Source: Bacillus sp. AZ43
GTDB taxonomy: Bacteria > Actinomycetota > Actinomycetes > Mycobacteriales > Geodermatophilaceae
NCBI GenBank assembly: GCA_004570425.1
Contig: SPQJ01000013.1
Coordinates: forward strand, 1 to 64,000
Reading direction: 5' to 3'
DNA: 64,000 nucleotides
Shown here: in pieces, positions 1-64,000 of the stretch
How positions within the stretch are numbered: the stretch's first letter is position 1
Layout: each line of letters begins with the position of its first letter
Made by a program: the position numbers and the translations under genes
The notes under the pieces: generated by a model
Told to the model about the DNA's origin: nothing
Databases searched by the model: none
Seen by the model: the letters and a program-made list of their open reading frames with translations, nothing else

Positions 1-1010
1 CGGCCGGCGCGCTCGGCACCACCAGCCCGAACCCCGCCGTCGGCGCGGTGATCCTCGATCCCGCCGGCATCCCGGTGGGGGAGGGCGCCACCGCCCCGCC
101 CGGCGGCCCCCACGCGGAGATCGCCGCCCTCGCCCGCGCCGGCGACCGCGCCCGCGGGGGCACCGCCGTGGTCACCCTCGAGCCGTGCGCGCACACCGGG
201 CGCACCGGCCCGTGCGCCGACGCGCTGGTCGCGGCCGGTATCGCCCGCGTCGTCGTCGCCGTCCCCGAGCCCACCGAGCTGGCCGGCGGGGGAGCCGACC
301 GGCTCCGCGCGGCGGGCGTCGACGTCGAGCTCGGCGTCGAGCGGGAGCAGGCCGAGCAAAGCGCCCTCGCCGCCTGGCTGACGGGGGTCCGCGAGCAGCG
401 GCCGTACGTCGTGTGGAAGGTGGCCGCCACCCTCGACGGTCGCGTCGCCGCCGCGGACGGCACCAGCCGCTGGATCACCGGCGAGGCCGCACGCGCCGAG
501 GTGCACCGCCTCCGCGCCACCTGCGACGCCGTCGTCGTCGGCTCGGGCACCGCGCTGACCGACGACCCGCAGCTCACCGTCCGCGACGCGGAGGGTCGGA
601 ACCTCGACCGCCAGCCGCTGCGGGTGGTCGTCGACCGCCGCGGCCGGGTGCCGGGGGCGGCCCGGGTGCTCGACGGTGCCGCGCCGACGTTCGTGAGCCG
701 GGCGGCCGACCCGGCCGAGCTGCTCGCCCAGCTGTTCGAGCGCGACGTGCGGCGCGTGCTCCTCGAGGGTGGCCCGACGCTGGCCGCCGCGTTCCTGCGC
801 GCCGGGCTGGTCGACGAGGCCGTCGTCCACCTGGCGCCCACGCTGCTGGGGGCCGGACCCGCCCTGGTGGGCGACCTGGGAATTCCCACGATGGCCGCGG
901 CGCTGAGCCTGTCGGTCGTCGACGTCCTCCCGTTGGGTGGGGACGTGCAGATCCGCCTGCGCCCCACCCGGCACACTGGGGGACGGCAGCGCGTGGACGG
1001 AGGGAGCTGA
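1..1010 (+). CDS. ribD: Bifunctional pyrimidine deaminase/reductase RibD (5' partial)
   Basis: Second and third steps of riboflavin synthesis: deaminates diaminohydroxyphosphoribosylaminopyrimidine, then reduces its ribose. The coding frame is open from base 3, so the start lies upstream of the window. The deaminase half shows TSPNPAVGAV, the zinc-binding GGPHAEIAAL and PCAHTGRTGPC. The reductase half begins around VVWKVAATLDGR and carries the SRWITG segment. The stop precedes the ribE start by one base, and ribE's Shine-Dalgarno (GGAGGGAG) lies inside the last codons, so the two are cotranscribed. Only a few N-terminal residues seem missing. Any FMN riboswitch would lie outside the window. 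Confidence 0.95.
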   Translation, partial: AGALGTTSPNPAVGAVILDPAGIPVGEGATAPPGGPHAEIAALARAGDRARGGTAVVTLEPCAHTGRTGPCADALVAAGIARVVVAVPEPTELAGGGADRLRAAGVDVELGVEREQAEQSALAAWLTGVREQRPYVVWKVAATLDGRVAAADGTSRWITGEAARAEVHRLRATCDAVVVGSGTALTDDPQLTVRDAEGRNLDRQPLRVVVDRRGRVPGAARVLDGAAPTFVSRAADPAELLAQLFERDVRRVLLEGGPTLAAAFLRAGLVDEAVVHLAPTLLGAGPALVGDLGIPTMAAALSLSVVDVLPLGGDVQIRLRPTRHTGGRQRVDGGS

Positions 1011-1011
1011 G

Positions 1012-1634
1012 GTGTTCACCGGGATCGTCGAAGAGGTGGGCACCCTCGTCGTCCGCGAGGACCAGTCGGACTCCGCGGTGCTGCGCATCCGCGCCGCGCG
1101 CGTGCTCGAGGACGTCGCCCTGGGCGACTCCATCGCCGTCAACGGCGTCTGCCTCACCGTGACCGGCGTCGACGACGGCGTCTGGAGCACCGACGTGATG
1201 GCCGAGACGCTGCGGCGCAGCAGCCTCGGCGTCGTCGCCGCCGGTCAGCCGGTGAACCTCGAGCGCGCGGTCACCCCGCACACGCGGCTCGGCGGGCACA
1301 TGGTGCAGGGCCACGTCGACGGCGTCGGCCGCATCCTGGCCCGCACCGCGGGCGAGCACTGGGAGGTCGTGCGCATCGCGCTGCCGGCCGAGCTCGCCCG
1401 CTACGTCGTCGAGAAGGGCTCGATCGCCGTCGACGGCGTCTCGCTGACCGTCAGCGCCGTCAGCGACGTCCCGTCGGCGGACGCGCACCCGGACGCCGAG
1501 GCCTGGTTCGAGGTCAGCCTCATCCCCACCACCCTCCGCGTGACCACGCTCGGCGCGCGCGCCCCGGGGGAGCCCGTCAACCTGGAGGTCGACGTGATCG
1601 CCAAGTACGTCGAACGACTGCTCGGAGGCTCGCG

Positions 1635-1638
<4 letters not shown>
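1012..1638 (+). CDS. ribE: Riboflavin synthase alpha chain
   Basis: Dismutates two 6,7-dimethyl-8-ribityllumazine molecules to riboflavin, the last step of the pathway. The 208-residue protein has the classic two lumazine-binding barrels: it starts [10 protein letters not shown], has NGVCLTVT in the first repeat and the matching DGVSLTVS in the second, with [12 protein letters not shown] between them. The GTG at 1012 is chosen because FTGIVEEVG is the family N-terminus and GGAGGGAG sits just upstream. Its stop overlaps the ribBA start by four bases (GTGA), suggesting translational coupling. The name ribC is used for the same enzyme in some genomes. Confidence 0.95.
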
Positions 1639-3738
<2,100 letters not shown>

Positions 3739-3807
3739 AAGGACCCCCTCGCCCCCCGACTCTCGCTCCGCTCGGGCCGGGACCCTGCGAGGGGGCCGTT
3801 GCATCAC
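3739..3807 (+). repeat. 69-base stem-loop repeat, copy 1
   Basis: Begins immediately after the hisE stop with AAGGACCCC and ends GGCCGTTGCATCAC. CCCCCTCGC (3744-3752) pairs perfectly with GCGAGGGGG (3787-3795). A second copy lies at 46671-46738 with the same ends but different arm bases that still pair. It may act as a terminator or attenuator between hisE and hisG, although there is no U-tract. Function is inferred. Confidence 0.7.
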
Positions 3808-3826
3808 GTCACCTAGGAGATCTCGA

Positions 3827-4693
3827 GTGCTGCGCATCGCCGTGCCGAACAAGGGCGTCCTGAGCGAGCCCGCGGCCGAGATGCTCGCCGAGAGCGGCTA
3901 CCGCCAGCGGCGCAGCACCAAGGACCTCGCGGTCTACGACCCGGACAACGACACCGAGTTCTTCTACCTGCGCCCGCGGGACATCGCCGTCTACGTCGCC
4001 TCGGGCACGCTCGACGTCGGCATCACCGGCCGGGACATGCTGCTGGAGACCGCGCCGGCCGACGGCGAGGGCCCTTCGGCGGTCGAGGTCATGCCGCTGG
4101 GGTTCGGGCGGTCGTCGTTCCGGTTCGCCGCCCCGGTGGAGTCGGGCATCGACGGCGTGGAGCAGCTGGCCGGCAAGCGGATCGCCACGGCCTACCCGGT
4201 GCTCCTGCAGCGCTACCTCGGGGAGTCGGGGATCAAGGCCGACGTGGTGAAGCTGGACGGCGCCGTGGAGACCGCCTGCCGCCTGGGCGTCGCCGACGCG
4301 GTCTGCGACGTGGTGGAGACCGGCACGACGCTGCGCGCGGCGGGGCTGCGGATCATCGGTGAGCCGGTGCTCGCCAGCGAGGCGATCCTGGTCCGTCGCG
4401 AGGGCGCCGAGGAGATCCCCGCCGTCGCCCAGCTGCGTCGCCGGCTGCGCGGGGTCCTGGTGGCCCGCCAGTACGTGATGCTCGACTACGACTGCCCGAA
4501 CGACATCCTCGAGCGGGCCACCGCGGTCACGCCGGGGATCGAGGGGCCGACGGTCAGCCCCCTGCAGACACCCGGGTGGTCCGCGGTCCGCGCGATGGTC
4601 GCGAAGGCGGACACGAACCGGGTCATGGACGAGCTGTGGGAGCTCGGCGCGCGCGCCATCCTGGTCACGAGCATCCACGCGTCCCGCATCTGA
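3827..4693 (+). CDS. hisG: ATP phosphoribosyltransferase (long form)
   Basis: First, feedback-controlled step of histidine synthesis, joining ATP and PRPP. The 288-residue length marks the long, hexameric form with a C-terminal regulatory ACT-like domain, which does not need HisZ. Features: MLRIAVPNKG at the N-terminus, DVGITGRDML, the PRPP-binding DAVCDVVETGTTLRAAGL, and the C-terminal LVTSIHASRI. GTG 3827 is preceded by AGGAGA at 3814-3819. It is separated from hisE by the stem-loop repeat, so its expression may be partly independent of the rib operon. Confidence 0.96.
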   Translation: MLRIAVPNKGVLSEPAAEMLAESGYRQRRSTKDLAVYDPDNDTEFFYLRPRDIAVYVASGTLDVGITGRDMLLETAPADGEGPSAVEVMPLGFGRSSFRFAAPVESGIDGVEQLAGKRIATAYPVLLQRYLGESGIKADVVKLDGAVETACRLGVADAVCDVVETGTTLRAAGLRIIGEPVLASEAILVRREGAEEIPAVAQLRRRLRGVLVARQYVMLDYDCPNDILERATAVTPGIEGPTVSPLQTPGWSAVRAMVAKADTNRVMDELWELGARAILVTSIHASRI

Positions 4694-4704
4694 GGGGGAA
4701 GCCC

Positions 4705-5136
4705 ATGCGGCGGTCGTTCCTGTTCGCGCTCGCGCCGCTGGCGCTGCTGACCGCCTGCGCGGCCCCGCTCGAGGAGACCGACCCCGTGGACGAGCCCGCG
4801 CCGTCGGGTGACTACGCGCTCCGGCTCACCGTCGACCGGGGCGACGGCTCCGCCGCGGAGGAGTGGACCCTCTCCTGTCTGGGCGAGGTCGCGGGCAGCC
4901 ACCCCGACGCCGGTGCGGCCTGCACCCACCTGTCCGGCATAGAGGATCCGTTCGCGCCGGTGGAGGGCGTCTGCACCGAGCAGTACGGGGGGCCGCAGAC
5001 CGCGCACGTCACCGGCCGGTGGGCCGGGCAGCCGGTCGACCTCCAGCTCTCCCGCACCGACGGGTGCCAGATCGCCCGGTGGGACGCCATGGGTCCGCTG
5101 CTCCCGATCCCGGTCGGCGACCAGCCGGAGGACTGA
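4705..5136 (+). CDS. Subtilisin-inhibitor-like (SSI family) lipoprotein
   Basis: Predicted surface-anchored serine protease inhibitor. The 143-residue precursor has a signal peptide with lipobox LLTAC (lipid Cys18), an acidic linker, then an SSI-like domain: DYALRLTVDRGDG, a Cys pair around SHPDAGAACTHL and a second pair spanning CTEQY to DGCQIARW. The four-cysteine spacing and the G-W-x-G-x-P segment (GRWAGQPVD) match the SSI fold. The start follows hisG by 11 bases, with the ribosome site GAGGGGGA overlapping the hisG stop, so it is probably cotranscribed. SSI proteins are usually freely secreted; a lipid anchor is less common. Inhibitory activity is inferred. Confidence 0.75.
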   Translation: MRRSFLFALAPLALLTACAAPLEETDPVDEPAPSGDYALRLTVDRGDGSAAEEWTLSCLGEVAGSHPDAGAACTHLSGIEDPFAPVEGVCTEQYGGPQTAHVTGRWAGQPVDLQLSRTDGCQIARWDAMGPLLPIPVGDQPED

Positions 5137-5177
5137 GCCCGCCGCGGAGCCCCTGCGGGCGCCGCGGCGACGGCTCA
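5134..5177. terminator. Bidirectional terminator hairpin containing both stop codons
   Basis: TGAGCC (5134-5139) and CGCCGCGG (5140-5147) pair with CCGCGGCG (5162-5169) and GGCTCA (5172-5177), with a two-base interruption. The outer stem contains the stop codon of the SSI-like gene on the plus strand and that of the DUF2877 gene on the minus strand. No U-tract is present, as is often so in actinobacteria. Confidence 0.65.
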
Positions 5178-6182
5178 GCGCGGGCGGGTGGTGCGCTCGA
5201 CCAGGTCGATGGCGGTGGAGAGCCCCAGGGCCATCGCCCGGCCGCTGGTGGAGCCGGTGGAGAGCAGCCGGTCCACCGCCGGGGCGAGCGGCCGCTCGCC
5301 GACCAGTCCGTGGAGCACGGCGGCGTACTCGGCGCTGACCCGGCCGCAGGCGGCGTGCCGGAGCAGCGCGCGGGACAGCTCGGTGGTCCGGCCGGCCGCC
5401 AGGGAGTAGACGCCGGCGGCGAACCGCTCGGCCGCCGGGTGCCCGAGGAGCACCAGGCCGGCCATCGTGCCGGCCATGACGTCGTCGCCGGCCGGGGTGA
5501 GGCCCGGGCCGAGCCCGATCAGCCGGGTCGCGGTGCGCAGGGCGGCGTCGAGGTCGGCGCGGCGGACGGCGCCCCGGAGGGCGGCGAGGGGACCGCCGGG
5601 ACCGACCGGCAGACCCGGCAGGGTGAAGGCGCTGTGCGGCACGCCCTCGCCGTAGAGGGCGTTGCGGAGCTGCCGCACGCCCTCGGGGAGGAGCGCAGGG
5701 CGCAGGCTCGGCAGCTTGGGACGGGGGTTCCACCAGGCGGCGGCGCTGACGGCGAGGTCGCCGACGACGATGCGGCCGCCACCGACCTGGGCCGGCGCGC
5801 CCGCGGGCACGGCGACCAGGGGACGCCCGTTGCTGGGGCGGAAGAGGACGCAGCCCAGCGGGAGCCGGGCGGCGTCGCTGGTCATCACGCCGACGACGTC
5901 GCCACCGCGCTCGCCGGGCACGTGCAGGTAGACGGCCGCGGGGAGGCTCACGAGGACGCGCGCCTGCCGGACCGGGCCGCGCAGCAGCTCGGTCACGCCC
6001 GTGCTGGCCGAGGCGGGGACGGCGGTCGCCGCGCGCGCCGGCCGTGCCGTGCGTACCGTTGCCTGTGCCGACTCGCGCGGCAGCGGGATGGTGGGGAGTC
6101 CGGCGCGCGCGGCGCGGCCGCGCTCCGACGCCTCCGTGTGCCGGGACGTGCCCGGAGCGGTGGTGTGGTCGATGGTGCGCAT
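5175..6182 (-). CDS. DUF2877 (AllH-like) protein
   Basis: 335 residues; the conserved part starts near residue 60 and has the DUF2877 hallmark LIGLGPGLTPAGDD at residues 221-234, followed by a second conserved helix region. In Enterobacteria the DUF2877 protein AllH (YlbF) belongs to the AllFGH oxamate carbamoyltransferase of allantoin degradation. Divergent transcription from a PucR-type regulator here fits a role in purine or ureide nitrogen use, but no fdrA/allF or allG neighbour is visible. The N-terminal 60 residues are Ala/Arg-rich and poorly constrained, so the start could be internal (GTG 5996 is one option). Confidence 0.7.
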   Translation of the reverse strand: MRTIDHTTAPGTSRHTEASERGRAARAGLPTIPLPRESAQATVRTARPARAATAVPASASTGVTELLRGPVRQARVLVSLPAAVYLHVPGERGGDVVGVMTSDAARLPLGCVLFRPSNGRPLVAVPAGAPAQVGGGRIVVGDLAVSAAAWWNPRPKLPSLRPALLPEGVRQLRNALYGEGVPHSAFTLPGLPVGPGGPLAALRGAVRRADLDAALRTATRLIGLGPGLTPAGDDVMAGTMAGLVLLGHPAAERFAAGVYSLAAGRTTELSRALLRHAACGRVSAEYAAVLHGLVGERPLAPAVDRLLSTGSTSGRAMALGLSTAIDLVERTTRPR

Positions 6183-6294
6183 GGCGACCCTTCGGCGGAG
6201 GGACGACGGGAGGCGCCCATACCCCCCGCCGGTCCGGTCCAGAGGCCCTTCGCGGGGGTCGGAGGGGGGTCGCTGCGGAGGTGCGGCGACCGCC

Positions 6295-6300
6295 TACGAT
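6295..6300 (+). promoter_or_regulatory. Candidate -10 element for pucR
   Basis: TACGAT, followed six bases later by GTG at 6307 in a two-codon frame ending TGA. If transcription starts at 6307, pucR has a leader of about 147 bases. It lies in the 271-base divergent region with the DUF2877 gene (6183-6453), where I recognise no other motif. Confidence 0.35.
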
Positions 6301-6453
6301 CCAGCGGTGGGGTGAACCGGGCCTCGAACCTATTCGGCGCGTCGCACGCCCTCTTATGGCGGAAGTCGCCAAGAATGGACCCCCGCGTCCAGGGAGTCCT
6401 GACATGCTCGTGCGGTGTGGCAACCTGGACCGCGACAAGAGGGGGACTGTGTC

Positions 6454-8400
6454 GTGACCCAGGGTGATGCTTCCATGGTGGCGTCAACGCACCGTGAAGG
6501 CTCGCTGCCTTTCCGGCGTAATTGGGCTGTCGACGAGTCGCGGGTGGAGGCGCCCCGCGACGACCGCTCCAGCTGGCGCGAGCGGATGGGGCTGACCATC
6601 GAGGAGGCGCTCCGGCTTCCCGGTCTCCGCGGCGCCCAGCTGGCCGCCGGTGGGGCGGGGCTGGGGCGCGTCGTGCGGCACATGGTCGTCGACGACCCGG
6701 CCGACCCGCTGGCCGCGGCCGGTCCGGACGTGCTGGTGGTCCTGGGCGCACGGCTGCCCCCCGCCGACGCCGCCAACTGCCGCGCCCTCGTCGAGCGGCT
6801 GGAGTCGATGGGCACGGCCGCGCTCGCCTTCCGCCGGACCGACGGCCCTCCGCCGATCCCCGCCGAGGTGCTCGCCGAGGCCGACCGGCGCGGTCTGCCG
6901 GTCCTCGCGCTCCCCTCGGGCATCCGGCTCGACGAGCTCGTGTCGGAGGTCCTCGGGGCCGTCGTCACCAAGCAGGGGCAGGCCCTGGCGCTCACCTCGC
7001 GCATGGACGACGAGTTCATGGAGGTGGCGCTCACCGGCGGCGGGCTCGCCGAGGTCACCCAGCGGCTCGCGGTCATGCTCGAGGGGACGGCGGTGCTCGG
7101 GCTGGGGCCGGACCGCGAGGTGGTCACCAGCGCCGGCCCGCGCGAGGACGTCGCGGAGATCAGCGACTGGCTGTGGCTGCTCGACGCCGCCGCGGACGAC
7201 GCGCTGGCCGAGCTGACGCCGTCCCGCCGGCTCTCCGGTGTCCGTGCCGACCAGACCGTGGTGACGCCGGCCGACGTGCTGGCCGACGCGGACCTGAGCC
7301 CGGCCGACGGCATCCTGCTGGTCCCCGGCCACCACGAGCTCCCCGGCGGGGTGGGGGAGTACGCCGTCGCGCCGATCATGGCCGGCGACCAGCGGCACGG
7401 CTGGCTGGTCGCGGTGCACCGGACCGGCGCGATGATGCTGGGCGCCGGCGGTGTCCTCGAGCGCGCCGCCGTCATCGCCGCGCTGTCGGTGATCCGGCTG
7501 CAGGCGGTCCACTCCGTGGAGCTGCGGTTCCAGGGCGACCTGGTCCGCCGGCTGGTCGGCGGGTCGGTCGGCCACACCGAGCGGACCCTGGCCTACACCC
7601 GGTCCTTCGGCTGGCGCCTCGACGGTCCGGTGGCGGTGCTCGTCACGGCCACCGAGACCGTGGCGGACGCCGCGGCCGACCCCACCCGCGCCCTCGACGT
7701 CCTCGACCGGCTCGCCGACGGCTGGCGCGCCGCACTCGAGCCGGAGGTGGCCGGTGCGGCCGTCGCCGGCCTGGCCACCGAGATCGTCACCCTCCTGCCG
7801 CTGGACGGCCGGACGCCCGAGGAGCTCTCGGCGCTCGTCTCCGCGGTGACCTCGCGGGTCAACGGACGGCTGCGGCGGGTGGGACGCCTGCTGGGCACCG
7901 GGATCGGCCGCCCGGCCGACTCGCTCTCCGCGCTGGCCGAGGCCCACCGGCAGGCCCAGCGGGCGCTCGGCGTCGGCCAGGAGATCCACGGGGCGTCGTC
8001 GGTCACCCACTTCGACCAGCTCGGCGTCTTCCGCCTGCTGTCCCTGATCCCCGACAGCACGGAGCTGCGCACCTACGTCGACGAGGTCCTCGGCCCCCTG
8101 GCCGACGCCGTGGACGCCGACTCCGCCGACCTGCGCGAGACGCTGCGGGTGCTGCTCGAGACCAACCTCAACGTGGCCGAGTCCGCGCGGCGGCTGCACT
8201 TCCACTACAACACGATGCGCTACCGGATCGGCAAGCTCGAGCGGCTGCTCGGGCCGTTCACCACCGATCCCACCCTGCGCCTGAACCTGCTCCTGGCGCT
8301 GCACGCCGCGCGGATGCGCGGGCTGGACCAGCCGCACCGGCCCCCGCTGGAGGCCGGCATGTCCGTGCCGCAGGACGACGGGCTCGACGCGCTGCTCTGA
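6454..8400 (+). CDS. PucR-family transcriptional regulator
   Basis: 648-residue regulator of the PucR/CdaR class. It has an N-terminal PucR (purine-catabolism) domain starting about residue 40 (GLTIEEALRLPGLRGAQL), a central GGDEF-like region and a C-terminal HTH_30 domain, LNVAESARRLHFHYNTMRYR, with downstream GKLERLLG. Start GTG 6454 is favoured by GAGGGGGA seven bases upstream; ATG 6475 is an alternative. The divergent DUF2877 gene suggests control of purine or ureide degradation, as for Bacillus PucR. Effector and targets are not visible in sequence. Confidence 0.85.
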   Translation: MTQGDASMVASTHREGSLPFRRNWAVDESRVEAPRDDRSSWRERMGLTIEEALRLPGLRGAQLAAGGAGLGRVVRHMVVDDPADPLAAAGPDVLVVLGARLPPADAANCRALVERLESMGTAALAFRRTDGPPPIPAEVLAEADRRGLPVLALPSGIRLDELVSEVLGAVVTKQGQALALTSRMDDEFMEVALTGGGLAEVTQRLAVMLEGTAVLGLGPDREVVTSAGPREDVAEISDWLWLLDAAADDALAELTPSRRLSGVRADQTVVTPADVLADADLSPADGILLVPGHHELPGGVGEYAVAPIMAGDQRHGWLVAVHRTGAMMLGAGGVLERAAVIAALSVIRLQAVHSVELRFQGDLVRRLVGGSVGHTERTLAYTRSFGWRLDGPVAVLVTATETVADAAADPTRALDVLDRLADGWRAALEPEVAGAAVAGLATEIVTLLPLDGRTPEELSALVSAVTSRVNGRLRRVGRLLGTGIGRPADSLSALAEAHRQAQRALGVGQEIHGASSVTHFDQLGVFRLLSLIPDSTELRTYVDEVLGPLADAVDADSADLRETLRVLLETNLNVAESARRLHFHYNTMRYRIGKLERLLGPFTTDPTLRLNLLLALHAARMRGLDQPHRPPLEAGMSVPQDDGLDALL

Positions 8401-8437
8401 CCGCGGCAGCCGGACCCCCCGCGCGGCGGAGCGGGTT

Positions 8438-8451
8438 CCCCCGCGCGGGGG
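8438..8451 (+). terminator. GC-rich palindrome after pucR
   Basis: CCCCCGCGCGGGGG is a perfect 14-base palindrome 37 bases past the pucR stop, with a partial copy of the same run (CCCCCCGCGCGG) about 20 bases earlier. A terminator is likely but there is no U-tract. Confidence 0.45.
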
Positions 8452-8525
8452 AGCACCGACGCCGTGCCGGTGCGAAGGCTGGACGGGCACCCGGGACAGG
8501 CCCGGGCCGTCCTCCGGAGGTCCCC

Positions 8526-9722
8526 GTGACCGTCGTCCACGACCACCCCGCGGCCGTCGCCCGCACACCGGCCGCCCGTCTCGACCGGCTGCTGGCCGCC
8601 GGCGCCGTCTGGAGCGGCCTGCACCTGCTGATCGCGCTGCGCTGGCTCCTCGACCCGGCGGCCCGGCCGGCCTTCCAGGACGGCGACGACTACGGGCTGG
8701 CCTCGCTCCTGCCCCCGGTCGTCCTGGCCTGGTCGCTGCTCGGGCTCGCGGCCACCGGCCTCGTCCTGGCCCTCGTCGCCCGCCGGCACCGGCCGTCGAC
8801 CGGCCTGCTGGTCGGGGTCGCCGCCGAGGCGGTCCTGCTCGCCGCGCTCGCCTCGGACCTCGGTGTCCTCTCCCTCCTGGGGTACGCCTGCGCGGTCCTC
8901 GGCCCGGCGGCCTTCCTGGCCGTGCTGGTCGTCGGAGGCGTCCGCGACCGGCGGGCGCGCCCGTGGCTGCTGGCCGCCACCGCGGTGGTGGTCGCCGGAG
9001 CGCTCGCCGGGCTCCTCCGGCCGCGCACGCTGGCCGAGCTCGGCGGGGACCTCGCCGCCGGTCTCGGCCGCAACGGGCTGCCCCCGCTCCACCTGGCGCT
9101 GCTGCTCGGTGGCGCGGCCCTGTGGGCCGTCGTGGCGGTTCTCCTCCGTCGTGCGGCGACGGCCCGCTGCGCCGTCTGCGGTCGGCCCGGACCCCGGTGG
9201 ACGGAGCCGGACGCCGCACTGCGGTGGGGGCGCATCGCGACCTGGATCGCCGCCGCCGGACCGCTGCCCTACGCCCTCCTGCGCGCCACCTGGGCCACCC
9301 CGTGGCCGCTGGGTCTGCCGGCGGGCGAGGCGCTGGAGCCGGCCACGCGCCTGTTCGGCCTGGCCCTCGGCGCGGCCGCCCTCGGCGGGGCCGTGCTCAC
9401 GGTGGGCCTGGTCCGCCCGTGGGGCGAGGTGTGGCCGCGCTGGGTCCCCGGCCTGCGCGGCCGGCCGGTGCCCGTGCGGGTGCCGGTCGTCGCCGGCGGC
9501 CTCGTCGCCGTCGTCCTGCTGGCGGCCACGCCCGGCGTCCTGGGCCACGGGTTCTCGGGCCTGGCGGGCGGCGAGCCCGAGCGGGCGGCGTTCCTCCTGG
9601 TCTTCCCGACCCTTCCCTGGGGGCTGGCGCTGGCTGCCGCGGTCACCGCCTACGCCTACCGGCGCCGGGGGGTCTGCCGCACCTGCGGGCAGGGACGGCC
9701 CGCCGTTCCGGTCCGTCCGTAG
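8526..9722 (+). CDS. Polytopic membrane protein with two CxxC knuckles
   Basis: 398 residues with roughly eight to ten hydrophobic segments. No recognised family. Two cysteine pairs face the same side by position: CAVCGRPGP in a mid-protein loop and CRTCGQGRP near the C-terminus, which could form a zinc or redox site. Start GTG 8526 follows GGAGG (8516-8520) at five bases. It lies between pucR and a two-component system in the same direction; the gap to the kinase is 26 bases, but the kinase appears to have its own leaderless start. Function unknown. Confidence 0.7.
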   Translation: MTVVHDHPAAVARTPAARLDRLLAAGAVWSGLHLLIALRWLLDPAARPAFQDGDDYGLASLLPPVVLAWSLLGLAATGLVLALVARRHRPSTGLLVGVAAEAVLLAALASDLGVLSLLGYACAVLGPAAFLAVLVVGGVRDRRARPWLLAATAVVVAGALAGLLRPRTLAELGGDLAAGLGRNGLPPLHLALLLGGAALWAVVAVLLRRAATARCAVCGRPGPRWTEPDAALRWGRIATWIAAAGPLPYALLRATWATPWPLGLPAGEALEPATRLFGLALGAAALGGAVLTVGLVRPWGEVWPRWVPGLRGRPVPVRVPVVAGGLVAVVLLAATPGVLGHGFSGLAGGEPERAAFLLVFPTLPWGLALAAAVTAYAYRRRGVCRTCGQGRPAVPVRP

Positions 9723-9748
9723 CCGGCCGGCGCTGCTTGGATGGGCCT

Positions 9749-10984
9749 GTGGTGGCGAGAGCGGCGGCACCGGCGGTGAGGCGATCACTGCACCGGTGGG
9801 TGTACCTGCTGCTGGGCGGGGCGATCGGGCTGGCGGTGGGCCTGGTCTTCGCCTGGCCCGTGCAGCTGCTCGCCGCCACGGGGATGCCCCTGGGCCTGGT
9901 CGCGGTCGTCGGCGTGGTGGTCCTGGTGGCGCCGGTCGCGGCAGTCGGGACCGTCGCCGAGGTCCGGTCGATCGAGGGCGTCGCGGTGAGCGCGCTGCTG
10001 ACCGGACGGCCCGAGGAGCGGCCGGGGCCCGCCACGACGCCGCGCCAGCGGCTCCGCACCGCGATGCTCCTGGTGCTGCACGTGGCCGCCGGCGCCCTCG
10101 CCGGTGCCGGCCTGGTCATCGGGGTACCCGTCGCGGCCCTGGTGGCTGCCGGCCGGGAGGCGACCGACGGCTCCCCGCTGCTGGGCGTGGCGCTGTCCGA
10201 TGCCCGGCCGATCCGGCTCGCCGTGGCGACGGGACTGGTGGTGGTCTGCCTCGTCGGCGGGGAGCTGCTCGGCCGGGCCACGGCCGTGCTCGCGCCCCGG
10301 TTGCTGGCCGGGTCGCCGGCCGACCGGCTGGCCGCGGCGGAGGCGTCGGTGTCGCTGCTCAGCGGGCGCGACCGGCTGGCCCGGGAGCTGCACGACAGCG
10401 TCGGGCACGCGCTGAGCCTGGCCAGCGTCCAGGCCGGAGCGGCCCGCCGCCTGCTCTCCCGCGACCCGGATGCCGCCGAGGCGGCGATCCGGGCGACCGA
10501 GCACGCCACCCGCCGCGCGCTGGTCGACCTCGACCACGTGCTCGGCCTGCTGCGGGAGGAGGGACGCCCCGGCGACGTCGCGCCGGCGCCGGACCTCGGC
10601 GACCTCGACGAGCTGGTCGGGACCGCTCGGGCGGCTGGGACCGACGTCGAGGCGGTCGTGGCGGGCCCGATCGCGGGTCTGCCGGCGCTCGTCTCCCGCG
10701 AGGCCTACCGCATCGTCCAGGAAGGACTCACCAACGTGCTCCGCCATGCACCCGGCTCGGCATGCCGGCTGACCGTCGACGCGACCGGCGACGCGCTGGA
10801 GCTCCGGCTGGTCAACGTCGTCCCAGGCTCCGGGGCGGCCGCGCCCGGTGGCGGGCGAGGGCTGGTCGGCGTCCGGGAGCGGGTCCGCGACCTCCGGGGC
10901 ACCGTGCGGTCCGGCGCCGACGACGACGGCAGGTGGGAACTGGTGGTGCGGCTGCCGGTGCACGCCCGCGGGGCGGCCCGGTGA
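9749..10984 (+). CDS. NarL-type sensor histidine kinase
   Basis: 411-residue membrane histidine kinase. About four transmembrane helices lie in residues 15-175 with little extracytoplasmic sequence. The dimerisation/phosphoacceptor domain (HisKA_3) is RDRLARELHDSVGHALS with phospho-His215; the ATPase domain shows the N-box IVQEGLTNVLRHA and the G-box GRGLVGVRERV. It overlaps the response regulator start by four bases. GTG 9749 is chosen because TTGGAT sits at -12 to -7, the spacing of many leaderless starts here; GTG 9752 is an alternative. The signal is unknown; intramembrane sensing is plausible. Confidence 0.88.
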   Translation: MVARAAAPAVRRSLHRWVYLLLGGAIGLAVGLVFAWPVQLLAATGMPLGLVAVVGVVVLVAPVAAVGTVAEVRSIEGVAVSALLTGRPEERPGPATTPRQRLRTAMLLVLHVAAGALAGAGLVIGVPVAALVAAGREATDGSPLLGVALSDARPIRLAVATGLVVVCLVGGELLGRATAVLAPRLLAGSPADRLAAAEASVSLLSGRDRLARELHDSVGHALSLASVQAGAARRLLSRDPDAAEAAIRATEHATRRALVDLDHVLGLLREEGRPGDVAPAPDLGDLDELVGTARAAGTDVEAVVAGPIAGLPALVSREAYRIVQEGLTNVLRHAPGSACRLTVDATGDALELRLVNVVPGSGAAAPGGGRGLVGVRERVRDLRGTVRSGADDDGRWELVVRLPVHARGAAR

Positions 10985-11625
10985 CCGTCCGCGTGGCGCT
11001 CGTGGACGACGAGCCGCTGATCCGCAGCGGGCTGGCCGCGGTGATCGGGGCCGAGCCCGACCTCGAGGTCGTGGGGGAGGCGGGGGACGGCAGCGAGGTG
11101 CTGGACCTCGTCGGCCGGACATCGCCGGACGTCGTCCTCATGGACGTGCGCATGCCCCGGCTCGACGGCATCGCGGCCACCCGCGCGCTGGTCCGGGCCG
11201 GGTCGGCCGCTCGGGTGCTCGTGCTCACCACCTTCACCAACGACGACCACGTGTTCGAGGCCCTGGCCGCGGGGGCCGACGGCTTCCTCCTCAAGCGCTC
11301 GACACCGGAGGAGGTGCTGCACGGCATCCGGACCGTGGCTCGCGGCGAGTCGCTGCTGTTCCCCGACGCGGTGCGCGAGCTGGCCCGCCGCCACGTCGGT
11401 GCCGAGGCGGCGGACCACCCGGGCCTGGCCCGGCTGACCGCACGCGAGGGCGACGTGCTGCGGCTGATGGCGGCGGGGCTCAGCAACGCCGAGATCGCGG
11501 CCGAGCTGGTCGTCGGGGTGGAGACGGTGCGCAGCCACGTCGCGGCCGTGCTGGCCAAGACCGGGACCCGCGACCGCACCCAGGCCGTCGTCCTCGCCTA
11601 CCGGTCGGGTTTCGTGCCGACCTGA
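10981..11625 (+). CDS. NarL/LuxR-type response regulator
   Basis: 214 residues: a receiver domain with acidic pair Asp9-Asp10 and phosphoacceptor Asp55 (VVLMDVRMPRLDG), then a LuxR helix-turn-helix near residues 145-205 (LTAREGDVLRLMAAGLSNAE and VGVETVRSHVAAVL). Partner of the kinase encoded immediately upstream, with GTGA start/stop overlap. Targets are not identifiable; the membrane protein upstream of the kinase is one candidate. Confidence 0.92.
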   Translation: MTVRVALVDDEPLIRSGLAAVIGAEPDLEVVGEAGDGSEVLDLVGRTSPDVVLMDVRMPRLDGIAATRALVRAGSAARVLVLTTFTNDDHVFEALAAGADGFLLKRSTPEEVLHGIRTVARGESLLFPDAVRELARRHVGAEAADHPGLARLTAREGDVLRLMAAGLSNAEIAAELVVGVETVRSHVAAVLAKTGTRDRTQAVVLAYRSGFVPT

Positions 11626-11646
11626 CGGGCGCCCGGCGCGCGGAGG

Positions 11647-13200
11647 TCAGTCGTGGAAGACCTCGATGTCGGCGCCCATCTCGATCAGCCGCTCGTAGAG
11701 CTGCTCGTAGCCGCGGGCGATGATGTCGACGTTGCGCAGCACCGAGGTGCCCTTGGCCGCCAGCATGGCCAGCAGGATGACCACGGCCGGCCGCAGCGCG
11801 GGCGGGCAGATCACCTCGGCGCTCGACCAGCGCGTCGGGCCGTTGACCAGCACCCGGTGCGGGTCCATGAGCCGGACGTCGGCGCCCAGCCGGGTCAGGT
11901 CCGAGAGGTGGATCGCGCGGTTGTCGTAGACCCAGTCGTGGATCAGCGTCGACCCGCTCGCCTGCGCGGCGATGACGGCGAAGAACGGCAGGTTGTCGAT
12001 GTTGAGGCCCGGGAACGGCATCGGGTGGATCTTGTCGATCGGCGCGTGCAGCTCCGACGGGTGGATCGTGATGTCGGCCAGCCGGGTGTGCCCGTTGTCG
12101 GCCAGGTACTCGTCGGACAGCTCGTAGCGCAGCCCCATCTCGGCGAGCACGGCCAGCTCGATCTCGAGGAAGTCGATCGGCGCCCGCTGGACGGTCAGCT
12201 CCGAGCCGGTGACGATGCCGGCCGTCAGCAGGCTCATCGCCTCGACCGGGTCCTCGCTGATCGTGTAGTCGACGTCGGCGTCGAGCACCGGCCGGCCCTG
12301 GACGACCAGGGTGGTGGTGCCCAGGCCCTCGATGCCCACGCCGAGCAGCTGCAGGTACAGGCAGAGGTCCTGCACCATGTAGTTCGAGCTGGCGTTGCGG
12401 ATGACCGTCGTCCCGTCGGTGCGGGCGGCGGCCAGCAGCGCGTTCTCGGTCACCGTGTCGCCGCGCTCGGTCAGCACGATGGCCCGCCCCGGGGCGCCGG
12501 CGTGCCGCACGGTGGCGTGGTACTCGCCGGCCCGCGCCTCCACCTCGAGCCCGAACGGGCGCAGGGCGATCATGTGCGGCTGCACGGTGCGGGTGCCCAG
12601 GTCGCAGCCTCCCGCGTAGGGCAGCTCGAAGGTCTGCGCGCGGTGCAGCAGGGGGCCCAGGAACATGATGATGCTGCGGGTCCGGCGGGCGGCGTCCGCG
12701 TCGATGGCGGCCAGGTCGAGCTGGTCGGGGACGACGATCGTGAGGTCGCGCCCGGCCGTGTCCCAGGTGGCTGACACCCCGATGGAGCGGAGCACGTCGA
12801 GGATCCGCTCCACCTCGACGATCCGGGCCACGTTGCGCAGGGTCGTGCGGCCGCGGTTGAGCAACGACGCGCAGAGCAGCGCGACGGCGGCGTTCTTCGA
12901 CGACTTCACCGCGACGCTGCCGCGCAGCGGGCGCCCGCCGGCGACGCGCAGGTGCGTGGGCCCGGTGGGACCGAGGCTGATCAGCTCGCTCTCGAGCGCG
13001 GCCGACAGCCGGCCGAGCAGCTCGAGGGTGAGGTTCTGGTTGCCCTGCTCGATCCGGGCGACGGCGCTCTGGCTCGTGCCGAGGCGCTCGGCGAGCTGCT
13101 GCTGGGTGAGCCCCCGGTGCCGGCGGGCGTCGCGGACGAGGGCGCCGATGCGGGTCATGGCGGAGTCGACGGGGAGATCGGTCAGCGTCACGCCGGCCAC
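11647..13200 (-). CDS. MurA-like enolpyruvyl transferase fused to an XRE HTH domain
   Basis: 517 residues. Residues about 16-72 are a Cro/CI-type HTH (GLTQQQLAERLGTSQSAVAR); from about 85 to the end it is a UDP-N-acetylglucosamine 1-carboxyvinyltransferase. MurA residues look intact: Lys102-Asn103 in KSSKNAAV, and the PEP-reactive cysteine as Cys199 in AGGCDLGTR. The fold ends normally. Such HTH-MurA proteins occur in actinobacteria as a second MurA. GTG 13200 is the longest start; ATG 13158, just before the HTH, is possible. A perfect palindrome lies three bases upstream of GTG 13200, suggesting autoregulation. Whether it catalyses, regulates or both is not known from sequence. Confidence 0.88.
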   Translation of the reverse strand: MAGVTLTDLPVDSAMTRIGALVRDARRHRGLTQQQLAERLGTSQSAVARIEQGNQNLTLELLGRLSAALESELISLGPTGPTHLRVAGGRPLRGSVAVKSSKNAAVALLCASLLNRGRTTLRNVARIVEVERILDVLRSIGVSATWDTAGRDLTIVVPDQLDLAAIDADAARRTRSIIMFLGPLLHRAQTFELPYAGGCDLGTRTVQPHMIALRPFGLEVEARAGEYHATVRHAGAPGRAIVLTERGDTVTENALLAAARTDGTTVIRNASSNYMVQDLCLYLQLLGVGIEGLGTTTLVVQGRPVLDADVDYTISEDPVEAMSLLTAGIVTGSELTVQRAPIDFLEIELAVLAEMGLRYELSDEYLADNGHTRLADITIHPSELHAPIDKIHPMPFPGLNIDNLPFFAVIAAQASGSTLIHDWVYDNRAIHLSDLTRLGADVRLMDPHRVLVNGPTRWSSAEVICPPALRPAVVILLAMLAAKGTSVLRNVDIIARGYEQLYERLIEMGADIEVFHD

Positions 13201-13202
13201 GA

Positions 13203-13220
13203 TATCTCACTTGTGAGATA
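13203..13220. promoter_or_regulatory. 18-bp palindrome, candidate operator of the HTH-MurA gene
   Basis: TATCTCACTTGTGAGATA: two perfect 8-base arms around TT. It abuts the start of the HTH-MurA gene and sits about 35 bases before the divergent SDR gene. It is AT-rich in a very GC-rich setting. The obvious candidate binder is the XRE domain encoded next to it. Confidence 0.75.
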
Positions 13221-13254
13221 GCAGTCGGCGGGTCGTGGGCGGCAGACTGCGCCC

Positions 13255-14001
13255 ATGGACGTGCTGGTGACGGGCGGGAGCGGACGGCTCGGCGAACGCC
13301 TGACGGCGCCGCTGCAGGCAGCGGGCCACCGGGTCCGACGGATGTCCCGCCGGGGGACCGGCCCCGGCGGCGTCCGCGGTGACCTCGCCACCGGCTTCGA
13401 CCTCGACCTGGCCGTGCGCGGGGCCGAGCTGGTCGTGCACGCGGCGAGCGACCCGCAGGGCGACCCGTGGCAGGTCGACGTCGCGGGGACGCGGCGGCTG
13501 GTGGAGGCGCTGGACCGGGGCACCGTGCGACACCTGGTGTACGTGTCGATCGTCGGCGTCGACCGCATCCCGTTCGGTTACTACCGCGCGAAGTTCGCCG
13601 CGGAGCAGGTGCTCCTCGCGTCCGGTCTCCCGGTGACGCTGCTGCGGGTGACGCAGTTCCACGACTTCGTGGACTTCCTCCTCGACTCGGCCCGCCGAGG
13701 GCCGGTGGTCCCCGTCCCGATGGGCTGGCGGGTCCAGCCGGTGGACGTGGGCGAGGTCGCCGCGCACGTCGCCGACGTCGTCGCCCGGCCCCCGGCCGGC
13801 GGGGTCGTGGAGTACGCCGGCCCGGAGGAGCACAGCGCGGGCGACCTGGCCCGCGCCTGGGCCGCGGCCCGCGCGCCCGGCGTGCACGTCGTGTCCACCC
13901 CCGTGCCGGGGAAGCTGAGTGCCGCCTTCCGCGACGGCGCCGCTCTCCCCACCGGCGGCGAGCGGGGGCTGCGGACCTACGGCCAGCACCTGCACGGATG
14001 A
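13255..14001 (+). CDS. Atypical SDR / NmrA-like NAD(P)-binding protein
   Basis: 248 residues with an N-terminal Rossmann motif VLVTGGSGRLGERL and the HLVYVSIVGVD strand of NmrA-like and NAD-dependent epimerase proteins. The SDR catalytic Tyr-x-x-x-Lys is represented by YYRAKFAAE. The substrate is unknown; a redox-sensing or quinone-reductase role is possible. ATG 13255 has CAGACT at -12 to -7, consistent with leaderless expression from the promoter facing the HTH-MurA gene. The stop overlaps the next gene by four bases. Confidence 0.8.
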   Translation: MDVLVTGGSGRLGERLTAPLQAAGHRVRRMSRRGTGPGGVRGDLATGFDLDLAVRGAELVVHAASDPQGDPWQVDVAGTRRLVEALDRGTVRHLVYVSIVGVDRIPFGYYRAKFAAEQVLLASGLPVTLLRVTQFHDFVDFLLDSARRGPVVPVPMGWRVQPVDVGEVAAHVADVVARPPAGGVVEYAGPEEHSAGDLARAWAAARAPGVHVVSTPVPGKLSAAFRDGAALPTGGERGLRTYGQHLHG

Positions 14002-14615
14002 CGACGAGGGTCGACCTCCGCAGGGAGCTGGGCCAGCTGTACTCCGCGACGCGGTCCCCGGCGCTCGTCGACGTCCCCGAGCTGTCCTTCCTCATGGTCG
14101 ACGGCCACGGCGACCCCAACACGGCACCGGCCTACGCCGAGGCCGTCGAGGCGCTGTACTCGGTCGCCTACACCGTCCGGTTCGCGCTGCGCGACGGGCC
14201 GGCGGCCCTCGACGCCCCGGTCATGCCGCTCGAGGGGCTGTGGTGGACGGCGGACATGGCCACGTTCTCCACCGACGACAAGTCGGCCTGGGACTGGACG
14301 ATGATGATCGCCCTCCCGGAGCAGGCGACCGCCGACGTCGTGGCGGCGGCGGTCACCCGGGCGGCGACGCGGCGCCGGCTCGCGGCGATCGGTCGCGTGC
14401 GGCTCGAGCGCTGGGCGGAGGGCCGGGCCGCGCAGGTGCTGCACATCGGCCCGTACAGCGCCGAGGGGCCGACCATCGCGGCGCTGCACGCGTTCATCGC
14501 CGGGCAGGGGTACGGCCTCGCCGGCAAGCACCACGAGATCTACCTCGGCGATCCCCGCCGGGCGGCCCCGGAGCGGCTCAGGACGATCATCCGTCAGCCG
14601 GTGGCCGGGGTCTGA
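13998..14615 (+). CDS. GyrI-like small-molecule-binding domain protein
   Basis: 205 residues resembling stand-alone GyrI-like/SOUL-type effector-binding domains. Typical segments are LSFLMVDGHGDPN near the N-terminus, LEGLWWTAD in the centre and VLHIGPYSAEGPTIAALHAF, with HHEIYLGDPRR near the end. These proteins bind or hydrolyse small, often cyclic compounds. It starts with ATGA overlapping the SDR stop, so the two are coupled. No catalytic assignment is possible from sequence alone. Confidence 0.75.
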   Translation: MTTRVDLRRELGQLYSATRSPALVDVPELSFLMVDGHGDPNTAPAYAEAVEALYSVAYTVRFALRDGPAALDAPVMPLEGLWWTADMATFSTDDKSAWDWTMMIALPEQATADVVAAAVTRAATRRRLAAIGRVRLERWAEGRAAQVLHIGPYSAEGPTIAALHAFIAGQGYGLAGKHHEIYLGDPRRAAPERLRTIIRQPVAGV

Positions 14616-14704
14616 GACCGCAGGGCTCCTGCCATCTTCCGCAGCGTCGCGGACGGTCCGGACGCCGTGGCCGGAAACCGCCGGAGAACGTCGGACCCGC
14701 CGCC

Positions 14705-14710
14705 TACGGT
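14705..14710 (+). promoter_or_regulatory. -10 element of the EamA gene (leaderless)
   Basis: TACGGT placed so that its first base is 12 bases before the GTG start at 14717. The same arrangement recurs before many genes in this window. Confidence 0.55.
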
Positions 14711-14716
14711 CCCCTC

Positions 14717-15622
14717 GTGAGCACCCAGACCCCGGTCCGTGTCCCCGCGGCGGCGGACGGCCTCGGCGCCCGCACCGTCGCCGCGGTCGCGTTCACGGTG
14801 CTGGCGTGGGCGTCGGCCTTCGTCGGCATCCGCGCGGTGGGGGAGGACCTCTCGCCCGGAGCGCTCGCCCTGGGCCGTCTCCTCGTCGGCACCGCGGTGC
14901 TGGGGCTGCTCATGGTGGGCCGGGGCTGGGTCCGCCCGCAGGGGCGGGAGTGGACGCTGCTGGCGGTCTGCGGGATCGGCTGGTTCGGCATCTACAACGT
15001 CGCCCTCAACGCCGCCGAGCAGCACCTCGACGCCGGCACCACGGCCATGCTGGTCAACATCGGGCCGATCCTCATCGCCGTCTTCGCCGGTCTGCTGCTG
15101 GGCGAAGGGTTCCCCCGGTGGCTGGTCGTCGGCATCGCGGTGGCCTTCGCCGGGGTGATCCTCATCGGGCTGGCCACCCGGGGCGCGGAGGCCGACCTGC
15201 TCGGGGTCGTCCTGTGCGTGGTCGCGGCGGTCACGTACGCCGCCGGGGTGGTGGCCCAGAAGCCGCTGCTGCGGCGGCTGCCCGGGCTGCAGGTGACCTT
15301 CATGGCCTGCGCGACCGGCGCGGTCTGCTGCCTGCCCTGGGCGGGCGTGCTGCTCGACGAGCTGGCGGCCGCGCCGGCCGGGTCGGTGGCGGGAATGGTC
15401 TACCTGGGCGCGGTGCCGACGGCGCTGGCCTTCAGCACCTGGGCCTACGCCCTGCGCCGGATGGACGCGGGACGGCTCGGCGTGACCACCTACCTGGTGC
15501 CGCCGCTGGTCATCCTGTTGGGCTGGCTGCTGCTCGACGAGGTCCCGCCCGCGCTCGCCGTGGTCGGGGGCGCGGTCTGCCTCGCCGGGGTCGCCCTGTC
15601 CCGCCGCCGGGCTCAGAGGTAG
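14717..15622 (+). CDS. EamA/DMT-family transporter
   Basis: 301-residue inner-membrane transporter with ten predicted helices in two repeated EamA halves. The first starts VAFTVLAWASAFVGIRAV and the second near VVLCVVAAVTYAAGVV; the halves end with LLLGEGFPRW and LLLDEVPPAL, the usual acidic EamA motif. It is likely a metabolite or drug exporter, substrate unknown. Start GTG 14717 has no ribosome site but an ideally placed TACGGT. The 3' end overlaps the convergent PNPOx gene by 10 bases. Confidence 0.88.
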   Translation: MSTQTPVRVPAAADGLGARTVAAVAFTVLAWASAFVGIRAVGEDLSPGALALGRLLVGTAVLGLLMVGRGWVRPQGREWTLLAVCGIGWFGIYNVALNAAEQHLDAGTTAMLVNIGPILIAVFAGLLLGEGFPRWLVVGIAVAFAGVILIGLATRGAEADLLGVVLCVVAAVTYAAGVVAQKPLLRRLPGLQVTFMACATGAVCCLPWAGVLLDELAAAPAGSVAGMVYLGAVPTALAFSTWAYALRRMDAGRLGVTTYLVPPLVILLGWLLLDEVPPALAVVGGAVCLAGVALSRRRAQR

Positions 15623-16077
15623 GCGCGCTCGTCCACGGCCGGTGGCAGCTCGCCGGGCACGATCCGCCGGCCGGAGACGTCGTGGGCGATCAGCCGCAGC
15701 CACGTCCCGTGCTCACCCGGGGCCCAGGGCTCCACCCCGGTGGCCCGGGTCCGCGCCACCAGGTCGGCGCGGTGCTCGTCGCCCACCTCCTCGGCCTGCC
15801 CGCGCACCAGCACGCTCCAGCCGCTGCGGGTCCGCCGGTCGATCTCGTCCACCTCGAACGTGACGTTGGCGTGCTGGGCGGCCCGCAGGACCGTTCCCGG
15901 CCGGGTGCGGATGACGAGGGTGGTGCCGTCGAGGGCGTAGTTGACCGGGAGGATGAGCGGGTAGTTCTCGGCGTTCACCCCGATCCGGCCGATCTCCTGG
16001 GTCGCCAGGAGCCGGTAGCACTCGTCGGTGGGGAGCGCCTGCATGGTGGCGTCGGACGGTCCGGCGGCGTGCGTCAC
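15613..16077 (-). CDS. Pyridoxamine 5'-phosphate oxidase-family flavin protein
   Basis: 154 residues with the split-barrel FMN-binding fold: ECYRLLATQEIGRIGVN, then YPLILPVNYALDGTTLVIRT, VTFEVDEID and WSVLVRGQAEEV. This is the general Pyridox_ox_2 type, not true PdxH, and related proteins reduce or bind F420/FMN substrates. Start GTG 16077 has CAGGAT at -12 to -7; ATG 16044 would shorten it by 11 residues. It is divergent from an Acg-type nitroreductase, also a flavin protein, across 123 bases. Confidence 0.82.
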   Translation of the reverse strand: MTHAAGPSDATMQALPTDECYRLLATQEIGRIGVNAENYPLILPVNYALDGTTLVIRTRPGTVLRAAQHANVTFEVDEIDRRTRSGWSVLVRGQAEEVGDEHRADLVARTRATGVEPWAPGEHGTWLRLIAHDVSGRRIVPGELPPAVDERAYL

Positions 16078-16200
16078 GCGTCCATCCTGGCCAGGGTCGC
16101 CGGGCGGCGCAGCTCCGCGGCGGACGCCCGGCGCGATGAACGCCGGGCCGGTGGGGTAGGCAGGTGCAGGGCGCACGCACGGACGAGCCGGGAGGTCAGC

Positions 16201-17211
16201 GTGGAGGAGCAGGACTGGACGCAGGTGGTGGCCGCGGCCACGCGGGCGCCGTCGATCCACAACACGCAGCCGTGGCGGTTCGTCGCCGGCCCGGACCGGC
16301 TGGATGTCTTCCTGGACCGCGAGCGCGCCCTGCCCGTCCTGGACCCGTCCGGCCGGCAGCAGGTGATCAGCTGCGGGAGCGCCGTCGAGTTCGCGGTCGT
16401 CGCCCTGGCCGCGACGGGCCGGCTCTCCGAGGTCGACGTCGCCCCCGGCGGCGACCCCGACCTCCTGGCCACCGTGCGGGTGGTCGGCGACCACGCGGCG
16501 ACCGACGAGGACCGCGCCGTCGCCGCCGCGATCGAGCACCGGCACACGGTGCGTGCACCGTTCCAGCCGCGAGCGGTGCCCGGCGAGCTGGTCGACCGCC
16601 TCCAGCGCGAGGCGGCCGCCTTCGGTACCTGGCTCAAGCCCATCACCCGCTCCGAGGAGGAGGTCGCGACGGTCTTCCTCATCTCCCGGGCGGAGGAGAT
16701 GGAGCAGGGCGACCCGGCCTACCGGGCCGAGCTCGAGCGCTGGCTGCGCACCGACCCCGGCGCCCCGGACGGCGTGCCGGTCGAGGCGGTGCCCGCCGGT
16801 GATCCGCACGCCCGGCCGTCGAACTGGCTGATCCGCGACTTCGTGGTCGGGCGTCACGAGACCCACCCGTTCCTGGAGGCGGGCGACCCGGATGCGCCCC
16901 CGCCGGAGGTCGAACGGCCGACGGTCGTGCTGCTGGGCACCGACGGCGACGACCGCTCCGCGTGGGTCCAGTCGGGCCGGGCGCTGGGCCGGGTGCTGCT
17001 CCTGGCCACCGCGGCCGGTGTGGCGGCGTCGCCGCTCACCCAGGCGCTCGACTGGCCGGCCACCCGCACGCGGATGCAGTCGCGGCTCTCCCTGGTCGGC
17101 CACCCGCAGATGCTCCTGCGGATGGGCTACCCGCCCGAGACGCCGGCCGGGGCGGTCAGCGGGCGCCGGCCGGTGAGCGACGTGCTGCGCTTCGAGCCCG
17201 CCGCCCCCTGA
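16201..17211 (+). CDS. Acg-type nitroreductase-fold flavin protein
   Basis: 336 residues resembling mycobacterial Acg (Rv2032)/Rv3131 proteins. The N-terminal VVAAATRAPSIHNTQPWRF is the typical nitroreductase FMN-binding opening, and VAASPLTQALDWPATRTRM and HPQMLLRMGYP are the C-terminal signature. Acg lacks classical nitroreductase activity and is proposed to sequester flavin. Start GTG 16201 follows GGAGGT (16191-16196). In mycobacteria these genes belong to the hypoxia DosR regulon; I could not see a DosR box here. Confidence 0.83.
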   Translation: MEEQDWTQVVAAATRAPSIHNTQPWRFVAGPDRLDVFLDRERALPVLDPSGRQQVISCGSAVEFAVVALAATGRLSEVDVAPGGDPDLLATVRVVGDHAATDEDRAVAAAIEHRHTVRAPFQPRAVPGELVDRLQREAAAFGTWLKPITRSEEEVATVFLISRAEEMEQGDPAYRAELERWLRTDPGAPDGVPVEAVPAGDPHARPSNWLIRDFVVGRHETHPFLEAGDPDAPPPEVERPTVVLLGTDGDDRSAWVQSGRALGRVLLLATAAGVAASPLTQALDWPATRTRMQSRLSLVGHPQMLLRMGYPPETPAGAVSGRRPVSDVLRFEPAAP

Positions 17212-17212
17212 G

Positions 17213-18007
17213 TCAGTCGCGCCGCGCCCAGGGGTCGTCGACGTCGAGGTCCGCGTCGTCCCGATCGGCGTGAGCGCGCCCCGCGGCCGCCTCCAGCGCC
17301 TCGTCGCGGGCGCGCGCCCGGGCGGCCCGCTCCGCGCGGGCCCGCTCGCGCTCCTCGCGACGACCGGGGCGGGCGTCGGCCTGGTCCACCTCGGGGACCG
17401 CCTCCGTCGCGGCCGGCCGGAGCCGCCACAGCGCGGCGCCGGCCACCGCCAGGCCGAGCGGGAGCGGATACGCGGCGACCCTCTCGGTCCCGCCCTCGCC
17501 GAGGTGGGAGACGACCCCGGTGAGGAAGAGGACCGTCGCCCCCGTCGCCACCATGCCCAGCAGCGCGAGCGTCGTCCCGAGGGCCTCCGACCGCGGGCGC
17601 ACGGCGTAGGCCAGCGCGATCAGCCCCAGCCCGCCGCCGACCAGGTAGAGGAACGCGCCGAAGGCGTGCAGCGTCGAGTTGCCGTCGGTCGGGAACGCGC
17701 CGACGAGCAGGACGCCCGCCGCGGCCGCTCCCAGGAGCACCGGGACGACCTGCGCGGCGCCGCGGAGCAGGGCCGGGCGCAGCAGCAGGGTCCCGGCGAG
17801 GATCAGCACGGCCTGCAGCACGAACGAGGCGTTCATCAGCTGCCGGCCGGCGGACTCGGCGGCCCCCAGGGCGCTGATGACGTCGTCGGCGCGGGAGTAG
17901 CCGCCCTCGTAGCGGGCCTCGGCGAGCGCCTCCAGGACGAAGAACTGGAGGGTCAGCAGCCAGGCGATCGCGCCCCAGCGCAGGCGGTTCGGGTTCACGC
18001 GGTCCAT
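17213..18007 (-). CDS. DUF998 membrane protein
   Basis: 264 residues: six or seven hydrophobic segments over residues 8-205, then a charged Arg/Ala/Asp tail of about 55 residues (many RAR and DDAD repeats). The DUF998 signature is the PTDGNSTLHAFGAFLYL region after the fourth helix. ATG 18007 overlaps the end of the EVE-like gene by 13 bases, so the genes are probably cotranscribed. The function of DUF998 is unknown. The cytoplasmic acidic/basic tail is unusual in length. Confidence 0.75.
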   Translation of the reverse strand: MDRVNPNRLRWGAIAWLLTLQFFVLEALAEARYEGGYSRADDVISALGAAESAGRQLMNASFVLQAVLILAGTLLLRPALLRGAAQVVPVLLGAAAAGVLLVGAFPTDGNSTLHAFGAFLYLVGGGLGLIALAYAVRPRSEALGTTLALLGMVATGATVLFLTGVVSHLGEGGTERVAAYPLPLGLAVAGAALWRLRPAATEAVPEVDQADARPGRREERERARAERAARARARDEALEAAAGRAHADRDDADLDVDDPWARRD

Positions 18008-18435
18008 CGTCCCAGGACGTCCTCCGGCACCCGGTCGAGGACCGCGGCGAACTGCTCGGCCGACAGCCAGGAGGGATTGCTGCCGGCGGGCATCCGGAGC
18101 ACCTCGGCGTCGCGCATCCGGGGATCGGTGAGCAGGCCGGCCCGGGGGACGGGTTCGTCGAGGAGGGTCAGCCGGACCGGGACGGCGAACCCCTCGGGCG
18201 TGTTGCCGACCGCCCCGGCGATCGTGCCGCGCGCGTGGACCCCCGGCCGGTCGCGCCCGCTGATCCACAGCAGGCACGGCTGGCCGGGCGCGACGAGATC
18301 CAGCCGGTAGGAACGGCGCACGCACCGGTCGAGCTGCCGGGTCGCGCCGGCCGGCCACCCCGGCGCGATCGCGGCCGGCGGGCTGGTGCTCTTCAGCACC
18401 CAGCAGGCCACGTCGCCCGGGGTCAGCCGCCCCAC
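17995..18435 (-). CDS. EVE-like (PUA-fold) domain protein
   Basis: 146 residues. It opens GDVACWVLKSTSP and contains CLLWISGRDRPGVHARGTIAG, strongly reminiscent of EVE domains, which read modified bases in DNA or RNA. The middle (RSYRLDLVAPG) and the C-terminal helix region also fit. GTG 18435 lies four bases after the stop of the upstream small gene; CCGACT stands at -12 to -7. It overlaps the DUF998 gene. The assignment is by pattern only and a binding role for modified nucleic acid is inference. Confidence 0.6.
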   Translation of the reverse strand: MGRLTPGDVACWVLKSTSPPAAIAPGWPAGATRQLDRCVRRSYRLDLVAPGQPCLLWISGRDRPGVHARGTIAGAVGNTPEGFAVPVRLTLLDEPVPRAGLLTDPRMRDAEVLRMPAGSNPSWLSAEQFAAVLDRVPEDVLGRWTA

Positions 18436-18439
18436 GGGC

Positions 18440-18640
18440 TCAGTCGGTGGCGGAGTGGAACTCGCCGCCGGTCGGGTCGGCGTCGTCGGAGCCCACGGCC
18501 TGGCGCTCCTGCTCCGTGCGGCGCTCGAGCAGCTCGTCGTCGGGGTGCGGGTCCTTGGCGTGCTGCGTGCGGTCGCGGGTGGGGTGCTCCTCGGGCTCGA
18601 TGACGTCGTCGAGGTTCGGGGTGTCGTGCGGGCCGGTCAT
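18440..18640 (-). CDS. Small acidic hypothetical protein
   Basis: 66 residues, very hydrophilic, rich in Asp, Glu, Thr and His, with no signal peptide or membrane segment: likely disordered. ATG 18640 has a good ribosome site, GGAGGA about six bases upstream, and the gene leads directly into the EVE-like and DUF998 genes. I recognise no family. Confidence 0.6.
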   Translation of the reverse strand: MTGPHDTPNLDDVIEPEEHPTRDRTQHAKDPHPDDELLERRTEQERQAVGSDDADPTGGEFHSATD

Positions 18641-18710
18641 CGGTCCTCCGTCCGGAGAGAGATCGTCTTCCCCTCGCCTTAGCCGCGTCCGGCGACCGCT
18701 AACCGCGCGA

Positions 18711-19022
18711 TCAGCGTGGTTCGAGCCGGGCCGCGGGCAGCCACGCCTCGACCAGCGCGGGCCCGTGCGGCCCCGTCACGGTGTAGGCGACCCGGCCCTG
18801 CCAGCCCCCGGCCCGCTGACGCCACTCGACGAGCAGGCCCGGCCAGGTGCCGGGACGGTCGGGTGGATCGCGGACCCAGCAGTGCCGCCCCTCGCCGCCG
18901 TCCCCGGGCGCCGCACGGACGCCGGCCGGCCGCCCCGCCGGGTCAGCGGCGGGCACGCCGGAGTCGGCGGCCCGCTCGCCGAGGGACGGCCGGCTCCCGT
19001 GTCGGTTCATCCCCCCGGCCAT
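18711..19022 (-). CDS. Conserved small protein, probably SOS-regulated
   Basis: 103 residues. The conserved part is the C-terminal 55 residues: HCWVRDPPDRPGTWPGLLVE, then GWQGRVAYTV and VEAWLPAARLEP. I recall similar small actinobacterial proteins near error-prone polymerase genes, but cannot verify this. A match to the actinobacterial LexA box lies 22 bases upstream of ATG 19022. GAGACT at -13 to -8 fits a leaderless start there; ATG 19010 is the alternative (99 residues). The N-terminal 45 residues are Pro/Gly/Ala-rich. Function unknown, DNA damage response inferred from the box. Confidence 0.7.
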   Translation of the reverse strand: MAGGMNRHGSRPSLGERAADSGVPAADPAGRPAGVRAAPGDGGEGRHCWVRDPPDRPGTWPGLLVEWRQRAGGWQGRVAYTVTGPHGPALVEAWLPAARLEPR

Positions 19023-19044
19023 GTCACCGAGTCTCGCACGGAAC

Positions 19045-19058
19045 CGAACATGTGTTCG
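19045..19058. promoter_or_regulatory. lexA box: LexA-type SOS box
   Basis: CGAACATGTGTTCG fits the actinobacterial consensus CGAACRNRYGTTYG at every defined position. It lies in the 68-base gap between malQ and the minus-strand small gene, about -23 to -36 from that gene's ATG, where bound LexA would block RNA polymerase. malQ ends here, so the small gene is the only plausible target. Confidence 0.75.
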
Positions 19059-19090
19059 AGCGGGTGGGTCCGGTCGCTGCCGGGGTGCCG

Positions 19091-20923
19091 TCAGTCCGCG
19101 GTGCGCACCGCCGCGGACAGGGTGCCGGCCACCCGCTTCAGCATCGGGTGGCCGGCGAGCTCCTCGACCGGCACGGGCAGCGGCAGCGACCAGTTCGGCC
19201 GATCGGTCGTGCCCGGCATGTTCGGCCGGCGCAGCTCGCCGAGCGCGTCGTCCAGCGTGGCCGAGAGGAGCATCGACGGTGCCCGCGCCAGCAGCTCGTG
19301 GGCCCGCGCGACGGCGTCCTCGGGGGAGGCCCCGTCGTCCAGCCCCGGGAGGTGCTCCAGCAGCGACGTCCGGCCCCGCTGGAGCTCCTCCTCGGTGCCG
19401 GTGCCGTGCTCCCGCTGCTCCTCGACGTCCTCGCCGGTCCAGAGCCCCGCCACGGTGGGCAGGTCGTGGGTGGTGACCGCCGCCATCGCCTCGGCCGGCC
19501 ACTCGGCGGGGTCGTCGTCCTCGAACCAGAGCAGCCGGTAGGAGAGGACCCCGTGCTCGGCCATGGCCTCGCGGACGCCGTCCTCGACGGTGCCGAGGTC
19601 CTCGCCGACGACCAGCGCCCGGGCGCGGTGGCTCTCCAGGGCGACGATGCCGAGCAGGTCCTCGGCCGGGTAGCGCACGTAGGCGCCGTCGGCCGCGCTG
19701 CCGTCCGACGGCACCCACCACAGCCGGAACAGCCCCATGACGTGGTCGATCCGCAGACCGCCGGCGCCGGCCATGGTCGCCCGGATGGACTGGATGAACG
19801 GCTCGTAGTCGGCGTCGCGCAGCCGCCACGGGATCAGCGGCGGGGAGCCCCAGTTCTGGCCCTGGCTGTTGAAGGCGTCCGGCGGGGCGCCGACGTCCAC
19901 GCCTTCGGCGAGGACGTCCTGCCAGGTCCAGGCGTCGGCCCCGCCGCCGGCGAAGCCGATCGGCAGGTCCTGGATGACGGTCAGGTCGCCGGTCGCGGCG
20001 GTGAGCTGGAGGTCCAGGGCCCACTGCAGCCAGGCGTGGAAGGCGACGACGGCCCCGTGCTGCTCCACGTAGCGGGCGAGCCCCTGTCCCTGGGGGCGGC
20101 GCAGCTCCTCGGGCCAGGTGTGCCAGTCGCCGCCGTGCTCCTCGACGATCGCCGCCCAGGTGGCCCAGTCCTGCAGCGGCTGGCCCTGCTCCTCCCGCCA
20201 GCGGGCGAAGGCCTCGCCCCCGCCGTGGGCGAAGAAGATCCGCATGAGCACCTCGCGCTTGCGGGCCCAGATGGCGTCGCGGTCGATCAGCGAGCCCTCC
20301 GACAGCGCCCGGCCGGCGTCCTCCTCGAGGTCGACGCCCTCCGCGCCGGGCACCTCGCCCACCCGCAGGTACAGCGGGTTGCGGAACCGCCGGGTGGCCG
20401 GCAGGTACGGGCTCGCCTCCTGCCCGGACGTCGGGGCCACGGCGTGCAGCGGGTTGATCAGCACGAAGCCGGCGCCCTGCTCCTCCGCCATGCGCCGGAT
20501 GGCGCGCAGGTCGGCGAGGTCGCCGATGCCCCAGCTGTCCCGGCTGCGGGCCGCGTAGAGCTGCACCGCCCAGCCCCACCGGCGGTCCTCGGGCAGCCAG
20601 CAGCGCCCGGGGGAGACGATCAGCCGCCGGCGCCGTCCCTCGGGGGTCTGCAGCCAGTGGTAGCCGAGCGGGAAGTCGGCCGGCAGCTCGCCGTCGATCG
20701 CGCGGACCTCGCCGTCCTCGCAGACCACCTCGGCCTCGTCGACCTCCAGCGGGTCGCCGGGGCGGGCGACGATCGGGGCGCGGTCCTCGAGGTCGGCCGG
20801 CGGACGGCCGATCACCTCCCGCAGCTTCTCGATCGTCCCCTGCGCGACCTGGTGCTCCTCGTCGAGCGCGTCGATCCAGCTCGCGTCGATGCCCCACTCG
20901 TCGGTGGTCGGTGTCGGTGTCAC
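19091..20923 (-). CDS. malQ: 4-alpha-glucanotransferase (amylomaltase, GH77)
   Basis: Transfers alpha-1,4-glucan segments between maltodextrins in glycogen and maltose metabolism. 610 residues, with an N-terminal extension before the barrel, as in actinobacterial MalQ. Catalytic motifs: GGLRIDHVMGL (nucleophile Asp), LVVGEDLGTV (acid/base Glu) and VTTHDLPT (third Asp). SRDSWGIGDLADLR and SPYLPATRRFRNPLYL are further family marks. GTG 20923 has GAGGAT at -12 to -7, consistent with a leaderless mRNA divergent from lysE. A GH13 enzyme lies 2.8 kb away. Confidence 0.94.
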   Translation of the reverse strand: MTPTPTTDEWGIDASWIDALDEEHQVAQGTIEKLREVIGRPPADLEDRAPIVARPGDPLEVDEAEVVCEDGEVRAIDGELPADFPLGYHWLQTPEGRRRRLIVSPGRCWLPEDRRWGWAVQLYAARSRDSWGIGDLADLRAIRRMAEEQGAGFVLINPLHAVAPTSGQEASPYLPATRRFRNPLYLRVGEVPGAEGVDLEEDAGRALSEGSLIDRDAIWARKREVLMRIFFAHGGGEAFARWREEQGQPLQDWATWAAIVEEHGGDWHTWPEELRRPQGQGLARYVEQHGAVVAFHAWLQWALDLQLTAATGDLTVIQDLPIGFAGGGADAWTWQDVLAEGVDVGAPPDAFNSQGQNWGSPPLIPWRLRDADYEPFIQSIRATMAGAGGLRIDHVMGLFRLWWVPSDGSAADGAYVRYPAEDLLGIVALESHRARALVVGEDLGTVEDGVREAMAEHGVLSYRLLWFEDDDPAEWPAEAMAAVTTHDLPTVAGLWTGEDVEEQREHGTGTEEELQRGRTSLLEHLPGLDDGASPEDAVARAHELLARAPSMLLSATLDDALGELRRPNMPGTTDRPNWSLPLPVPVEELAGHPMLKRVAGTLSAAVRTAD

Positions 20924-21000
20924 CCACCGATCCTCACCGCACGGCCGCCACCCCGCAGGACGGACGGCGTGCAGCCGGTCACGTCGGGGACGATGGCGCG

Positions 21001-21633
21001 GTGACCCTGGGAGCCGCCGTCCTGTCCTTCGCCGCCGTCGCGACGGCGCTCACGATCACGCCGGGCCTGGACACGGCGCTGGTGCTCCGGGCGGCGCTGG
21101 TCCGGAGCCGCCGGGAGGCCGCCGCCACCGCCGCGGGGATCGTGGCGGGGCTGTTCGTGTGGGGCGCCGCGGCCGCGGTCGGGATCTCCGCGCTGGTCAC
21201 GGCGTCGCAGGTCGGCTACGACGTGCTGCGCTGGGCGGGGGCGGCGTACCTGGTCTGGTTCGGGGTCCGGCTGCTCGTCCGGGCGGTCCGGTCCGGCGGG
21301 CCGGTGGAGCCGGCCGTCGAGGTCGGAGCGGGCTCGGCCTGGCGGGCGGCCCGGGTCGGGCTGGCGACCAACCTGCTCAACCCCAAGGTCGGGGTGTTCT
21401 ACGTCGCGCTGCTGCCGCAGTTCCTGCCGGCGGGCAGCGATCCGCTGCTCGTCGGCCTGCTGCTGGCCGCGGTGCACGCGGCGCTGTCGACGCTGTGGTT
21501 CGCGGGGCTCATCGCGCTCGCGTCGGCGCTGAGCCGGTGGCTGCGTCGCCCGGTGGTCACGCGGGCGATCGACGGGGTCACCGGCGCCGCGCTGGTCGGG
21601 TTCGGCGTCCGCCTGGCGATCACCGCCCGCTGA
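21001..21633 (+). CDS. LysE/RhtB-family exporter
   Basis: 210-residue inner-membrane transporter of the LysE superfamily, six predicted helices. The N-terminal TITPGLDTALVLRAALVRSR matches the conserved P-G-P/L motif after helix 1, and FLTNLLNPK-type sequence appears as ATNLLNPKVGVFYVALLPQF. Probable amino acid or homoserine-lactone exporter, substrate unknown. GTG 21001 has GACGAT at -12 to -7. The 3' end overlaps the convergent aldolase gene by 14 bases. Confidence 0.88.
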   Translation: MTLGAAVLSFAAVATALTITPGLDTALVLRAALVRSRREAAATAAGIVAGLFVWGAAAAVGISALVTASQVGYDVLRWAGAAYLVWFGVRLLVRAVRSGGPVEPAVEVGAGSAWRAARVGLATNLLNPKVGVFYVALLPQFLPAGSDPLLVGLLLAAVHAALSTLWFAGLIALASALSRWLRRPVVTRAIDGVTGAALVGFGVRLAITAR

Positions 21634-22684
21634 GGGCGGCCACCGCGTCGCGGATCTCGTCGAGCGGCAGCGCCAGCGTCGCGTCCCCGACGGAGAGCTC
21701 GACCCGCACCACGGCCGGGTCGCCGGTCGCCGTCGCCCGTTCCCAGGTCCACAGCCCGTCGGCGGCCAGCCCCCGCGCGGTCGCGGCGAAGGCGTCCGGT
21801 GTCGTGCGCAGGAGCAGGTGCAGCATGGGTGTCTGCGGGGGGTCGGGGACGACGGTCACACCGGGCAGCTCGCGGACGGCGTCGGCGATCTCCCGCGCCC
21901 GGGTGAGGTAGGCCGGCATGAGCGGCAGCCGCCGGCGCAGGCAGCCGAGCGCCGACGCGGCTCCCGGCCACAGCCCGAACAGCGTGCCGCCCATGCGGTG
22001 GCGCCACTCGCGGACCTCGGCGACGACGTCGTCCGGGCCGGCGAGGCAGCAGCCGGCGAGCGCGCCGATGCCCTTGTAGAAGCTGACGTAGGCGGTGTCG
22101 AAGAGCCCCGCGATCTCCGCCGGTGTCCGGTCGTAGCCGGCCGACGCCTCCCACAGTCGGGCGCCGTCGAGGTGCGCGGCGGCACCGCGCTCCCGCGCCC
22201 AGTCGACCTGGGCGCGGAGCTCCTCCCAGCCGGGCAGCCGCCCGCCGAGATCCCGCTGGGGCAGCTCGATCACGAGGGCCGCGGGCGGTTCCGCGACGGC
22301 CGTGAGGTCGCCCAGCTCCAGCAGCCGGTGGCGATCCCCGACCGGGCGGCCGACCAGGCCCTGGAGCCGTTCCAGGGCCCGCCCCTCGTGCGTGTCGAGG
22401 TGGCACTCCGGGTGGAACACGACGGTGCGGCGCCCGCGGCGGTCGGCGTGCACGCGCAGCACCGCCTGCTGCGCCATCGTGCCGCTGGGCAGGTGGACGG
22501 CGGACTCGTGCCCGAGCAGGCCCGCGACCTCCGCCTCCAGCTCCGCGACCACGCCGCCCTCGCCGTAGCGGTCGACGGCGGTGCCCGCCGGGATGCCGGC
22601 CAGCAGGTCGTCGGCGCGCTGGACGCCGTGGCCGCCGATCGCGCGGGTGCAGGCGTCGCGCAGCGCGCGGAGGTCGTCGTCCAC
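21620..22684 (-). CDS. Threonine aldolase-like PLP enzyme
   Basis: 354-residue fold-type I PLP protein of the beta-eliminating lyase/threonine aldolase group. Marks: YGEGGVVAELEAEVAGLLG, PSGTMAQQAVLRVHAD, HLDGARLWE and the PLP lysine in SFYKGIGALAG. It differs from classical LtaE enough that the substrate is uncertain. GTG 22684 is preferred because CACACT stands at -12 to -7 and homologues begin at this point; ATG 22738 would add 18 residues without conserved features. Divergent from the flavin oxidoreductase at 22744. Confidence 0.8.
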   Translation of the reverse strand: MDDDLRALRDACTRAIGGHGVQRADDLLAGIPAGTAVDRYGEGGVVAELEAEVAGLLGHESAVHLPSGTMAQQAVLRVHADRRGRRTVVFHPECHLDTHEGRALERLQGLVGRPVGDRHRLLELGDLTAVAEPPAALVIELPQRDLGGRLPGWEELRAQVDWARERGAAAHLDGARLWEASAGYDRTPAEIAGLFDTAYVSFYKGIGALAGCCLAGPDDVVAEVREWRHRMGGTLFGLWPGAASALGCLRRRLPLMPAYLTRAREIADAVRELPGVTVVPDPPQTPMLHLLLRTTPDAFAATARGLAADGLWTWERATATGDPAVVRVELSVGDATLALPLDEIRDAVAALSGR

Positions 22685-22743
22685 GGGACCAGTGTGGGGC
22701 CGCTCGGGTAGCCACCCGCGCCCGACCTGGGTAGGCATGGCGG

Positions 22744-23730
22744 ATGCCGGTGATCGGGTTCCACAACTCCCACGAGCAGATCCACCCCGCCGAGCTGCTG
22801 CGGGCCGTGCAGCACGCCGAGGAGGTGGGCTTCACCGCGGCGATGTGCTCCGACCACATCGCGCCCTGGAACATGGAGCAGGGGCACTCGGGTTTCGCCT
22901 GGTCGTGGCTCGGTGCGGCGATGGCCACCACGTCGCTGCCCTTCGGGGCGGTGAACGCGCCGGGCCAGCGCTACCACCCGGCGATCGTCGCCCAGGCGGT
23001 CGCCACGCTCGGGGCGATGTTCCCCGGCAGGTTCTGGGTCGCGCTGGGCAGCGGCGAGGCGATGAACGAGCACATCACCGGCGACCCGTGGCCGCGCAAG
23101 GACGTCCGGGACGCCCGCCTGCGCGAGTGCGTGGACGTCATCCGCGCGCTGCTGGCGGGGGAGGAGGTCACGCACGACGGCCTCGTCACCGTCGACCGCG
23201 CGCGGATCTGGAGCCTGCCGGATCAGCCGCCCGCCCTCATCGCGCCCGCGGTCACCGTGGCCACCGCGCGGCGGGGCGCGGAGTGGGCCGACGGGATGGC
23301 CACCATCAACCAGCCGCACGACCACCTGCGCGAGATGGTCGCCGCGTACCGGGACGCCGGCGGCCGCGGCAAGCTCGTGCTGCAGCTGCACCTCTCCTAC
23401 GACCCGGACCCCGACACGGCGCTGGCGGTGGCGTTCGACGAGTGGCACAGCAACGTCTTCCCGCCGCCGCTGTGCTGGGACCTCGACACCCCGCAGGCCT
23501 TCGAGCAGGCGAGCAAGCACGTCACGCCCGCCGACGTCGCCGAGGTGGTCCGGGTGTCGGCCGACCTCGGGCAGCACGCCGCGTGGATCGCCGAGTACGT
23601 CGAGCTCGGGTTCGACGAGATCTACCTGCACCAGGTGGGGCCCGAGCAGCACCGCTTCCTCGACGCCTTCGGGGAGCACGTCCTGCCGCAGCTCGGTGTC
23701 ACCACACCGGCGCCGGCGGTCGCGGTATGA
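22744..23730 (+). CDS. LLM-class flavin oxidoreductase (TIGR03885-like)
   Basis: 328-residue luciferase-like TIM barrel. It opens PVIGFHNSHEQIHPAELLRA and contains FTAAMCSDHIAPWNMEQGHS, then RFWVALGSGEAMNEHITGDP, which match the subfamily described as probable non-F420 flavin oxidoreductases. ATG 22744 has TAGGCA at -12 to -7. Its stop overlaps the GH13 start (ATGA), so a redox enzyme is translationally coupled to a glucan-active enzyme. Substrate unknown. Confidence 0.83.
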   Translation: MPVIGFHNSHEQIHPAELLRAVQHAEEVGFTAAMCSDHIAPWNMEQGHSGFAWSWLGAAMATTSLPFGAVNAPGQRYHPAIVAQAVATLGAMFPGRFWVALGSGEAMNEHITGDPWPRKDVRDARLRECVDVIRALLAGEEVTHDGLVTVDRARIWSLPDQPPALIAPAVTVATARRGAEWADGMATINQPHDHLREMVAAYRDAGGRGKLVLQLHLSYDPDPDTALAVAFDEWHSNVFPPPLCWDLDTPQAFEQASKHVTPADVAEVVRVSADLGQHAAWIAEYVELGFDEIYLHQVGPEQHRFLDAFGEHVLPQLGVTTPAPAVAV

Positions 23731-25397
23731 GGATCACCGACACCAGCGACCTGTGGTGGAAGAACGCCGTCGTCTACTGCCTCGACGTCGAGACGTTCAT
23801 GGACTGGAACGCCGACGGGATCGGCGACTTCGCCGGCCTCGCGCAGCGGATCGACCACCTGGCCGACCTCGGCGTCACCTGCCTGTGGCTGATGCCCTTC
23901 TACCCGACGGCCGAGCGGGACGACGGCTACGACATCACCGACTTCTACGGCGTCGACCCGCGGCTGGGCACCCACGGCGACCTGGTCGAGGTCATCCGGA
24001 CCGCCAACGACCGCGGCATGCGGGTGATCGCCGACCTGGTGGTCAACCACACCTCGCGCAAGCACCCCTGGTTCCGCTCCGCGGAGTCGTCCAAGGACTC
24101 GCCGTACCGCGACTTCTACGTCTGGCGCTCCGACCCACCGCCGGACACCTCCGACCAGGTCGTCTTCCCCGACCAGGAGGACAGCATCTGGACGCTGTCC
24201 GAGAAGACGGGGGAGTGGTACCTGCACAAGTTCTACAAGGAGCAGCCCGACCTGAACGTGACCAATCCGCGGGTCCGGGACGAGGTCGCCAAGATCATGG
24301 GCTTCTGGCTGCAGCTGGGCCTGGACGGGTTCCGCGTCGACGCCGTCCCCTTCTTCCTGGAGACCGCCGGCACCGACGGCGGCGCTCTCCCGGAGCCGCA
24401 CGAGTACCTCCGGGCGCTCAAGAAGCTGGTCGGCCGGCGCTCGGGCGCCGGCGTCCTGCTCGGCGAGGTCAACCTGCCGTACGAGCAGCAGGTGGAGTTC
24501 TTCGGCGGTACCGACGGCGACGAGCTCACCATGCAGTTCGACTTCGTCGGCATGCAGGCGCTCTACCTGGCGCTGGCTCGGGCCGACGCCGGGCCGATCG
24601 TGGACGCCCTGGACGCCCGGCCGGCGCTGAACCCCGACTCGCAGTGGGCGACCTTCGTGCGCAACCACGACGAGCTCACCCTGGACAAGCTCAGCGACGA
24701 CGAGCGCGCCGAGGTGTTCGCCGCGTTCGGCCCCGAGGAGCGCATGCAGGTCTACGGGCGCGGGCTCCGGCGCCGGCTGCCCCCGATGCTGGACGGCGAC
24801 CCGCGGCGGGTCCGCATGGTCTACAGCCTGCTGTTCTCGCTGCCCGGCACCCCGGTGCTCTTCTACGGCGAGGAGATCGGGATGGGGGAGGACCTCGACG
24901 CGGAGGGGCGGCTCGCCGTCCGCACCCCGATGCAGTGGACGTCGGGACGCAACGGGGGGTTCTCGCCCGCCGCGCCCGGCAAGCTGCCGGGGCCGGTCGT
25001 GACCGGCGGGTTCGCCCCGGAGTACGTCAACGTCGCCGACCAGCGCAACGACCCCGACTCCCTGCTGTCGTTCATGAAGCTGCTGATCCGCCGCTACCGG
25101 GAGTCACCAGAGCTGGGCTGGGGCGGGTTCCAGGTGCTCGAGCACCCGTGCCCGGAGGTCCTCGCCCACCTGTGCTCCTGGGACGACGGCGCGCTGGTGG
25201 CCCTGCACAACCTCGGCCCCGAGCCGCGGACCGTGCCGCTCACCCTCGAGGACTGCGACTCCTCGCACCGGCTGGTCGACCTCCTGGAGACGGGCAGCAC
25301 ACCGGTGTCCGACGACGGCACGGTGGAGATCGCGCTGGGTGGCTACGGCTACCGCTGGCTGCGGGTCGTGGCCCAGGACAGCCGCCGCCTGGTGTGA
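23727..25397 (+). CDS. GH13 alpha-amylase family enzyme (trehalose synthase-like)
   Basis: 556-residue glycoside hydrolase family 13 protein. Catalytic triad: nucleophile Asp205 in GFRVDAVPF, acid/base Glu247 in LLGEVNL, and Asp315 in VRNHDELTLD. The opening LWWKNAVVYCLDVETFMDWN and the overall layout resemble trehalose synthase and related transglucosidases; QPDLNVTNPRVRDEV is typical of that branch. A short C-terminal beta domain follows residue ~460. It lacks the fused maltokinase seen in some TreS. The substrate (maltose isomerisation or transglucosylation) cannot be fixed from sequence. Coupled to the upstream flavin oxidoreductase. Confidence 0.85.
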   Translation: MRITDTSDLWWKNAVVYCLDVETFMDWNADGIGDFAGLAQRIDHLADLGVTCLWLMPFYPTAERDDGYDITDFYGVDPRLGTHGDLVEVIRTANDRGMRVIADLVVNHTSRKHPWFRSAESSKDSPYRDFYVWRSDPPPDTSDQVVFPDQEDSIWTLSEKTGEWYLHKFYKEQPDLNVTNPRVRDEVAKIMGFWLQLGLDGFRVDAVPFFLETAGTDGGALPEPHEYLRALKKLVGRRSGAGVLLGEVNLPYEQQVEFFGGTDGDELTMQFDFVGMQALYLALARADAGPIVDALDARPALNPDSQWATFVRNHDELTLDKLSDDERAEVFAAFGPEERMQVYGRGLRRRLPPMLDGDPRRVRMVYSLLFSLPGTPVLFYGEEIGMGEDLDAEGRLAVRTPMQWTSGRNGGFSPAAPGKLPGPVVTGGFAPEYVNVADQRNDPDSLLSFMKLLIRRYRESPELGWGGFQVLEHPCPEVLAHLCSWDDGALVALHNLGPEPRTVPLTLEDCDSSHRLVDLLETGSTPVSDDGTVEIALGGYGYRWLRVVAQDSRRLV

Positions 25398-25399
25398 AG

Positions 25400-25431
25400 G
25401 GCCATAGTGGCCACAATGGCCGCAGGCGGCC
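25400..25431 (+). terminator. Two tandem hairpins after the GH13 gene
   Basis: GGCCA-TAG-TGGCC (25400-25412) and GGCCGC-AG-GCGGCC (25418-25431) start three bases after the stop. Probable terminator of the oxidoreductase-GH13 operon. Confidence 0.5.
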
Positions 25432-25464
25432 GTGTCGGTCACCGTGACCGTCGGAGTGCGCTCG

Positions 25465-25470
25465 TAGCGT
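25465..25470 (+). promoter_or_regulatory. -10 element of the HNH lipoprotein gene
   Basis: TAGCGT, first base 12 bases before GTG 25477, the leaderless spacing used repeatedly here. GGGAGG directly before the GTG is too close to serve as an ordinary ribosome site. Confidence 0.5.
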
Positions 25471-25476
25471 CGGGAG

Positions 25477-26184
25477 GTGCACCGCTCCGCCGTCGTCGTC
25501 CTGCTGGCCGTTCTCCTCGCGCTGACCGGGTGCGAGTTCGAGTGGGAGAGCGGGGCCGGGCCGTCGCCCGCCGCCGCGGTCGGGCAGGGCGACGTCCCCG
25601 CGGGGACGCTCGACCCGGACGCGGCGACGCAGGCGCTGGCCGGGTTGACGGTCGCGGAGAAGGCGCCGCTCGACGGCTACGAGCGCGGCTGCGGCACGGG
25701 GGAGGCCTGCGTGTTCGGGCCGGCCTGGTCCGACGTCGACCGCAACGGCTGCGACCAGCGCAACGACGTGCTGCACCGCGACCTCACCGACGTCGCGGTG
25801 CGCGACGGGACCCAGGGGTGCGTGGTGATCGCCGGCGTCCTCGACGACCCGTACACCGGCGCGACCGTCATCTTCGAGAAGGCCGACGCCGCCGAGGTGC
25901 CGATCGACCACGTCGTCCCGCTGGCCGCCGCCTGGGTGCAGGGCGCGGCCGGCTGGTCGGACGAGCAGCGGGAGCTCTTCGCGAACGACCCGGCCAACCT
26001 CATCGCCACCACGCGCTCGGAGAACTCGGCGAAGGGCGATTCGACCGCCGACGAGTGGGTGCCGAGCGACCCCGCCTACGGCTGCTCGTACGCGACGGTC
26101 GTCGTCACCGTGAAGACGGCGTACGCGCTGTCGGTCACGCCGGCGGAGTCGGCGGCGCTCGAGGACCTGCTCGCCACCTGCTGA
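25477..26184 (+). CDS. Secreted HNH/DUF1524-type nuclease lipoprotein
   Basis: 235 residues: signal peptide with lipobox ALTGC, an Ala/Pro linker, then an HNH-like nuclease domain. The metal-site pattern is VPIDHVVPLAAAW with the downstream NDPANLIATTRSENSAKGD, typical of DUF1524/GmrSD C-terminal-type nucleases. Paired cysteines (GCGTGEACVFG, NGCDQRN, AYGCSY) suggest disulfides in an extracellular protein. Probably degrades extracellular nucleic acid, as inferred for the many actinobacterial homologues. Confidence 0.8.
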   Translation: MHRSAVVVLLAVLLALTGCEFEWESGAGPSPAAAVGQGDVPAGTLDPDAATQALAGLTVAEKAPLDGYERGCGTGEACVFGPAWSDVDRNGCDQRNDVLHRDLTDVAVRDGTQGCVVIAGVLDDPYTGATVIFEKADAAEVPIDHVVPLAAAWVQGAAGWSDEQRELFANDPANLIATTRSENSAKGDSTADEWVPSDPAYGCSYATVVVTVKTAYALSVTPAESAALEDLLATC

Positions 26185-26285
26185 GCCTCCCGGGCGCGCC
26201 GTCACGCTGCGTGCCCGCGCCGCCGGGGCGGCCTCCCCGGACCGTGTGGCCGGTGCGCCTAGCGTGACCGGGGAGGTGATCAGTC

Positions 26286-26837
26286 ATGAGTGAACGCAAC
26301 GGAAGTTCGTCCGTCGGCACGGGCACCGCCGAGATCCCGATCGTGCGGCCCGCGGCCGAGGTGCCCCCGGCCCCGGCACCGGAACCCCCCGCTGCGTCGG
26401 CGGCCGGCGAGCCGGCCGCGCCCGAGGGCGACGTCGCCCCGGGCATGCAGCCCACCGCGCCGGTGACGGTGCGGCCCCGCCCCCGCATGCCCCGGCGCGG
26501 GCCGCTGACGGTGATGGGCCCGTGGGCGCCGGTCGCCGGCGGCCTGCTCGGCCTGGTGCTCGGCGTGGTCGCCGTGCTGCTCCTGGCCGGGACGGCGGAG
26601 AGCTTCGAGGACCGGCTGGCGCTCGCCTTCGTCGTGCTCGGCCTGGGCATGCTCGGCAGCGCCGGCGTCCTGCTGGCCGACGAGGTGCGGATGATGCGCC
26701 AGCGCGCCCGCGACGCCGCGGTCCGGCCGCAGTGGGTCGAAGCCACGGCCGGCCTGCTCAACGGCGTCACGCCGGCCCGCCTGCTGCTCCTGGCGAGCGG
26801 GTTCGTGCTGTTCCTGTCGGCCTACGTCAGCCGCTGA
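26286..26837 (+). CDS. Hypothetical membrane protein with Pro/Ala-rich N-terminus
   Basis: 183 residues. The first 75 are Pro/Ala/Glu-rich and probably disordered in the cytoplasm, then three hydrophobic helices (about 82-103, 112-128 and 158-180) separated by a charged loop (DEVRMMRQRARDAA). ATG 26286 has GGGGAGGTG about eight bases upstream, and TAGCGT near 26262 may be the -10. The 3' end overlaps the convergent TauE gene by 11 bases. No family recognised. Confidence 0.65.
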   Translation: MSERNGSSSVGTGTAEIPIVRPAAEVPPAPAPEPPAASAAGEPAAPEGDVAPGMQPTAPVTVRPRPRMPRRGPLTVMGPWAPVAGGLLGLVLGVVAVLLLAGTAESFEDRLALAFVVLGLGMLGSAGVLLADEVRMMRQRARDAAVRPQWVEATAGLLNGVTPARLLLLASGFVLFLSAYVSR

Positions 26838-27603
26838 ACGCCTGGATCGCCAGGTGCACGGCCAGGGCGAGACCCGCGAGGGCGATGATGCGGCGCAGCG
26901 CCGTCTGCGGCGCCCGGCGGACGATGCGGGGTCCCAGCAGGGAGCCGAGGAACAGCCCGATCGCCAGCGGCAGCGCCGCTGACCATGCGATCGAGGCGTA
27001 GAGCACGAAGCCGACCGCCGCGACGGTGTTCGCGACGCCCAGGATGACGTTGCGCATGGCGTTGCTGCGGGGGAGGGGCTCCCCGGTCGTCAGGAGGAAC
27101 GTGGCCAGCATCAGGACGCCGGCCGCGGCCCCGAAGTAGCCGCCGTAGATCGAGATCGCGAAGATCACGAACGGCAGCCACCACGGGTCGCGGTGCGGCC
27201 GGCCGGCGTGCGCCACGGCCGCTTCGGCGGCGAGCTCGCGGGGTGGCCGCTGGACCAGGATCGCCAGCGAGGCGCCGCCGATCAGGAACGGCACGATCCG
27301 CTCGAACGCCCCGGACGGCGTGAGCAGGAGCAGCACCGCACCGGCGACCCCGCCGAGCACCGCCGCGACGGCGAGGGGGAGCAGCCGGCGGGCCTGCCCG
27401 CGGAGCTCGGGCCGCGACGCGCTCACCGAGCCCACCCCGGTGAGCACCAGGGCCGCGGTGTTGGTGACGTTGGCGGTGACCGGCGGGAGCCCGGTGGCCA
27501 GCAGCGCCGGGTAGCTGATGAGCGACGCGAGGCCCGCGATGCTGCCGGTCAGCCCCGCACCGATCCCGGCGACGACGAGGAAGGCGAACTCCCCGACGCT
27601 CAC
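26827..27603 (-). CDS. TauE/SafE sulfite exporter-family permease (second of pair)
   Basis: 258-residue membrane protein with eight or so helices and the two repeated TauE/SafE motifs: TGSIAGLASLISYPALLATG in the first half and IYGGYFGAAAGVLMLATFL in the second. The family moves sulfite, sulfonates or other organic anions. GTG 27603 overlaps the stop of the first TauE gene by four bases. The two paralogues may form a heteromer or transport related substrates. Confidence 0.85.
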   Translation of the reverse strand: MSVGEFAFLVVAGIGAGLTGSIAGLASLISYPALLATGLPPVTANVTNTAALVLTGVGSVSASRPELRGQARRLLPLAVAAVLGGVAGAVLLLLTPSGAFERIVPFLIGGASLAILVQRPPRELAAEAAVAHAGRPHRDPWWLPFVIFAISIYGGYFGAAAGVLMLATFLLTTGEPLPRSNAMRNVILGVANTVAAVGFVLYASIAWSAALPLAIGLFLGSLLGPRIVRRAPQTALRRIIALAGLALAVHLAIQAFSG

Positions 27604-28376
27604 CCGGTCACCAGCACGACGATGGCGACGATCCCGAGGACGACGATCGCGGTCCGCAGGACCGGGGCCGGCAGCCGCCGGCCGTACCGGGAGCTGACCG
27701 CGCCGCCCAGCAGCGAGCCGGCCGCGAGCAGCCCGGCGGCCCACCAGTCGATCCGGTCGGTCGCGACGACGACGTAGGCACCGGCCGCCACGGTGTTGAC
27801 CGCGAGCGTGAGCACGTTCTTCAGCGCGTTGAGGCGTTGCAGCGACTCGCGCAGCAGCAGGCCGAAGATGCCGATCTGGAGGACGCCCTGGCTGGCGGCG
27901 AAGTAGCCGCCGTAGCTGCCGGTGGCGTACGCGCCGGCGAACAGGCCGGCCAGGCGCCAGCCCCGGATCGGCGGCGGCGGGACCTCCTCGGTGCCCCGCC
28001 GGAGCCGCCGCTGCAGCAGCGGCTGGACGGCGACGAGCACGACCGCGATCCCGATCAGCACCGGGACGACCGCCTCGAAGGTCTCCGCGGGCAGGTGGAG
28101 GAGCAGGAAGGCGCCGGTCAGCGCGCCGAGGACGGACGCGGGCAGCAGGGTGAGCAGCAGCCGTCGCTGGCCCCGCAGTTCCCGCCGGTAGCCGATGGAG
28201 CCGCTCAGGTTGCCCGCGATCAGGCCGAGCGAGTTGCTGATCGTGGCCGGCAGCGGTGGCACACCGACCGCGAGCAGGACCGGGAAGCTGACCAGGGTGC
28301 CCGAGCCGACGACGGCGTTGATGCCGCCGGCCGCGAACCCGGCCCCGGCCACCGCGAGCATCTCCCACCCGGTCAT
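27600..28376 (-). CDS. TauE/SafE sulfite exporter-family permease (first of pair)
   Basis: 258-residue paralogue of the next gene, exactly the same length. Motifs: GFAAGGINAVVGSGTLVSFP with PATISNSLGLIAGNLSGS, then ATGSYGGYFAASQGVLQIGI. The INAVVGSGT opening is more typical of the family than the downstream copy. ATG 28376; GGCGAT stands at -12 to -7. No sulfur-metabolism gene is adjacent, so the substrate is open. Confidence 0.87.
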   Translation of the reverse strand: MTGWEMLAVAGAGFAAGGINAVVGSGTLVSFPVLLAVGVPPLPATISNSLGLIAGNLSGSIGYRRELRGQRRLLLTLLPASVLGALTGAFLLLHLPAETFEAVVPVLIGIAVVLVAVQPLLQRRLRRGTEEVPPPPIRGWRLAGLFAGAYATGSYGGYFAASQGVLQIGIFGLLLRESLQRLNALKNVLTLAVNTVAAGAYVVVATDRIDWWAAGLLAAGSLLGGAVSSRYGRRLPAPVLRTAIVVLGIVAIVVLVTG

Positions 28377-28408
28377 GCGGACATCGCCGTCGAGCCTGGC
28401 ACGACGAG

Positions 28409-28422
28409 CGGGCCCCGGCCCG
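28409..28422. terminator. Hairpin between the tct-usp operon and the TauE pair
   Basis: CGGGCC-CC-GGCCCG, in the 89-base gap downstream of the usp stop on the minus strand. The tight two-base loop and missing U-tract make this tentative. Confidence 0.35.
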
Positions 28423-28465
28423 GACGGGACGTGTCTATCTGGTCACGCCGCCGGGGGTCGCGCGC

Positions 28466-28855
28466 TCAGGGCTTGACGGCGAGGACGGGCCGGTCGGCGT
28501 CGAGCAGGATCCGCTGGGCGCTGCTGCCCATGAGCAGCTTGCCGACGGGGGACCGCTTGCGCATGCCGATGACGATCACCGACGCGTCCACCTCCTGGGC
28601 CACCCGCAGCACCTCGTCCGCGGCGTCGCCCGTGTGCGTGTGCTGGCGCAGGTCGAGGGTGACCCCGTGCTCCTCGGCCCGCTCGTGCATCCGCCGGACG
28701 GCGTTCTCGGGGGCGACGTCGGTGCTGACCGGCGCGCCGCCGCGCGGGGAGTTGAGGACCACCAGCGGCTCGCCGCGGCGGCGGGACTCCTCGAGGGCGG
28801 CCGAGAACCCGGCGTCGCCCTCCGGGGTGGGCACGTAGCCGACGAGGACGGTCAT
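28466..28855 (-). CDS. Universal stress protein (UspA family)
   Basis: 129-residue single Usp domain. It starts MTVLVGYVPTPEGDAGFSAAL and ends with the ATP-binding signature G-2X-G-9X-G(S): GMRKRSPVGKLLMGSSAQRI, followed by DRPVLAVKP. It is therefore an ATP-binding (UspFG-type) rather than UspA-type member. ATG 28855 overlaps the tctA stop by four bases, making it the last cistron of the tctCBA operon, an arrangement also seen with other Usp-TRAP/Tct systems. Confidence 0.88.
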   Translation of the reverse strand: MTVLVGYVPTPEGDAGFSAALEESRRRGEPLVVLNSPRGGAPVSTDVAPENAVRRMHERAEEHGVTLDLRQHTHTGDAADEVLRVAQEVDASVIVIGMRKRSPVGKLLMGSSAQRILLDADRPVLAVKP

Positions 28856-30369
28856 ACCAGCTCCTTGCTGCGGGGATCGGCCGGCGCGGTGCGACGGCGG
28901 GCGAGAGCGCTGCGGGCGATCGGGACGAGGGCCACCAGCAGGAAGACCACCAGCAGCACCCCGGAGATCGGACGGGTGAAGAACTGCGTGGCGTCGCCCT
29001 CGAAGATCAGCAGGGAGCGGCGCAGCGAGTCCTCCAGCAGCGTGCCGAGCACGAAGGCCAGCAGCAGCGGGCCGGGGTCGAAGCCGATCTTCTTCATCAG
29101 GTAGCCGAGCACGCCGAAGGCGATGACCAGGACGATGTCGAAGACGCTGTTGTTGACGGTGTAGACGCCGATCAGGGTGATGAGCACCGTGATGGGGGCG
29201 AGGATCGCGGGCCGCACGCGGAGGATCTTCACGAACAGCCCGACCAGCGGGATGCTCATGATCAGCAACAGGATGTTGCCGATGTACATCGAGTTGACCA
29301 CGCCCCAGAACAGCTCGGGCTCCTGGGTGACCAGCTGCGGGCCGGGGCTGACGCCCTGGATCAGCAGGGCACCGAAGATGACGGCCATCGTGGCGTTGGC
29401 CGGGATGCCGAGGGTGAGGAGCGGGATGAAGGACGACGTCGCGGCGGCGTTGTTCGCCGTCTCGGGCCCCGCGACGCCCTCGACCGCGCCGTTGCCGAAC
29501 CGCTCGGGGGTCCTGGAGCGCTTCTTCTCGACCGCGTAGGCGGCCAGCGAGGACAGCGTCGCACCACCGCCGGGCAGGATGCCGAGCACGAAGCCCAGGA
29601 CCGAGCCGCGGCCGATCGCGCCCGAGGACTGGCGCAGGTCCTTGCGGGAGGGCCAGACGTTGGCGACCCTCGCCGGCGCCTGTGCGGCGTTGTGCCGCTC
29701 CTCCAGGTTGTAGAGGATCTCCCCGAGGCCGAACAGGCCCATCGCGATCGGCACGAAGTCGAGGCCGTCGGCGAGGTTCAGGCTCCCGAAGGTGAAGCGC
29801 TCGCCGCCGGTGAAGGCGTCCCGGCCCACGGTGGCGAGCAGCAGGCCGATGACGGCGGCGACGACGGCCTTGAGCCGGCTGCCGCTGCTGACGGTGGCGA
29901 CCAGCAGGATGCCGAGCAGCGCGAGGGCGGTGTACTCGGGCGGCCCGAAGTCGAGGGCGAAACCTGCCACGACGGGGGCCAGGAAGGAGAGGGCGACGAT
30001 CGAGATCGTCCCGCCGAAGAACGAGCCGATGGCGGCGATGCCCAGGGCCGTGCCGGCCTTCCCCTGCCGCGCCAGTGCGTGGCCGTCGAACACCGTGACG
30101 ACCGACGACGCCTCACCCGGCAGCTTCAGCAGCACCGACGTGATGGTCCCGCCGTACTGGGCCCCGTAGAAGATGCCGGCCAGCATGATGATCGCGGTGA
30201 CCGGCTCGATGCCGATCGTGATGGGCAGCAGGATCGCGATGGTGGCGGCCGGCCCGAGGCCGGGCAGCACGCCGACCAGCATGCCGACGACGACGCCGAT
30301 CAGGCAGTACAGCAGGTTGGTCGGTTCCAGGACGACGGTGAAGCCGTCGAGCACCGGGGCGAGATCCAT
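28852..30369 (-). CDS. tctA: Tripartite tricarboxylate transporter large permease TctA
   Basis: 505-residue permease with about twelve helices. Signatures: LPGLGPAATIAILLPITIG near the N-terminus, GIFYGAQYGGTITSVLLKLP, and the second-half LTLGIPANATMAVIFGALL. With TctB and the periplasmic TctC it forms a proton- or sodium-driven uptake system for carboxylates. ATG 30369 follows GAGGGA. The adjacent diacid catabolic genes and divergent LysR make glucarate, galactarate or a similar sugar diacid the likely substrate, by inference. Confidence 0.93.
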   Translation of the reverse strand: MDLAPVLDGFTVVLEPTNLLYCLIGVVVGMLVGVLPGLGPAATIAILLPITIGIEPVTAIIMLAGIFYGAQYGGTITSVLLKLPGEASSVVTVFDGHALARQGKAGTALGIAAIGSFFGGTISIVALSFLAPVVAGFALDFGPPEYTALALLGILLVATVSSGSRLKAVVAAVIGLLLATVGRDAFTGGERFTFGSLNLADGLDFVPIAMGLFGLGEILYNLEERHNAAQAPARVANVWPSRKDLRQSSGAIGRGSVLGFVLGILPGGGATLSSLAAYAVEKKRSRTPERFGNGAVEGVAGPETANNAAATSSFIPLLTLGIPANATMAVIFGALLIQGVSPGPQLVTQEPELFWGVVNSMYIGNILLLIMSIPLVGLFVKILRVRPAILAPITVLITLIGVYTVNNSVFDIVLVIAFGVLGYLMKKIGFDPGPLLLAFVLGTLLEDSLRRSLLIFEGDATQFFTRPISGVLLVVFLLVALVPIARSALARRRTAPADPRSKELV

Positions 30370-30378
30370 GGACTTCCC

Positions 30379-30984
30379 TCAGAACAGGTGCGGGATGGGG
30401 ACCGAGAGGGCCGCCACGAAGATCAGGTAGAAGGCGACGACGACGCCGATGCTGGTGACCACCGAGGTGCGCCAGGTCTCGCCCCCGAGGAACCGGAGCC
30501 ACACGAAGGCCAGGAGCGCGGCGGGGATCTCGAACCCGATGGTGCCGATGAGCGCGACGAACACGACCATCGTCGCCAGGCCGGCGAGGACCAGCCACGA
30601 GGAGCGGGAGAACCGCTCGGCGTCGGACGACCCGCGGGCGGTGAGCGCGAGCGCGACGCCCAGCAGGACGAGCACGACGCTCAGGATGAGGGGCCACGTG
30701 CCCGAGTCGGGCCGCGCGGGGCTCCCGGCGCCGAGCGACAGGGAGCCGACCAGCCCGGCGGCTCCGAGTGCCACGACGAGGGTGGCGACGACGAGGTTGG
30801 TGGTGATGCCGGCCGGCGGGGGGCGATGCTCGGCGTCGTGCTCGAGCTGGTGCACGGCCTCCTCGAGGTCGTGCAGCGTGGACGGGACCGCCTCGGTCGA
30901 GCCGGTGGTGGCGCCGTCCCCCTGGGGGGTGGCTCCGGCGGCGGTGCTGCCGCCGGGGCTCCCCGGGCTGTGCGGAGAAGTCAC
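30379..30984 (-). CDS. tctB: Tripartite tricarboxylate transporter small permease TctB
   Basis: 201 residues with four hydrophobic helices in the C-terminal 140 residues and a long hydrophilic Ser/Gly/Pro-rich N-terminus (about 60 residues), longer than in typical TctB. Helix segments include LVVATLVVALGAAGLVGSL and IGFEIPAALLAFVWLRFLGG, the latter being the characteristic TctB third helix. GTG 30984 overlaps the tctC stop by four bases; tctA starts nine bases after its stop. Confidence 0.85.
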   Translation of the reverse strand: MTSPHSPGSPGGSTAAGATPQGDGATTGSTEAVPSTLHDLEEAVHQLEHDAEHRPPPAGITTNLVVATLVVALGAAGLVGSLSLGAGSPARPDSGTWPLILSVVLVLLGVALALTARGSSDAERFSRSSWLVLAGLATMVVFVALIGTIGFEIPAALLAFVWLRFLGGETWRTSVVTSIGVVVAFYLIFVAALSVPIPHLF

Positions 30985-31994
30985 TGGTCTCCACCGAGGT
31001 CGATGCCGAACTCCTCGACCACCGACCGGTAGTCGTCGAGGTTGCTGGTCCAGGTCTCGCGGACCTCGTCGCCGTCGACCTCCCACGGCGTGAGCTGGTT
31101 GTCCTCGTTGAACTGCTGGTAGGCCTCCACCTCGAACGCCGCCTGGAAGCCCTCGCGCAGCGCCGTCATGACGTCGTCCGGCAGGCCCTTGGGTGCGAAG
31201 ACGGCCCGCGACTGCTGGACGGGCACGTCGTAGCCGGCCTCGACGGCGGTCGGGACGTCGGACAGGTAGCTCGGCCGCTCCTCCGCGAACGTCACGATCG
31301 GGGTCAGCTCGCCGGCCTCGATCTGCTCGATGGCCTCGCCGAGCTGGATCGACCCGACGTCCACCTGGCCACCGAGCACCGCGGTGAGGGTGGGCGATCC
31401 GCCGTCGAAGGGCACCGCGGTCGCCTCGATGTCGGCCTGGGCGAACAGCAGCTCCTGGGACAGCTGGCTGCCGGTGCCCACGCCGGTCGTGCCGAAGGTG
31501 ACCGGCCGGCCCGCCGCGGCGAGGTCCTCGACCGTGGTGAAGCCGGAGTCGGGGGCGGTGACCAGGACGTAGTCGTCGAGCGAGAGCCCGGTGACGATGT
31601 CGAAGTCGGCGATGTCGGGCGCCTCGCCCTCGGCGACGGCCAGCGGCGTGATGTAGGCGAGGCTGCCGTTGTAGACCATCAGGGTGTGGCCGTCGGGCTC
31701 CTCGCCGGCCAGCTCCTGGGCGGCCAGGGCGCCGTTGGCCCCGGGCTTGTTCTCGACCGTGACCGGGACGCCCAGATCCTCCGAGAGGCCCTCGGCGGCG
31801 GCGCGGGCGATGAGGTCGGTGCTGCCGCCCGGGTCCTGCCCGACGTAGATGGTGATCGGGTCGCCGCCCGGGAACTCCTCGCCCTCGGCATCCGAACCGC
31901 CGCCGACGTTGCCGCCGCAGGCCGCGAGCGAGAGGGCCAGAGCGAGTCCGGCACCGGTCGTCGCCCATCGGCGCGCACGGTGGGTGGTGGTCAT
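30981..31994 (-). CDS. tctC: Tct substrate-binding lipoprotein TctC
   Basis: 337-residue solute-binding protein of the Bug/TctC family. The lipobox is SLAAC after a basic signal peptide, then an acidic Gly/Asp linker. Family marks: ITIYVGQDPGGSTDLIARAA, VENKPGANGALAAQEL, PVTFGTTGVGTGSQLSQELL and VFAPKGLPDDV. It binds the carboxylate and delivers it to TctAB. ATG 31994 has AGGAGAT at a good distance. First gene of tctCBA-usp, with a leader of about 55 bases. Confidence 0.92.
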   Translation of the reverse strand: MTTTHRARRWATTGAGLALALSLAACGGNVGGGSDAEGEEFPGGDPITIYVGQDPGGSTDLIARAAAEGLSEDLGVPVTVENKPGANGALAAQELAGEEPDGHTLMVYNGSLAYITPLAVAEGEAPDIADFDIVTGLSLDDYVLVTAPDSGFTTVEDLAAAGRPVTFGTTGVGTGSQLSQELLFAQADIEATAVPFDGGSPTLTAVLGGQVDVGSIQLGEAIEQIEAGELTPIVTFAEERPSYLSDVPTAVEAGYDVPVQQSRAVFAPKGLPDDVMTALREGFQAAFEVEAYQQFNEDNQLTPWEVDGDEVRETWTSNLDDYRSVVEEFGIDLGGDQ

Positions 31995-32056
31995 GTCGAT
32001 CTCCTCTTCGAGCGGGGGGCGTCTGTGAGTGGCGTCACTCGGCCCGGACGCAGCGG

Positions 32057-32089
32057 AGCGTATGGAGGTCAATGAATGCCTGTCCAAGA
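32057..32089 (-). promoter_or_regulatory. tct promoter with shared TTGGAC element
   Basis: Reading the minus strand: TCTTGGACAGGCAT (32089-32076), and 19 bases after its TTGGAC the hexamer TACGCT (32062-32057). The same 14 bases and same 19-base spacing to TACGGT occur before kdgD. It may be an activator site overlapping the -35 region. Confidence 0.6.
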
Positions 32090-32109
32090 TCAATGGAGCA
32101 TTGGTTGAT
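32089..32109. promoter_or_regulatory. LysR-type operator candidate
   Basis: ATCAA-N11-TTGAT with the inner palindrome CAATG-GAG-CATTG (32091-32103). The T-N11-A-like dyad sits just upstream of the lysR -10 hexamer, where LysR-type regulators usually bind for autoregulation and divergent control. Confidence 0.55.
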
Positions 32110-32114
32110 ACCTT
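32109..32114 (+). promoter_or_regulatory. -10 element of the lysR gene (leaderless)
   Basis: TACCTT with its first base 12 bases before ATG 32121. It touches the LysR operator candidate, as expected for negative autoregulation. Confidence 0.5.
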
Positions 32115-32120
32115 GAGGGT

Positions 32121-33014
32121 ATGGCGTTCACCCTGGAGCAACTGCGCGGCTTCCTCGCGGTCGCCGAGGAGTTGCACTTCGGCCGCGCGGCCGCCCGGCT
32201 GAAGATGACCCAGCCTCCACTGAGCCGCCAGATCCAGAAGCTCGAACGCGCCGTCGGCGCCCAGTTGCTGGAGCGCGACAACCGCCGGGTGACCCTCACC
32301 GCGGCCGGCGAGGTGTTCCTCGGCGAGGCGCGGCGGCTGCTCTCCCTCGCCGACACCGCACCCGAGCTGGCCCGCCGGGTGTCGTCGGGGTCGCGGGGTG
32401 TCGTCCGCATCGGGTTCACCGCGGCCTCCACCTACGGCACGCTCGGGCTGCTGCTCAACGAGGTGGGCGGGGCGCTCCCCGACATCGCCCTGGACCTGGA
32501 GGAGATGGTCACGCGGGAACAGGTCGCCGGCCTGCTCAACGAGGAGATCGACCTCGGCCTGGCCCGCCCGCCGTTCGACGCGGACACCTTCGGGTCCCGT
32601 CTGCTCCACCGCGAGGCCCTCCTGGTCGCCGTCCCCGCGGGTCACCGGCTGCTGGCGCTGGGGCGGGACGCCGTCGCCGCCGACCTCGCGGCCGAGCCGG
32701 TCGTCATGCACTCGCCGACCCGCGCGCGGTACTTCTACGACCTCGTGGTGAGCCTGGTCCCGACGGCCTCGCAGAACGCGGTGCACACGGTGAGCCAGGT
32801 GCTCACCATGCTCTGGCTGGTCGCCGCCGGGCGCGGCGTCGCGTTCGTGCCGGCCTCGGCGGCGCGCCTGCCGATCGAGGGCGTGCGGTTCGTCCGCCTG
32901 CGGACCGCGGTGCCGGAGCCGGTCGAGCTGCACCTGCTCTGGGTGCGCGAGTCCCGCAACCCGGCCCTGTGGCGGGTGCTGGAGCTGCTCGAGCGCAGCA
33001 CGACGTCCTTCTAG
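32121..33014 (+). CDS. LysR-family regulator of the sugar-diacid genes
   Basis: 297 residues. N-terminal winged HTH: FTLEQLRGFLAVAEELHFGR and MTQPPLSRQIQKLERAVG, followed by a substrate-binding-like effector domain (VRIGFTAASTYGTLGLLL, RPVVMHSP-type segment). It lies between the divergent tctCBA-usp operon and the codirectional kdgD operon, so it probably activates both with the diacid or an intermediate as inducer. The stop is 152 bases before kdgD, which has its own promoter. Confidence 0.9.
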   Translation: MAFTLEQLRGFLAVAEELHFGRAAARLKMTQPPLSRQIQKLERAVGAQLLERDNRRVTLTAAGEVFLGEARRLLSLADTAPELARRVSSGSRGVVRIGFTAASTYGTLGLLLNEVGGALPDIALDLEEMVTREQVAGLLNEEIDLGLARPPFDADTFGSRLLHREALLVAVPAGHRLLALGRDAVAADLAAEPVVMHSPTRARYFYDLVVSLVPTASQNAVHTVSQVLTMLWLVAAGRGVAFVPASAARLPIEGVRFVRLRTAVPEPVELHLLWVRESRNPALWRVLELLERSTTSF

Positions 33015-33035
33015 GCCGGGGGATCGATGCTCTGC

Positions 33036-33053
33036 GGGCATCGTCCGATGCCC
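33036..33053. promoter_or_regulatory. 18-bp palindrome upstream of the kdgD promoter
   Basis: GGGCATCGTCCGATGCCC: perfect 8-base arms around TC. Its half GGCATCGTCCG (33037-33047) recurs at 33069-33079, exactly 32 bases (about three helical turns) away. Candidate regulator site, distinct from the LysR dyad at 32089-32109. Confidence 0.6.
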
Positions 33054-33059
33054 AACTAC

Positions 33060-33092
33060 TCTTGGACAGGCATCGTCCGGGGTTCTTACGGT
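33060..33092 (+). promoter_or_regulatory. kdgD promoter with shared TTGGAC element
   Basis: TCTTGGACAGGCAT (33060-33073), then 19 bases after TTGGAC the hexamer TACGGT (33087-33092). This matches the tct promoter in sequence, orientation relative to the gene and spacing. Transcription would begin near 33099, giving a leader of about 68 bases. Confidence 0.6.
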
Positions 33093-33166
33093 GACGCCGA
33101 CCACCGCCCGGACCCCGACGACAGCGTCGGACGGGTGGACCCGTCGGACCCGAGGACCTGATCTCC

Positions 33167-34081
33167 GTGACGCTGATGCCGCCCGACGCTCTCGCCGACC
33201 GTCTGAAGTCGGGCCTGCTCTCCTTCCCGGTCACCCACTTCGACGCCGACCTCCGGGTCGACGAGGCGCGCTACCGCGAGCACCTCGCCTGGCAGTCGAG
33301 CTTCGACGTGGCCGGGCTGTTCGCCGCCGGCGGCACGGGCGAGGGTTTCTCGCTCACCTCCGAGGAGATCGACCGCGTCCTGCGGATCGCCGTGGACGAA
33401 GCGGGCGACCGCGTGCCCGTGCTCGCCCCCGCCACCGGCAGCACCGCGCAGGCCGTCGCCCAGGCGACGGCCGCCCAGGCGGCCGGCGCGTCCGGCCTGC
33501 TGCTGTTCCCGCCGTACCTCACGGAGGCCAGCCAGGCCGGGCTGGTCGAGCACATCAGCGCCGTGTGCCGCGCCACCGACCTGGGCGTCATCGTCTACAG
33601 CCGCGCCAACGCGGTGCTCGCCGACACGACCGTCGCGGAGGCCGCGGACCGCAACCCCACCCTGATCGGGCTCAAGGACGGCATCGGCGACATCGAGCAG
33701 ATGACCCGGACCTACGCCCGGGTGGGCGACCGGCTGATCTACGTCGGGGGCCTCCCGACGGCCGAGACCTTCGCGCTCCCGCTCCTGCAGCTCGGCGTCA
33801 GCACCTACTCGTCGGCGCTGTACAACTTCCTGCCCGAGTTCGCCCTGCGCTTCTACGCCGCCGTGCGCGCCCAGGACCGGACGGCCGTCTACTCGATGCT
33901 CAACGACTTCGTGATCCCCTACCTCGACATCCGTGACCGCCAGCGCGGGTACGCGGTGTCGATCGTGAAGGCGGGGCTGACCGCGGTGGGCCGCGACGGT
34001 GGCCGGGTGCGCCCGCCGCTCACCGACCTGACCGAGGCCGAGCTCGCCGAGCTCACGGCCCTGGTCTCCAAGGTCTCCTGA
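33167..34081 (+). CDS. kdgD: 5-dehydro-4-deoxyglucarate dehydratase
   Basis: Class I aldolase-fold enzyme (DapA superfamily) that dehydrates and decarboxylates 5-keto-4-deoxyglucarate to 2-oxoglutarate semialdehyde. 304 residues. The Schiff-base lysine is in [10 protein letters not shown] and the catalytic tyrosine in [22 protein letters not shown] and [12 protein letters not shown] are typical of KdgD rather than DapA. GTG 33167 has GAGGA about ten bases upstream; ATG 33176 is possible. First gene of the diacid operon, taking the product of GudD and the galactarate dehydratase next to it. Confidence 0.93.
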
Positions 34082-34109
34082 CGCCGGCACCGACCCACTG
34101 GAGGACCGC

Positions 34110-35441
34110 ATGACCGGCCGGACGCCGACCGTCGCCACCGTCGAGGTGGTCCCCGTCGCGGGGCACGACAGCATGCTGCTGAACCTCAGCGGCGCGCACG
34201 GGCCCTTCTTCACCCGCAACATCGCGATCGTCACCGACTCCGAGGGGCGGACCGGGCTGGGCGAGGTGCCGGGCGGGGAGGCCATCCGCCGCACCATCGA
34301 GGACGCCGGCGCGATGCTGACCGGGCAGCCGGTGGCGCACTACGGCCGGCTGCTGCGCTCCGCCGCGGCGGCGTTCGCCGACCGCGACGCCGGCGGTCGG
34401 GGCCAGCAGACCTTCGACCTGCGGACGACGATCCACGCCGTCACCGCGCTGGAGTCCGCGCTGCTCGACCTGCTCGGCCAGCACCTCGGCGTCCCGGTGG
34501 CCGAGCTGCTCGGCGAGGGGCAGCAGCGCGACAGCGTGCCGATGCTCGGCTACCTCTTCTACGTCGGGGACCGTACGGCCACCGATCTCCCGTACCTGGC
34601 CGAGACCCACCCGGCCGACGACTGGGAGCGGCTGCGCCGGGAGGAGGCGATGACCCCCGAGGCGGTCGTCGCGCTGGCCGAGGCCGCGCAGGCCCGCTAC
34701 GGCTTCTCCGACTTCAAGCTCAAGGGCGGGGTCCTGCCGGGGGAGCAGGAGGTCGCGGCGGTGCGTGCCCTGGCCGAGCGCTTCCCGGAGGCGCGCATCA
34801 CGCTCGACCCCAACGGCGGGTGGCTGCTGGCCGACGCCGTCGAGCTCTGCCGCGACCTCGGTGACGTGCTCGCCTACGCGGAGGACCCGGTCGGGCCGGA
34901 GGGCGGCTTCTCCGGCCGGGAGACGATGGCCGAGTTCCGCCGCGCCACGGGCCTGCCGACGGCGACCAACATGATCGCCACCGACTGGCGGCAGATGGCG
35001 CACGCGGTCCGCTCGAACGCCGTCGACATCCCGCTCGCCGACCCGCACTTCTGGACGATGCGCGGATCGGTCCGCGTGGCGCAGCTGTGCGCGGACTTCG
35101 GGCTGACCTGGGGCTCGCACTCCAACAACCACTTCGACGTCTCCCTCGCGATGTTCACGCAGGTGGGCGCCGCCGCGCCGGGGGAGATCACCGCCCTCGA
35201 CACCCACTGGATCTGGCAGGACGGGCAGCCGCTCACCCGGTCGCCCCTGCAGATCCGGGACGGCGCCATCGCGGTGCCGACGACCCCGGGCCTCGGGGTG
35301 GAGCTCGACCGCGACGCGCTCGACAAGGCCCACCAGCTCTACCTCGAGCACGGCCTCGGGGCCCGCGACGACGCCGTCGCGATGCAGTACCTCGTGCCGG
35401 GCTGGCAGTTCGACCCCAAGCGCCCCTGCCTGGTCCGCTGA
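34110..35441 (+). CDS. gudD: Glucarate dehydratase
   Basis: Enolase-superfamily enzyme converting D-glucarate (and L-idarate) to 5-keto-4-deoxyglucarate. 443 residues. Characteristic motifs: [19 protein letters not shown] near the N-terminus, the K-x-K-like base FKLKGG, metal ligand region [21 protein letters not shown], and [13 protein letters not shown] with the catalytic histidine. ATG 34110 follows GGAGGA. The gap to kdgD is 28 bases. Confidence 0.95.
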
Positions 35442-35463
35442 CCCGACCCCTCCTGGAGGACGC

Positions 35464-36630
35464 ATGACCACCCTGGCCTCGGCGCCCGTGACGGCACCGG
35501 CGGTGCTCGACCGCATCGAGTCGGTGACCCTCTCCTCGGTCACCCTGCCGCTGCCCAACCCGATCAGCGACGCCAAGGTCTTCACCGGCCGGCAGCGGCC
35601 GATGACCGAGGTGGCGTTCCTCTTCGCGGAGATCCGCACGGAGGCCGGCTTCGAGGGCGTCGGGTTCAGCTACTCGAAGCGCGCCGGTGGCCCCGCGCAG
35701 TTCGCGCACGCGCGGGAGATCGCGCCCGACCTGATCGGCGAGGACCCCAACGACATCGCCCGGTTGTGGACCAAGCTCGTCTGGGCCGGCGCCTCGGTCG
35801 GCCGCAGCGGCGCCTCCACCCAGGCCATCGCGGCCATCGACGTCGCGCTGTGGGACCTCAAGGCCAAGCGCGCCGGCCTCCCGCTGGCCAAGCTGCTCGG
35901 CGCCCACCGGAACTCGGTGCGCTGCTACAACACCTCCGGCGGGTTCCTCCACGAGTCCATCGAGCAGGTGAAGGACAACGCCACCCGCACGCTGGAGAGC
36001 GGCGTCGGCGGCATCAAGATCAAGGTCGGGCTCCCGGACTCGGCCGAGGACCTGCGGCGCGTGCGGGCGGTGCGCGAGCACCTCGGGGACGCGGTGCCGT
36101 TCATGGTCGACGCCAACCAGCAGTGGGACCGAGCCACGGCCATGCGGGTCAGCCGCCGGCTCGAGGAGTTCGACCTGGTGTGGATCGAGGAGCCGCTCGA
36201 CGCCTACGACGCCGAGGGGCACGCCCAGCTCGCCCGGTCCCTCGACACCGCCATCGCCACCGGTGAGATGCTCACCAGCGTCGCCGAGCACTACGAGCTG
36301 ATCCGGCAGGGGGCGGTCGACATCCTGCAGCCCGACGCCCCGCGCGTCGGCGGCATCACCCAGTTCCTGAAGCTGGCGACCCTGGCCGAGCACCGCAACC
36401 TCGGCCTGGCACCGCACTTCGCGATGGAGATCCACGTCCACCTCGCCGCCGCGTACCCGATCGAGCCGTGGGTCGAGCACTTCGACTGGCTGCACCCGCT
36501 GTTCAACGAGCGGCTCGAGACGCGCGACGGGCGGATGCACCTCTCCGACCGGCCCGGCCTGGGCGTCACCCTGACCGAGCAGGCGCGCGCCTGGACCGTG
36601 GACCGCGTCCACGTCGACGCGCCCCGCTGA
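35464..36630 (+). CDS. L-talarate/galactarate dehydratase (TalrD/GalrD type)
   Basis: 388-residue mandelate-racemase-group enolase that dehydrates galactarate (and L-talarate). It matches remembered Salmonella TalrD/GalrD closely: SDAKVFTGRQRPMTEV, GFEGVGFSYSKRAGG, WAGASVGRSG. Catalytic bases Lys185 and Lys187 (GGIKIKVG), metal ligands Asp216, Glu242 and Glu268, and His318 in PHFAMEIHVH are all present. ATG 35464 follows GGAGGA. It gives this operon the second entry point, so both glucarate and galactarate converge on the KdgD substrate. Confidence 0.92.
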   Translation: MTTLASAPVTAPAVLDRIESVTLSSVTLPLPNPISDAKVFTGRQRPMTEVAFLFAEIRTEAGFEGVGFSYSKRAGGPAQFAHAREIAPDLIGEDPNDIARLWTKLVWAGASVGRSGASTQAIAAIDVALWDLKAKRAGLPLAKLLGAHRNSVRCYNTSGGFLHESIEQVKDNATRTLESGVGGIKIKVGLPDSAEDLRRVRAVREHLGDAVPFMVDANQQWDRATAMRVSRRLEEFDLVWIEEPLDAYDAEGHAQLARSLDTAIATGEMLTSVAEHYELIRQGAVDILQPDAPRVGGITQFLKLATLAEHRNLGLAPHFAMEIHVHLAAAYPIEPWVEHFDWLHPLFNERLETRDGRMHLSDRPGLGVTLTEQARAWTVDRVHVDAPR

Positions 36631-36652
36631 CACCACCACGAGGAGCACCCCC

Positions 36653-38167
36653 ATGGACGTCGTGAGCATCGATCCCCGCACCGGCGAGACCGTCGAGGTC
36701 GTCGCCCAGGAGACCACCACCGCGGAGGTGGACCGGCTGGTCGCCGCGGCGCTCGACGCGGCCCCCGCGCTCGACGCGATGGGCCGGGCCGGCCGCGCCG
36801 CGCTGCTCCGCGCCCTGGCCGACGCGCTCGAGGGCCGCCGGGACGACGTCGTCGCCGTCGCCGACCGGGAGACCGGGCTGGGCGAGACCCGGCTCAACGG
36901 CGAGCTCACCCGGACCGCCTACCAGCTGCGCCTCTTCGCCGAGGTCCTGGAGGAGGGCAGCTACCTGGAGGCGACCATCGACCACGCCGGCCAGACGCCC
37001 ATGGGGCCGCGGCCGGACCTGCGCCGCATGCTGGTGCCGATCGGCCCGGTCGCCGTCTTCGGCGCCAGCAACTTCCCCCTGGCCTTCTCCGTGCCCGGCG
37101 GTGACACCGCCTCCGCGCTGGCCGCCGGGTCGCCGGTGGTCGTCAAGGCGCACGGGTCGCACCCCGCGACCTCGCAGCTGGTCTTCGACCTCCTGGTCGA
37201 GGCCGCCCGCGCCGCGGGCGCCCCCGAGGGCACGCTCGGCCTCGTCCACGGCGTCCAGGCCGGCGCCGACCTCGTCGCGCACCCGGCGATCCGGGCCGTC
37301 GGGTTCACCGGCTCGGTCAACGGCGGCCGGGCACTGCTCGCGATCATCGAGCAGCGGCCGGACCCCATCCCCTTCTTCGGCGAGCTGTCGAGCCTCAACC
37401 CCGTCGTGGTCACCCCGCGCGCGGCCGCCGAGCGCGGCCCGCAGATCGGGACCGAGCTCGTCGGGTCGTTCACCCTCGGCGCCGGCCAGTTCTGCACCAA
37501 GCCCGGCCTGGCCTTCGTCCCCGCCGGCCCCGAGGGTGACGCGCTGCTCGAGGCCATGGCCGAGAGCGTGCGCTCGGCAGCGCCGCAGACCCTGCTGAAC
37601 GAGGGCATCGCGAACTCGTTCGGCCGGATCTCCTCCGGGCTGGCCGAGCTGCCAGGCGTCGAGACCGTGGCGCAGGGCAGCTCGCCCGACGGCCCCGGCT
37701 TCCGGGCGACGCCGCTGCTGCTCCAGACCTCCGCGGGCGAGCTGCCGCACGAGGTGACCGAGGAGTGCTTCGGCCCGGTGGCCGTCGTGGCCCGGTACGA
37801 GGACGAGAAGTCGCTCTTCTCGGCACTGGAGCTGATGCCGTCGTCGCTCACCGCGACGGTCCTGCGCGGCGAGGGCGAGACCGACCTGCCGCTCGCGGTC
37901 TCGCAGGAGCTGCGCACCCGCGCCGGCCGCCTGGTGTACGACGCGTACCCCACGGGCGTGGCCGTCTCCTGGGCCCAGCACCACGGCGGACCGTGGCCGT
38001 CGACGAACTCGCAGCACACCTCGGTCGGCACCACCGCCATCCGCCGGTTCCTGCGCCCGGTGACGTGGCAGGGCGCGCCCGCGGAGGTGCTCCCTGAGGA
38101 GCTGAGGGAGGACTACCAGGGCATCCCGCGCCGCATCGACGGGACGCTGCGGGTCGCCCGTGGCTGA
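36653..38167 (+). CDS. 2-oxoglutarate semialdehyde dehydrogenase
   Basis: Final step of the diacid pathway, oxidising 2,5-dioxopentanoate to 2-oxoglutarate with NAD(P)+. 504 residues of the KGSADH type III branch. Catalytic Glu244 (FFGELSSLNP) and nucleophile Cys281 (GAGQFCTKPG); VPIGPVAVFGASNFPLAFSV is the cofactor-side signature shared with this subgroup. ATG 36653 follows GAGGAG. Its end overlaps the ATP-grasp gene by eight bases. Confidence 0.93.
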   Translation: MDVVSIDPRTGETVEVVAQETTTAEVDRLVAAALDAAPALDAMGRAGRAALLRALADALEGRRDDVVAVADRETGLGETRLNGELTRTAYQLRLFAEVLEEGSYLEATIDHAGQTPMGPRPDLRRMLVPIGPVAVFGASNFPLAFSVPGGDTASALAAGSPVVVKAHGSHPATSQLVFDLLVEAARAAGAPEGTLGLVHGVQAGADLVAHPAIRAVGFTGSVNGGRALLAIIEQRPDPIPFFGELSSLNPVVVTPRAAAERGPQIGTELVGSFTLGAGQFCTKPGLAFVPAGPEGDALLEAMAESVRSAAPQTLLNEGIANSFGRISSGLAELPGVETVAQGSSPDGPGFRATPLLLQTSAGELPHEVTEECFGPVAVVARYEDEKSLFSALELMPSSLTATVLRGEGETDLPLAVSQELRTRAGRLVYDAYPTGVAVSWAQHHGGPWPSTNSQHTSVGTTAIRRFLRPVTWQGAPAEVLPEELREDYQGIPRRIDGTLRVARG

Positions 38168-39023
38168 GCGGATCGCCCTGGTCGGCTCGGAACGCGGGCT
38201 GCGGGTCGACCCCGACCTGCCGCTCGCGTCGGCTGCGCTGGCCGACGCCGGGCTCGCCGTCGACCTGGTCCGCTGGGACGACCCGGCGGTCGACTGGACC
38301 GGCTACGACCTCGCCGTCGTCCGGTCCTGCTGGGACTACGCCTGGCGGCTCGAGGAGTTCCTGGGCTGGGCCGCGGGCGTCCCACGGCTGCGCAACCCGG
38401 TCGAGGTGCTGCGGTGGAACACCGACAAGACCTACCTGCGCGACCTGGAGGCGGCCGGGCTCCCGGTCGTCCCGACCGTCTGGGACCCGGGCGCGGCCGA
38501 CGAGCTGCCGCACGCGGGGGAGTGGGTGGTCAAGCCGTCGGTCTCCGCGGGATCGCGCGACACCGCACGGTGGACCGATGCCGGCGCCGCCCTGGCGCAC
38601 GCGACCGAGCTGACCTCGGCGGGCCGGACGGCGATGGTCCAGCCCTACCTCGCCAGCGTCGACGAGGCGGGGGAGACGGCGATGCTCTTCATCGGCGGCC
38701 GCTTCTCGCACGCCGTCCGCAAGGGGCCGCTGCTGCGGCGCGGGGAGGGCGTCCGCCAGGACCGGGACAGCCGCGGCGACCTCCGTGCGACGACGCCCAC
38801 CGAGGCGCAGCGGGACCTCGCGCAGCGGGTGTTCGACGCGGTCCCCGGCCTGGTGGGCGTGGACGACGCTCCGCTGTACGCGCGCATCGACCTCGTCGGC
38901 GACGCGGACGGGCGGCCGGTCGTGCTGGAGCTGGAGCTCGCCGAGCCCAGCCTGTTCCTGCCCCAGGCCCCCGGGGCGGTGGCCACCCTGGTGCGGGCGG
39001 TGGAGGCGGAACTGTCCCGGTGA
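38160..39023 (+). CDS. ATP-grasp ligase-like protein
   Basis: 287 residues resembling RimK-like/DcsG-like ATP-grasp proteins. The N-terminal domain has VVRSCWDYAWRLEEFLGW; ATP-grasp elements include NTDKTYLRDLEAAGLPVVPT, WVVKPSVSAGSRDT (ATP lysine), MVQPYLASVDEAGETAMLFI and the metal-binding end RPVVLELELAEPSLFL. GTG 38160 overlaps the dehydrogenase. A ligase in a diacid operon is unexpected; substrate unknown. Relatives make D-cycloserine or form peptide-like bonds. Confidence 0.78.
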   Translation: MAERIALVGSERGLRVDPDLPLASAALADAGLAVDLVRWDDPAVDWTGYDLAVVRSCWDYAWRLEEFLGWAAGVPRLRNPVEVLRWNTDKTYLRDLEAAGLPVVPTVWDPGAADELPHAGEWVVKPSVSAGSRDTARWTDAGAALAHATELTSAGRTAMVQPYLASVDEAGETAMLFIGGRFSHAVRKGPLLRRGEGVRQDRDSRGDLRATTPTEAQRDLAQRVFDAVPGLVGVDDAPLYARIDLVGDADGRPVVLELELAEPSLFLPQAPGAVATLVRAVEAELSR

Positions 39024-39946
39024 GCGGGGTGCTGGGCGGGTTCGCCGCCCTCGCCGCGGTGATCGCCGTCGGCTGGGTCGTGGGTCGATCCGGGCTGCTC
39101 GGGTCCGACGCCCCGGGGATCCTGTCCCGCCTGTCGTTCTTCGTCGCCACCCCGGCGCTGCTCTTCCTCACCCTCGGGCGCGCCGACACCCACGACGTGC
39201 TCTCCTTCGCCCTGCTGGGGACGGCGGGCAGCGCGGTCGTGGTCGCCCTGTTGTTCGTCGGGCTGGCCTGGTGGCGCTGGCGACTGCCGGCGGCCCAGCT
39301 GGCGACCGGTGCGCTGTCCGCCTCCTACGTCAACGCCGGCAACCTCGGCGTCCCGGTGTCGGTGTACATCCTCGGGGACGCCGCGTACGTCGCCCCGGTG
39401 CTGCTCTTCCAGGTGCTCGTCATGGCGCCGATCGGGCTGGCGGTGCTCGCCCGCTCCCGGTCCGAGGGTCCGGCGACCAGCCGGTGGCGGCTGGTCCTGC
39501 AGCCGCTCCGGACGCCGGTGGTGATCGGCTGCGCCCTGGGCCTGCTCCTGGCCGCCAGCGGCGGCGAGCTCCCGGCGATCGTCCTCGAACCCGTCGAGCT
39601 GATCGCGGCGCTGGCGGTACCGGCCGCGCTGCTCGCCTACGGGATGACGCTGCACGGGGCGCCCCGCCCGGCCGCCGGTCCGCTCGCCGGTCAGGTGTGG
39701 CTCGCCGTCGTCCTCAAGAACGTCGCGATGCCGGCCGTCGCGTACGCGCTGGGCCGGTGGGGAGCGGGCCTGGACGGCGTCGCGCTGCTCGCGGTGACGG
39801 TCACCTCCGCGCTGCCGACCGCGCAGAACGTGTTCGTGTACGCCGCGACCTACGACCGCGGCACCCTGCTGGCCCGCGACGTGATCCTGCTCAGCACCCT
39901 GCTGTCGGTCCCCGTGCTGGTCGGCATCGCACTGGTGCTCGGATGA
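39020..39946 (+). CDS. AEC (auxin efflux carrier)-family transporter
   Basis: 308-residue membrane protein with ten helices. AEC markers: AVGWVVGRSGLLG at the N-terminus, FFVATPALLFLTLGRAD, NAGNLGVPVSVYILGD in the first discontinuous helix and ALPTAQNVFVYAATYDRG in the second. Bacterial members export or exchange malate and other carboxylates. GTG 39020 overlaps the ATP-grasp stop by four bases. Next to mqo it may handle malate; inferred. Confidence 0.87.
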   Translation: MSGVLGGFAALAAVIAVGWVVGRSGLLGSDAPGILSRLSFFVATPALLFLTLGRADTHDVLSFALLGTAGSAVVVALLFVGLAWWRWRLPAAQLATGALSASYVNAGNLGVPVSVYILGDAAYVAPVLLFQVLVMAPIGLAVLARSRSEGPATSRWRLVLQPLRTPVVIGCALGLLLAASGGELPAIVLEPVELIAALAVPAALLAYGMTLHGAPRPAAGPLAGQVWLAVVLKNVAMPAVAYALGRWGAGLDGVALLAVTVTSALPTAQNVFVYAATYDRGTLLARDVILLSTLLSVPVLVGIALVLG

Positions 39947-39956
39947 GAGGAGACCC

Positions 39957-41441
39957 GTGACCGAGGAGTTCGACGCCGTCCTGGTCGGCGGCGGCGTCAT
40001 GAGCGCCACGCTGGGCATGCTGCTCAGCGAGCTGGAGCCGGGGTGGCGGATCGCCGTCGTCGAGCGGTTGCCCGAGGCCGGGCTGGAGAGCTCGAGCGCC
40101 TGGAACAACGCCGGGACCGGCCATGCCGGGCTCTGCGAGTTCAACTACACGCCGCGGCGGCCCGACGGCTCGGTGGACGTGTCGCGGGCCGTGGAGATCG
40201 GGGAGCAGTTCTCCGCCTCGCTCCTCTTCTGGGCCCACCTCGCCGGCGCCGGGGTGCTCGGCGCGCCGGCCGACGTCGTCCGGTCGGTCCCGCACCTGGG
40301 GTTCGGCCGCGGCCCCGACGGCGTGGCGCACCTGCGTGGTCGCTTCGAGGCGCTGCAGGAGCACCCGCTCTTCGCCGGCACCGAGTTCAGCGGCGACCCG
40401 GCCGTGCTCCGCGACTGGCTGCCGCTGATGTTCACCGACCGGCCGGCGGGCGAGGAGCTGGCGGTCACCCGGTCGGCCCGGGGGACCGACGTCGACTTCG
40501 GCGTCCTGACCCGCCGGCTGCTCGCGGGGCTGCGGTCGCGCGGCGGCTCGGTGCGGCTGGGTTCCGAGGTGCGGGCCCTGCGGCGGAACGGCACCGGGTG
40601 GCAGGTCGACGTGCGCGACGTGGCCACCCGTGAGCCCCGCCGTCTGCGCACGCCGTTCGTCTTCGTCGGTGCCGGGGGCGGCACGCTGCCGCTCCTCCAG
40701 CGGGCCGGCGTCCCGGAGGTGCGCCGGTACGGCGCGTTCCCGATCAGCGGCCAGTTCCTCCGGACGGCGCGTCCGGAGCTCGTGGCCGCCCACCGGGCGA
40801 AGGTGTACGGCCACGCGGAGCCCGGCGCGCCCACGATCTCCGTGCCGCACCTCGACCACCGGACCGTCGACGGGCGGGAGTACCTGATGTTCGGGCCGTT
40901 CGCGGCGTTCTCGCCCCGCTTCCTCCGCACCGGGCGGCGCAGCGACCTCCTGCGGTCGGTGCGCCCCGGCAACCTCCCGGTCCTCGCGGCGTCGGCCCGC
41001 GACAACCGGTCGCTCATGGCGTACCTGGTCCGGCAGGTCGCGCAGACGTCCCGGGCACGGGCGGCGGCGCTGCGGATGTTCGTGCCGGAGGTGCGGCCCG
41101 AGGACTGGGAACTGATCACCGCCGGGCAGCGGGTGCAGGTGCTGAAGATGACCGACGGCCGCCGCGGCGCGATGGTCGGGTTCGGCACCGAGCTGGTCGC
41201 CTCCGCCGGCGGCTCGCTCACCGCCCTCCTCGGCGCCTCGCCGGGCGCCAGCACCGCGGTGGCGACGATGGTCGACGTCCTGGCCGCGGGCTTCCCGGGG
41301 CGCATGCCCGGCTGGGCTGCGCGGCTCGCGGAGATCTCCGGCGACCGGTCCGACCTGGCCGACCTGACCGCACGCACCGACGCGGCGCGCCGGATCCTGG
41401 GCCTGGACCCGGCCGGCACGCCCGGGAAGGACCCCGCATGA
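39957..41441 (+). CDS. mqo: Malate:quinone oxidoreductase
   Basis: FAD-dependent peripheral membrane enzyme oxidising L-malate to oxaloacetate and reducing quinone. 494 residues. Marks: DAVLVGGGVMSATLGMLLSE (FAD site), SSSAWNNAGTGHAGLCEFNY, VSRAVEIGEQFSASLLFWA and FGPFAAFSPRFLRTG. GTG 39957 follows GAGAGGAGA. L-2-hydroxyglutarate oxidases share part of the fold, but NNAGTGHA and length favour Mqo. Placed ten bases after the AEC gene in the diacid operon, it would help drive 2-oxoglutarate-derived carbon round the TCA cycle. Confidence 0.92.
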   Translation: MTEEFDAVLVGGGVMSATLGMLLSELEPGWRIAVVERLPEAGLESSSAWNNAGTGHAGLCEFNYTPRRPDGSVDVSRAVEIGEQFSASLLFWAHLAGAGVLGAPADVVRSVPHLGFGRGPDGVAHLRGRFEALQEHPLFAGTEFSGDPAVLRDWLPLMFTDRPAGEELAVTRSARGTDVDFGVLTRRLLAGLRSRGGSVRLGSEVRALRRNGTGWQVDVRDVATREPRRLRTPFVFVGAGGGTLPLLQRAGVPEVRRYGAFPISGQFLRTARPELVAAHRAKVYGHAEPGAPTISVPHLDHRTVDGREYLMFGPFAAFSPRFLRTGRRSDLLRSVRPGNLPVLAASARDNRSLMAYLVRQVAQTSRARAAALRMFVPEVRPEDWELITAGQRVQVLKMTDGRRGAMVGFGTELVASAGGSLTALLGASPGASTAVATMVDVLAAGFPGRMPGWAARLAEISGDRSDLADLTARTDAARRILGLDPAGTPGKDPA

Positions 41442-42862
41442 CGCACCCCGACCTGCTGGCCCGACTGCGCGAGGTGGTCGGCGACGCCGGGCTGGTCACC
41501 GACCCCGACCGGCTGGCCGGCTACCTCACCGACTGGCGGAACGCGTACCGGGGGAGCGCCGCTGTCGTCGTCCGGCCCGGCACGACCGAGGAGGTCGCGG
41601 CCGTCGTCGCCCTCTGCCGGGAGGCCGGGGTCGCGGTGGTCCCGCAGGGCGGCAACACCGGCCTGTGCGGCGGCGCCGTCCCCGACGCGTCCGGCCGCGA
41701 GGTGGTGCTCTCGCTGACCCGGCTGCGGCGGATCCGCGAGGTGGACCCGGCCAACCAGACGATCACCGTCGAGGCCGGCGTCGTCCTGCAGCAGGTCCAG
41801 GAGGCGGCGGCCGCCGTCGACCGCCTGTTCCCGCTCTCCCTCGGGTCGGAGGCGAGCTGCACCGTCGGTGGCAACCTCTCGACCAACGCGGGTGGCACCG
41901 CCGTCCTGCGCTACGGGAACATGCGCGACCTCACCCTGGGCCTGGAGGTCGTCCTGCCCGACGGGCGGGTGCTGGACGGCCTGCGCGGGCTGCGCAAGGA
42001 CAACACCGGCTACGACCTCAAGCACCTGTTCATCGGGGCGGAGGGCACGCTCGGCGTCGTGACGGCGGCGGTGCTGAAGCTGTACCCGGCCCTGCGCAGC
42101 CGGGCGACGGCGTGGGTCGCCCTCCCGTCACCCCAGGCCGCCGTCGACCTGCTCGGGGTCTTCCGGACGCTGGTCGGCGACCGGGTCACCGCGTTCGAGG
42201 TCATGTCCCGCCAGAGCGTCGACTTCGTGCTCGCCCACGTCGCCGGTGCCCGGGATCCCTTCCCCGAGCCCCATCCCTGGTACGCCCTCGTCGACCTGGG
42301 CGACACGCTCGCCGACGCCGCGCTCGGGGCACAGCTGGAGGCGGGACTGGCCGAGGCGTTCGAGCGGGACCTCGTCCTGGACGCCGTCGTCGGATCGGGG
42401 ACGGCGCAGGTCGCGGCGCTGTGGACGCTGCGCGAGGGGATCTCGGAGGCCCAGAACTTCGAGGGACCGAGCCTCAAGCACGACGTCACGGTGCCGGTGA
42501 GCAGCATCGCCGCCTTCGTCGAGGAGACCGACCGCGCGCTGGCCGAGGCGGTCCCGGGCATCCGCGCCGTCGTCTACGGACACATCGGCGACGGCAACCT
42601 GCACTACAACCTGAGCAAGCCGGTCGGCGCCGACGACGACGGCTTCCGGGCCCGCGCCGACGAGCTGGCGCGGATCGTCTACGACGCGACCGCGCGGTTC
42701 GACGGCAGCATCAGCGCCGAGCACGGGCTCGGCCAGAGCAAGCGGCAGATCGTCGCCGACTACAAGGACCCGGTGGCCCTGGACCTCATGCGCGGGATCA
42801 AGGAACTGCTCGATCCCGCCGGCCTGATGAACCCCGGCAAGGTCCTGCCCGACCGGCGCTGA
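41438..42862 (+). CDS. FAD-linked D-2-hydroxyacid dehydrogenase (D-lactate/D-2-hydroxyglutarate type)
   Basis: 474-residue VAO-type flavoprotein. FAD-binding segments: VVPQGGNTGLCGGAVPD, GSEASCTVGGNLSTNAGGT and FIGAEGTLGVVTAAVLKLYP. C-terminal FAD-oxidase C domain: VVYGHIGDGNLHYNLSKP and SISAEHGLGQSKR with metal-binding histidines. These fit D-2-hydroxyglutarate dehydrogenase or GlcD/Dld-like enzymes; the neighbouring 2-oxoglutarate-forming pathway makes D-2-hydroxyglutarate attractive but unproven. ATGA overlap with mqo. Last gene of the operon, convergent with the helicase. Confidence 0.87.
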   Translation: MTHPDLLARLREVVGDAGLVTDPDRLAGYLTDWRNAYRGSAAVVVRPGTTEEVAAVVALCREAGVAVVPQGGNTGLCGGAVPDASGREVVLSLTRLRRIREVDPANQTITVEAGVVLQQVQEAAAAVDRLFPLSLGSEASCTVGGNLSTNAGGTAVLRYGNMRDLTLGLEVVLPDGRVLDGLRGLRKDNTGYDLKHLFIGAEGTLGVVTAAVLKLYPALRSRATAWVALPSPQAAVDLLGVFRTLVGDRVTAFEVMSRQSVDFVLAHVAGARDPFPEPHPWYALVDLGDTLADAALGAQLEAGLAEAFERDLVLDAVVGSGTAQVAALWTLREGISEAQNFEGPSLKHDVTVPVSSIAAFVEETDRALAEAVPGIRAVVYGHIGDGNLHYNLSKPVGADDDGFRARADELARIVYDATARFDGSISAEHGLGQSKRQIVADYKDPVALDLMRGIKELLDPAGLMNPGKVLPDRR

Positions 42863-42872
42863 CCGGCGTCCC

Positions 42873-45413
42873 TCAGTCCTTGCGGCCGGCGTCCACCACG
42901 CGGAGCACGGCGGCGCCCTCCTCGTCGGAGGCCTCGAGATCCACCTCGACGTCGATGCCCCAGTCGTGGTGGCCGTCGGGGTCGTCGAGGATCTGCCGCA
43001 CCCGCCAGACGCCGGGCTCGTCCTTGTCGACGATGAGCAGCGCCGGCCCGCGCGCGTCGGCGCCGGTCCGCACCTCGTCGTGCTCCTCGAAGTACGCCCG
43101 CACGACCTGCTCCCACCGGTCGGCGTCCCATCCGGAGGCACCGTCGAGCTCGCCGAGGTCGTACCAGCGGCGCCGGGCGAACAGCTCCACCCGGCGGAAC
43201 AGCGCGTTGCGCACCATCGCGGTGAACGCCCGCTCGTTGCCGGTGAGCGGCCGCGGCCGGGCGGGCACGGCGACCTCCGCCACCGGGCCGTCGTCCGGAT
43301 TCGTGAGTGCCTCCCACTCGTCCAGCAGCGAGGAGTCGACCTGCCGCACCAGCTCGCCGAGCCACTCGACCAGGTCGGTGACCTCCTCGGTGCGCGCCGA
43401 CGCCGGCACGCCGGAGCGGAGCGCCTTGAACGCGTCCGACAGGTAGCGCAGGACCGCGCCCTCCGACCGGGTCAGCCCGTAGGTGTTCACGAACTCCCGG
43501 AAGGTGAACGCCCGCTCCCACATCTCCCGGACGACCGACTTCGGTGACAGGTGGGCGTCGGCCGCCCACGGGTTGGTCTGGCGGTAGACGTCGAAGGCGT
43601 GCCCCAGCAGCTCCTCGAGCGGCTTCGGGTAGCTGACCTCCTCCAGCAGCTCCATGCGCTCGTCGTACTCGATGCCCTCGGCCTTCATCTGGGCCACGGC
43701 CTCGCCCTTGGCCTTGTTCAGCTGGGCGGCGAGGATCTGCCGCGGGTCGTCGAGGGTGGCCTCGATGACGCTGACGACGTCCAGGGCGTAGGTGTCGGAG
43801 TCGGCGTCCAGCAGGTCGATCGCGGCCAGCGCGAAGGTCGACAGCGGCTGGTTGAGGGCGAAGTCCTCGGGGAGGTCGAGGGTGAGGTCGTACCGGCGGC
43901 CGTCCGGCTCCGGCTCGGGCAGTCGCTCCAGCACCCCGGCCTGCAGCAGGGAGCGCGCGATGCCGATCGCCTCGCGGATCAGCCGCAGCTGCCGCTTGCG
44001 CGGCTCGTGGTTCTCCGTGAGCAGCCGGCGCATCGCGACGAACGGGTCGCCGGGCCGGTCGACGACGTCGAGGACCATCGCCGTCGTCACGCGCATGTGG
44101 CTGGTCAGCTTCTCCGGCTCGGACTCGATGAGCCGGTTCATCGTCGACTCGCTCCAGGGCACCATGCCCTCGGGCGCCTTCTTGCGGACCAGCTTGCGGC
44201 GCTTCTTCGGGTCGTCCTCGACCTTGGCGAACATCTTGAGGTTCTCGACCTCGTGCTCGGGCGCCTGGACGACCACGGTGCCCGCGGTGTCGTAGCCGGC
44301 GCGTCCCGCCCGGCCGGCGATCTGGTGGAACTCGCGCACCTGCAGCAGCCGCATCCGCGTGCCGTCGTACTTCGACAGCGCGGAGAACACGACGGTGCGG
44401 ATCGGCACGTTGATGCCGACGCCGAGGGTGTCGGTGCCGCAGATGACCTTGAGCAGCCCGGCCTGGGCCAGCTGCTCCACCAGGCGCCGGTACTTGGGCA
44501 GCATCCCGGCGTGGTGGACGCCGATCCCGTGGCGGACCAGCCGCGACAGCGTCGTCCCGAAGGCGGAGGAGAAGCGGAAGCCGCCGATCATCTCGGCGAT
44601 CGCGGCCTTCTCCTCCTTGGTGGAGACGTTGACGCTCATCAGCGCCTGCGCCCGCTCCAGCGCCGAGGCCTGGGTGAAGTGGACGACGTAGACCGGCGCC
44701 TGCCGGGTGTCCAGCAGCTCCTGGATGGTCTCGTGCATCGGCGTCGTCGCGTAGTAGTGGTGCAGGGGCACCGGGCGCTCCGCATTGGCCACCAGCGCCG
44801 TCGGCCGGCCGGTGCGGCGGGTGAGGTCCTCGCGCAGGAAGGTGACGTCGCCGAGCGTGGCGCTCATCAGCAGGAACTGCGCCCGGGGCAGCTCGAGCAG
44901 CGGCACCTGCCACGCCCAGCCGCGGTCGGGGTCGCCGTAGAAGTGGAACTCGTCCATGACCACGAGGCCGATGTCGGCGTCGGCGCCCTCGCGCAGCGCG
45001 ATGTTGGCCAGGACCTCCGCCGTGCACGCGATGATCGGCGCGCCGGCGTTCACCGACGCGTCGCCGGTGAGCATGCCGACGTTCTCGGCGCCGAACACGC
45101 CGCAGAGGGCGAAGAACTTCTCGCTGACCAGCGCCTTGATCGGTGCGGTGTAGTAGCTGCGCCGTCCGGCGGCCAGAGCCGCGTACTGGGCGCCGGTGGC
45201 CACCAGCGACTTGCCCGACCCCGTCGGGGTGGCCAGGACGACGTTGGCGCCGCTGACCAGCTCGATCAGCGCCTCTTCCTGCGCCGGGTAGAGCACGGTG
45301 CCGTTCGCCTCGGCCCAGGCGGCGAAGGCGGCGAACAGCTCGTCGGCGTCGTCCCCCTTCGCGCGGAGGGCGGACAGGTCGGTGGCGTCGTCCAGGAGCG
45401 GGGCTGCGGTCAT
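42873..45413 (-). CDS. Ski2-like DEAD/DEAH helicase with DUF3516 domain
   Basis: 846-residue superfamily 2 helicase. Walker A ATPTGSGKS at residues 61-69, motif II DEFH at 154-157, SAT in LMSATLGD, and motif VI QIAGRAGRAG; the C-terminal third is the actinobacterial DUF3516 region (VSYPKPLEELLGHAFDVYR onward). ATG 45413 gives the normal N-terminus about 35 residues before the Q-like motif LYPAQEEALIEL. Probably an RNA helicase; the exact role in actinobacteria is not settled. It is followed by a 156-base gap to a plus-strand microprotein gene. Confidence 0.9.
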   Translation of the reverse strand: MTAAPLLDDATDLSALRAKGDDADELFAAFAAWAEANGTVLYPAQEEALIELVSGANVVLATPTGSGKSLVATGAQYAALAAGRRSYYTAPIKALVSEKFFALCGVFGAENVGMLTGDASVNAGAPIIACTAEVLANIALREGADADIGLVVMDEFHFYGDPDRGWAWQVPLLELPRAQFLLMSATLGDVTFLREDLTRRTGRPTALVANAERPVPLHHYYATTPMHETIQELLDTRQAPVYVVHFTQASALERAQALMSVNVSTKEEKAAIAEMIGGFRFSSAFGTTLSRLVRHGIGVHHAGMLPKYRRLVEQLAQAGLLKVICGTDTLGVGINVPIRTVVFSALSKYDGTRMRLLQVREFHQIAGRAGRAGYDTAGTVVVQAPEHEVENLKMFAKVEDDPKKRRKLVRKKAPEGMVPWSESTMNRLIESEPEKLTSHMRVTTAMVLDVVDRPGDPFVAMRRLLTENHEPRKRQLRLIREAIGIARSLLQAGVLERLPEPEPDGRRYDLTLDLPEDFALNQPLSTFALAAIDLLDADSDTYALDVVSVIEATLDDPRQILAAQLNKAKGEAVAQMKAEGIEYDERMELLEEVSYPKPLEELLGHAFDVYRQTNPWAADAHLSPKSVVREMWERAFTFREFVNTYGLTRSEGAVLRYLSDAFKALRSGVPASARTEEVTDLVEWLGELVRQVDSSLLDEWEALTNPDDGPVAEVAVPARPRPLTGNERAFTAMVRNALFRRVELFARRRWYDLGELDGASGWDADRWEQVVRAYFEEHDEVRTGADARGPALLIVDKDEPGVWRVRQILDDPDGHHDWGIDVEVDLEASDEEGAAVLRVVDAGRKD

Positions 45414-45569
45414 CGTGAGCAACAGCGTGCCCGACCCGCCCGGGCTTCCCGCGATCGACCAGCCGCTCGCGATCAGGTCACGAAGCGGTAACGGAACCTC
45501 CAGGAGCGCATGCCGGAGGTCGATGTGGGGAGAAGATGAACAGCAGGTGAACAGAAGGTGGACGGAACC

Positions 45570-45704
45570 ATGCGTGAACTGACGAACTGCCCCGAGTGCC
45601 ACTGGGTGCCGGTGATCGACGGCTCCGGCCGTCGCCGGCTCGAGATGCGCTGGGTCCGGCCGTCCGCGGTTCCCACCCGCACGCCGCTCTCGCGCGCCGC
45701 CTGA
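45570..45704 (+). CDS. 44-residue CxxC microprotein
   Basis: Translates as a 44-residue basic peptide beginning MRELTNCPECHWVPVIDGSG. CPEC followed by HW suggests a small zinc knuckle; the rest is Arg-rich with no membrane segment. GGTGGACGG lies upstream of ATG 45570 as a ribosome site, and codon third positions are GC-rich like real genes. The upstream DNA carries a partial repeat (GAACAGCAGGTGAACAGAAGGTG-like). It precedes a stress-type SDR gene by 106 bases. No family recognised, and too short for certainty. Confidence 0.5.
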   Translation: MRELTNCPECHWVPVIDGSGRRRLEMRWVRPSAVPTRTPLSRAA

Positions 45705-45810
45705 TCTCCGCCGCACGCAGGTTCCCCGCTCTCCTTCCCGGGTAGCGCGCGGAGGACCGGCACGGACCGCACGGTCCCTGCCCATCCGCGACCCGCACCG
45801 GAGGAGAGCC

Positions 45811-46668
45811 ATGTCGTCGCCCCGCCCCGAGAGCCAGCCCGCACAGCAGCAGGACGTCCCCGGCACGCTGGGGGAGATGACGCCCAAGCCGGATCACGGC
45901 GAGGAGAGCTACCGCGGCTCGGGGCGGCTCGCCGGCAAGGCCGCCGTGATCACCGGCGGCGACAGCGGCATCGGCCGCGCCGTCGCGATCGCCTTCGCGC
46001 GCGAGGGTGCCGACGTCCTCATCTCGTACCTGAACGAGCACGAGGACGCCCAGGACACCGCCAAGTACGTCGAGGAGGCCGGCCGCCGGTGCGTGCTCGT
46101 GCCCGGTGACATCTCCGACCGCAGCCACTGCAAGACGATCATCCCGAAGGCCGTCGAGGAGTTCGGCAAGGTCGACGTCCTCGTGAACAACGCCGCGTTC
46201 CAGATGAGCCACGACACCCTGGACGAGGTGTCGGACGACGAGTGGGACTACACGGTCGCGACCAACCTCACCGCCATGTTCGTCCTGACCAAGGACGCGA
46301 TCCCGCACATGCCCCCGGGCGGGGCGATCATCAACTCGTCCTCGGTGAACTCCGACATGCCCAGCCCCAACCTGGCGCCCTACGCCATGACGAAGGCCGC
46401 GATCGCCAACTTCACGGCGAGCATGGCGCAGATGTACGCGGACAAGGGCATCCGCGCCAACAGCGTCGCGCCCGGGCCGATCTGGACTCCCCTCATCCCG
46501 GCGACCATGCCCGAGGAGAAGGTGGAGAGCTTCGGCCAGCAGGTGCCGCTGGCGCGTCCCGGTCAGCCGGCCGAACTGGCGCCGGTCTACGTGCTGCTGG
46601 CCAGCGACGAGGCGTCCTACGTCTCCGGCGCCCGGGTCGCGGTCACCGGCGGCAACCCGATCCTCTGA
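45811..46668 (+). CDS. Short-chain dehydrogenase, general-stress type
   Basis: 285-residue classical SDR with an N-terminal extension (about 40 residues) typical of YhdG/YghA-like stress SDRs: TPKPDHGEESYRGSGRLAGK. NAD(P) site GGDSGIGRAVAIAFAREGAD; NNAAFQ; catalytic Ser in INSSSVNSDMP and YAMTKAAIANF (Tyr-x-x-x-Lys). The C-terminus ends VAVTGGNPIL. ATG 45811 follows GGAGGAGAG. Substrate unknown. Stem-loop repeat copy 2 starts two bases after its stop. Confidence 0.92.
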   Translation: MSSPRPESQPAQQQDVPGTLGEMTPKPDHGEESYRGSGRLAGKAAVITGGDSGIGRAVAIAFAREGADVLISYLNEHEDAQDTAKYVEEAGRRCVLVPGDISDRSHCKTIIPKAVEEFGKVDVLVNNAAFQMSHDTLDEVSDDEWDYTVATNLTAMFVLTKDAIPHMPPGGAIINSSSVNSDMPSPNLAPYAMTKAAIANFTASMAQMYADKGIRANSVAPGPIWTPLIPATMPEEKVESFGQQVPLARPGQPAELAPVYVLLASDEASYVSGARVAVTGGNPIL

Positions 46669-46670
46669 AG

Positions 46671-46738
46671 AAGGACCCCGGCGCCCCCCACCGCTCGCAG
46701 GCTCGCGGCGGGACCCTGCACCGGGGCCGTTCCATCAC
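46671..46738 (+). repeat. 68-base stem-loop repeat, copy 2
   Basis: Shares AAGGACCCC, CGCCCCCC, GGGACCCTGC and GGCCGTT-CATCAC with copy 1 at 3739-3807. Here CCCCGG (46676-46681) pairs with CCGGGG (46721-46726), so the arms differ from copy 1 but still match. CCGC/GCGG forms an inner stem. It sits between convergent genes and its CATCAC end supplies the mmuM stop codon on the minus strand. Confidence 0.7.
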
Positions 46739-47643
46739 TCCACCGCGGCGGCGAGCGCGGCGATGTCGGCGGGGCGCACGCGGCAGCAGCCGCCGACCAG
46801 CCGTGCGCCGGCGTCGATCCATCCGGGCACCTGGGCGGGGGAGAGGCCGCCGTCCCCGCGCCAGCGGCGAGCGGCGGCGTCCCACGTCTCGCCGCTGTTG
46901 GGGTAGACCACCACGGGCTTGCCCGCGGTCGAGGTCGCGGCCAGCCCCGGGCCGACGGCGGACGGCGCGGTGCAGTTCACGCCGACGGCCACCACCTGCG
47001 CGACGTCGGCCGCCATCGCGAAGACGATCCGGGCCCGCTCTCCCCGCCGGGTGCGGGCGACACCGTCGCGGTCGACCACCGTGGTGAGCGACAGCCAGAC
47101 GGGCACGCCGAGCGCCTCGGCCTCCTCGAGCAGCGCCTCCGCCTCCGCGGCGGCGGGCACCGTCTCGCAGGCGAGGACGTCGGCGCCGGCCTCGGCCAGG
47201 ATCTCCATGCGCGGCCGGTGGAACGCCCGCAGCGCCCGGACGCCGACGGTGTCGACGTAGCCGCCGCTGTACTCGGAGCCGTCCGCGAGCATCGCCCCGT
47301 ACGGCCCGACCGAGCCGGCGACCCACCCCTCGCCCTGTCCCTCCCGCGCGAGGGCCACCGACGACGCGATCAGCCGCCGCGCCTCCGCGGCCCCGACGCC
47401 GGTCGCGGCGAAGCCCTCGACCGTGGCCTGGTAGCTGGCGGTCGTGGCGACCCGGGCGCCCGCCGCGGCGAAGGCGGCGTGCGCGGCCACGATCGCCGCG
47501 GGGTCGTCCCGCAGCAGCCGGGCGGACCACAGCGCGGACGAGACGTCGTGCCCCCGGGCCTCGAGCTCCGTGGAGAGCCCGCCGTCGAGCACGACCGGAC
47601 CCGCCGCGAGCGCGTCGGACAGGGATGGCATGCCCCCGATCAT
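46735..47643 (-). CDS. mmuM: Homocysteine S-methyltransferase
   Basis: 302-residue zinc-dependent methyltransferase that uses S-methylmethionine (or SAM) to methylate homocysteine. The N-terminal VLDGGLSTELEARGHD is the family opening; zinc cysteines are in VAVGVNCTAP and the paired GGCCRVRP near the C-terminus. ATG 47643 is used; ATG 47631 (MPSLSDAL) is equally plausible. It is divergent from the YidD-like gene with only 20 bases between starts. Clean length for MmuM. Confidence 0.92.
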   Translation of the reverse strand: MIGGMPSLSDALAAGPVVLDGGLSTELEARGHDVSSALWSARLLRDDPAAIVAAHAAFAAAGARVATTASYQATVEGFAATGVGAAEARRLIASSVALAREGQGEGWVAGSVGPYGAMLADGSEYSGGYVDTVGVRALRAFHRPRMEILAEAGADVLACETVPAAAEAEALLEEAEALGVPVWLSLTTVVDRDGVARTRRGERARIVFAMAADVAQVVAVGVNCTAPSAVGPGLAATSTAGKPVVVYPNSGETWDAAARRWRGDGGLSPAQVPGWIDAGARLVGGCCRVRPADIAALAAAVE

Positions 47644-47663
47644 CTCGCGGGTAGAGGCGGTCC

Positions 47664-48140
47664 ATGGTGTTCATCTGGAGCAGTGGCTGGGGTCCGCGGC
47701 GTCGGCGTCCGCGACGGGGGTACGGCTACGGTCCGCCGGCCGGATACGGATACGGCCCCGGATACGGCTACCGGCGGCGCAACGACAGCTGCCTGCGGGA
47801 CCTGCTGTTCCTCAACACCGGCTGCTGCCTGGCGAACGCCATCGGCTGCGGCATGGACTCGATGCTGCTGGCGCCCAGCACGCTGCGCGAGGTCCGGCAC
47901 GCCGGCACCGGGGAGCGGGGCACGCGCCTGGCCGACCGCATGATCGCCGCCGTCCGCGTCTACCAGCGGCGCATCAGCCCGAACAGGCCGCCGTGCTGCC
48001 GGTACAGCCCGACGTGCTCGAACTACGCGGTCGAAGCCCTCGAGCGGCACGGAGCCCGGCGCGGTGCCTGGCTGACCGTCCTCCGGCTGGCGCGCTGCCG
48101 CCCCGGCGCCACGGGCGGTGCGGACCCGGTGCCTGCCTGA
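47664..48140 (+). CDS. YidD-like membrane insertion factor with GYGYGP-repeat N-terminus
   Basis: 158 residues. The C-terminal half (residues 92-150) is a YidD/DUF37 domain: AAVRVYQRRISPNRPPCCRY, SPTCSNYAVEALERHGA and TVLRLARCRP, with the usual cysteines. The first 40 residues are Arg/Gly/Tyr-rich with GYGYGP-type repeats, followed by a Cys-rich segment (CLRDLLFLNTGCC). YidD normally sits in rpmH-rnpA-yidD-yidC; this copy is elsewhere and extended. TAGAGG precedes ATG 47664 at -12 to -7. Confidence 0.85.
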   Translation: MVFIWSSGWGPRRRRPRRGYGYGPPAGYGYGPGYGYRRRNDSCLRDLLFLNTGCCLANAIGCGMDSMLLAPSTLREVRHAGTGERGTRLADRMIAAVRVYQRRISPNRPPCCRYSPTCSNYAVEALERHGARRGAWLTVLRLARCRPGATGGADPVPA

Positions 48141-48173
48141 GCGAACTCGCGTGCCCGGTGCCCGGGAGGCACG

Positions 48174-48179
48174 TAGCCT
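48174..48179 (+). promoter_or_regulatory. -10 element of the phosphotransferase gene (leaderless)
   Basis: TAGCCT, first base 12 bases before GTG 48186; no ribosome site precedes the GTG. Confidence 0.5.
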
Positions 48180-48185
48180 CGCGCG

Positions 48186-49205
48186 GTGATCACCGACCTC
48201 ACCGGCACGTCGACCTGGCAGGACGCCGCCTGGCGGACCGCCGCGCTCGACTGGGCGGCCGCCGAGCTGGCCCGCGCGGGGTGCCGGCTCGACGGGGAGC
48301 CGGAGCAGGTGCACGTGCGGATCTGGTCCACCGCCTTCCGGCTCCCTCTGCGCGGCGGCGGTGTCGCGTGGCTCAAGTCCGTGGGGGCGGGCTCGGCCCA
48401 GGAACCACCACTGGCGGAGGCCCTCGGACGATGGGTGCCGGAGCACGTCCTCGTCCCGCTCGCGGCGCACCGCGAGCGACGGCTCCTGCTGCTGCCCGAC
48501 GGCGGTCCGACCCTGCGCGACCGTGGCGCCGATGATCCGTCGGCCTGGGCGGCGATGCTGGCCGACTACGCCCGGCTGCAGATCGCACTCGCCCCGCATG
48601 CCGTCGAGATGGTCGCCCTCGGCGTGCCCGATCACCGCCCCGAGCTGTTGCCTCACCTGGTCGAGGGGCTGCTCGCCGACGACGAGGCCCAGCTCGTGGG
48701 GCGTCCCGGCGGCCTGACCGACGAGGCGCGCGGCCGCCTCGCCGGCACGCGAGCGGAGTACGTGGAGGCGTGCCGCGGGCTCGCGCAGGGGCCGATCCCG
48801 GCCACGCTCCAGCACGACGACCTGCACGACGCCAACGTCTTCGCGGGCGGCGGTCGTCACCGGTTCTTCGACTGGGGCGACGCCTCGGTCGCGCACCCCT
48901 TCGTGAGCCTGCTGGTGGCGCTGCGCATGGCCGGCCGGATGCTGGCCGTGGGGAACGGGGACCCGGTCCTCCACCGGTTGCGTGACGCGTACCTGGAGGT
49001 CTGGGAGGACTTCGGTGACTCCCGGATCCTCCGTGACCAGTGCGCGCTGGCCCTGCGCGTCGCACCGCTGGCCCGTGCCCTCACGTGGCGGCGGATCCTG
49101 CGGGGAGTGATCCCGGAGGAGCGGGCGGAGTGGGCCGACAGCGTGCCCGGATGGACCGCCGAGCAGCTGAGCCCCGGACCGCTGGCCGTGGCGCCGGCCG
49201 CCTGA
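48186..49205 (+). CDS. Aminoglycoside phosphotransferase-family kinase
   Basis: 339-residue protein-kinase-fold small-molecule kinase. The catalytic loop is ATLQHDDLHDANVF (H-D-D-L-H-x-x-N) and the metal motif is FFDWGDASVAHP. The N-lobe ATP lysine is probably in WLKSVG. Despite the family name, most such proteins phosphorylate housekeeping metabolites; no resistance phenotype can be claimed. GTG 48186 looks leaderless. The next gene (arfB) begins 16 bases after its stop. Confidence 0.83.
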   Translation: MITDLTGTSTWQDAAWRTAALDWAAAELARAGCRLDGEPEQVHVRIWSTAFRLPLRGGGVAWLKSVGAGSAQEPPLAEALGRWVPEHVLVPLAAHRERRLLLLPDGGPTLRDRGADDPSAWAAMLADYARLQIALAPHAVEMVALGVPDHRPELLPHLVEGLLADDEAQLVGRPGGLTDEARGRLAGTRAEYVEACRGLAQGPIPATLQHDDLHDANVFAGGGRHRFFDWGDASVAHPFVSLLVALRMAGRMLAVGNGDPVLHRLRDAYLEVWEDFGDSRILRDQCALALRVAPLARALTWRRILRGVIPEERAEWADSVPGWTAEQLSPGPLAVAPAA

Positions 49206-49221
49206 CCGTCAGACTGATCCC

Positions 49222-49662
49222 GTGCCCACGCCCGACGACGCCTCCGGCGACCTCCCGGTCACCGGCTCCCTCATGGTGCCCGCGAGTGCGCTGAGCTGGC
49301 GGTTCTCCCGGTCCTCGGGGCCGGGCGGGCAGGGCGTGAACACCGCCGACTCGCGGGTGGAGCTCTCGGTGGCGCCCCTGGAGCTGCCCGGTCTGACCGA
49401 CTCCCAGCGGGCCCGCCTCGCCGCCCGGCTCGGCGGCCGGCTGGTCGACGGCGTCCTGACGATCGCGGCCAGCGAGCACCGGCAGCAGCTGCGCAACCGG
49501 CAGGCAGCCCGCGAACGGCTGGCCGCCGTCCTGCGGGCCGCGCTGGCGCCGCCGCCCCCGGCGCGGCGGCGCACCAAGCCCACCAAGGGGTCGCAGGAGC
49601 GGCGGATCCAGGCCAAGAAGCAGCGCGGCCAGCTGAAGAAGCAGCGCCGCACCTGGGACTGA
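49222..49662 (+). CDS. arfB: Alternative ribosome-rescue factor ArfB (peptidyl-tRNA hydrolase)
   Basis: 146 residues: the release-factor GGQ motif appears in RSSGPGGQGVNTADSRVEL, and the C-terminal tail is the ArfB-type basic extension (RRRTKPTKGSQERRIQAKK) that enters the empty mRNA channel. It hydrolyses peptidyl-tRNA on stalled ribosomes without a stop codon. There is no codon-recognition domain, as expected. GTG 49222 has CAGACT at -12 to -7, the same hexamer as the SDR gene at 13255. Confidence 0.93.
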   Translation: MPTPDDASGDLPVTGSLMVPASALSWRFSRSSGPGGQGVNTADSRVELSVAPLELPGLTDSQRARLAARLGGRLVDGVLTIAASEHRQQLRNRQAARERLAAVLRAALAPPPPARRRTKPTKGSQERRIQAKKQRGQLKKQRRTWD

Positions 49663-49687
49663 CCAGGTGCCCGACGACAGGGGGGCG

Positions 49688-50149
49688 ATGGACGCGAAGA
49701 GCACCGACGACGGTCCCGTGACCTACGAGCACTGCGACCACGTCAGCGGGCCCTTCTTCCACGGGACCAGGTACGCCCTGGCGGTGGGCGACGAGCTGGT
49801 GCCCGGGCACGGCTCGAACTACCAGGAGGGCCGGGTCGCGAACCACGTGTACTTCGCCGCGGTCCTGGAGACGGCGGTGTGGGGCGCGGAGCTGGCGACG
49901 GCCCTGGGCGGGAGCGAGGAGCGCGGGCACGTCTACGTCGTCGAGCCCCTGGGCCCGTTCGAGGACGACCCGAACGTCACGGACAAGCGCTTCCCGGGCA
50001 ACCCGACCCGGTCCTACCGGACCCGCCACCCGCTGCGCGTGGTCGGGGAGGTGGGCGACTGGGAAGGGCACCCGCCCGAGGTGCTGACCGGGATGCTCGA
50101 CAGCCTCGCGCGGCTGCGCGCGCAGGGGCGGGACCTCATCGAGGACTAG
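49688..50149 (+). CDS. arr: Rifampin ADP-ribosyltransferase (Arr)
   Basis: About 153 residues, the normal Arr size. Arr marks: GPFFHGTRYALAVGDELVPG with the conserved His, GSNYQEGRVANHVYFAAVLE, AVWGAELA, YVVEPLGPFEDDPNVTDKRF with the conserved Asp, and NPTRSYRTRHPLRVVGEVGDW. It transfers ADP-ribose from NAD+ to the rifamycin C23 hydroxyl. ATG 49688 has AGGGGG just upstream; GTG 49667, five bases after arfB, would add seven residues. Chromosomal Arr is common in environmental actinobacteria. Confidence 0.93.
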   Translation: MDAKSTDDGPVTYEHCDHVSGPFFHGTRYALAVGDELVPGHGSNYQEGRVANHVYFAAVLETAVWGAELATALGGSEERGHVYVVEPLGPFEDDPNVTDKRFPGNPTRSYRTRHPLRVVGEVGDWEGHPPEVLTGMLDSLARLRAQGRDLIED

Positions 50150-50156
50150 GCGGGCG

Positions 50157-50438
50157 TCAGCTCAACCGCTGCTGCAGGTGGACGGTCACCTCCTCACCTG
50201 CCTCGCTCTTGCCGATCGTCCGGCAGATCGCCGCGCGCAGCGGCAGCCAGTGCGGCCCCTGGCCCGAGGGCATGAGGGTCGCCGCGAAGGGGTGACCGTC
50301 GGTCGTGCCGGTGACCTTGACCGCGCGGCGGGTGCCGAGCAGCTCGGCGGAGTCGGGCACGGTCAGGAACGTGGGGAAGGCGCCGTCCTTCTCGATCGGG
50401 GCGGTGAAGGTGACGTCCAGGGGGAACGGGGCGCTCAT
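50157..50438 (-). CDS. DUF1905 domain protein
   Basis: 93-residue small beta-barrel of the DUF1905 family: [59 protein letters not shown] and VTVHLQQR. In some genomes this domain is joined to a YdeI/OmdA-like helix; here it is alone. ATG 50438 overlaps the sigma-factor stop by four bases, placing it last in the YCII-ECF42 operon. Function unknown. Confidence 0.82.
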
Positions 50439-51676
50439 ACCTCTTCGGACGGCCCGGACCCGGACAACTCATCGCGCCGCCGCCGGAGGAACACCCGTTC
50501 GCGCTGGTTGCCGGTGAGCCGGATCGCCGCCTCGTAGGCGGCGATCGCATCGGCCCGCCGGTCCAGCCGCCGCAGCAGGTCGGCGCGCACGGCGTGGAAG
50601 AGGTGGTGCCGGTCCAGGTCGATCTCGTCCACGAGGCCGAGGGCGACCGCCGGGCCGGACACCTCCGCGACGGCCACCGCTCGGTGCACCGCCACCACGG
50701 GGCTGGGTGAGACCGCCAGCAGCTGGTCGTAGAGCGCGACGACCTGCCGCCAGTCGGTGTCGCCCGGCGTCGCCGCATCGGTGTGCACGGCCTGGATCGC
50801 CGCCTGCAGCTGGTAGGGCCCGGGCCGGTTCCGGCGCAGGCAGGCGCGCACCAGGTCGTGGCCCTCGGCGATCAGCGCGCGGTCCCAGTGCGTGCGGTCC
50901 TGGTCGGCCAGGAGGATCAGGTCGCCGTCGGGCGTCGTCCGGGCCGGCCGCCGCGCCTCGGTGAGCAGCATCAGCGCCAGCAGGCCGGCGACCTCCGGCT
51001 CGTCGGGCATGAGCCCGGCCAGCAGCCGGCCCAGCCGGATCGCCTCCGCGCAGAGGTCCTCGCGCACCAGCCGGTCGCCGGAGGAGGCGGCGTACCCCTC
51101 GGTGAAGACCAGGTAGACGACGGCGAGGACGGCGGGCAGCCGGTCGGGCAGCTCCGCCTCCGTCGGCACCCGGTACGGGATGTGCGCGTCGCGGATCTTC
51201 GCCTTGGCCCGCACCAGCCGCTGGGCCATGGTCGCCTCCGGCACCAGGAACGCCGCGGCGATCTCCGGCGTCGTCAGGCCCCCGACCAGCCGGAGGGTGA
51301 GGGCCACCCGGGCGGGGACGGACAGCGACGGGTGGCAGCAGGTGAACACCATCCGCAGCCTGTCGTCGCGCACGGCATGCTCCTCGGTCGGCTCGTCCGG
51401 TTCCTGCAGCAGGGCAGCCTCGACGTGCTTGTCCTGGCGGCGGGCCTCACGGCGGAGGCGGTCGACAGCCCGGTTCCGCGCCGTGGTCACGATCCAGCCC
51501 GCCGGGCTGGGCGGGACCCCGTCGACCGGCCAGCGGGCGACGGCGGTGGTGAAGGCGTCCTGCACCGCCTCCTCGGCGGCGTCGATGTCACCGAGGAGGC
51601 GCGTGAGGACGGCGACGGCGCGGCCGTAGGAGTCGCGGAAGGCCCGCTCGATCTCCGCGGCCGGCACGTCGGTCAC
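50435..51676 (-). CDS. ECF42-type RNA polymerase sigma factor with C-terminal TPR-like domain
   Basis: 413 residues. Region 2: [20 protein letters not shown] with [18 protein letters not shown]; region 4: [19 protein letters not shown] with [17 protein letters not shown] long helical C-terminal domain (about 170 to the end) with [11 protein letters not shown] and [20 protein letters not shown] is typical of ECF42. No anti-sigma gene is adjacent; ECF42 members work with DGPF/YCII proteins instead. GTG 51676 overlaps the YCII-gene stop by four bases. Confidence 0.9.
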
Positions 51677-52026
51677 CGCGCGGTGTCGTAGAACGGCCGC
51701 ACCTCGATGGGGATGGTCGTGGCGCGGACCAGCTTGCGGCCCCACTCCAGGGCGGCGTCGAGGTCCGGTGCCTCGATGACGGAGAACCCGCCGACGTGCT
51801 CGGTCCCCTCGATGAACGGGCCGTCGGTCACCAGGACCTCGTCGCCCTTCGGGCGCAGGGTGGTGGCGGTGGACGGCGGGTGCAGGCCGCCGCCGAAGAC
51901 CCAGACCCCGGCGTCCGCCATCTCCCGGTGGACCGCCTCGACGTCGACCATGATCTTCTCCAGCTCGCCCGGCTGCAGGCCGGGGCCGGTGCTCGGCTCC
52001 ACCACGGTCATCAGGTACTGCGGCAT
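51673..52026 (-). CDS. YCII-related DGPF-domain protein, ECF42 partner
   Basis: 117 residues with the diagnostic DGPF motif in [18 protein letters not shown], an N-terminal [10 protein letters not shown] and a C-terminal EVRPFYD. ECF42 sigma factors are known to be genomically and functionally linked to such proteins, which are often sigma targets. ATG 52026 follows GAGGAA. First gene of the three-gene operon; any ECF42-dependent promoter should lie in 52027-52121, where I see no motif I can name. Confidence 0.88.
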
Positions 52027-52121
52027 GGCGTTCCTCCTCGGGTCGGCGCCGGCCCCGTGCCGGTCGCTCACCCCCTGTACGAACGCCACCCTGCCGGATC
52101 GACAGTGCGCGACGGCGGATC

Positions 52122-52769
52122 TCAGCGCGGCAGCGGGCGGCGCACCAGTACCCAGACGGGCAGCTCGTCGTCCGCCGTCCGCAGTTCCGCGGTGACCTCG
52201 AAACCGAACCCGCGCAGGAAGCGCACGTTCGCCCACGAGTACACCGCCGTCGCGGCCGGCACCTGGTCGGCGTCGCAGCGCAGCAGGGCCGGGGCCAGCA
52301 CCGCGGCGGCCAGGCCCCGCCGCCGGGCGCTGGGGCGCACCCCCAGGTGCAGCAGCCACCAGTGCGGTCCGTCCGGGCGTTGCTCGTCGACGAGGGCGCC
52401 GGTGTCGCGGACCGCGCCGGTCCGGTGCGCCGAGAGGTAGGGCAGCTCGCTCGCGAGCGCCGCCCGCACGTCGGCGGGCAGGGGAGCGGTGCCCGCCGGC
52501 GGTTCCCACACGGCGACGGCGTCGACGTCGTCGGTGACCCAGGCCGTCCGCGTGGCCACGCCCCGGTGGCCGGCGTCGAGCTCGTGCAGCCGGGTGAGCC
52601 GCTGCATGCGGCCGTCGTCGGGCAGCGCCCAGCGGGTCCAGCGGGAGTCGGCGAGGGCGACCGTCAGCGTCGCGGCGATGCGCGGGACGTCGCGCTGCTC
52701 GGCGAGCCGGACGTCGGGGCCCTCCTCGTCCGGGTCGTCGATCCGCCGGATGGTGGGGCCCTGGCTCAC
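52122..52769 (-). CDS. GNAT-family N-acetyltransferase
   Basis: 215 residues. The acetyl-CoA site is [20 protein letters not shown] (R-x-x-G/R-x-G/A loop), preceded by the beta-4 strand HWWLLHLGV and followed by [20 protein letters not shown], the usual beta-5/alpha-4 end of GNATs. GTG 52769 has TCGAAT at -12 to -7. Substrate unknown. It is not obviously linked to the YCII operon downstream. Confidence 0.83.
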
Positions 52770-52789
52770 CCGGTCATTCGATCACGCCG

Positions 52790-53398
52790 TCACAGGCCAA
52801 AGCCCGCGCGGTCGACCTTGCGGTGGTAGCGCTCGCCGAGCTTCCCGCCCAGCACCGCGCCGAGCAGGGTTGCCAGCAGGACGGCGACCAGCGCGATGAT
52901 CCCGCCGGTGGTGGCGGTGCCCTCGTCGATCGGGATGCGCGGCAGGTTCAGCTGCTGCAGCACGTTGTACTGCGACCCGAACAGCAGGCCGAGGCCCGCC
53001 AGGACCAGGACGACGAGCAGCCCGATGACCCAGACGGCGATGCCCTGCCGGATGCCGTCGAAGCGCGCCATCCGGCCGGCCACGTACCCGCCGGCGAAGT
53101 AGGCGAGGAACAGGACCACCAGCAGCACGATGCCGCCGACGACGCCGATCGTCTCGGCCTCCTGGGCGGCCTCGTCGGTCGAGGACACCCCCTGGGTGAG
53201 GCCGATCGCCACCCCGGCCGCGCTCAGCAGCGCCACCAGCAGCACGGCCAGACCGTTCGCCGAGAGCCAGCCGAAGAAGGCCGCCCCCCACTTGATGCCG
53301 CCGTAGCGGGACCGCTGGGCGTCGATCGCGTCGCGGGCGGCGCCCCTCGTCGAGGACGCGCCCTCCGCGCGGGAGACGGGGGAGTCGGAGGTGGACAT
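52790..53398 (-). CDS. Four-helix membrane protein (YrzE/TIGR04086-like)
   Basis: 202 residues. Cytoplasmic N-terminus, then helices at about 45-65, 85-110, 118-140 and 165-188, two of them Gly-rich: VVLFLAYFAGGYVAGRMARF and LLATLLGAVLGGKLGERYHR. The YVAGRMAR segment resembles YrzE/TIGR04086 proteins. ATG 53398 has GAGGAGA at good distance. Divergent from nasA over 168 bases. Function unknown. Confidence 0.7.
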   Translation of the reverse strand: MSTSDSPVSRAEGASSTRGAARDAIDAQRSRYGGIKWGAAFFGWLSANGLAVLLVALLSAAGVAIGLTQGVSSTDEAAQEAETIGVVGGIVLLVVLFLAYFAGGYVAGRMARFDGIRQGIAVWVIGLLVVLVLAGLGLLFGSQYNVLQQLNLPRIPIDEGTATTGGIIALVAVLLATLLGAVLGGKLGERYHRKVDRAGFGL

Positions 53399-53494
53399 CG
53401 GGTTCTCCTCGCCGAGGGCCGACGTGGTTGCCGGCGTCCGGGGAATGCCCCGGATGATCGCGCGGCAACCACCGCACAACCGGTGCCGATGCCC

Positions 53495-53522
53495 GGTGAG
53501 GCAGACGGAACGCAGCGTTGAC
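53495..53522 (+). promoter_or_regulatory. GlnR-type box upstream of nasA
   Basis: GTGAG-N6-GGAAC-N6-TTGAC, close to the actinobacterial GlnR pattern of GTnAC and GaAAC half-sites at 11-base steps. GGTGAGGCAGACGGAAC (53495-53511) differs at only two bases from the box before narK, and both end 56 bases before the start codon. Confidence 0.7.
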
Positions 53523-53566
53523 GCCGGTGCCCACGCGGGGAAATGCCGGCAACGCACGCTCGTCCC

Positions 53567-56155
53567 GTGCCCGCCGCCACGGTTCCCGAGTCCCCGCTCC
53601 GGGGTGCCGGCGCGTCGCGCACGACGGCGACCCACTGCCCCTACTGCTCCCTGCAGTGCGGGATGACGGTGACCGCCGGCGCGCGCCCGGCCACCCTGGT
53701 CCCGGCCGACTTCCCGACCAACCGGGGCGGCCTGTGCTCGAAGGGGTGGTCGTCCACCGAGCTGCTCGACCATCCCGAGCGGCTGCTCCGCCCGCTGGTC
53801 CGCGCCACTCCCGGCGACCGCACCAGCCCGCTGGTCGAGGCCACCTGGGACGACGCGCTCGGCCGGCTGGTCGACGCCATCGAGCGCACCCAGGCCCGTC
53901 ACGGCCGCGACGCCGTGGGCTGCTTCGGCGGTGGCTCCCTCACCAACGAGCAGGCCTACCAGTTCGGCAAGTTCGCCCGCGTCGCGCTCCGCACCAGCGC
54001 CATCGACTACAACGGCCGCTTCTGCATGTCGTCCGCGGCCGGCGCCGCGAACCGGGCGTTCGGCCTCGACCGGGGGATGCCCTTCCCGCTCTCCGACATC
54101 GCCGAGGCCGACGTCGTGGTCCTGGTCGGCAGCAACCCGGCCGACACGATGCCGCCGGCCATGCAGTGGTTCGACGCCGGCCGCGAGCGCGGCGCCCAGC
54201 ACGTCGTCGTCGACCCGCGACGCACCGCGACCGCCCGCAACGCCGCCCTGCACCTGCAGCCCCTGCCCGGCACGGACCTGGCGCTGGCCAACGGGCTGCT
54301 GCACATCGCGCTGGCCGAGGGCCTGGTCGACGAGGCCTACGTCGCCGCGCGCACCACCGGCTTCGACGAGGTGAGGGCGGGGGTCGCTGCCTACTGGCCC
54401 GACCGGGTGGAGCGGATCACCGGTGTCCCGGTCGCCGACCAGCGACGCACCGTCTTCGCCCTGGCCCGTGCCGGGAAGGCCATCGTCCTCACCGCCCGCG
54501 GCGCCGAGCAGCACCGCAGCGGCACCGACACCGCGCAGGCGTGGATCAACCTCGCCCTGGCGCTCGGGCTGCCGGGCCGGCCGGGCAGCGGCTGGGGCAC
54601 GGTCACCGGCCAGGGCAACGGGCAGGGCGGCCGCGAGCACGGGCAGAAGGCCGACCAGCTGCCCGGCTACCGGTCCCTGTCGGACCCCGGCGCCCGCGCG
54701 CACGTCGCCGCGGTCTGGGGCGTCGACCCCGACGACCTCCCCCTGCCGGGCAAGAGCGCTTTCGAGCTGCTCGACGCCCTGGGCACCGACGGCGGCGTGC
54801 GCACGCTCCTGGTCCTCGCCTCCAACGTCGCCGTCAGCGCGCCGGATGCCAGAAGGGTCATCAGCCGGCTGCGCGACCTCGACTTCCTGGCCGTCAGCGA
54901 CTTCTTCCTCTCCGAGACCGCCGAGCTCGCCGACGTCGTCCTCCCCAGCGCCATGTGGGCGGAGGAGGAGGGCACGATGACCAATCTCGAGGGCCGGGTC
55001 ATCCGCCGACGGCGGGCGCTCGACCCGCCGGGCGGCGTCCCCGACGACCTGCAGCTGCTCGCCACGCTCGCCGAGCGGCTCGGCGCCGGCCGCCACTTCA
55101 GCGGCGACCCCGAGACCGTCTTCGAGGAGCTGCGCCGGGCCAGCGCCGGGGGAGCGGCCGACTACTCCGGCATCAGCTACCGGCGGATCGACGACGAGCA
55201 GGGCGTCTTCTGGCCCTGCCCCGCCGACGACCACCCCGGCACGCCCCGGCTGTTCACCGAGCGGTTCGCCACCCCCGACGGCCGGGCGCGGTTCGTCCGG
55301 GTCGAGCACGTCGACGCGCACGAGCGGCCCGACGCCGACTACCCCTACGTGCTCACCACCGGCCGGGTGCTGGCGCAGTACCAGTCGGGCACGCAGACCC
55401 GCCGCACCCGCAGCCTGCACCTGATCGCGCCCACACCCCGGGCCGAGATCCACCCCGACCTGGCCCGCCGGCTGGGCGTCGACCAGGACGACGTGGTCGA
55501 GCTGGCCACCCGCCGCGGCCGGGCCCGCTTCCACGCGCTGGTCACCGACGCCGTGCGGCCCGACGTCGTCTTCGCGCCCTTCCACTGGGGCGGCGGGTCC
55601 AGCGCCAACGCGCTCACCGACGCCGACGCGCTCGACCCCACGTCGAGGATGCCCGCCTTCAAGGTCTGCGCGGTCGCCGTCGCCCGCGCCGGCGGGCCCG
55701 AGGAGCTCATCGCCCCGCCCCCGGCGGCCGGTCAGCCGCAGCCCCGCGACCGCACGCCGAACGCCGCCCCCGCACCGCGCCACCCCACCCGGAAGAGGAG
55801 CACCCGCGTGAAGAGCAGCCCACGCTTCCTGCAAGGCGTCTTCCCGATCGCCGGAGAAGGCCTGGCCAAGCCCGGGCCGCTCGACGCCGCCCTGCGCTAC
55901 ACCGTGCCGCAGGGGAGGTCCGCGCAGGCGCTGTACTTCCGCGGCGGCAACTCGACGGCCGAGCTGGTCTACGTCCTGCTCGTCCGCGACGGGGAGCCGA
56001 TGCGCTGGTTCCCGATCGGCGCGAAGGGCGACGTCCACGTGCCGCTGCGCGTGGTCGAGGACCTGGTGGGCGGCACCGTCGTCGAGCTGCACGCCGCCGC
56101 CCCCGAGGGCGTCACCGGCGAGCTGGTCGTCGACCTCGGGCTGGTGGAGGTCTGA
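53567..56155 (+). CDS. nasA: Assimilatory nitrate reductase catalytic subunit with C-terminal accessory-like extension
   Basis: Molybdopterin (MGD) oxidoreductase reducing nitrate to nitrite for assimilation. 862 residues. N-terminal [4Fe-4S] cysteines: HCPYCSLQCGM and GGLCSKGW; MGD-binding segments include CFGGGSLTNEQAYQFGKF, SNPADTMPPAMQWF and FAPFHWGGGSSANALTD. No flavin or extra 2Fe-2S domain. GTG 53567 has CACGCT at -12 to -7; ATG 53543 is the alternative. A Pro/Ala/Arg linker after ~residue 715 leads, without a stop, into a 115-residue module from 55808. TGATG links it to nirB. Confidence 0.88.
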   Translation: MPAATVPESPLRGAGASRTTATHCPYCSLQCGMTVTAGARPATLVPADFPTNRGGLCSKGWSSTELLDHPERLLRPLVRATPGDRTSPLVEATWDDALGRLVDAIERTQARHGRDAVGCFGGGSLTNEQAYQFGKFARVALRTSAIDYNGRFCMSSAAGAANRAFGLDRGMPFPLSDIAEADVVVLVGSNPADTMPPAMQWFDAGRERGAQHVVVDPRRTATARNAALHLQPLPGTDLALANGLLHIALAEGLVDEAYVAARTTGFDEVRAGVAAYWPDRVERITGVPVADQRRTVFALARAGKAIVLTARGAEQHRSGTDTAQAWINLALALGLPGRPGSGWGTVTGQGNGQGGREHGQKADQLPGYRSLSDPGARAHVAAVWGVDPDDLPLPGKSAFELLDALGTDGGVRTLLVLASNVAVSAPDARRVISRLRDLDFLAVSDFFLSETAELADVVLPSAMWAEEEGTMTNLEGRVIRRRRALDPPGGVPDDLQLLATLAERLGAGRHFSGDPETVFEELRRASAGGAADYSGISYRRIDDEQGVFWPCPADDHPGTPRLFTERFATPDGRARFVRVEHVDAHERPDADYPYVLTTGRVLAQYQSGTQTRRTRSLHLIAPTPRAEIHPDLARRLGVDQDDVVELATRRGRARFHALVTDAVRPDVVFAPFHWGGGSSANALTDADALDPTSRMPAFKVCAVAVARAGGPEELIAPPPAAGQPQPRDRTPNAAPAPRHPTRKRSTRVKSSPRFLQGVFPIAGEGLAKPGPLDAALRYTVPQGRSAQALYFRGGNSTAELVYVLLVRDGEPMRWFPIGAKGDVHVPLRVVEDLVGGTVVELHAAAPEGVTGELVVDLGLVEV
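55808..56155 (+). other. Internal start candidate: small accessory-like protein in frame with nasA
   Basis: AAGAGGAG lies eight bases before GTG 55808, in the nasA frame, giving a 115-residue product: it begins with KSSPRFLQGVFPIAGEG, continues YTVPQGRSAQALYFRGGNST and MRWFPIGAKGDVHVPLRVVE and ends VVDLGLVEV. I recall similar stand-alone small proteins next to actinobacterial nitrate reductases. Either a separate cistron has lost the upstream stop and become fused, or both long and short forms are made. Confidence 0.5.
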
Positions 56156-58683
56156 TGACAGCCGTCCTGGGCGGGCGGCCGACCGGCCTCACCGCACTGC
56201 ACGTGGACGACGACCTGGACACCCGCGGCCGCCTGGTCGTGGTGGGCAACGGCATGGCCGGCGCCCGCTTCGTCGAGGAGGTGCTCGAACGGGGCGGCGG
56301 CGACCAGTTCCGCATCACCGTCTTCGGCGACGAGCCGCACGGCAACTACAACCGGATCATGCTGTCGCCGGTCCTGGCCGGGGAGGAGCACGAGGACGAC
56401 ATCGTCCTCAACAGCCACGACTGGTACGCCGACAACGGGATCGACCTGCGCGCGGGCGTGCGCGTCGAGCGGATCGACACCGCGGCCAAGGTGGTGCACG
56501 CCGCCGACGGCAGCGCCACCCCCTACGACCACCTGGTGCTCGCGACCGGGAGCTACTCGTTCATCCCGCCGATGACCGGGATCCGCACCGAGGCCGGCGA
56601 CCTGCTGCCGGGCGTCTACGGCTTCCGCACCATCGACGAGACCCGCGCGCTGCTCGCCGAGGCGGGCAGCTGCCGGCGAGCCGTCGTGATGGGCGGTGGC
56701 CTGCTGGGGCTGGAAGCGGCCCGCGCGCTGCAGGGCCACGGGCTGCAGGTCGACCTGGTGCACGCCATGCCGTACCTGATGAACGCCCAGCTCGACGCGG
56801 AGGCCGGCGCGATCCTGAAGCGGAGCGTCGAGCAGCTCGGGATCACCGTGCACCTCGACGTCCTCGCCACCGAGGTCGTCGGCACCGACCGGGTCGAGGC
56901 CGTCGTCCTCACGGACGGCCGGCGCATCGACACCGACCTGCTGGTCGTCGCCGCCGGGGTGCGCCCGCACACCGACGTCGCCGTCCGCTCGGGGCTGGAG
57001 GTGGAGCGGGCGATCGTCGTCGACGACCAGCTGCGCACCGACGACCCGGACGTCTACGCCATCGGCGAGTGCGCCCAGCACCGCGGCGAGGTGTACGGGC
57101 TGGTCGCGCCCGCCTGGGAGCACGCGAAGGTCCTCGCCGACGTCCTCACCGGCACCCACCCCGACGCCGAGTACCACGGCAGCCGGACGGCGACGAAGCT
57201 CAAGGTCGCCGGCGTGGACGTCGCCGTCATGGGGATCAGCACCCCGGAGCGGGACGAGGACGAGTTCCTGGTCATCTCCGAGCCCAAGCGCGGCGTGCAC
57301 CTGTCGGTGGTCATCCGCGACGACGTGCTGGTCGGGGCCACGCTGCTCGGTGACACCCGCAAGGTCGCCTTCCTCACCCAGGCCTTCGACCGCGGTGCCC
57401 CGCTGCCGGAGGAGCGCATCCGGCTGCTCGTCGACCTCTCCGACGGGGCGGAGGAGGTCGGCGTCGCGGACATGCCGGCCGACTCCCAGGTCTGCAACTG
57501 CAACGGTGTGTCGAAGGGCGACATCTGCGGCGCGGTGGCCGGTGGCTGCGGCAGCGTCGGCGAGGTCATGGACCGCACCCGCGCCGGCAAGGGCTGCGGC
57601 TCCTGCAAGTCGCTGGTCAAGCAGATCGTCGAGTGGGCCGCCGAGGGCGAGCTCGCCGACGACCCCGCCGCCTCGTACTACGTGCCGGGCATCCCGATGA
57701 CCAAGCCCGAGCTCATGGCCGCCATCCGCGAGCGCGACCTGCGCAGCGTGTCGGCCGTCTTCGCCGCCCTCGCGCCCGGCGGCAAGGACGACGCGAAGTC
57801 GAAGATGGGCCTGACCTCGCTGCTCAAGATGATGTGGGGCTCCGACCACGTGCCGGAGAAGGACGCCGAGTTCGTCAACGACCGGGTCCACGGCAACATC
57901 CAGCGCGACGGCACGTTCTCCGTCGTCCCGCAGATGAAGGGCGGCGTGACCACGCCCGCCCAGCTGCGCCGGATCGCCGAGGTGGCGGAGAAGTACGAGG
58001 TCCCGATGGTGAAGGTGACCGGCGGCCAGCGGATCGACCTGCTCGGCGTCCGCAAGGAGGACCTGCCGGCCATGTGGAACGACCTCGGCATGCCGTCGGG
58101 GTACGCCTACGGCAAGAGCTTCCGCACCGTGAAGACCTGCGTGGGCTCGGACTTCTGCCGGTTCGGGCTCGGTGACTCCACGCAGCTCGGCATCGACCTC
58201 GAGACCCGGTTCCAGGGCATCGAGAGCCCGGCGAAGATGAAGCTCGCCGTCGTCGGCTGCCCGCGCAACTGCGCCGAGGCCTACGTGAAGGACGTCGGCG
58301 TCGTCGCCGTCGGCAACGGCAAGTGGGAGGTCTACGTCGGCGGTGCTGCCGGCGCGACCGTCCGCAAGGGCGACCTGCTCGCCACCGTCGACTCCCCGGA
58401 GGCGGTGCTCGAGCTCGCCGGCCGCTTCATGCAGTACTACCGGGAGAACGCCAACTGGCTCGAGCGCACCTACGACTTCGTGCCCCGCGTCGGACTGGAG
58501 AAGCTCAAGCACGTCCTGCTGGAGGACGGCGAGGGCATCTGCGCCGACCTGGACGCCGGGATCCAGCGGTCGATCGACGCCTACCGCGATCCGTGGGGGC
58601 AGGACGCGAACGAACCGGCCACACCGGGCCAGTTCCGCCCGTCCCTCCCGCTGATCGCGCTGCCGAAGGTGCCGGTCCGATGA
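56155..58683 (+). CDS. nirB: Assimilatory nitrite reductase, NAD(P)H large subunit
   Basis: Reduces nitrite to ammonium. 842 residues, standard NirB order: FAD/NAD(P) pyridine-nucleotide reductase (LVVVGNGMAGARFVEE; VVMGGGLLGLEAARAL), a BFD-type [2Fe-2S] domain (VCNCNGVSKGDIC and GKGCGSCK), then sulfite/nitrite reductase halves with siroheme-[4Fe-4S] cysteines in TCVGSDFCRFGLGD and VGCPRNCAEAYVKD. ATG 56155 overlaps the nasA stop by one base and its own stop overlaps nirD by four, so nasA-nirB-nirD form one coupled operon. Confidence 0.96.
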   Translation: MTAVLGGRPTGLTALHVDDDLDTRGRLVVVGNGMAGARFVEEVLERGGGDQFRITVFGDEPHGNYNRIMLSPVLAGEEHEDDIVLNSHDWYADNGIDLRAGVRVERIDTAAKVVHAADGSATPYDHLVLATGSYSFIPPMTGIRTEAGDLLPGVYGFRTIDETRALLAEAGSCRRAVVMGGGLLGLEAARALQGHGLQVDLVHAMPYLMNAQLDAEAGAILKRSVEQLGITVHLDVLATEVVGTDRVEAVVLTDGRRIDTDLLVVAAGVRPHTDVAVRSGLEVERAIVVDDQLRTDDPDVYAIGECAQHRGEVYGLVAPAWEHAKVLADVLTGTHPDAEYHGSRTATKLKVAGVDVAVMGISTPERDEDEFLVISEPKRGVHLSVVIRDDVLVGATLLGDTRKVAFLTQAFDRGAPLPEERIRLLVDLSDGAEEVGVADMPADSQVCNCNGVSKGDICGAVAGGCGSVGEVMDRTRAGKGCGSCKSLVKQIVEWAAEGELADDPAASYYVPGIPMTKPELMAAIRERDLRSVSAVFAALAPGGKDDAKSKMGLTSLLKMMWGSDHVPEKDAEFVNDRVHGNIQRDGTFSVVPQMKGGVTTPAQLRRIAEVAEKYEVPMVKVTGGQRIDLLGVRKEDLPAMWNDLGMPSGYAYGKSFRTVKTCVGSDFCRFGLGDSTQLGIDLETRFQGIESPAKMKLAVVGCPRNCAEAYVKDVGVVAVGNGKWEVYVGGAAGATVRKGDLLATVDSPEAVLELAGRFMQYYRENANWLERTYDFVPRVGLEKLKHVLLEDGEGICADLDAGIQRSIDAYRDPWGQDANEPATPGQFRPSLPLIALPKVPVR

Positions 58684-59033
58684 GCGTCACCGACGTGGCG
58701 ACGACGACCGGCGTCGTCGTGGGGCGGGTCGACGACGTCCCGCCGGGGGAGGGGCGGACCTTCGTCGCCGACGGCGTCCAGGTCGCCGTCTTCCGGCTCC
58801 GCGACGGGTCGCTGCACGCCACGCAGGCCGCCTGCCCGCACGCCGGCGGGCCGCTGGCCGACGGGCAGACCGACGTCGACGTCCTGGTCTGCCCGCTGCA
58901 CCAGTACGCCTACCGGTGGACCGACGGCACCTCGACCGACGGGGCCCCGCCGATCCGTCTCTTCCCGGTGCGGGAGGTCGACGGGGCCCTCGTGGTCGAG
59001 GTCCAGCCGCCGGTCAGGCGAACTCGTAGGTGA
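58680..59033 (+). CDS. nirD: Nitrite reductase small subunit, Rieske type
   Basis: 117 residues. A Rieske fold with both cluster-ligand pairs present: CPHAGGPLADGQ and VCPLHQYAYRW (C-x-H and C-x2-H). Classical E. coli NirD has lost these ligands, so this subunit probably carries a [2Fe-2S] centre and may pass electrons to NirB. ATG 58680 overlaps the nirB stop by four bases; the 3' end overlaps the convergent DUF4333 gene by 20 bases. Confidence 0.9.
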   Translation: MSVTDVATTTGVVVGRVDDVPPGEGRTFVADGVQVAVFRLRDGSLHATQAACPHAGGPLADGQTDVDVLVCPLHQYAYRWTDGTSTDGAPPIRLFPVREVDGALVVEVQPPVRRTRR

Positions 59034-59643
59034 CCTCGCCGCTCTCGTCCACGGTGGCGACGACCTCGACGGTGTCGGTCGCGTCCGCGGCGTTGTCCAC
59101 GAAGCACGTGATCGGTGTCCCGACGGCGTCGACGAGGACGGACCGGCCGTCGGTGTCGCAGGTGCTGATGACCGCCACGCCGGCCAGCGCGCCCACCTGC
59201 TCGTCCAGCGACGCCTCGACGACGTCGACGTAGACGAACTCGTTGTCGCCGTCGATCTGGACGTTCCCCTCGTCGTCGGTCTGCCTGACGGTGAAGGAGA
59301 CGGGCTGGTCCTCCAGGGACGCGGTGCAGGAGAACGTCCCCCCGGACTCGGCCTCGACGTCCGTCGGGCACGAGACGTCCTCGGGTGCGACGCCGGTCTC
59401 CTCGGCGGTCACGCGGCTGATCTCGGCCTCGACGTCCGCGGTGTCCAGGGTCTTCGCGCCGAACAGCAGGACCGCGCCGACGACGAGCCCGCCGAGCACC
59501 ACGAGCCCGGCGACGATCGAGGCGACGACGATCCCGGTCCGGCCGCGGCGCGGGCGGCCCTGGGGGACCGGCGGGGGGCCGTAGGCGGGGGGCGGGCCGT
59601 ACTGCGGGCCGGGGGGCGGGGTGGGGTAGGTCTGCTGGGTCAT
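59014..59643 (-). CDS. DUF4333 membrane-anchored protein
   Basis: 209 residues: a Pro/Gly/Tyr-rich cytoplasmic N-terminus (PPPGPQYGPPPAYGPPP), one transmembrane helix (about 38-62), then an extracytoplasmic region with the DUF4333 pattern VSCPTDVEAESGGTFSCTAS and a second cysteine pair (STCDTDG, PITCFVDNA). The DUF4333 fold is repeated twice in outline. ATG 59643 has GAGGAG. Three phased ACTTG repeats lie 59-84 bases upstream. Function unknown. Confidence 0.8.
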   Translation of the reverse strand: MTQQTYPTPPPGPQYGPPPAYGPPPVPQGRPRRGRTGIVVASIVAGLVVLGGLVVGAVLLFGAKTLDTADVEAEISRVTAEETGVAPEDVSCPTDVEAESGGTFSCTASLEDQPVSFTVRQTDDEGNVQIDGDNEFVYVDVVEASLDEQVGALAGVAVISTCDTDGRSVLVDAVGTPITCFVDNAADATDTVEVVATVDESGEVTYEFA

Positions 59644-59701
59644 CGGTGTGCTCCTCGTCGGGTGGGTCGCGGACGACCATGACGGGAGTCGCTTCCGGAT
59701 G

Positions 59702-59727
59702 ACTTGGATGCACTTGGGGCGGACTTG
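59702..59727. promoter_or_regulatory. Three phased ACTTG direct repeats
   Basis: ACTTG at 59702, 59712 and 59723 (10- and 11-base steps), upstream of the minus-strand DUF4333 gene. One-turn spacing is typical of OmpR/PhoP-type response-regulator sites; the binder is unknown. Confidence 0.4.
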
Positions 59728-59736
59728 AGCCCGGCC

Positions 59737-60192
59737 TCACGGGTGCATGCGGGAGCCCTTCACCACCTTGTCGACGGCGTTCTTCGGCCCGTGCAGCGCG
59801 ATCCCCACCAGGTCCAGGTCGGCGCCGCGGACGGCCCGGACGGCGGCGCGGTTCTCCGCGTCACCGCCGGTGGTGAACAGGTCGGCCGTGAACAGGGCGG
59901 TCGGCAGGCCGCGCTCCAGCGCGCGGCGCCGCACGGTCGCGAGCACGTCGCCGGGAGCGGTGAGCACGAGCACCGGCTGGCGGAACATCGCCAGATACCG
60001 GGTGCCGTCGGCGTCCTCGTACGGGCGGCCGACCAGCTCGGGGACCGCGGCGGCGATCGCGCTGCCGAGGAACGCGGTGACGTTGAGCTCCTGCCAGGGG
60101 AGCAGGCCCTCCCGCAGCACGACGGCGATCTTCGTGGGCCACGGCGGGCCCACCTCCTCGGACTGATCGGTCAGCAGCGGCGTCGTCTCCAT
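59737..60192 (-). CDS. DUF2000 family protein
   Basis: 151 residues matching the DUF2000 outline: TKIAVVLREGLLPWQELNVT, AFLGSAIAA with the central P-Y-x-DADG region, and C-terminal DLDLVGIALHGPKNAVDKVV. Small alpha/beta proteins of unknown role, often beside AraC regulators. Here the AraC gene is divergent with 50 bases between starts, so it is the probable regulator. ATG 60192. Confidence 0.85.
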   Translation of the reverse strand: METTPLLTDQSEEVGPPWPTKIAVVLREGLLPWQELNVTAFLGSAIAAAVPELVGRPYEDADGTRYLAMFRQPVLVLTAPGDVLATVRRRALERGLPTALFTADLFTTGGDAENRAAVRAVRGADLDLVGIALHGPKNAVDKVVKGSRMHP

Positions 60193-60230
60193 GGCGCCCA
60201 GCGTGCTCCCGCGGGAACGCGCGCTTCTTG

Positions 60231-60236
60231 TACGTT
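60231..60236 (+). promoter_or_regulatory. -10 element of the araC-type gene (leaderless)
   Basis: TACGTT, first base 12 bases before GTG 60243. Confidence 0.5.
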
Positions 60237-60242
60237 CCTGAC

Positions 60243-61049
60243 GTGACCGCTCCGGCGCCGCACGGGGAGAAGGTGCGGGCCTGGCGCCCGCCGGTGCCGG
60301 GGCTCGCCGAGGTGTTCCACGCCCGGTTCACCGACCACGTCTACCCGCCGCACACGCACGACACCTGGACCCTGCTGCTGGTCGACGACGGCGCGGTCCG
60401 CTACGACCTGGACCGGCACGCCCACGGTGCCGACCCCGCCGCGGTGACCCTGCTCCCGCCGGGGGTGCCGCACGACGGGCGGTCCCGGTTCCCCGGCGGC
60501 TTCCGCAAGCGCGTGATCTACCTGGACCCGGGGACGCTCGGCACGGAGCGGATCGGCACGGCGGTCGACCGACCCGCGTTCGGTGACCGGTTGCTGCGCA
60601 CCCGCATCGACCGGCTGCACACCGCGCTCGCCCCGCACACCGAGCTGCTCGAGGCGGAGAGCCGGCTGGCGTTCGTGCTCGAGCGCCTGCGGCAGCACCT
60701 CGACCGCGAGATCACCGCCGCCCCGGAGGCCCGGGACGACGCACTGGCCGACCGGCTGCGCGATCTGCTCGACGCGCGGGTGGTCGAGGGCGTCTCGCTG
60801 GAGGAGACGGCAGCGGAGTTCGGCGTCCACCCCACCCACCTGGTACGCGCCTTCGGTCGCGCCCACGGCCTGCCGCCGCACCGCTACCTGGTGGGCCGGC
60901 GGATCGACCGTGCCCGCTCCCTCCTGCTCGACGGCATGCCCCCGGCGGAGGTGGCGACGGCGGCCGGCTTCTACGACCAGGCCCACCTGACCCGGCACTT
61001 CCGCAGGCTGCTCGGCACCACGCCGGCGGCCTACGCCCGCTCGACCTGA
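60243..61049 (+). CDS. AraC-family transcriptional regulator
   Basis: 268 residues. N-terminal cupin ligand domain: YPPHTHDTWTLLLVDDGAV and LLPPGVPHDGRS. C-terminal double HTH: VSLEETAAEFGVHPTHLVRA and EVATAAGFYDQAHLTRHFRR, ending LLGTTPAAYARS. GTG 60243 is preferred over the upstream 60228 start because of TACGTT at -12 to -7. It probably controls the divergent DUF2000 gene; this AraC-DUF2000 pairing is common. Confidence 0.9.
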   Translation: MTAPAPHGEKVRAWRPPVPGLAEVFHARFTDHVYPPHTHDTWTLLLVDDGAVRYDLDRHAHGADPAAVTLLPPGVPHDGRSRFPGGFRKRVIYLDPGTLGTERIGTAVDRPAFGDRLLRTRIDRLHTALAPHTELLEAESRLAFVLERLRQHLDREITAAPEARDDALADRLRDLLDARVVEGVSLEETAAEFGVHPTHLVRAFGRAHGLPPHRYLVGRRIDRARSLLLDGMPPAEVATAAGFYDQAHLTRHFRRLLGTTPAAYARST

Positions 61050-61051
61050 GG

Positions 61052-61471
61052 TCAGGGCGCCGGGACGACGACGGTCGCCTCGTGCGGTCCGCCGCACTCC
61101 TCGGACCCGCCGACGCGTCGCCAGTCCAGCTCGGCGTCGACCTCGGTGAGCACGGACCCGTCGGGGCCGATCACGCGGACGGTGGCGGAGCCGGGGGTGG
61201 ACATGTCGAGGAGGCCGGTCGCGGGGGAGCCCGACGCGGGGTCGACCGTCGCGGCCCCGGGGTCCACCAGCACCGGCCGGTAGCACTGCGGGACGCACTC
61301 GAGGGTGACCCCGCCCTCGACCGACGGCCAGCCGTCGGCGAACTCGACGACCAGCGCGTTGCTCCAGCCGATGGCCGGGCACGTGGTGCCGCCGCCGCCC
61401 GCGCAGGAGGCCAGTGCCAGGACGGCGGCGAGCAGGCAGCCCACCGCAGGCGCCGAGACGGGGGGCCTCAC
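61052..61471 (-). CDS. Hypothetical lipoprotein
   Basis: 139 residues with a signal peptide and lipobox ALASC; further cysteines at TCPAIGW, LECVPQCYRP and EECGGPH suggest disulfides in a small extracytoplasmic beta domain. No family recognised. GTG 61471 overlaps the stop of a 54-residue gene (GTGA), so the two form an operon. It converges on the AraC gene with a 2-base gap. Confidence 0.7.
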   Translation of the reverse strand: MRPPVSAPAVGCLLAAVLALASCAGGGGTTCPAIGWSNALVVEFADGWPSVEGGVTLECVPQCYRPVLVDPGAATVDPASGSPATGLLDMSTPGSATVRVIGPDGSVLTEVDAELDWRRVGGSEECGGPHEATVVVPAP

Positions 61472-61632
61472 TCGACGGGTTCGCTCTCCACGGTCAGCGG
61501 GGGCGGGACGATCAGCGGACGACGACGCCGGCGCAGGTCGGACAGGAGCCGGCGGCGGTGGGCCTCCTCGGCCAGCTGGCGGGCAGCGATCAGCGACGCG
61601 CTCTCCGCCGTGCGGCCGTAGCTCTCGAGCAC
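61468..61632 (-). CDS. 54-residue basic small protein
   Basis: Begins MLESYGRTAESASLIAARQL and continues as an Arg-rich amphipathic helix (EEAHRRRLLSDLRRRRRP), then a Pro-rich end (LIVPPPLTVESEPVE). GTG 61632 has GGGAGCCAGGA directly upstream as a ribosome site. The stop overlaps the lipoprotein start by four bases, strong evidence that it is a real gene. No family recognised; the basic helix could bind nucleic acid or membrane. Confidence 0.6.
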   Translation of the reverse strand: MLESYGRTAESASLIAARQLAEEAHRRRLLSDLRRRRRPLIVPPPLTVESEPVE

Positions 61633-61732
61633 TCCTGGCTCCCCTCGCCGTCCCCTCGACTGATAGACGCGTCGAGGGGCCGGAAAGGATGACAGCCGGA
61701 GGACACGAATCGGTAACGATCCGAGCCGTTGA

Positions 61733-62536
61733 TCAGGACGAGTGCAGCCCGAGGTCGGCGAGGGCAGCCGCGACGGCGTCGGCGTGCAGCAGGTCGAGCG
61801 CCAGCAGGCGGTGCACCAGGACCCCGCGCCGGGTCAGCCGCAGGTCGGCGGCGCGCAGCCGGGGGAGGGTCGCGCGCGGCCGGGAGATCACCGGCGCCGG
61901 GTCGAGCAGACCGGCGCGTTGCAGGTCGCCGACGTCCTGGCGGGCGCCCCAGGCGGTCCAGGTCCGCGGCTCGTCCTCGAGCGGATCCATGGGCAGCGGC
62001 GCGCGATCCCGGCGGCCGACCCCGGCCACCAGGGCGAGCTGCCGCCAGCTCAGCGACTCGGCCAGGCGCAGCGCGCGCCCGGCGAGCTCGAGGTCGATGT
62101 CGGGGGAGAGGGACACCTCGGCGAGCAGGTAGCCCAGGTGGCGCACCCGGCGCTCGTCGGTGGACCGGCGGGCCGCGGTCACGACCGCCTCGGCGAGCTC
62201 GTCGGCCGCCGCCCGGCTGCCGGGGCGGGGCTCGAACCAGCCGTCGTCGCGGGCCCCGCGGCCGTTCCGGTGCTGGGTGGCCGCGTACTCGACGGCGAAC
62301 GCCAGGGCGGCCCCGGCGCGGACGCTCTCGCGCGGCACCGGCACGTCGGCCGCCTCGTCGGCGACGGCGCGCAGGCAGGCGGCGAGCCGGTCGCTCACCT
62401 GAACCGCCGCAGCCGTCGGTTCGAAGACGACGGTGGCCGCGGCCCGGCACATCGACCCGGCGACCGGGCTGCCGGCCTCGATGAGGGCGCGGCCCGTCAG
62501 CTGGTCGTCGGCACGGGCCTGCTCGGATGCGGTCAC
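61733..62536 (-). CDS. Hypothetical protein, helical, 267 residues
   Basis: Mostly alpha-helical and soluble; no signal peptide. Recognisable only as a conserved-looking actinobacterial protein: segments such as RRVRHLGYLLAEVSLSPDID and SWRQLALVAGVGR near the middle, and a winged-helix-like C-terminus (LRAADLRLTRRGVLVHRLL). GTG 62536 has GAAGAT at -12 to -7. It is divergent from narK over 145 bases that hold a GlnR-type box, so shared nitrogen control is possible. Function unknown. Confidence 0.65.
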   Translation of the reverse strand: MTASEQARADDQLTGRALIEAGSPVAGSMCRAAATVVFEPTAAAVQVSDRLAACLRAVADEAADVPVPRESVRAGAALAFAVEYAATQHRNGRGARDDGWFEPRPGSRAAADELAEAVVTAARRSTDERRVRHLGYLLAEVSLSPDIDLELAGRALRLAESLSWRQLALVAGVGRRDRAPLPMDPLEDEPRTWTAWGARQDVGDLQRAGLLDPAPVISRPRATLPRLRAADLRLTRRGVLVHRLLALDLLHADAVAAALADLGLHSS

Positions 62537-62609
62537 CCGGTGATCTTCGTCGGTTCCCGCGCCCGACTGCACGCCGGGCGCCGGCCCCTCACCACAGCGG
62601 GGCAGCCGC

Positions 62610-62626
62610 GGTGAGGGAAACGGAAC
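62610..62626 (+). promoter_or_regulatory. GlnR-type box upstream of narK
   Basis: GGTGAGGGAAACGGAAC; GTGAG-N6-GGAAC half-sites as before nasA, two mismatches in 17, ending 56 bases before ATG 62682. It overlaps the dyad CGGAAC-ACGG-GTTCCG (62621-62636). Confidence 0.65.
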
Positions 62627-62681
62627 ACGGGTTCCGCCTCGGGGCGACGCCGGCGTTACCCGCTGTTGGGACCGTCCTCGC

Positions 62682-64000
62682 ATGGCCGCCCCCACCCGCC
62701 CCGCCCAGACGTCGATGTCGCAGAACACCGTCGCCGCGCCGCCACCGCTGACGCGGGGTCGGGGCGGGAAGTGGATCGACGACTGGCGTCCGGAGGATCC
62801 GCAGTTCTGGGAGGAGACCGGGAAGACGGTCGCCCGCCGCAACCTGTTCTTCTCGGTGTTCTCCGAGCACATCGGCTTCTCGATCTGGAGCCTGTGGTCG
62901 GTGCTGGTGCTCTTCCTCCCGGAGGCGGTGTACGGCATCGACCCGGCCGGGAAGTTCCTGCTGACGACGCTGCCGACGGCGCTGGGCGCGTTCGTGCGGC
63001 TGCCCTACACCTTCGCCGTCGCCACGTTCGGCGGCCGCAACTGGACGATCGTCAGCGCGGCCCTGCTGCTGGTGCCCACCGTGGCCACCGCGATCGTGCT
63101 CGAGCCCGGCGTCTCGTTCACGACGCTGCTGGTGGTGTCGTGCCTGGCCGGCGTCGGGGGCGGCAACTTCGCCAGTTCGATGGCGAACATCAACGCGTTC
63201 TACCCCGACCGGCTCAAGGGCTGGGCGCTCGGGCTCAACGCCGGCGGCGGCAACCTCGGCGTCCCCGTGGTCCAGCTCGTCGGCCTGCTGGTGCTCGCGA
63301 CGGTCGGGGCCGAGCATCCGCGGGTGATCCTGTTCGCCTACCTCCCGCTGATCGTCGTCGCCGCCGTCGGCGCGGCCCTGGTCATGGACAACCTGACGAC
63401 GGCGCGCAACCAGCCGCGGGCCATGCGCGAGGCGACCCGCGAGCCGCACACCTGGATCATGTCCTTCCTCTACATCGGGACGTTCGGCTCGTTCATCGGC
63501 TTCGGGTTCGCCTTCGGGCAGGTGCTGCAGAACCAGTTCACCGAGTCGTTCGCGACGCCACTGGCCGCCGCCTCGCTCACCTGGCTCGGGCCGCTGCTCG
63601 GCTCGCTGATCCGGCCGTTCGGCGGCTCGCTGGCCGACCGGTTCGGCGGCGCCCGGATCACCCGCTGGAACTTCGTCGCGATGGCCGTGGGGGCGTCGGT
63701 CGTCTGGACGGCGAGCCAGCTGGAGTCGCTGCCGCTGTTCGTCGTCGGCTTCGTCTCGCTCTTCGTGCTCAGCGGCCTCGGGAACGGGTCGACCTACAAG
63801 ATGATCCCGGCGATCTTCCGGTCGCAGGCACTGCAGCAGGTGGCCGAGGGCGGGGACGCCGAGGCGGCCGATCGGCGGGCGCTGCGGATGTCCGGCGCCC
63901 TCATCGGCATCGCCGGCGCCGTCGGGGCGTTCGGCGGGGTGCTGGTGAACCTGGCGTTCCGGCAGTCGTTCATGACCACCGGCACCGGCGACTCCGCCTA
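62682..64000 (+). CDS. narK: Nitrate/nitrite MFS transporter NarK (3' partial)
   Basis: At least 439 residues, cut by the window end. After a hydrophilic N-terminus comes WRPEDPQFWEETGKTVARRN, then MFS helices with the two nitrate signatures: GVGGGNFASSMANINAFYP and, in the second half, GLGNGSTYKMIPAIF; LNAGGGNLGVPVVQLV is also typical. Imports nitrate (or exchanges it for nitrite) for the NasA-NirBD pathway encoded 4 kb upstream. ATG 62682 has GACCGT at -12 to -7; ATG 62715 is possible. A GlnR-like box suggests nitrogen control together with nasA. Confidence 0.93.
   Translation, partial: MAAPTRPAQTSMSQNTVAAPPPLTRGRGGKWIDDWRPEDPQFWEETGKTVARRNLFFSVFSEHIGFSIWSLWSVLVLFLPEAVYGIDPAGKFLLTTLPTALGAFVRLPYTFAVATFGGRNWTIVSAALLLVPTVATAIVLEPGVSFTTLLVVSCLAGVGGGNFASSMANINAFYPDRLKGWALGLNAGGGNLGVPVVQLVGLLVLATVGAEHPRVILFAYLPLIVVAAVGAALVMDNLTTARNQPRAMREATREPHTWIMSFLYIGTFGSFIGFGFAFGQVLQNQFTESFATPLAAASLTWLGPLLGSLIRPFGGSLADRFGGARITRWNFVAMAVGASVVWTASQLESLPLFVVGFVSLFVLSGLGNGSTYKMIPAIFRSQALQQVAEGGDAEAADRRALRMSGALIGIAGAVGAFGGVLVNLAFRQSFMTTGTGDSA

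Follow-up and report, generated by a model that had tools for sequence, protein, structure and literature searches.

Joint control of nitrate genes by the regulators NnaR and GlnR has been described in mycobacteria and in Streptomyces (statements on published systems follow the accessible parts of the papers cited). In Streptomyces coelicolor, narK, nirB, nirA and nasA are co-regulated by NnaR and GlnR (Amin et al. 2012, cited in PMC10704036). The NnaR palindrome has been given as cTCAC(a/c)-16N-(t/g)GTGAg, lying near GlnR motifs at a fairly conserved spacing and accompanied by leaderless features (PMC6277429); in Mycobacterium abscessus it reads CTCAC...GTGAG, and NnaR sites are predicted at 63 bp from the start of narK3 and 66 bp from that of nasN, upstream in each case (PMC11162112). 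GlnR half-sites are reported to require an A at the fourth position (review, PMC10704036), and in M. smegmatis the GlnR consensus is Gn2AC-n6-GnAAC, in which the conserved adenines are critical (PMC3662644). In the S. coelicolor amtB promoter the a2 half-site, which occupies the classical -35 position, is not needed, in contrast to the essential b2, and a contact between GlnR and sigma has been put forward as a proposal (PMC5826061). How GlnR sites are placed relative to genes has appeared irregular: in M. smegmatis nearness to the gene start showed no correlation (PMC3662644), and in M. tuberculosis the position of the GlnR site, the transcript start and the effect followed no obvious pattern (PMC4950008).

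We analysed a window of 64,000 nucleotides, bases 1-64000 of contig C10 in a genome of 4,064,414 bases and 78 contigs. A preliminary description had proposed that two similar 17-mers in this window, GGTGAGGCAGACGGAAC at 53495-53511 upstream of nasA and GGTGAGGGAAACGGAAC at 62610-62626 upstream of narK, are GlnR boxes of one regulon. Re-reading the coordinates places both where they had been reported, and re-measurement gives the claimed 56 bases from the last base of each box to GTG 53567 and to ATG 62682; the nAnnnT hexamers do lie at -12 to -7, and TTGAC is in phase at nasA. Unseen at that stage were an upstream palindrome half at each gene and more phased pentamers, which run down to 53544 at nasA and 62659 at narK (Table 1). 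We assign a probability of roughly 0.86 to the reading that, as known from mycobacteria and Streptomyces, NnaR and GlnR would together activate nasA-nirB-nirD and narK. The label of GlnR box stands for the downstream pentamers, which are phased at 11 bases, but not for GTGAG, the predicted right half of an NnaR palindrome; half of the proposed GlnR box is thereby reassigned to NnaR. This type of switch is already known; here it is found in another bacterial family and with a strict geometry. A literature search for Geodermatophil and GlnR together gave nothing related by title.

Table 1. Genes and promoter elements of the nasA and narK loci (window coordinates; roles of the promoter elements are predicted).
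Feature	Coordinates	Strand	Evidence
nasA, assimilatory nitrate reductase catalytic subunit	53567..56155	+	Best model NF047855, 773 bits, below cut-off 1100; Pfam molybdopterin domains
nirB, nitrite reductase large subunit	56155..58683	+	TIGR02374 842 bits, cut-off 578 (query with one extra leading codon)
nirD-like Rieske protein	58680..59033	+	PF00355 and PF13806 over cut-off
narK, nitrate/nitrite MFS transporter	62682..64000, past window edge	+	Window part: TIGR00886 294.7 bits (cut-off 311.7), PF07690
Predicted NnaR palindrome left half, nasA, CGCAC	53473..53477	+	18 bases before GTGAG; [CT][TG]CAC at 18 in 50/54
Predicted NnaR palindrome right half, nasA slot 1, GTGAG	53496..53500	+	GTGAG 51, GTGCG 3 of 54
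Predicted GlnR half-site, nasA slot 2, GGAAC	53507..53511	+	4th base A 54/54; consensus PMC10704036, PMC3662644 (accessible parts)
Predicted GlnR half-site, nasA slot 3, TTGAC	53518..53522	+	4th base A 54/54
Predicted promoter-proximal GlnR half-site, nasA slot 5, GAAAT	53540..53544	+	GNNAC in 52/54; 10 bases before -10
-10 hexamer, nasA, CACGCT	53555..53560	+	nAnnnT at this GTGAG offset 54/54
Predicted NnaR palindrome left half, narK, CTCAC	62588..62592	+	18 bases before GTGAG; CTCAC 40/40
Predicted NnaR palindrome right half, narK slot 1, GTGAG	62611..62615	+	GTGAG 34, GTGCG 6 of 40
GlnR-type half-site, narK slot 2, GGAAC	62622..62626	+	Five bases identical 40/40
Predicted GlnR half-site, narK slot 4, GCGAC	62644..62648	+	4th base A 39/40
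Predicted promoter-proximal GlnR half-site, narK slot 5, GTTAC	62655..62659	+	4th base A 39/40; 10 before -10
-10 hexamer, narK, GACCGT	62670..62675	+	nAnnnT at this offset 39/40

Counted from the G of GTGAG as position 0, the shared layout comprises C(T/G)CAC at -23 to -19, GTG(A/C)G at 0 (slot 1), pentamers on an 11-base grid at 11, 22, 33 and 44 (slots 2 to 5), a hexamer nAnnnT at 59-64 and a start codon at 70-73. Grid and -10 hexamer hold their offset from GTGAG in 54/54 nasA and 39/40 narK loci of the family, and the left palindrome half holds its own in 50/54 and 40/40. The pentamers used at nasA are those at 11 (GGAAC), 22 (TTGAC) and 44 (mostly GAAAC); narK uses those at 11 (GGAAC), 33 (GCGAC or GCAAC) and 44 (GAAAC and variants). 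This choice is mirrored in the fourth-position A, which is found at nasA in all 54 loci for each of slots 2, 3 and 5 and in none for slot 4, and at narK in 40, 39 and 39 of 40 loci for slots 2, 4 and 5 and in none for slot 3. Weak half-sites in the window are GAAAT in slot 5 and GCCCA in slot 4 of nasA, and TCCGC in slot 3 of narK.

The anatomy of these sites, their conservation and their uniqueness in the genome are directly observed. Our orthologue set, drawn from 76 family genomes, held 56 nasA loci (at least 80% identity) and 41 narK loci (at least 79%), with short pieces of narK in G041 and G055 and one of nasA in G051 excluded. A script found the array in 54 of these 56 nasA and 40 of these 41 narK orthologues, counting the nasA loci of G028 and G058, in which TGCAC replaces GGAAC, as boxed. 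The missing nasA locus of G064 (L068) begins near a contig end, and the box is present in another stretch. One nasA-narK pair, at C2:26767-31802 of G065, is boxless at both genes (L155 and L149, both rows dropped); the same genome also has a boxed nasA on its contig C155. We then searched with R1, a 92-column sequence model made from the nasA and narK promoter regions. When the best 150 of 15,130 first-look candidates in the 4.06 Mb of the genome were fully scored, two strong matches were obtained, at 60.7 bits (4.7e-16) and 58.5 bits (2.2e-15), and the retention of the array in the family supports the claim of a regulon shared by nasA and narK. The third-best match (20.1 bits, E 0.002, C7:55496-55553) lies inside an open frame, mog-like when read by eye, and was rejected as a third composite site. 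The genome's own glnA, amtB and nnaR are absent among the 28 R1 matches listed for it. Across the family, R1 reaches E 1e-11 or better in 57 of the 76 genomes.

Both candidate regulators are encoded in the genome. A 391-aa frame at C10:64673-65845 on the minus strand, 0.7 kb past the right edge of the window, is nnaR; its protein combines HEM4 and Trans_reg_C domains and matches PRK07239 at 485 bits (cut-off 273). GlnR is L186, on contig C36, with matches to the PDB entries 8hih (1.8e-86) and 8hig (6e-83), which we take to be GlnR, and to 4o1h (3e-31), named 'Transcription regulator GlnR'. A strong nnaR match occurs in all 57 genomes with the composite promoter (R1 at E 1e-11 or better) and in 10 of the 19 without it; the Fisher p for this co-occurrence is 6.5e-7, but the nine nnaR-less genomes come from only three genera and so are not independent. 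Two of those 10 genomes, G022 and G045, both without a nasA or narK composite promoter, have nnaR matches (G022:C1:4025026-4025922 and G045:C257:1367-2185) that reach only to residue 303-304 and so fall short of the DNA-binding domain. The presence of nnaR in 10/19 composite-less genomes and the boxless nasA-narK pair of G065 count against joint activation by NnaR and GlnR, as do the weak half-sites of the window and the scarcity of the palindrome at nasA in other families (below).

GlnR-type boxes also precede the genome's own glnA (GTTAC-N6-GAAAC-N6-GATAC-N6-GCAAC-N10-TAGCTT) and amtB (TTCAC-N6-GAAAC-N6-GCGAC-N7-GAAAC-N10-CACCGT), and together with the presence of GlnR itself they bear out the suggested involvement of this regulator. 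A box before glnR, expected along with those of glnA and amtB, did not materialize: within 300 bases upstream of the genome's own glnR we found neither a GlnR-type pair nor the core. The amtB frame TTCAC-N6-GAAAC-N18-GAAAC-N10-CAC(C/G)GT recurs in 30/30 family loci, although the intervening GCGAC is not kept. Upstream of nnaR, GNNAC-N6-GNNAC-N10-nAnnnT occurs in 27/30 collected loci, as against 0.016 expected per 260-base stretch. At glnA, amtB and nnaR the a-type position is filled by TTCAC, GACAC, GTCAC or GTTAC, and these boxes are without GTGAG.

The preliminary description had taken GTGAG-N6-GGAAC for a single GlnR a-b box, so that GlnR alone would activate nasA and narK. GTGAG does share the 11-base grid of the downstream GlnR half-sites, and GlnR is present in the genome, but we consider this explanation quite improbable. 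GTGAG has AG where GlnR needs AC, and it satisfies neither the fourth-A rule nor Gn2AC. Slot 1 is GTGAG or GTGCG in 94/94 loci, with C as its fourth base in 9/94, in contrast to slot 2, where the fourth base is A in 94/94. Moreover, GTGAG pairs with an upstream [CT][TG]CAC at exactly 18 bases in 90/94 loci; this spacing of 18 (1+16+1) is a sharp peak among the spacings 8-28 and is found at 50/54 nasA and 40/40 narK loci. The two halves vary at the mirrored base, the left being CGCAC in 39/54 nasA loci and the right GTGCG in 9/94; other nasA left halves are TGCAC (5) and CTAAC (3). Neither GTG(A/C)G-N6-GNNAC nor the N18 palindrome occurs before amtB (0/30), nnaR (0/30) or the genome's own glnA. 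On the grounds of slot-1 variation, the palindrome partner and this absence, GTGAG was rejected as a GlnR a-site; its sequence identifies it as the predicted right half of an NnaR palindrome of the form already in print, C(T/G)CAC-N18-GTG(A/C)G.

A different possibility is that the pentamers are used mainly by another regulator of the OmpR/PhoB family, MtrA or PhoP, competing with GlnR or replacing it. The motif of MtrA is almost the same as that of GlnR, and in other actinobacteria competition by MtrA or PhoP takes place at nitrogen promoters (PMC6277429, PMC11162112); the present genome has seven Trans_reg_C matches above 90 bits, one of them GlnR, and sequence alone cannot separate GlnR sites from MtrA or PhoP sites. 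The same geometry is found at amtB, nnaR and glnA, known GlnR targets elsewhere, which argues against this explanation and leaves it very unlikely. That the two promoters resemble each other by chance or common ancestry, with no function, we regard as close to negligible. The 17-mer itself could suggest it: GGTGAG-N4-ACGGAAC has only these two exact copies in the whole genome, but there are 12 further places with one mismatch and 124 with up to two (versus 21 for a reversed-pattern control), and because near-matches are so numerous the 17-mer alone is modest evidence. Nor is the core rare in the window, where GTGAG-N6-GGAAC with up to one mismatch is found 3 times (4.5 expected) and CKCAC-N18-GTGMG also 3 times (1.1 expected; 12/100 shuffles reach 3). 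What speaks against chance is the conservation of the array in the family together with the matches of the R1 model: over 94 loci, invariant bases are separated by variable spacers, and nnaR, amtB and a second type of narK repeat the layout with spacers that differ.

If NnaR and GlnR do act together, each site would be a composite, activator-dependent promoter, with an NnaR dimer (HemD domain plus OmpR-type DNA-binding domain) on C(T/G)CAC-N18-GTGAG and GlnR protomers arranged head-to-tail on the phased pentamers directly downstream of the palindrome. Slot 4 falls at the -35 position and slot 5 exactly 10 bases upstream of nAnnnT, and the proximal GlnR pair would cover the place of the -35. 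Nitrogen limitation, signalled by GlnR, may raise NnaR through the GlnR-type sites before nnaR, a feed-forward loop in which NnaR and GlnR together would switch on nitrate uptake and reduction. We infer protein binding, activation, cooperativity and transcript starts at these promoters from their sequence. The repeat layout is like that of E. coli PhoB promoters, also of the OmpR/PhoB family, in which pho boxes, direct repeats with an 11-base period, replace the -35 about 10 bases before the -10; those promoters differ in answering to phosphate and in having no NnaR partner. By analogy with PhoB, and with the proposal made for S. coelicolor amtB (PMC5826061), activation might proceed through sigma.

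The closest likeness is to the NnaR-GlnR promoters of M. smegmatis and M. abscessus (PMC6277429, PMC11162112), which likewise control nitrate/nitrite genes and have the same CTCAC-N18-GTGAG, followed by a GlnR site whose spacing varies little, as well as leaderless features. Their site lies some 66 bases ahead of the start; in the present genome GTGAG and the start codon are 66 bases apart at nasA and narK alike. Control of nnaR by GlnR, which we predict from its upstream sites, is likewise in common with the mycobacterial and S. coelicolor systems. The present loci differ from those systems in that most left halves at nasA read CGCAC, nasA, nirB and nirD lie in a single cluster, the array has five phased positions, and the evidence comes entirely from sequence. 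Slots 4 and 5 fit a2 and b2 of S. coelicolor amtB, a promoter with three GlnR boxes for which the accessible text mentions no NnaR palindrome and gives no distance from b2 to the -10 (PMC5826061). The nas promoter of Amycolatopsis mediterranei, where a1-b1-b2 are needed, a2 is not, and 16 bp lie between b1 and b2, is alike in having GlnR half-sites before the nas operon and a non-essential a2 slot, and unlike in that the accessible part of the review mentions no NnaR palindrome for it (PMC10704036).

The equal 56-base spacing of the two boxes had been read as independent support for both starts. The equality is true at these two genes and the starts are supported, but the figure is partly coincidence: the distance from box to start is 56, 57 and 58 bases in 23, 29 and 2 of the 54 nasA loci, and 55, 56, 57 and 58 bases in 1, 20, 11 and 8 of the 40 narK loci, with equal distances in 18 of the 39 genomes having both. 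With a range of 55-58 over the family, an invariant 56-base spacing is rejected. The invariant is instead the distance from box to -10, because the N10 core recurs while the start floats. GNNAC-N10-nAnnnT is found in 52/54 nasA and 36/40 narK loci when anchored to the grid, and in 28/30 nnaR, 30/30 amtB and 1/1 own glnA upstream regions by search. In a scan of spacings 4-24, 10 comes out on top for nasA and amtB, and 21, the next grid slot, lies slightly above 10 for narK (40 vs 37) and nnaR (28 vs 27). The nasA of this genome, with GAAAT in slot 5, has no strict GNNAC-N10 match. Among 17 nasA upstream regions from outside the family (the final 19 in a set of 80 records, minus two from the family), 11 have GNNAC-N10-nAnnnT and 10 have it with ATG or GTG 4-9 bases further; the NnaR palindrome is present in only 4/17, at spacing 17 or 18. 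A second NarK type (narK-2, about 47% identical) has CTCAC-N18-GTGCG and GAAAC-N10-TAGCGT in 3/3 loci read of 14 (L229, L230 and L231, from G063, G032 and G006), with its ATG much further downstream, after a long leader.

We lean slightly towards the view that GlnR-activated promoters of the family, and probably of many actinobacteria, set the proximal half-site exactly 10 bases before the -10 (GNNAC-N10-nAnnnT), irrespective of the sites upstream (GlnR in or out of phase, NnaR) or the position of the start codon. If so, GlnR would stand in for the -35 contact, and the spacing would help to separate activated from other GlnR targets. We found no statement of it in the accessible, open-access GlnR and NnaR literature that we searched, though it is partly anticipated, since placement at the -35 is already in print for S. 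coelicolor amtB (PMC5826061). The rule is simple and open to test on other GlnR targets, for which previous work had found no pattern of position (PMC4950008, PMC3662644).

The family comparison supports both start codons and also the leaderless placement of the -10: the start codon lies 56-58 bases after the box in 54/54 nasA loci, and an ATG lies 55-58 bases after it in 40/40 narK loci. The -10 hexamer lies 5-8 bases before the start codon in 54/54 nasA and 39/40 narK loci; Shine-Dalgarno-like 4-mers occur in 3/54 and 0/40, and the three overlap the -10. The nasA and narK transcripts are, on this pattern, probably leaderless, starting at 53567 and 62682; in the proposed mechanism, transcription of nasA-nirB-nirD and of narK would start at the GTG or ATG or one to two bases from it. 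An in-frame ATG at 53543, within slot 5, arises from a C-to-T change (GAAAC to GAAAT). It was rejected as the nasA start, as it owes its existence solely to the reading of GAAAC as GAAAT in this genome; gene calling that prefers ATG would pick it, inside a predicted GlnR half-site. G049 also has GAAAT, yet no in-frame ATG, and its nasA start lies at 57. Downstream, the nirB ATG at 56155 overlaps the nasA stop by one base (TGATG). Divergent frames on the minus strand flank both promoters, at 52782-53399 on the nasA side (205 aa) and 61733-62539 on the narK side (268 aa), and neither has a Pfam or NCBIfam match at 0.001.

Some R1 matches in the family fall outside intact loci. Among the weak ones, those in G022 and G047 were inspected and assigned to no gene, and another, in G041, adjoins a narK fragment; of the others below 30 bits, inspection covered a minority. 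The strong matches in G035 and G055 lie at decayed nas loci. In G055 (L233, C18:27300-32400), relic composite promoters, one of them partial, lie with remnants of nitrate genes next to an adjoining nnaR match. In G035 (L228, C27:54700-58700, around 580-800), nasA is decayed, with only its first codons NasA-like, and its promoter is nearly intact.
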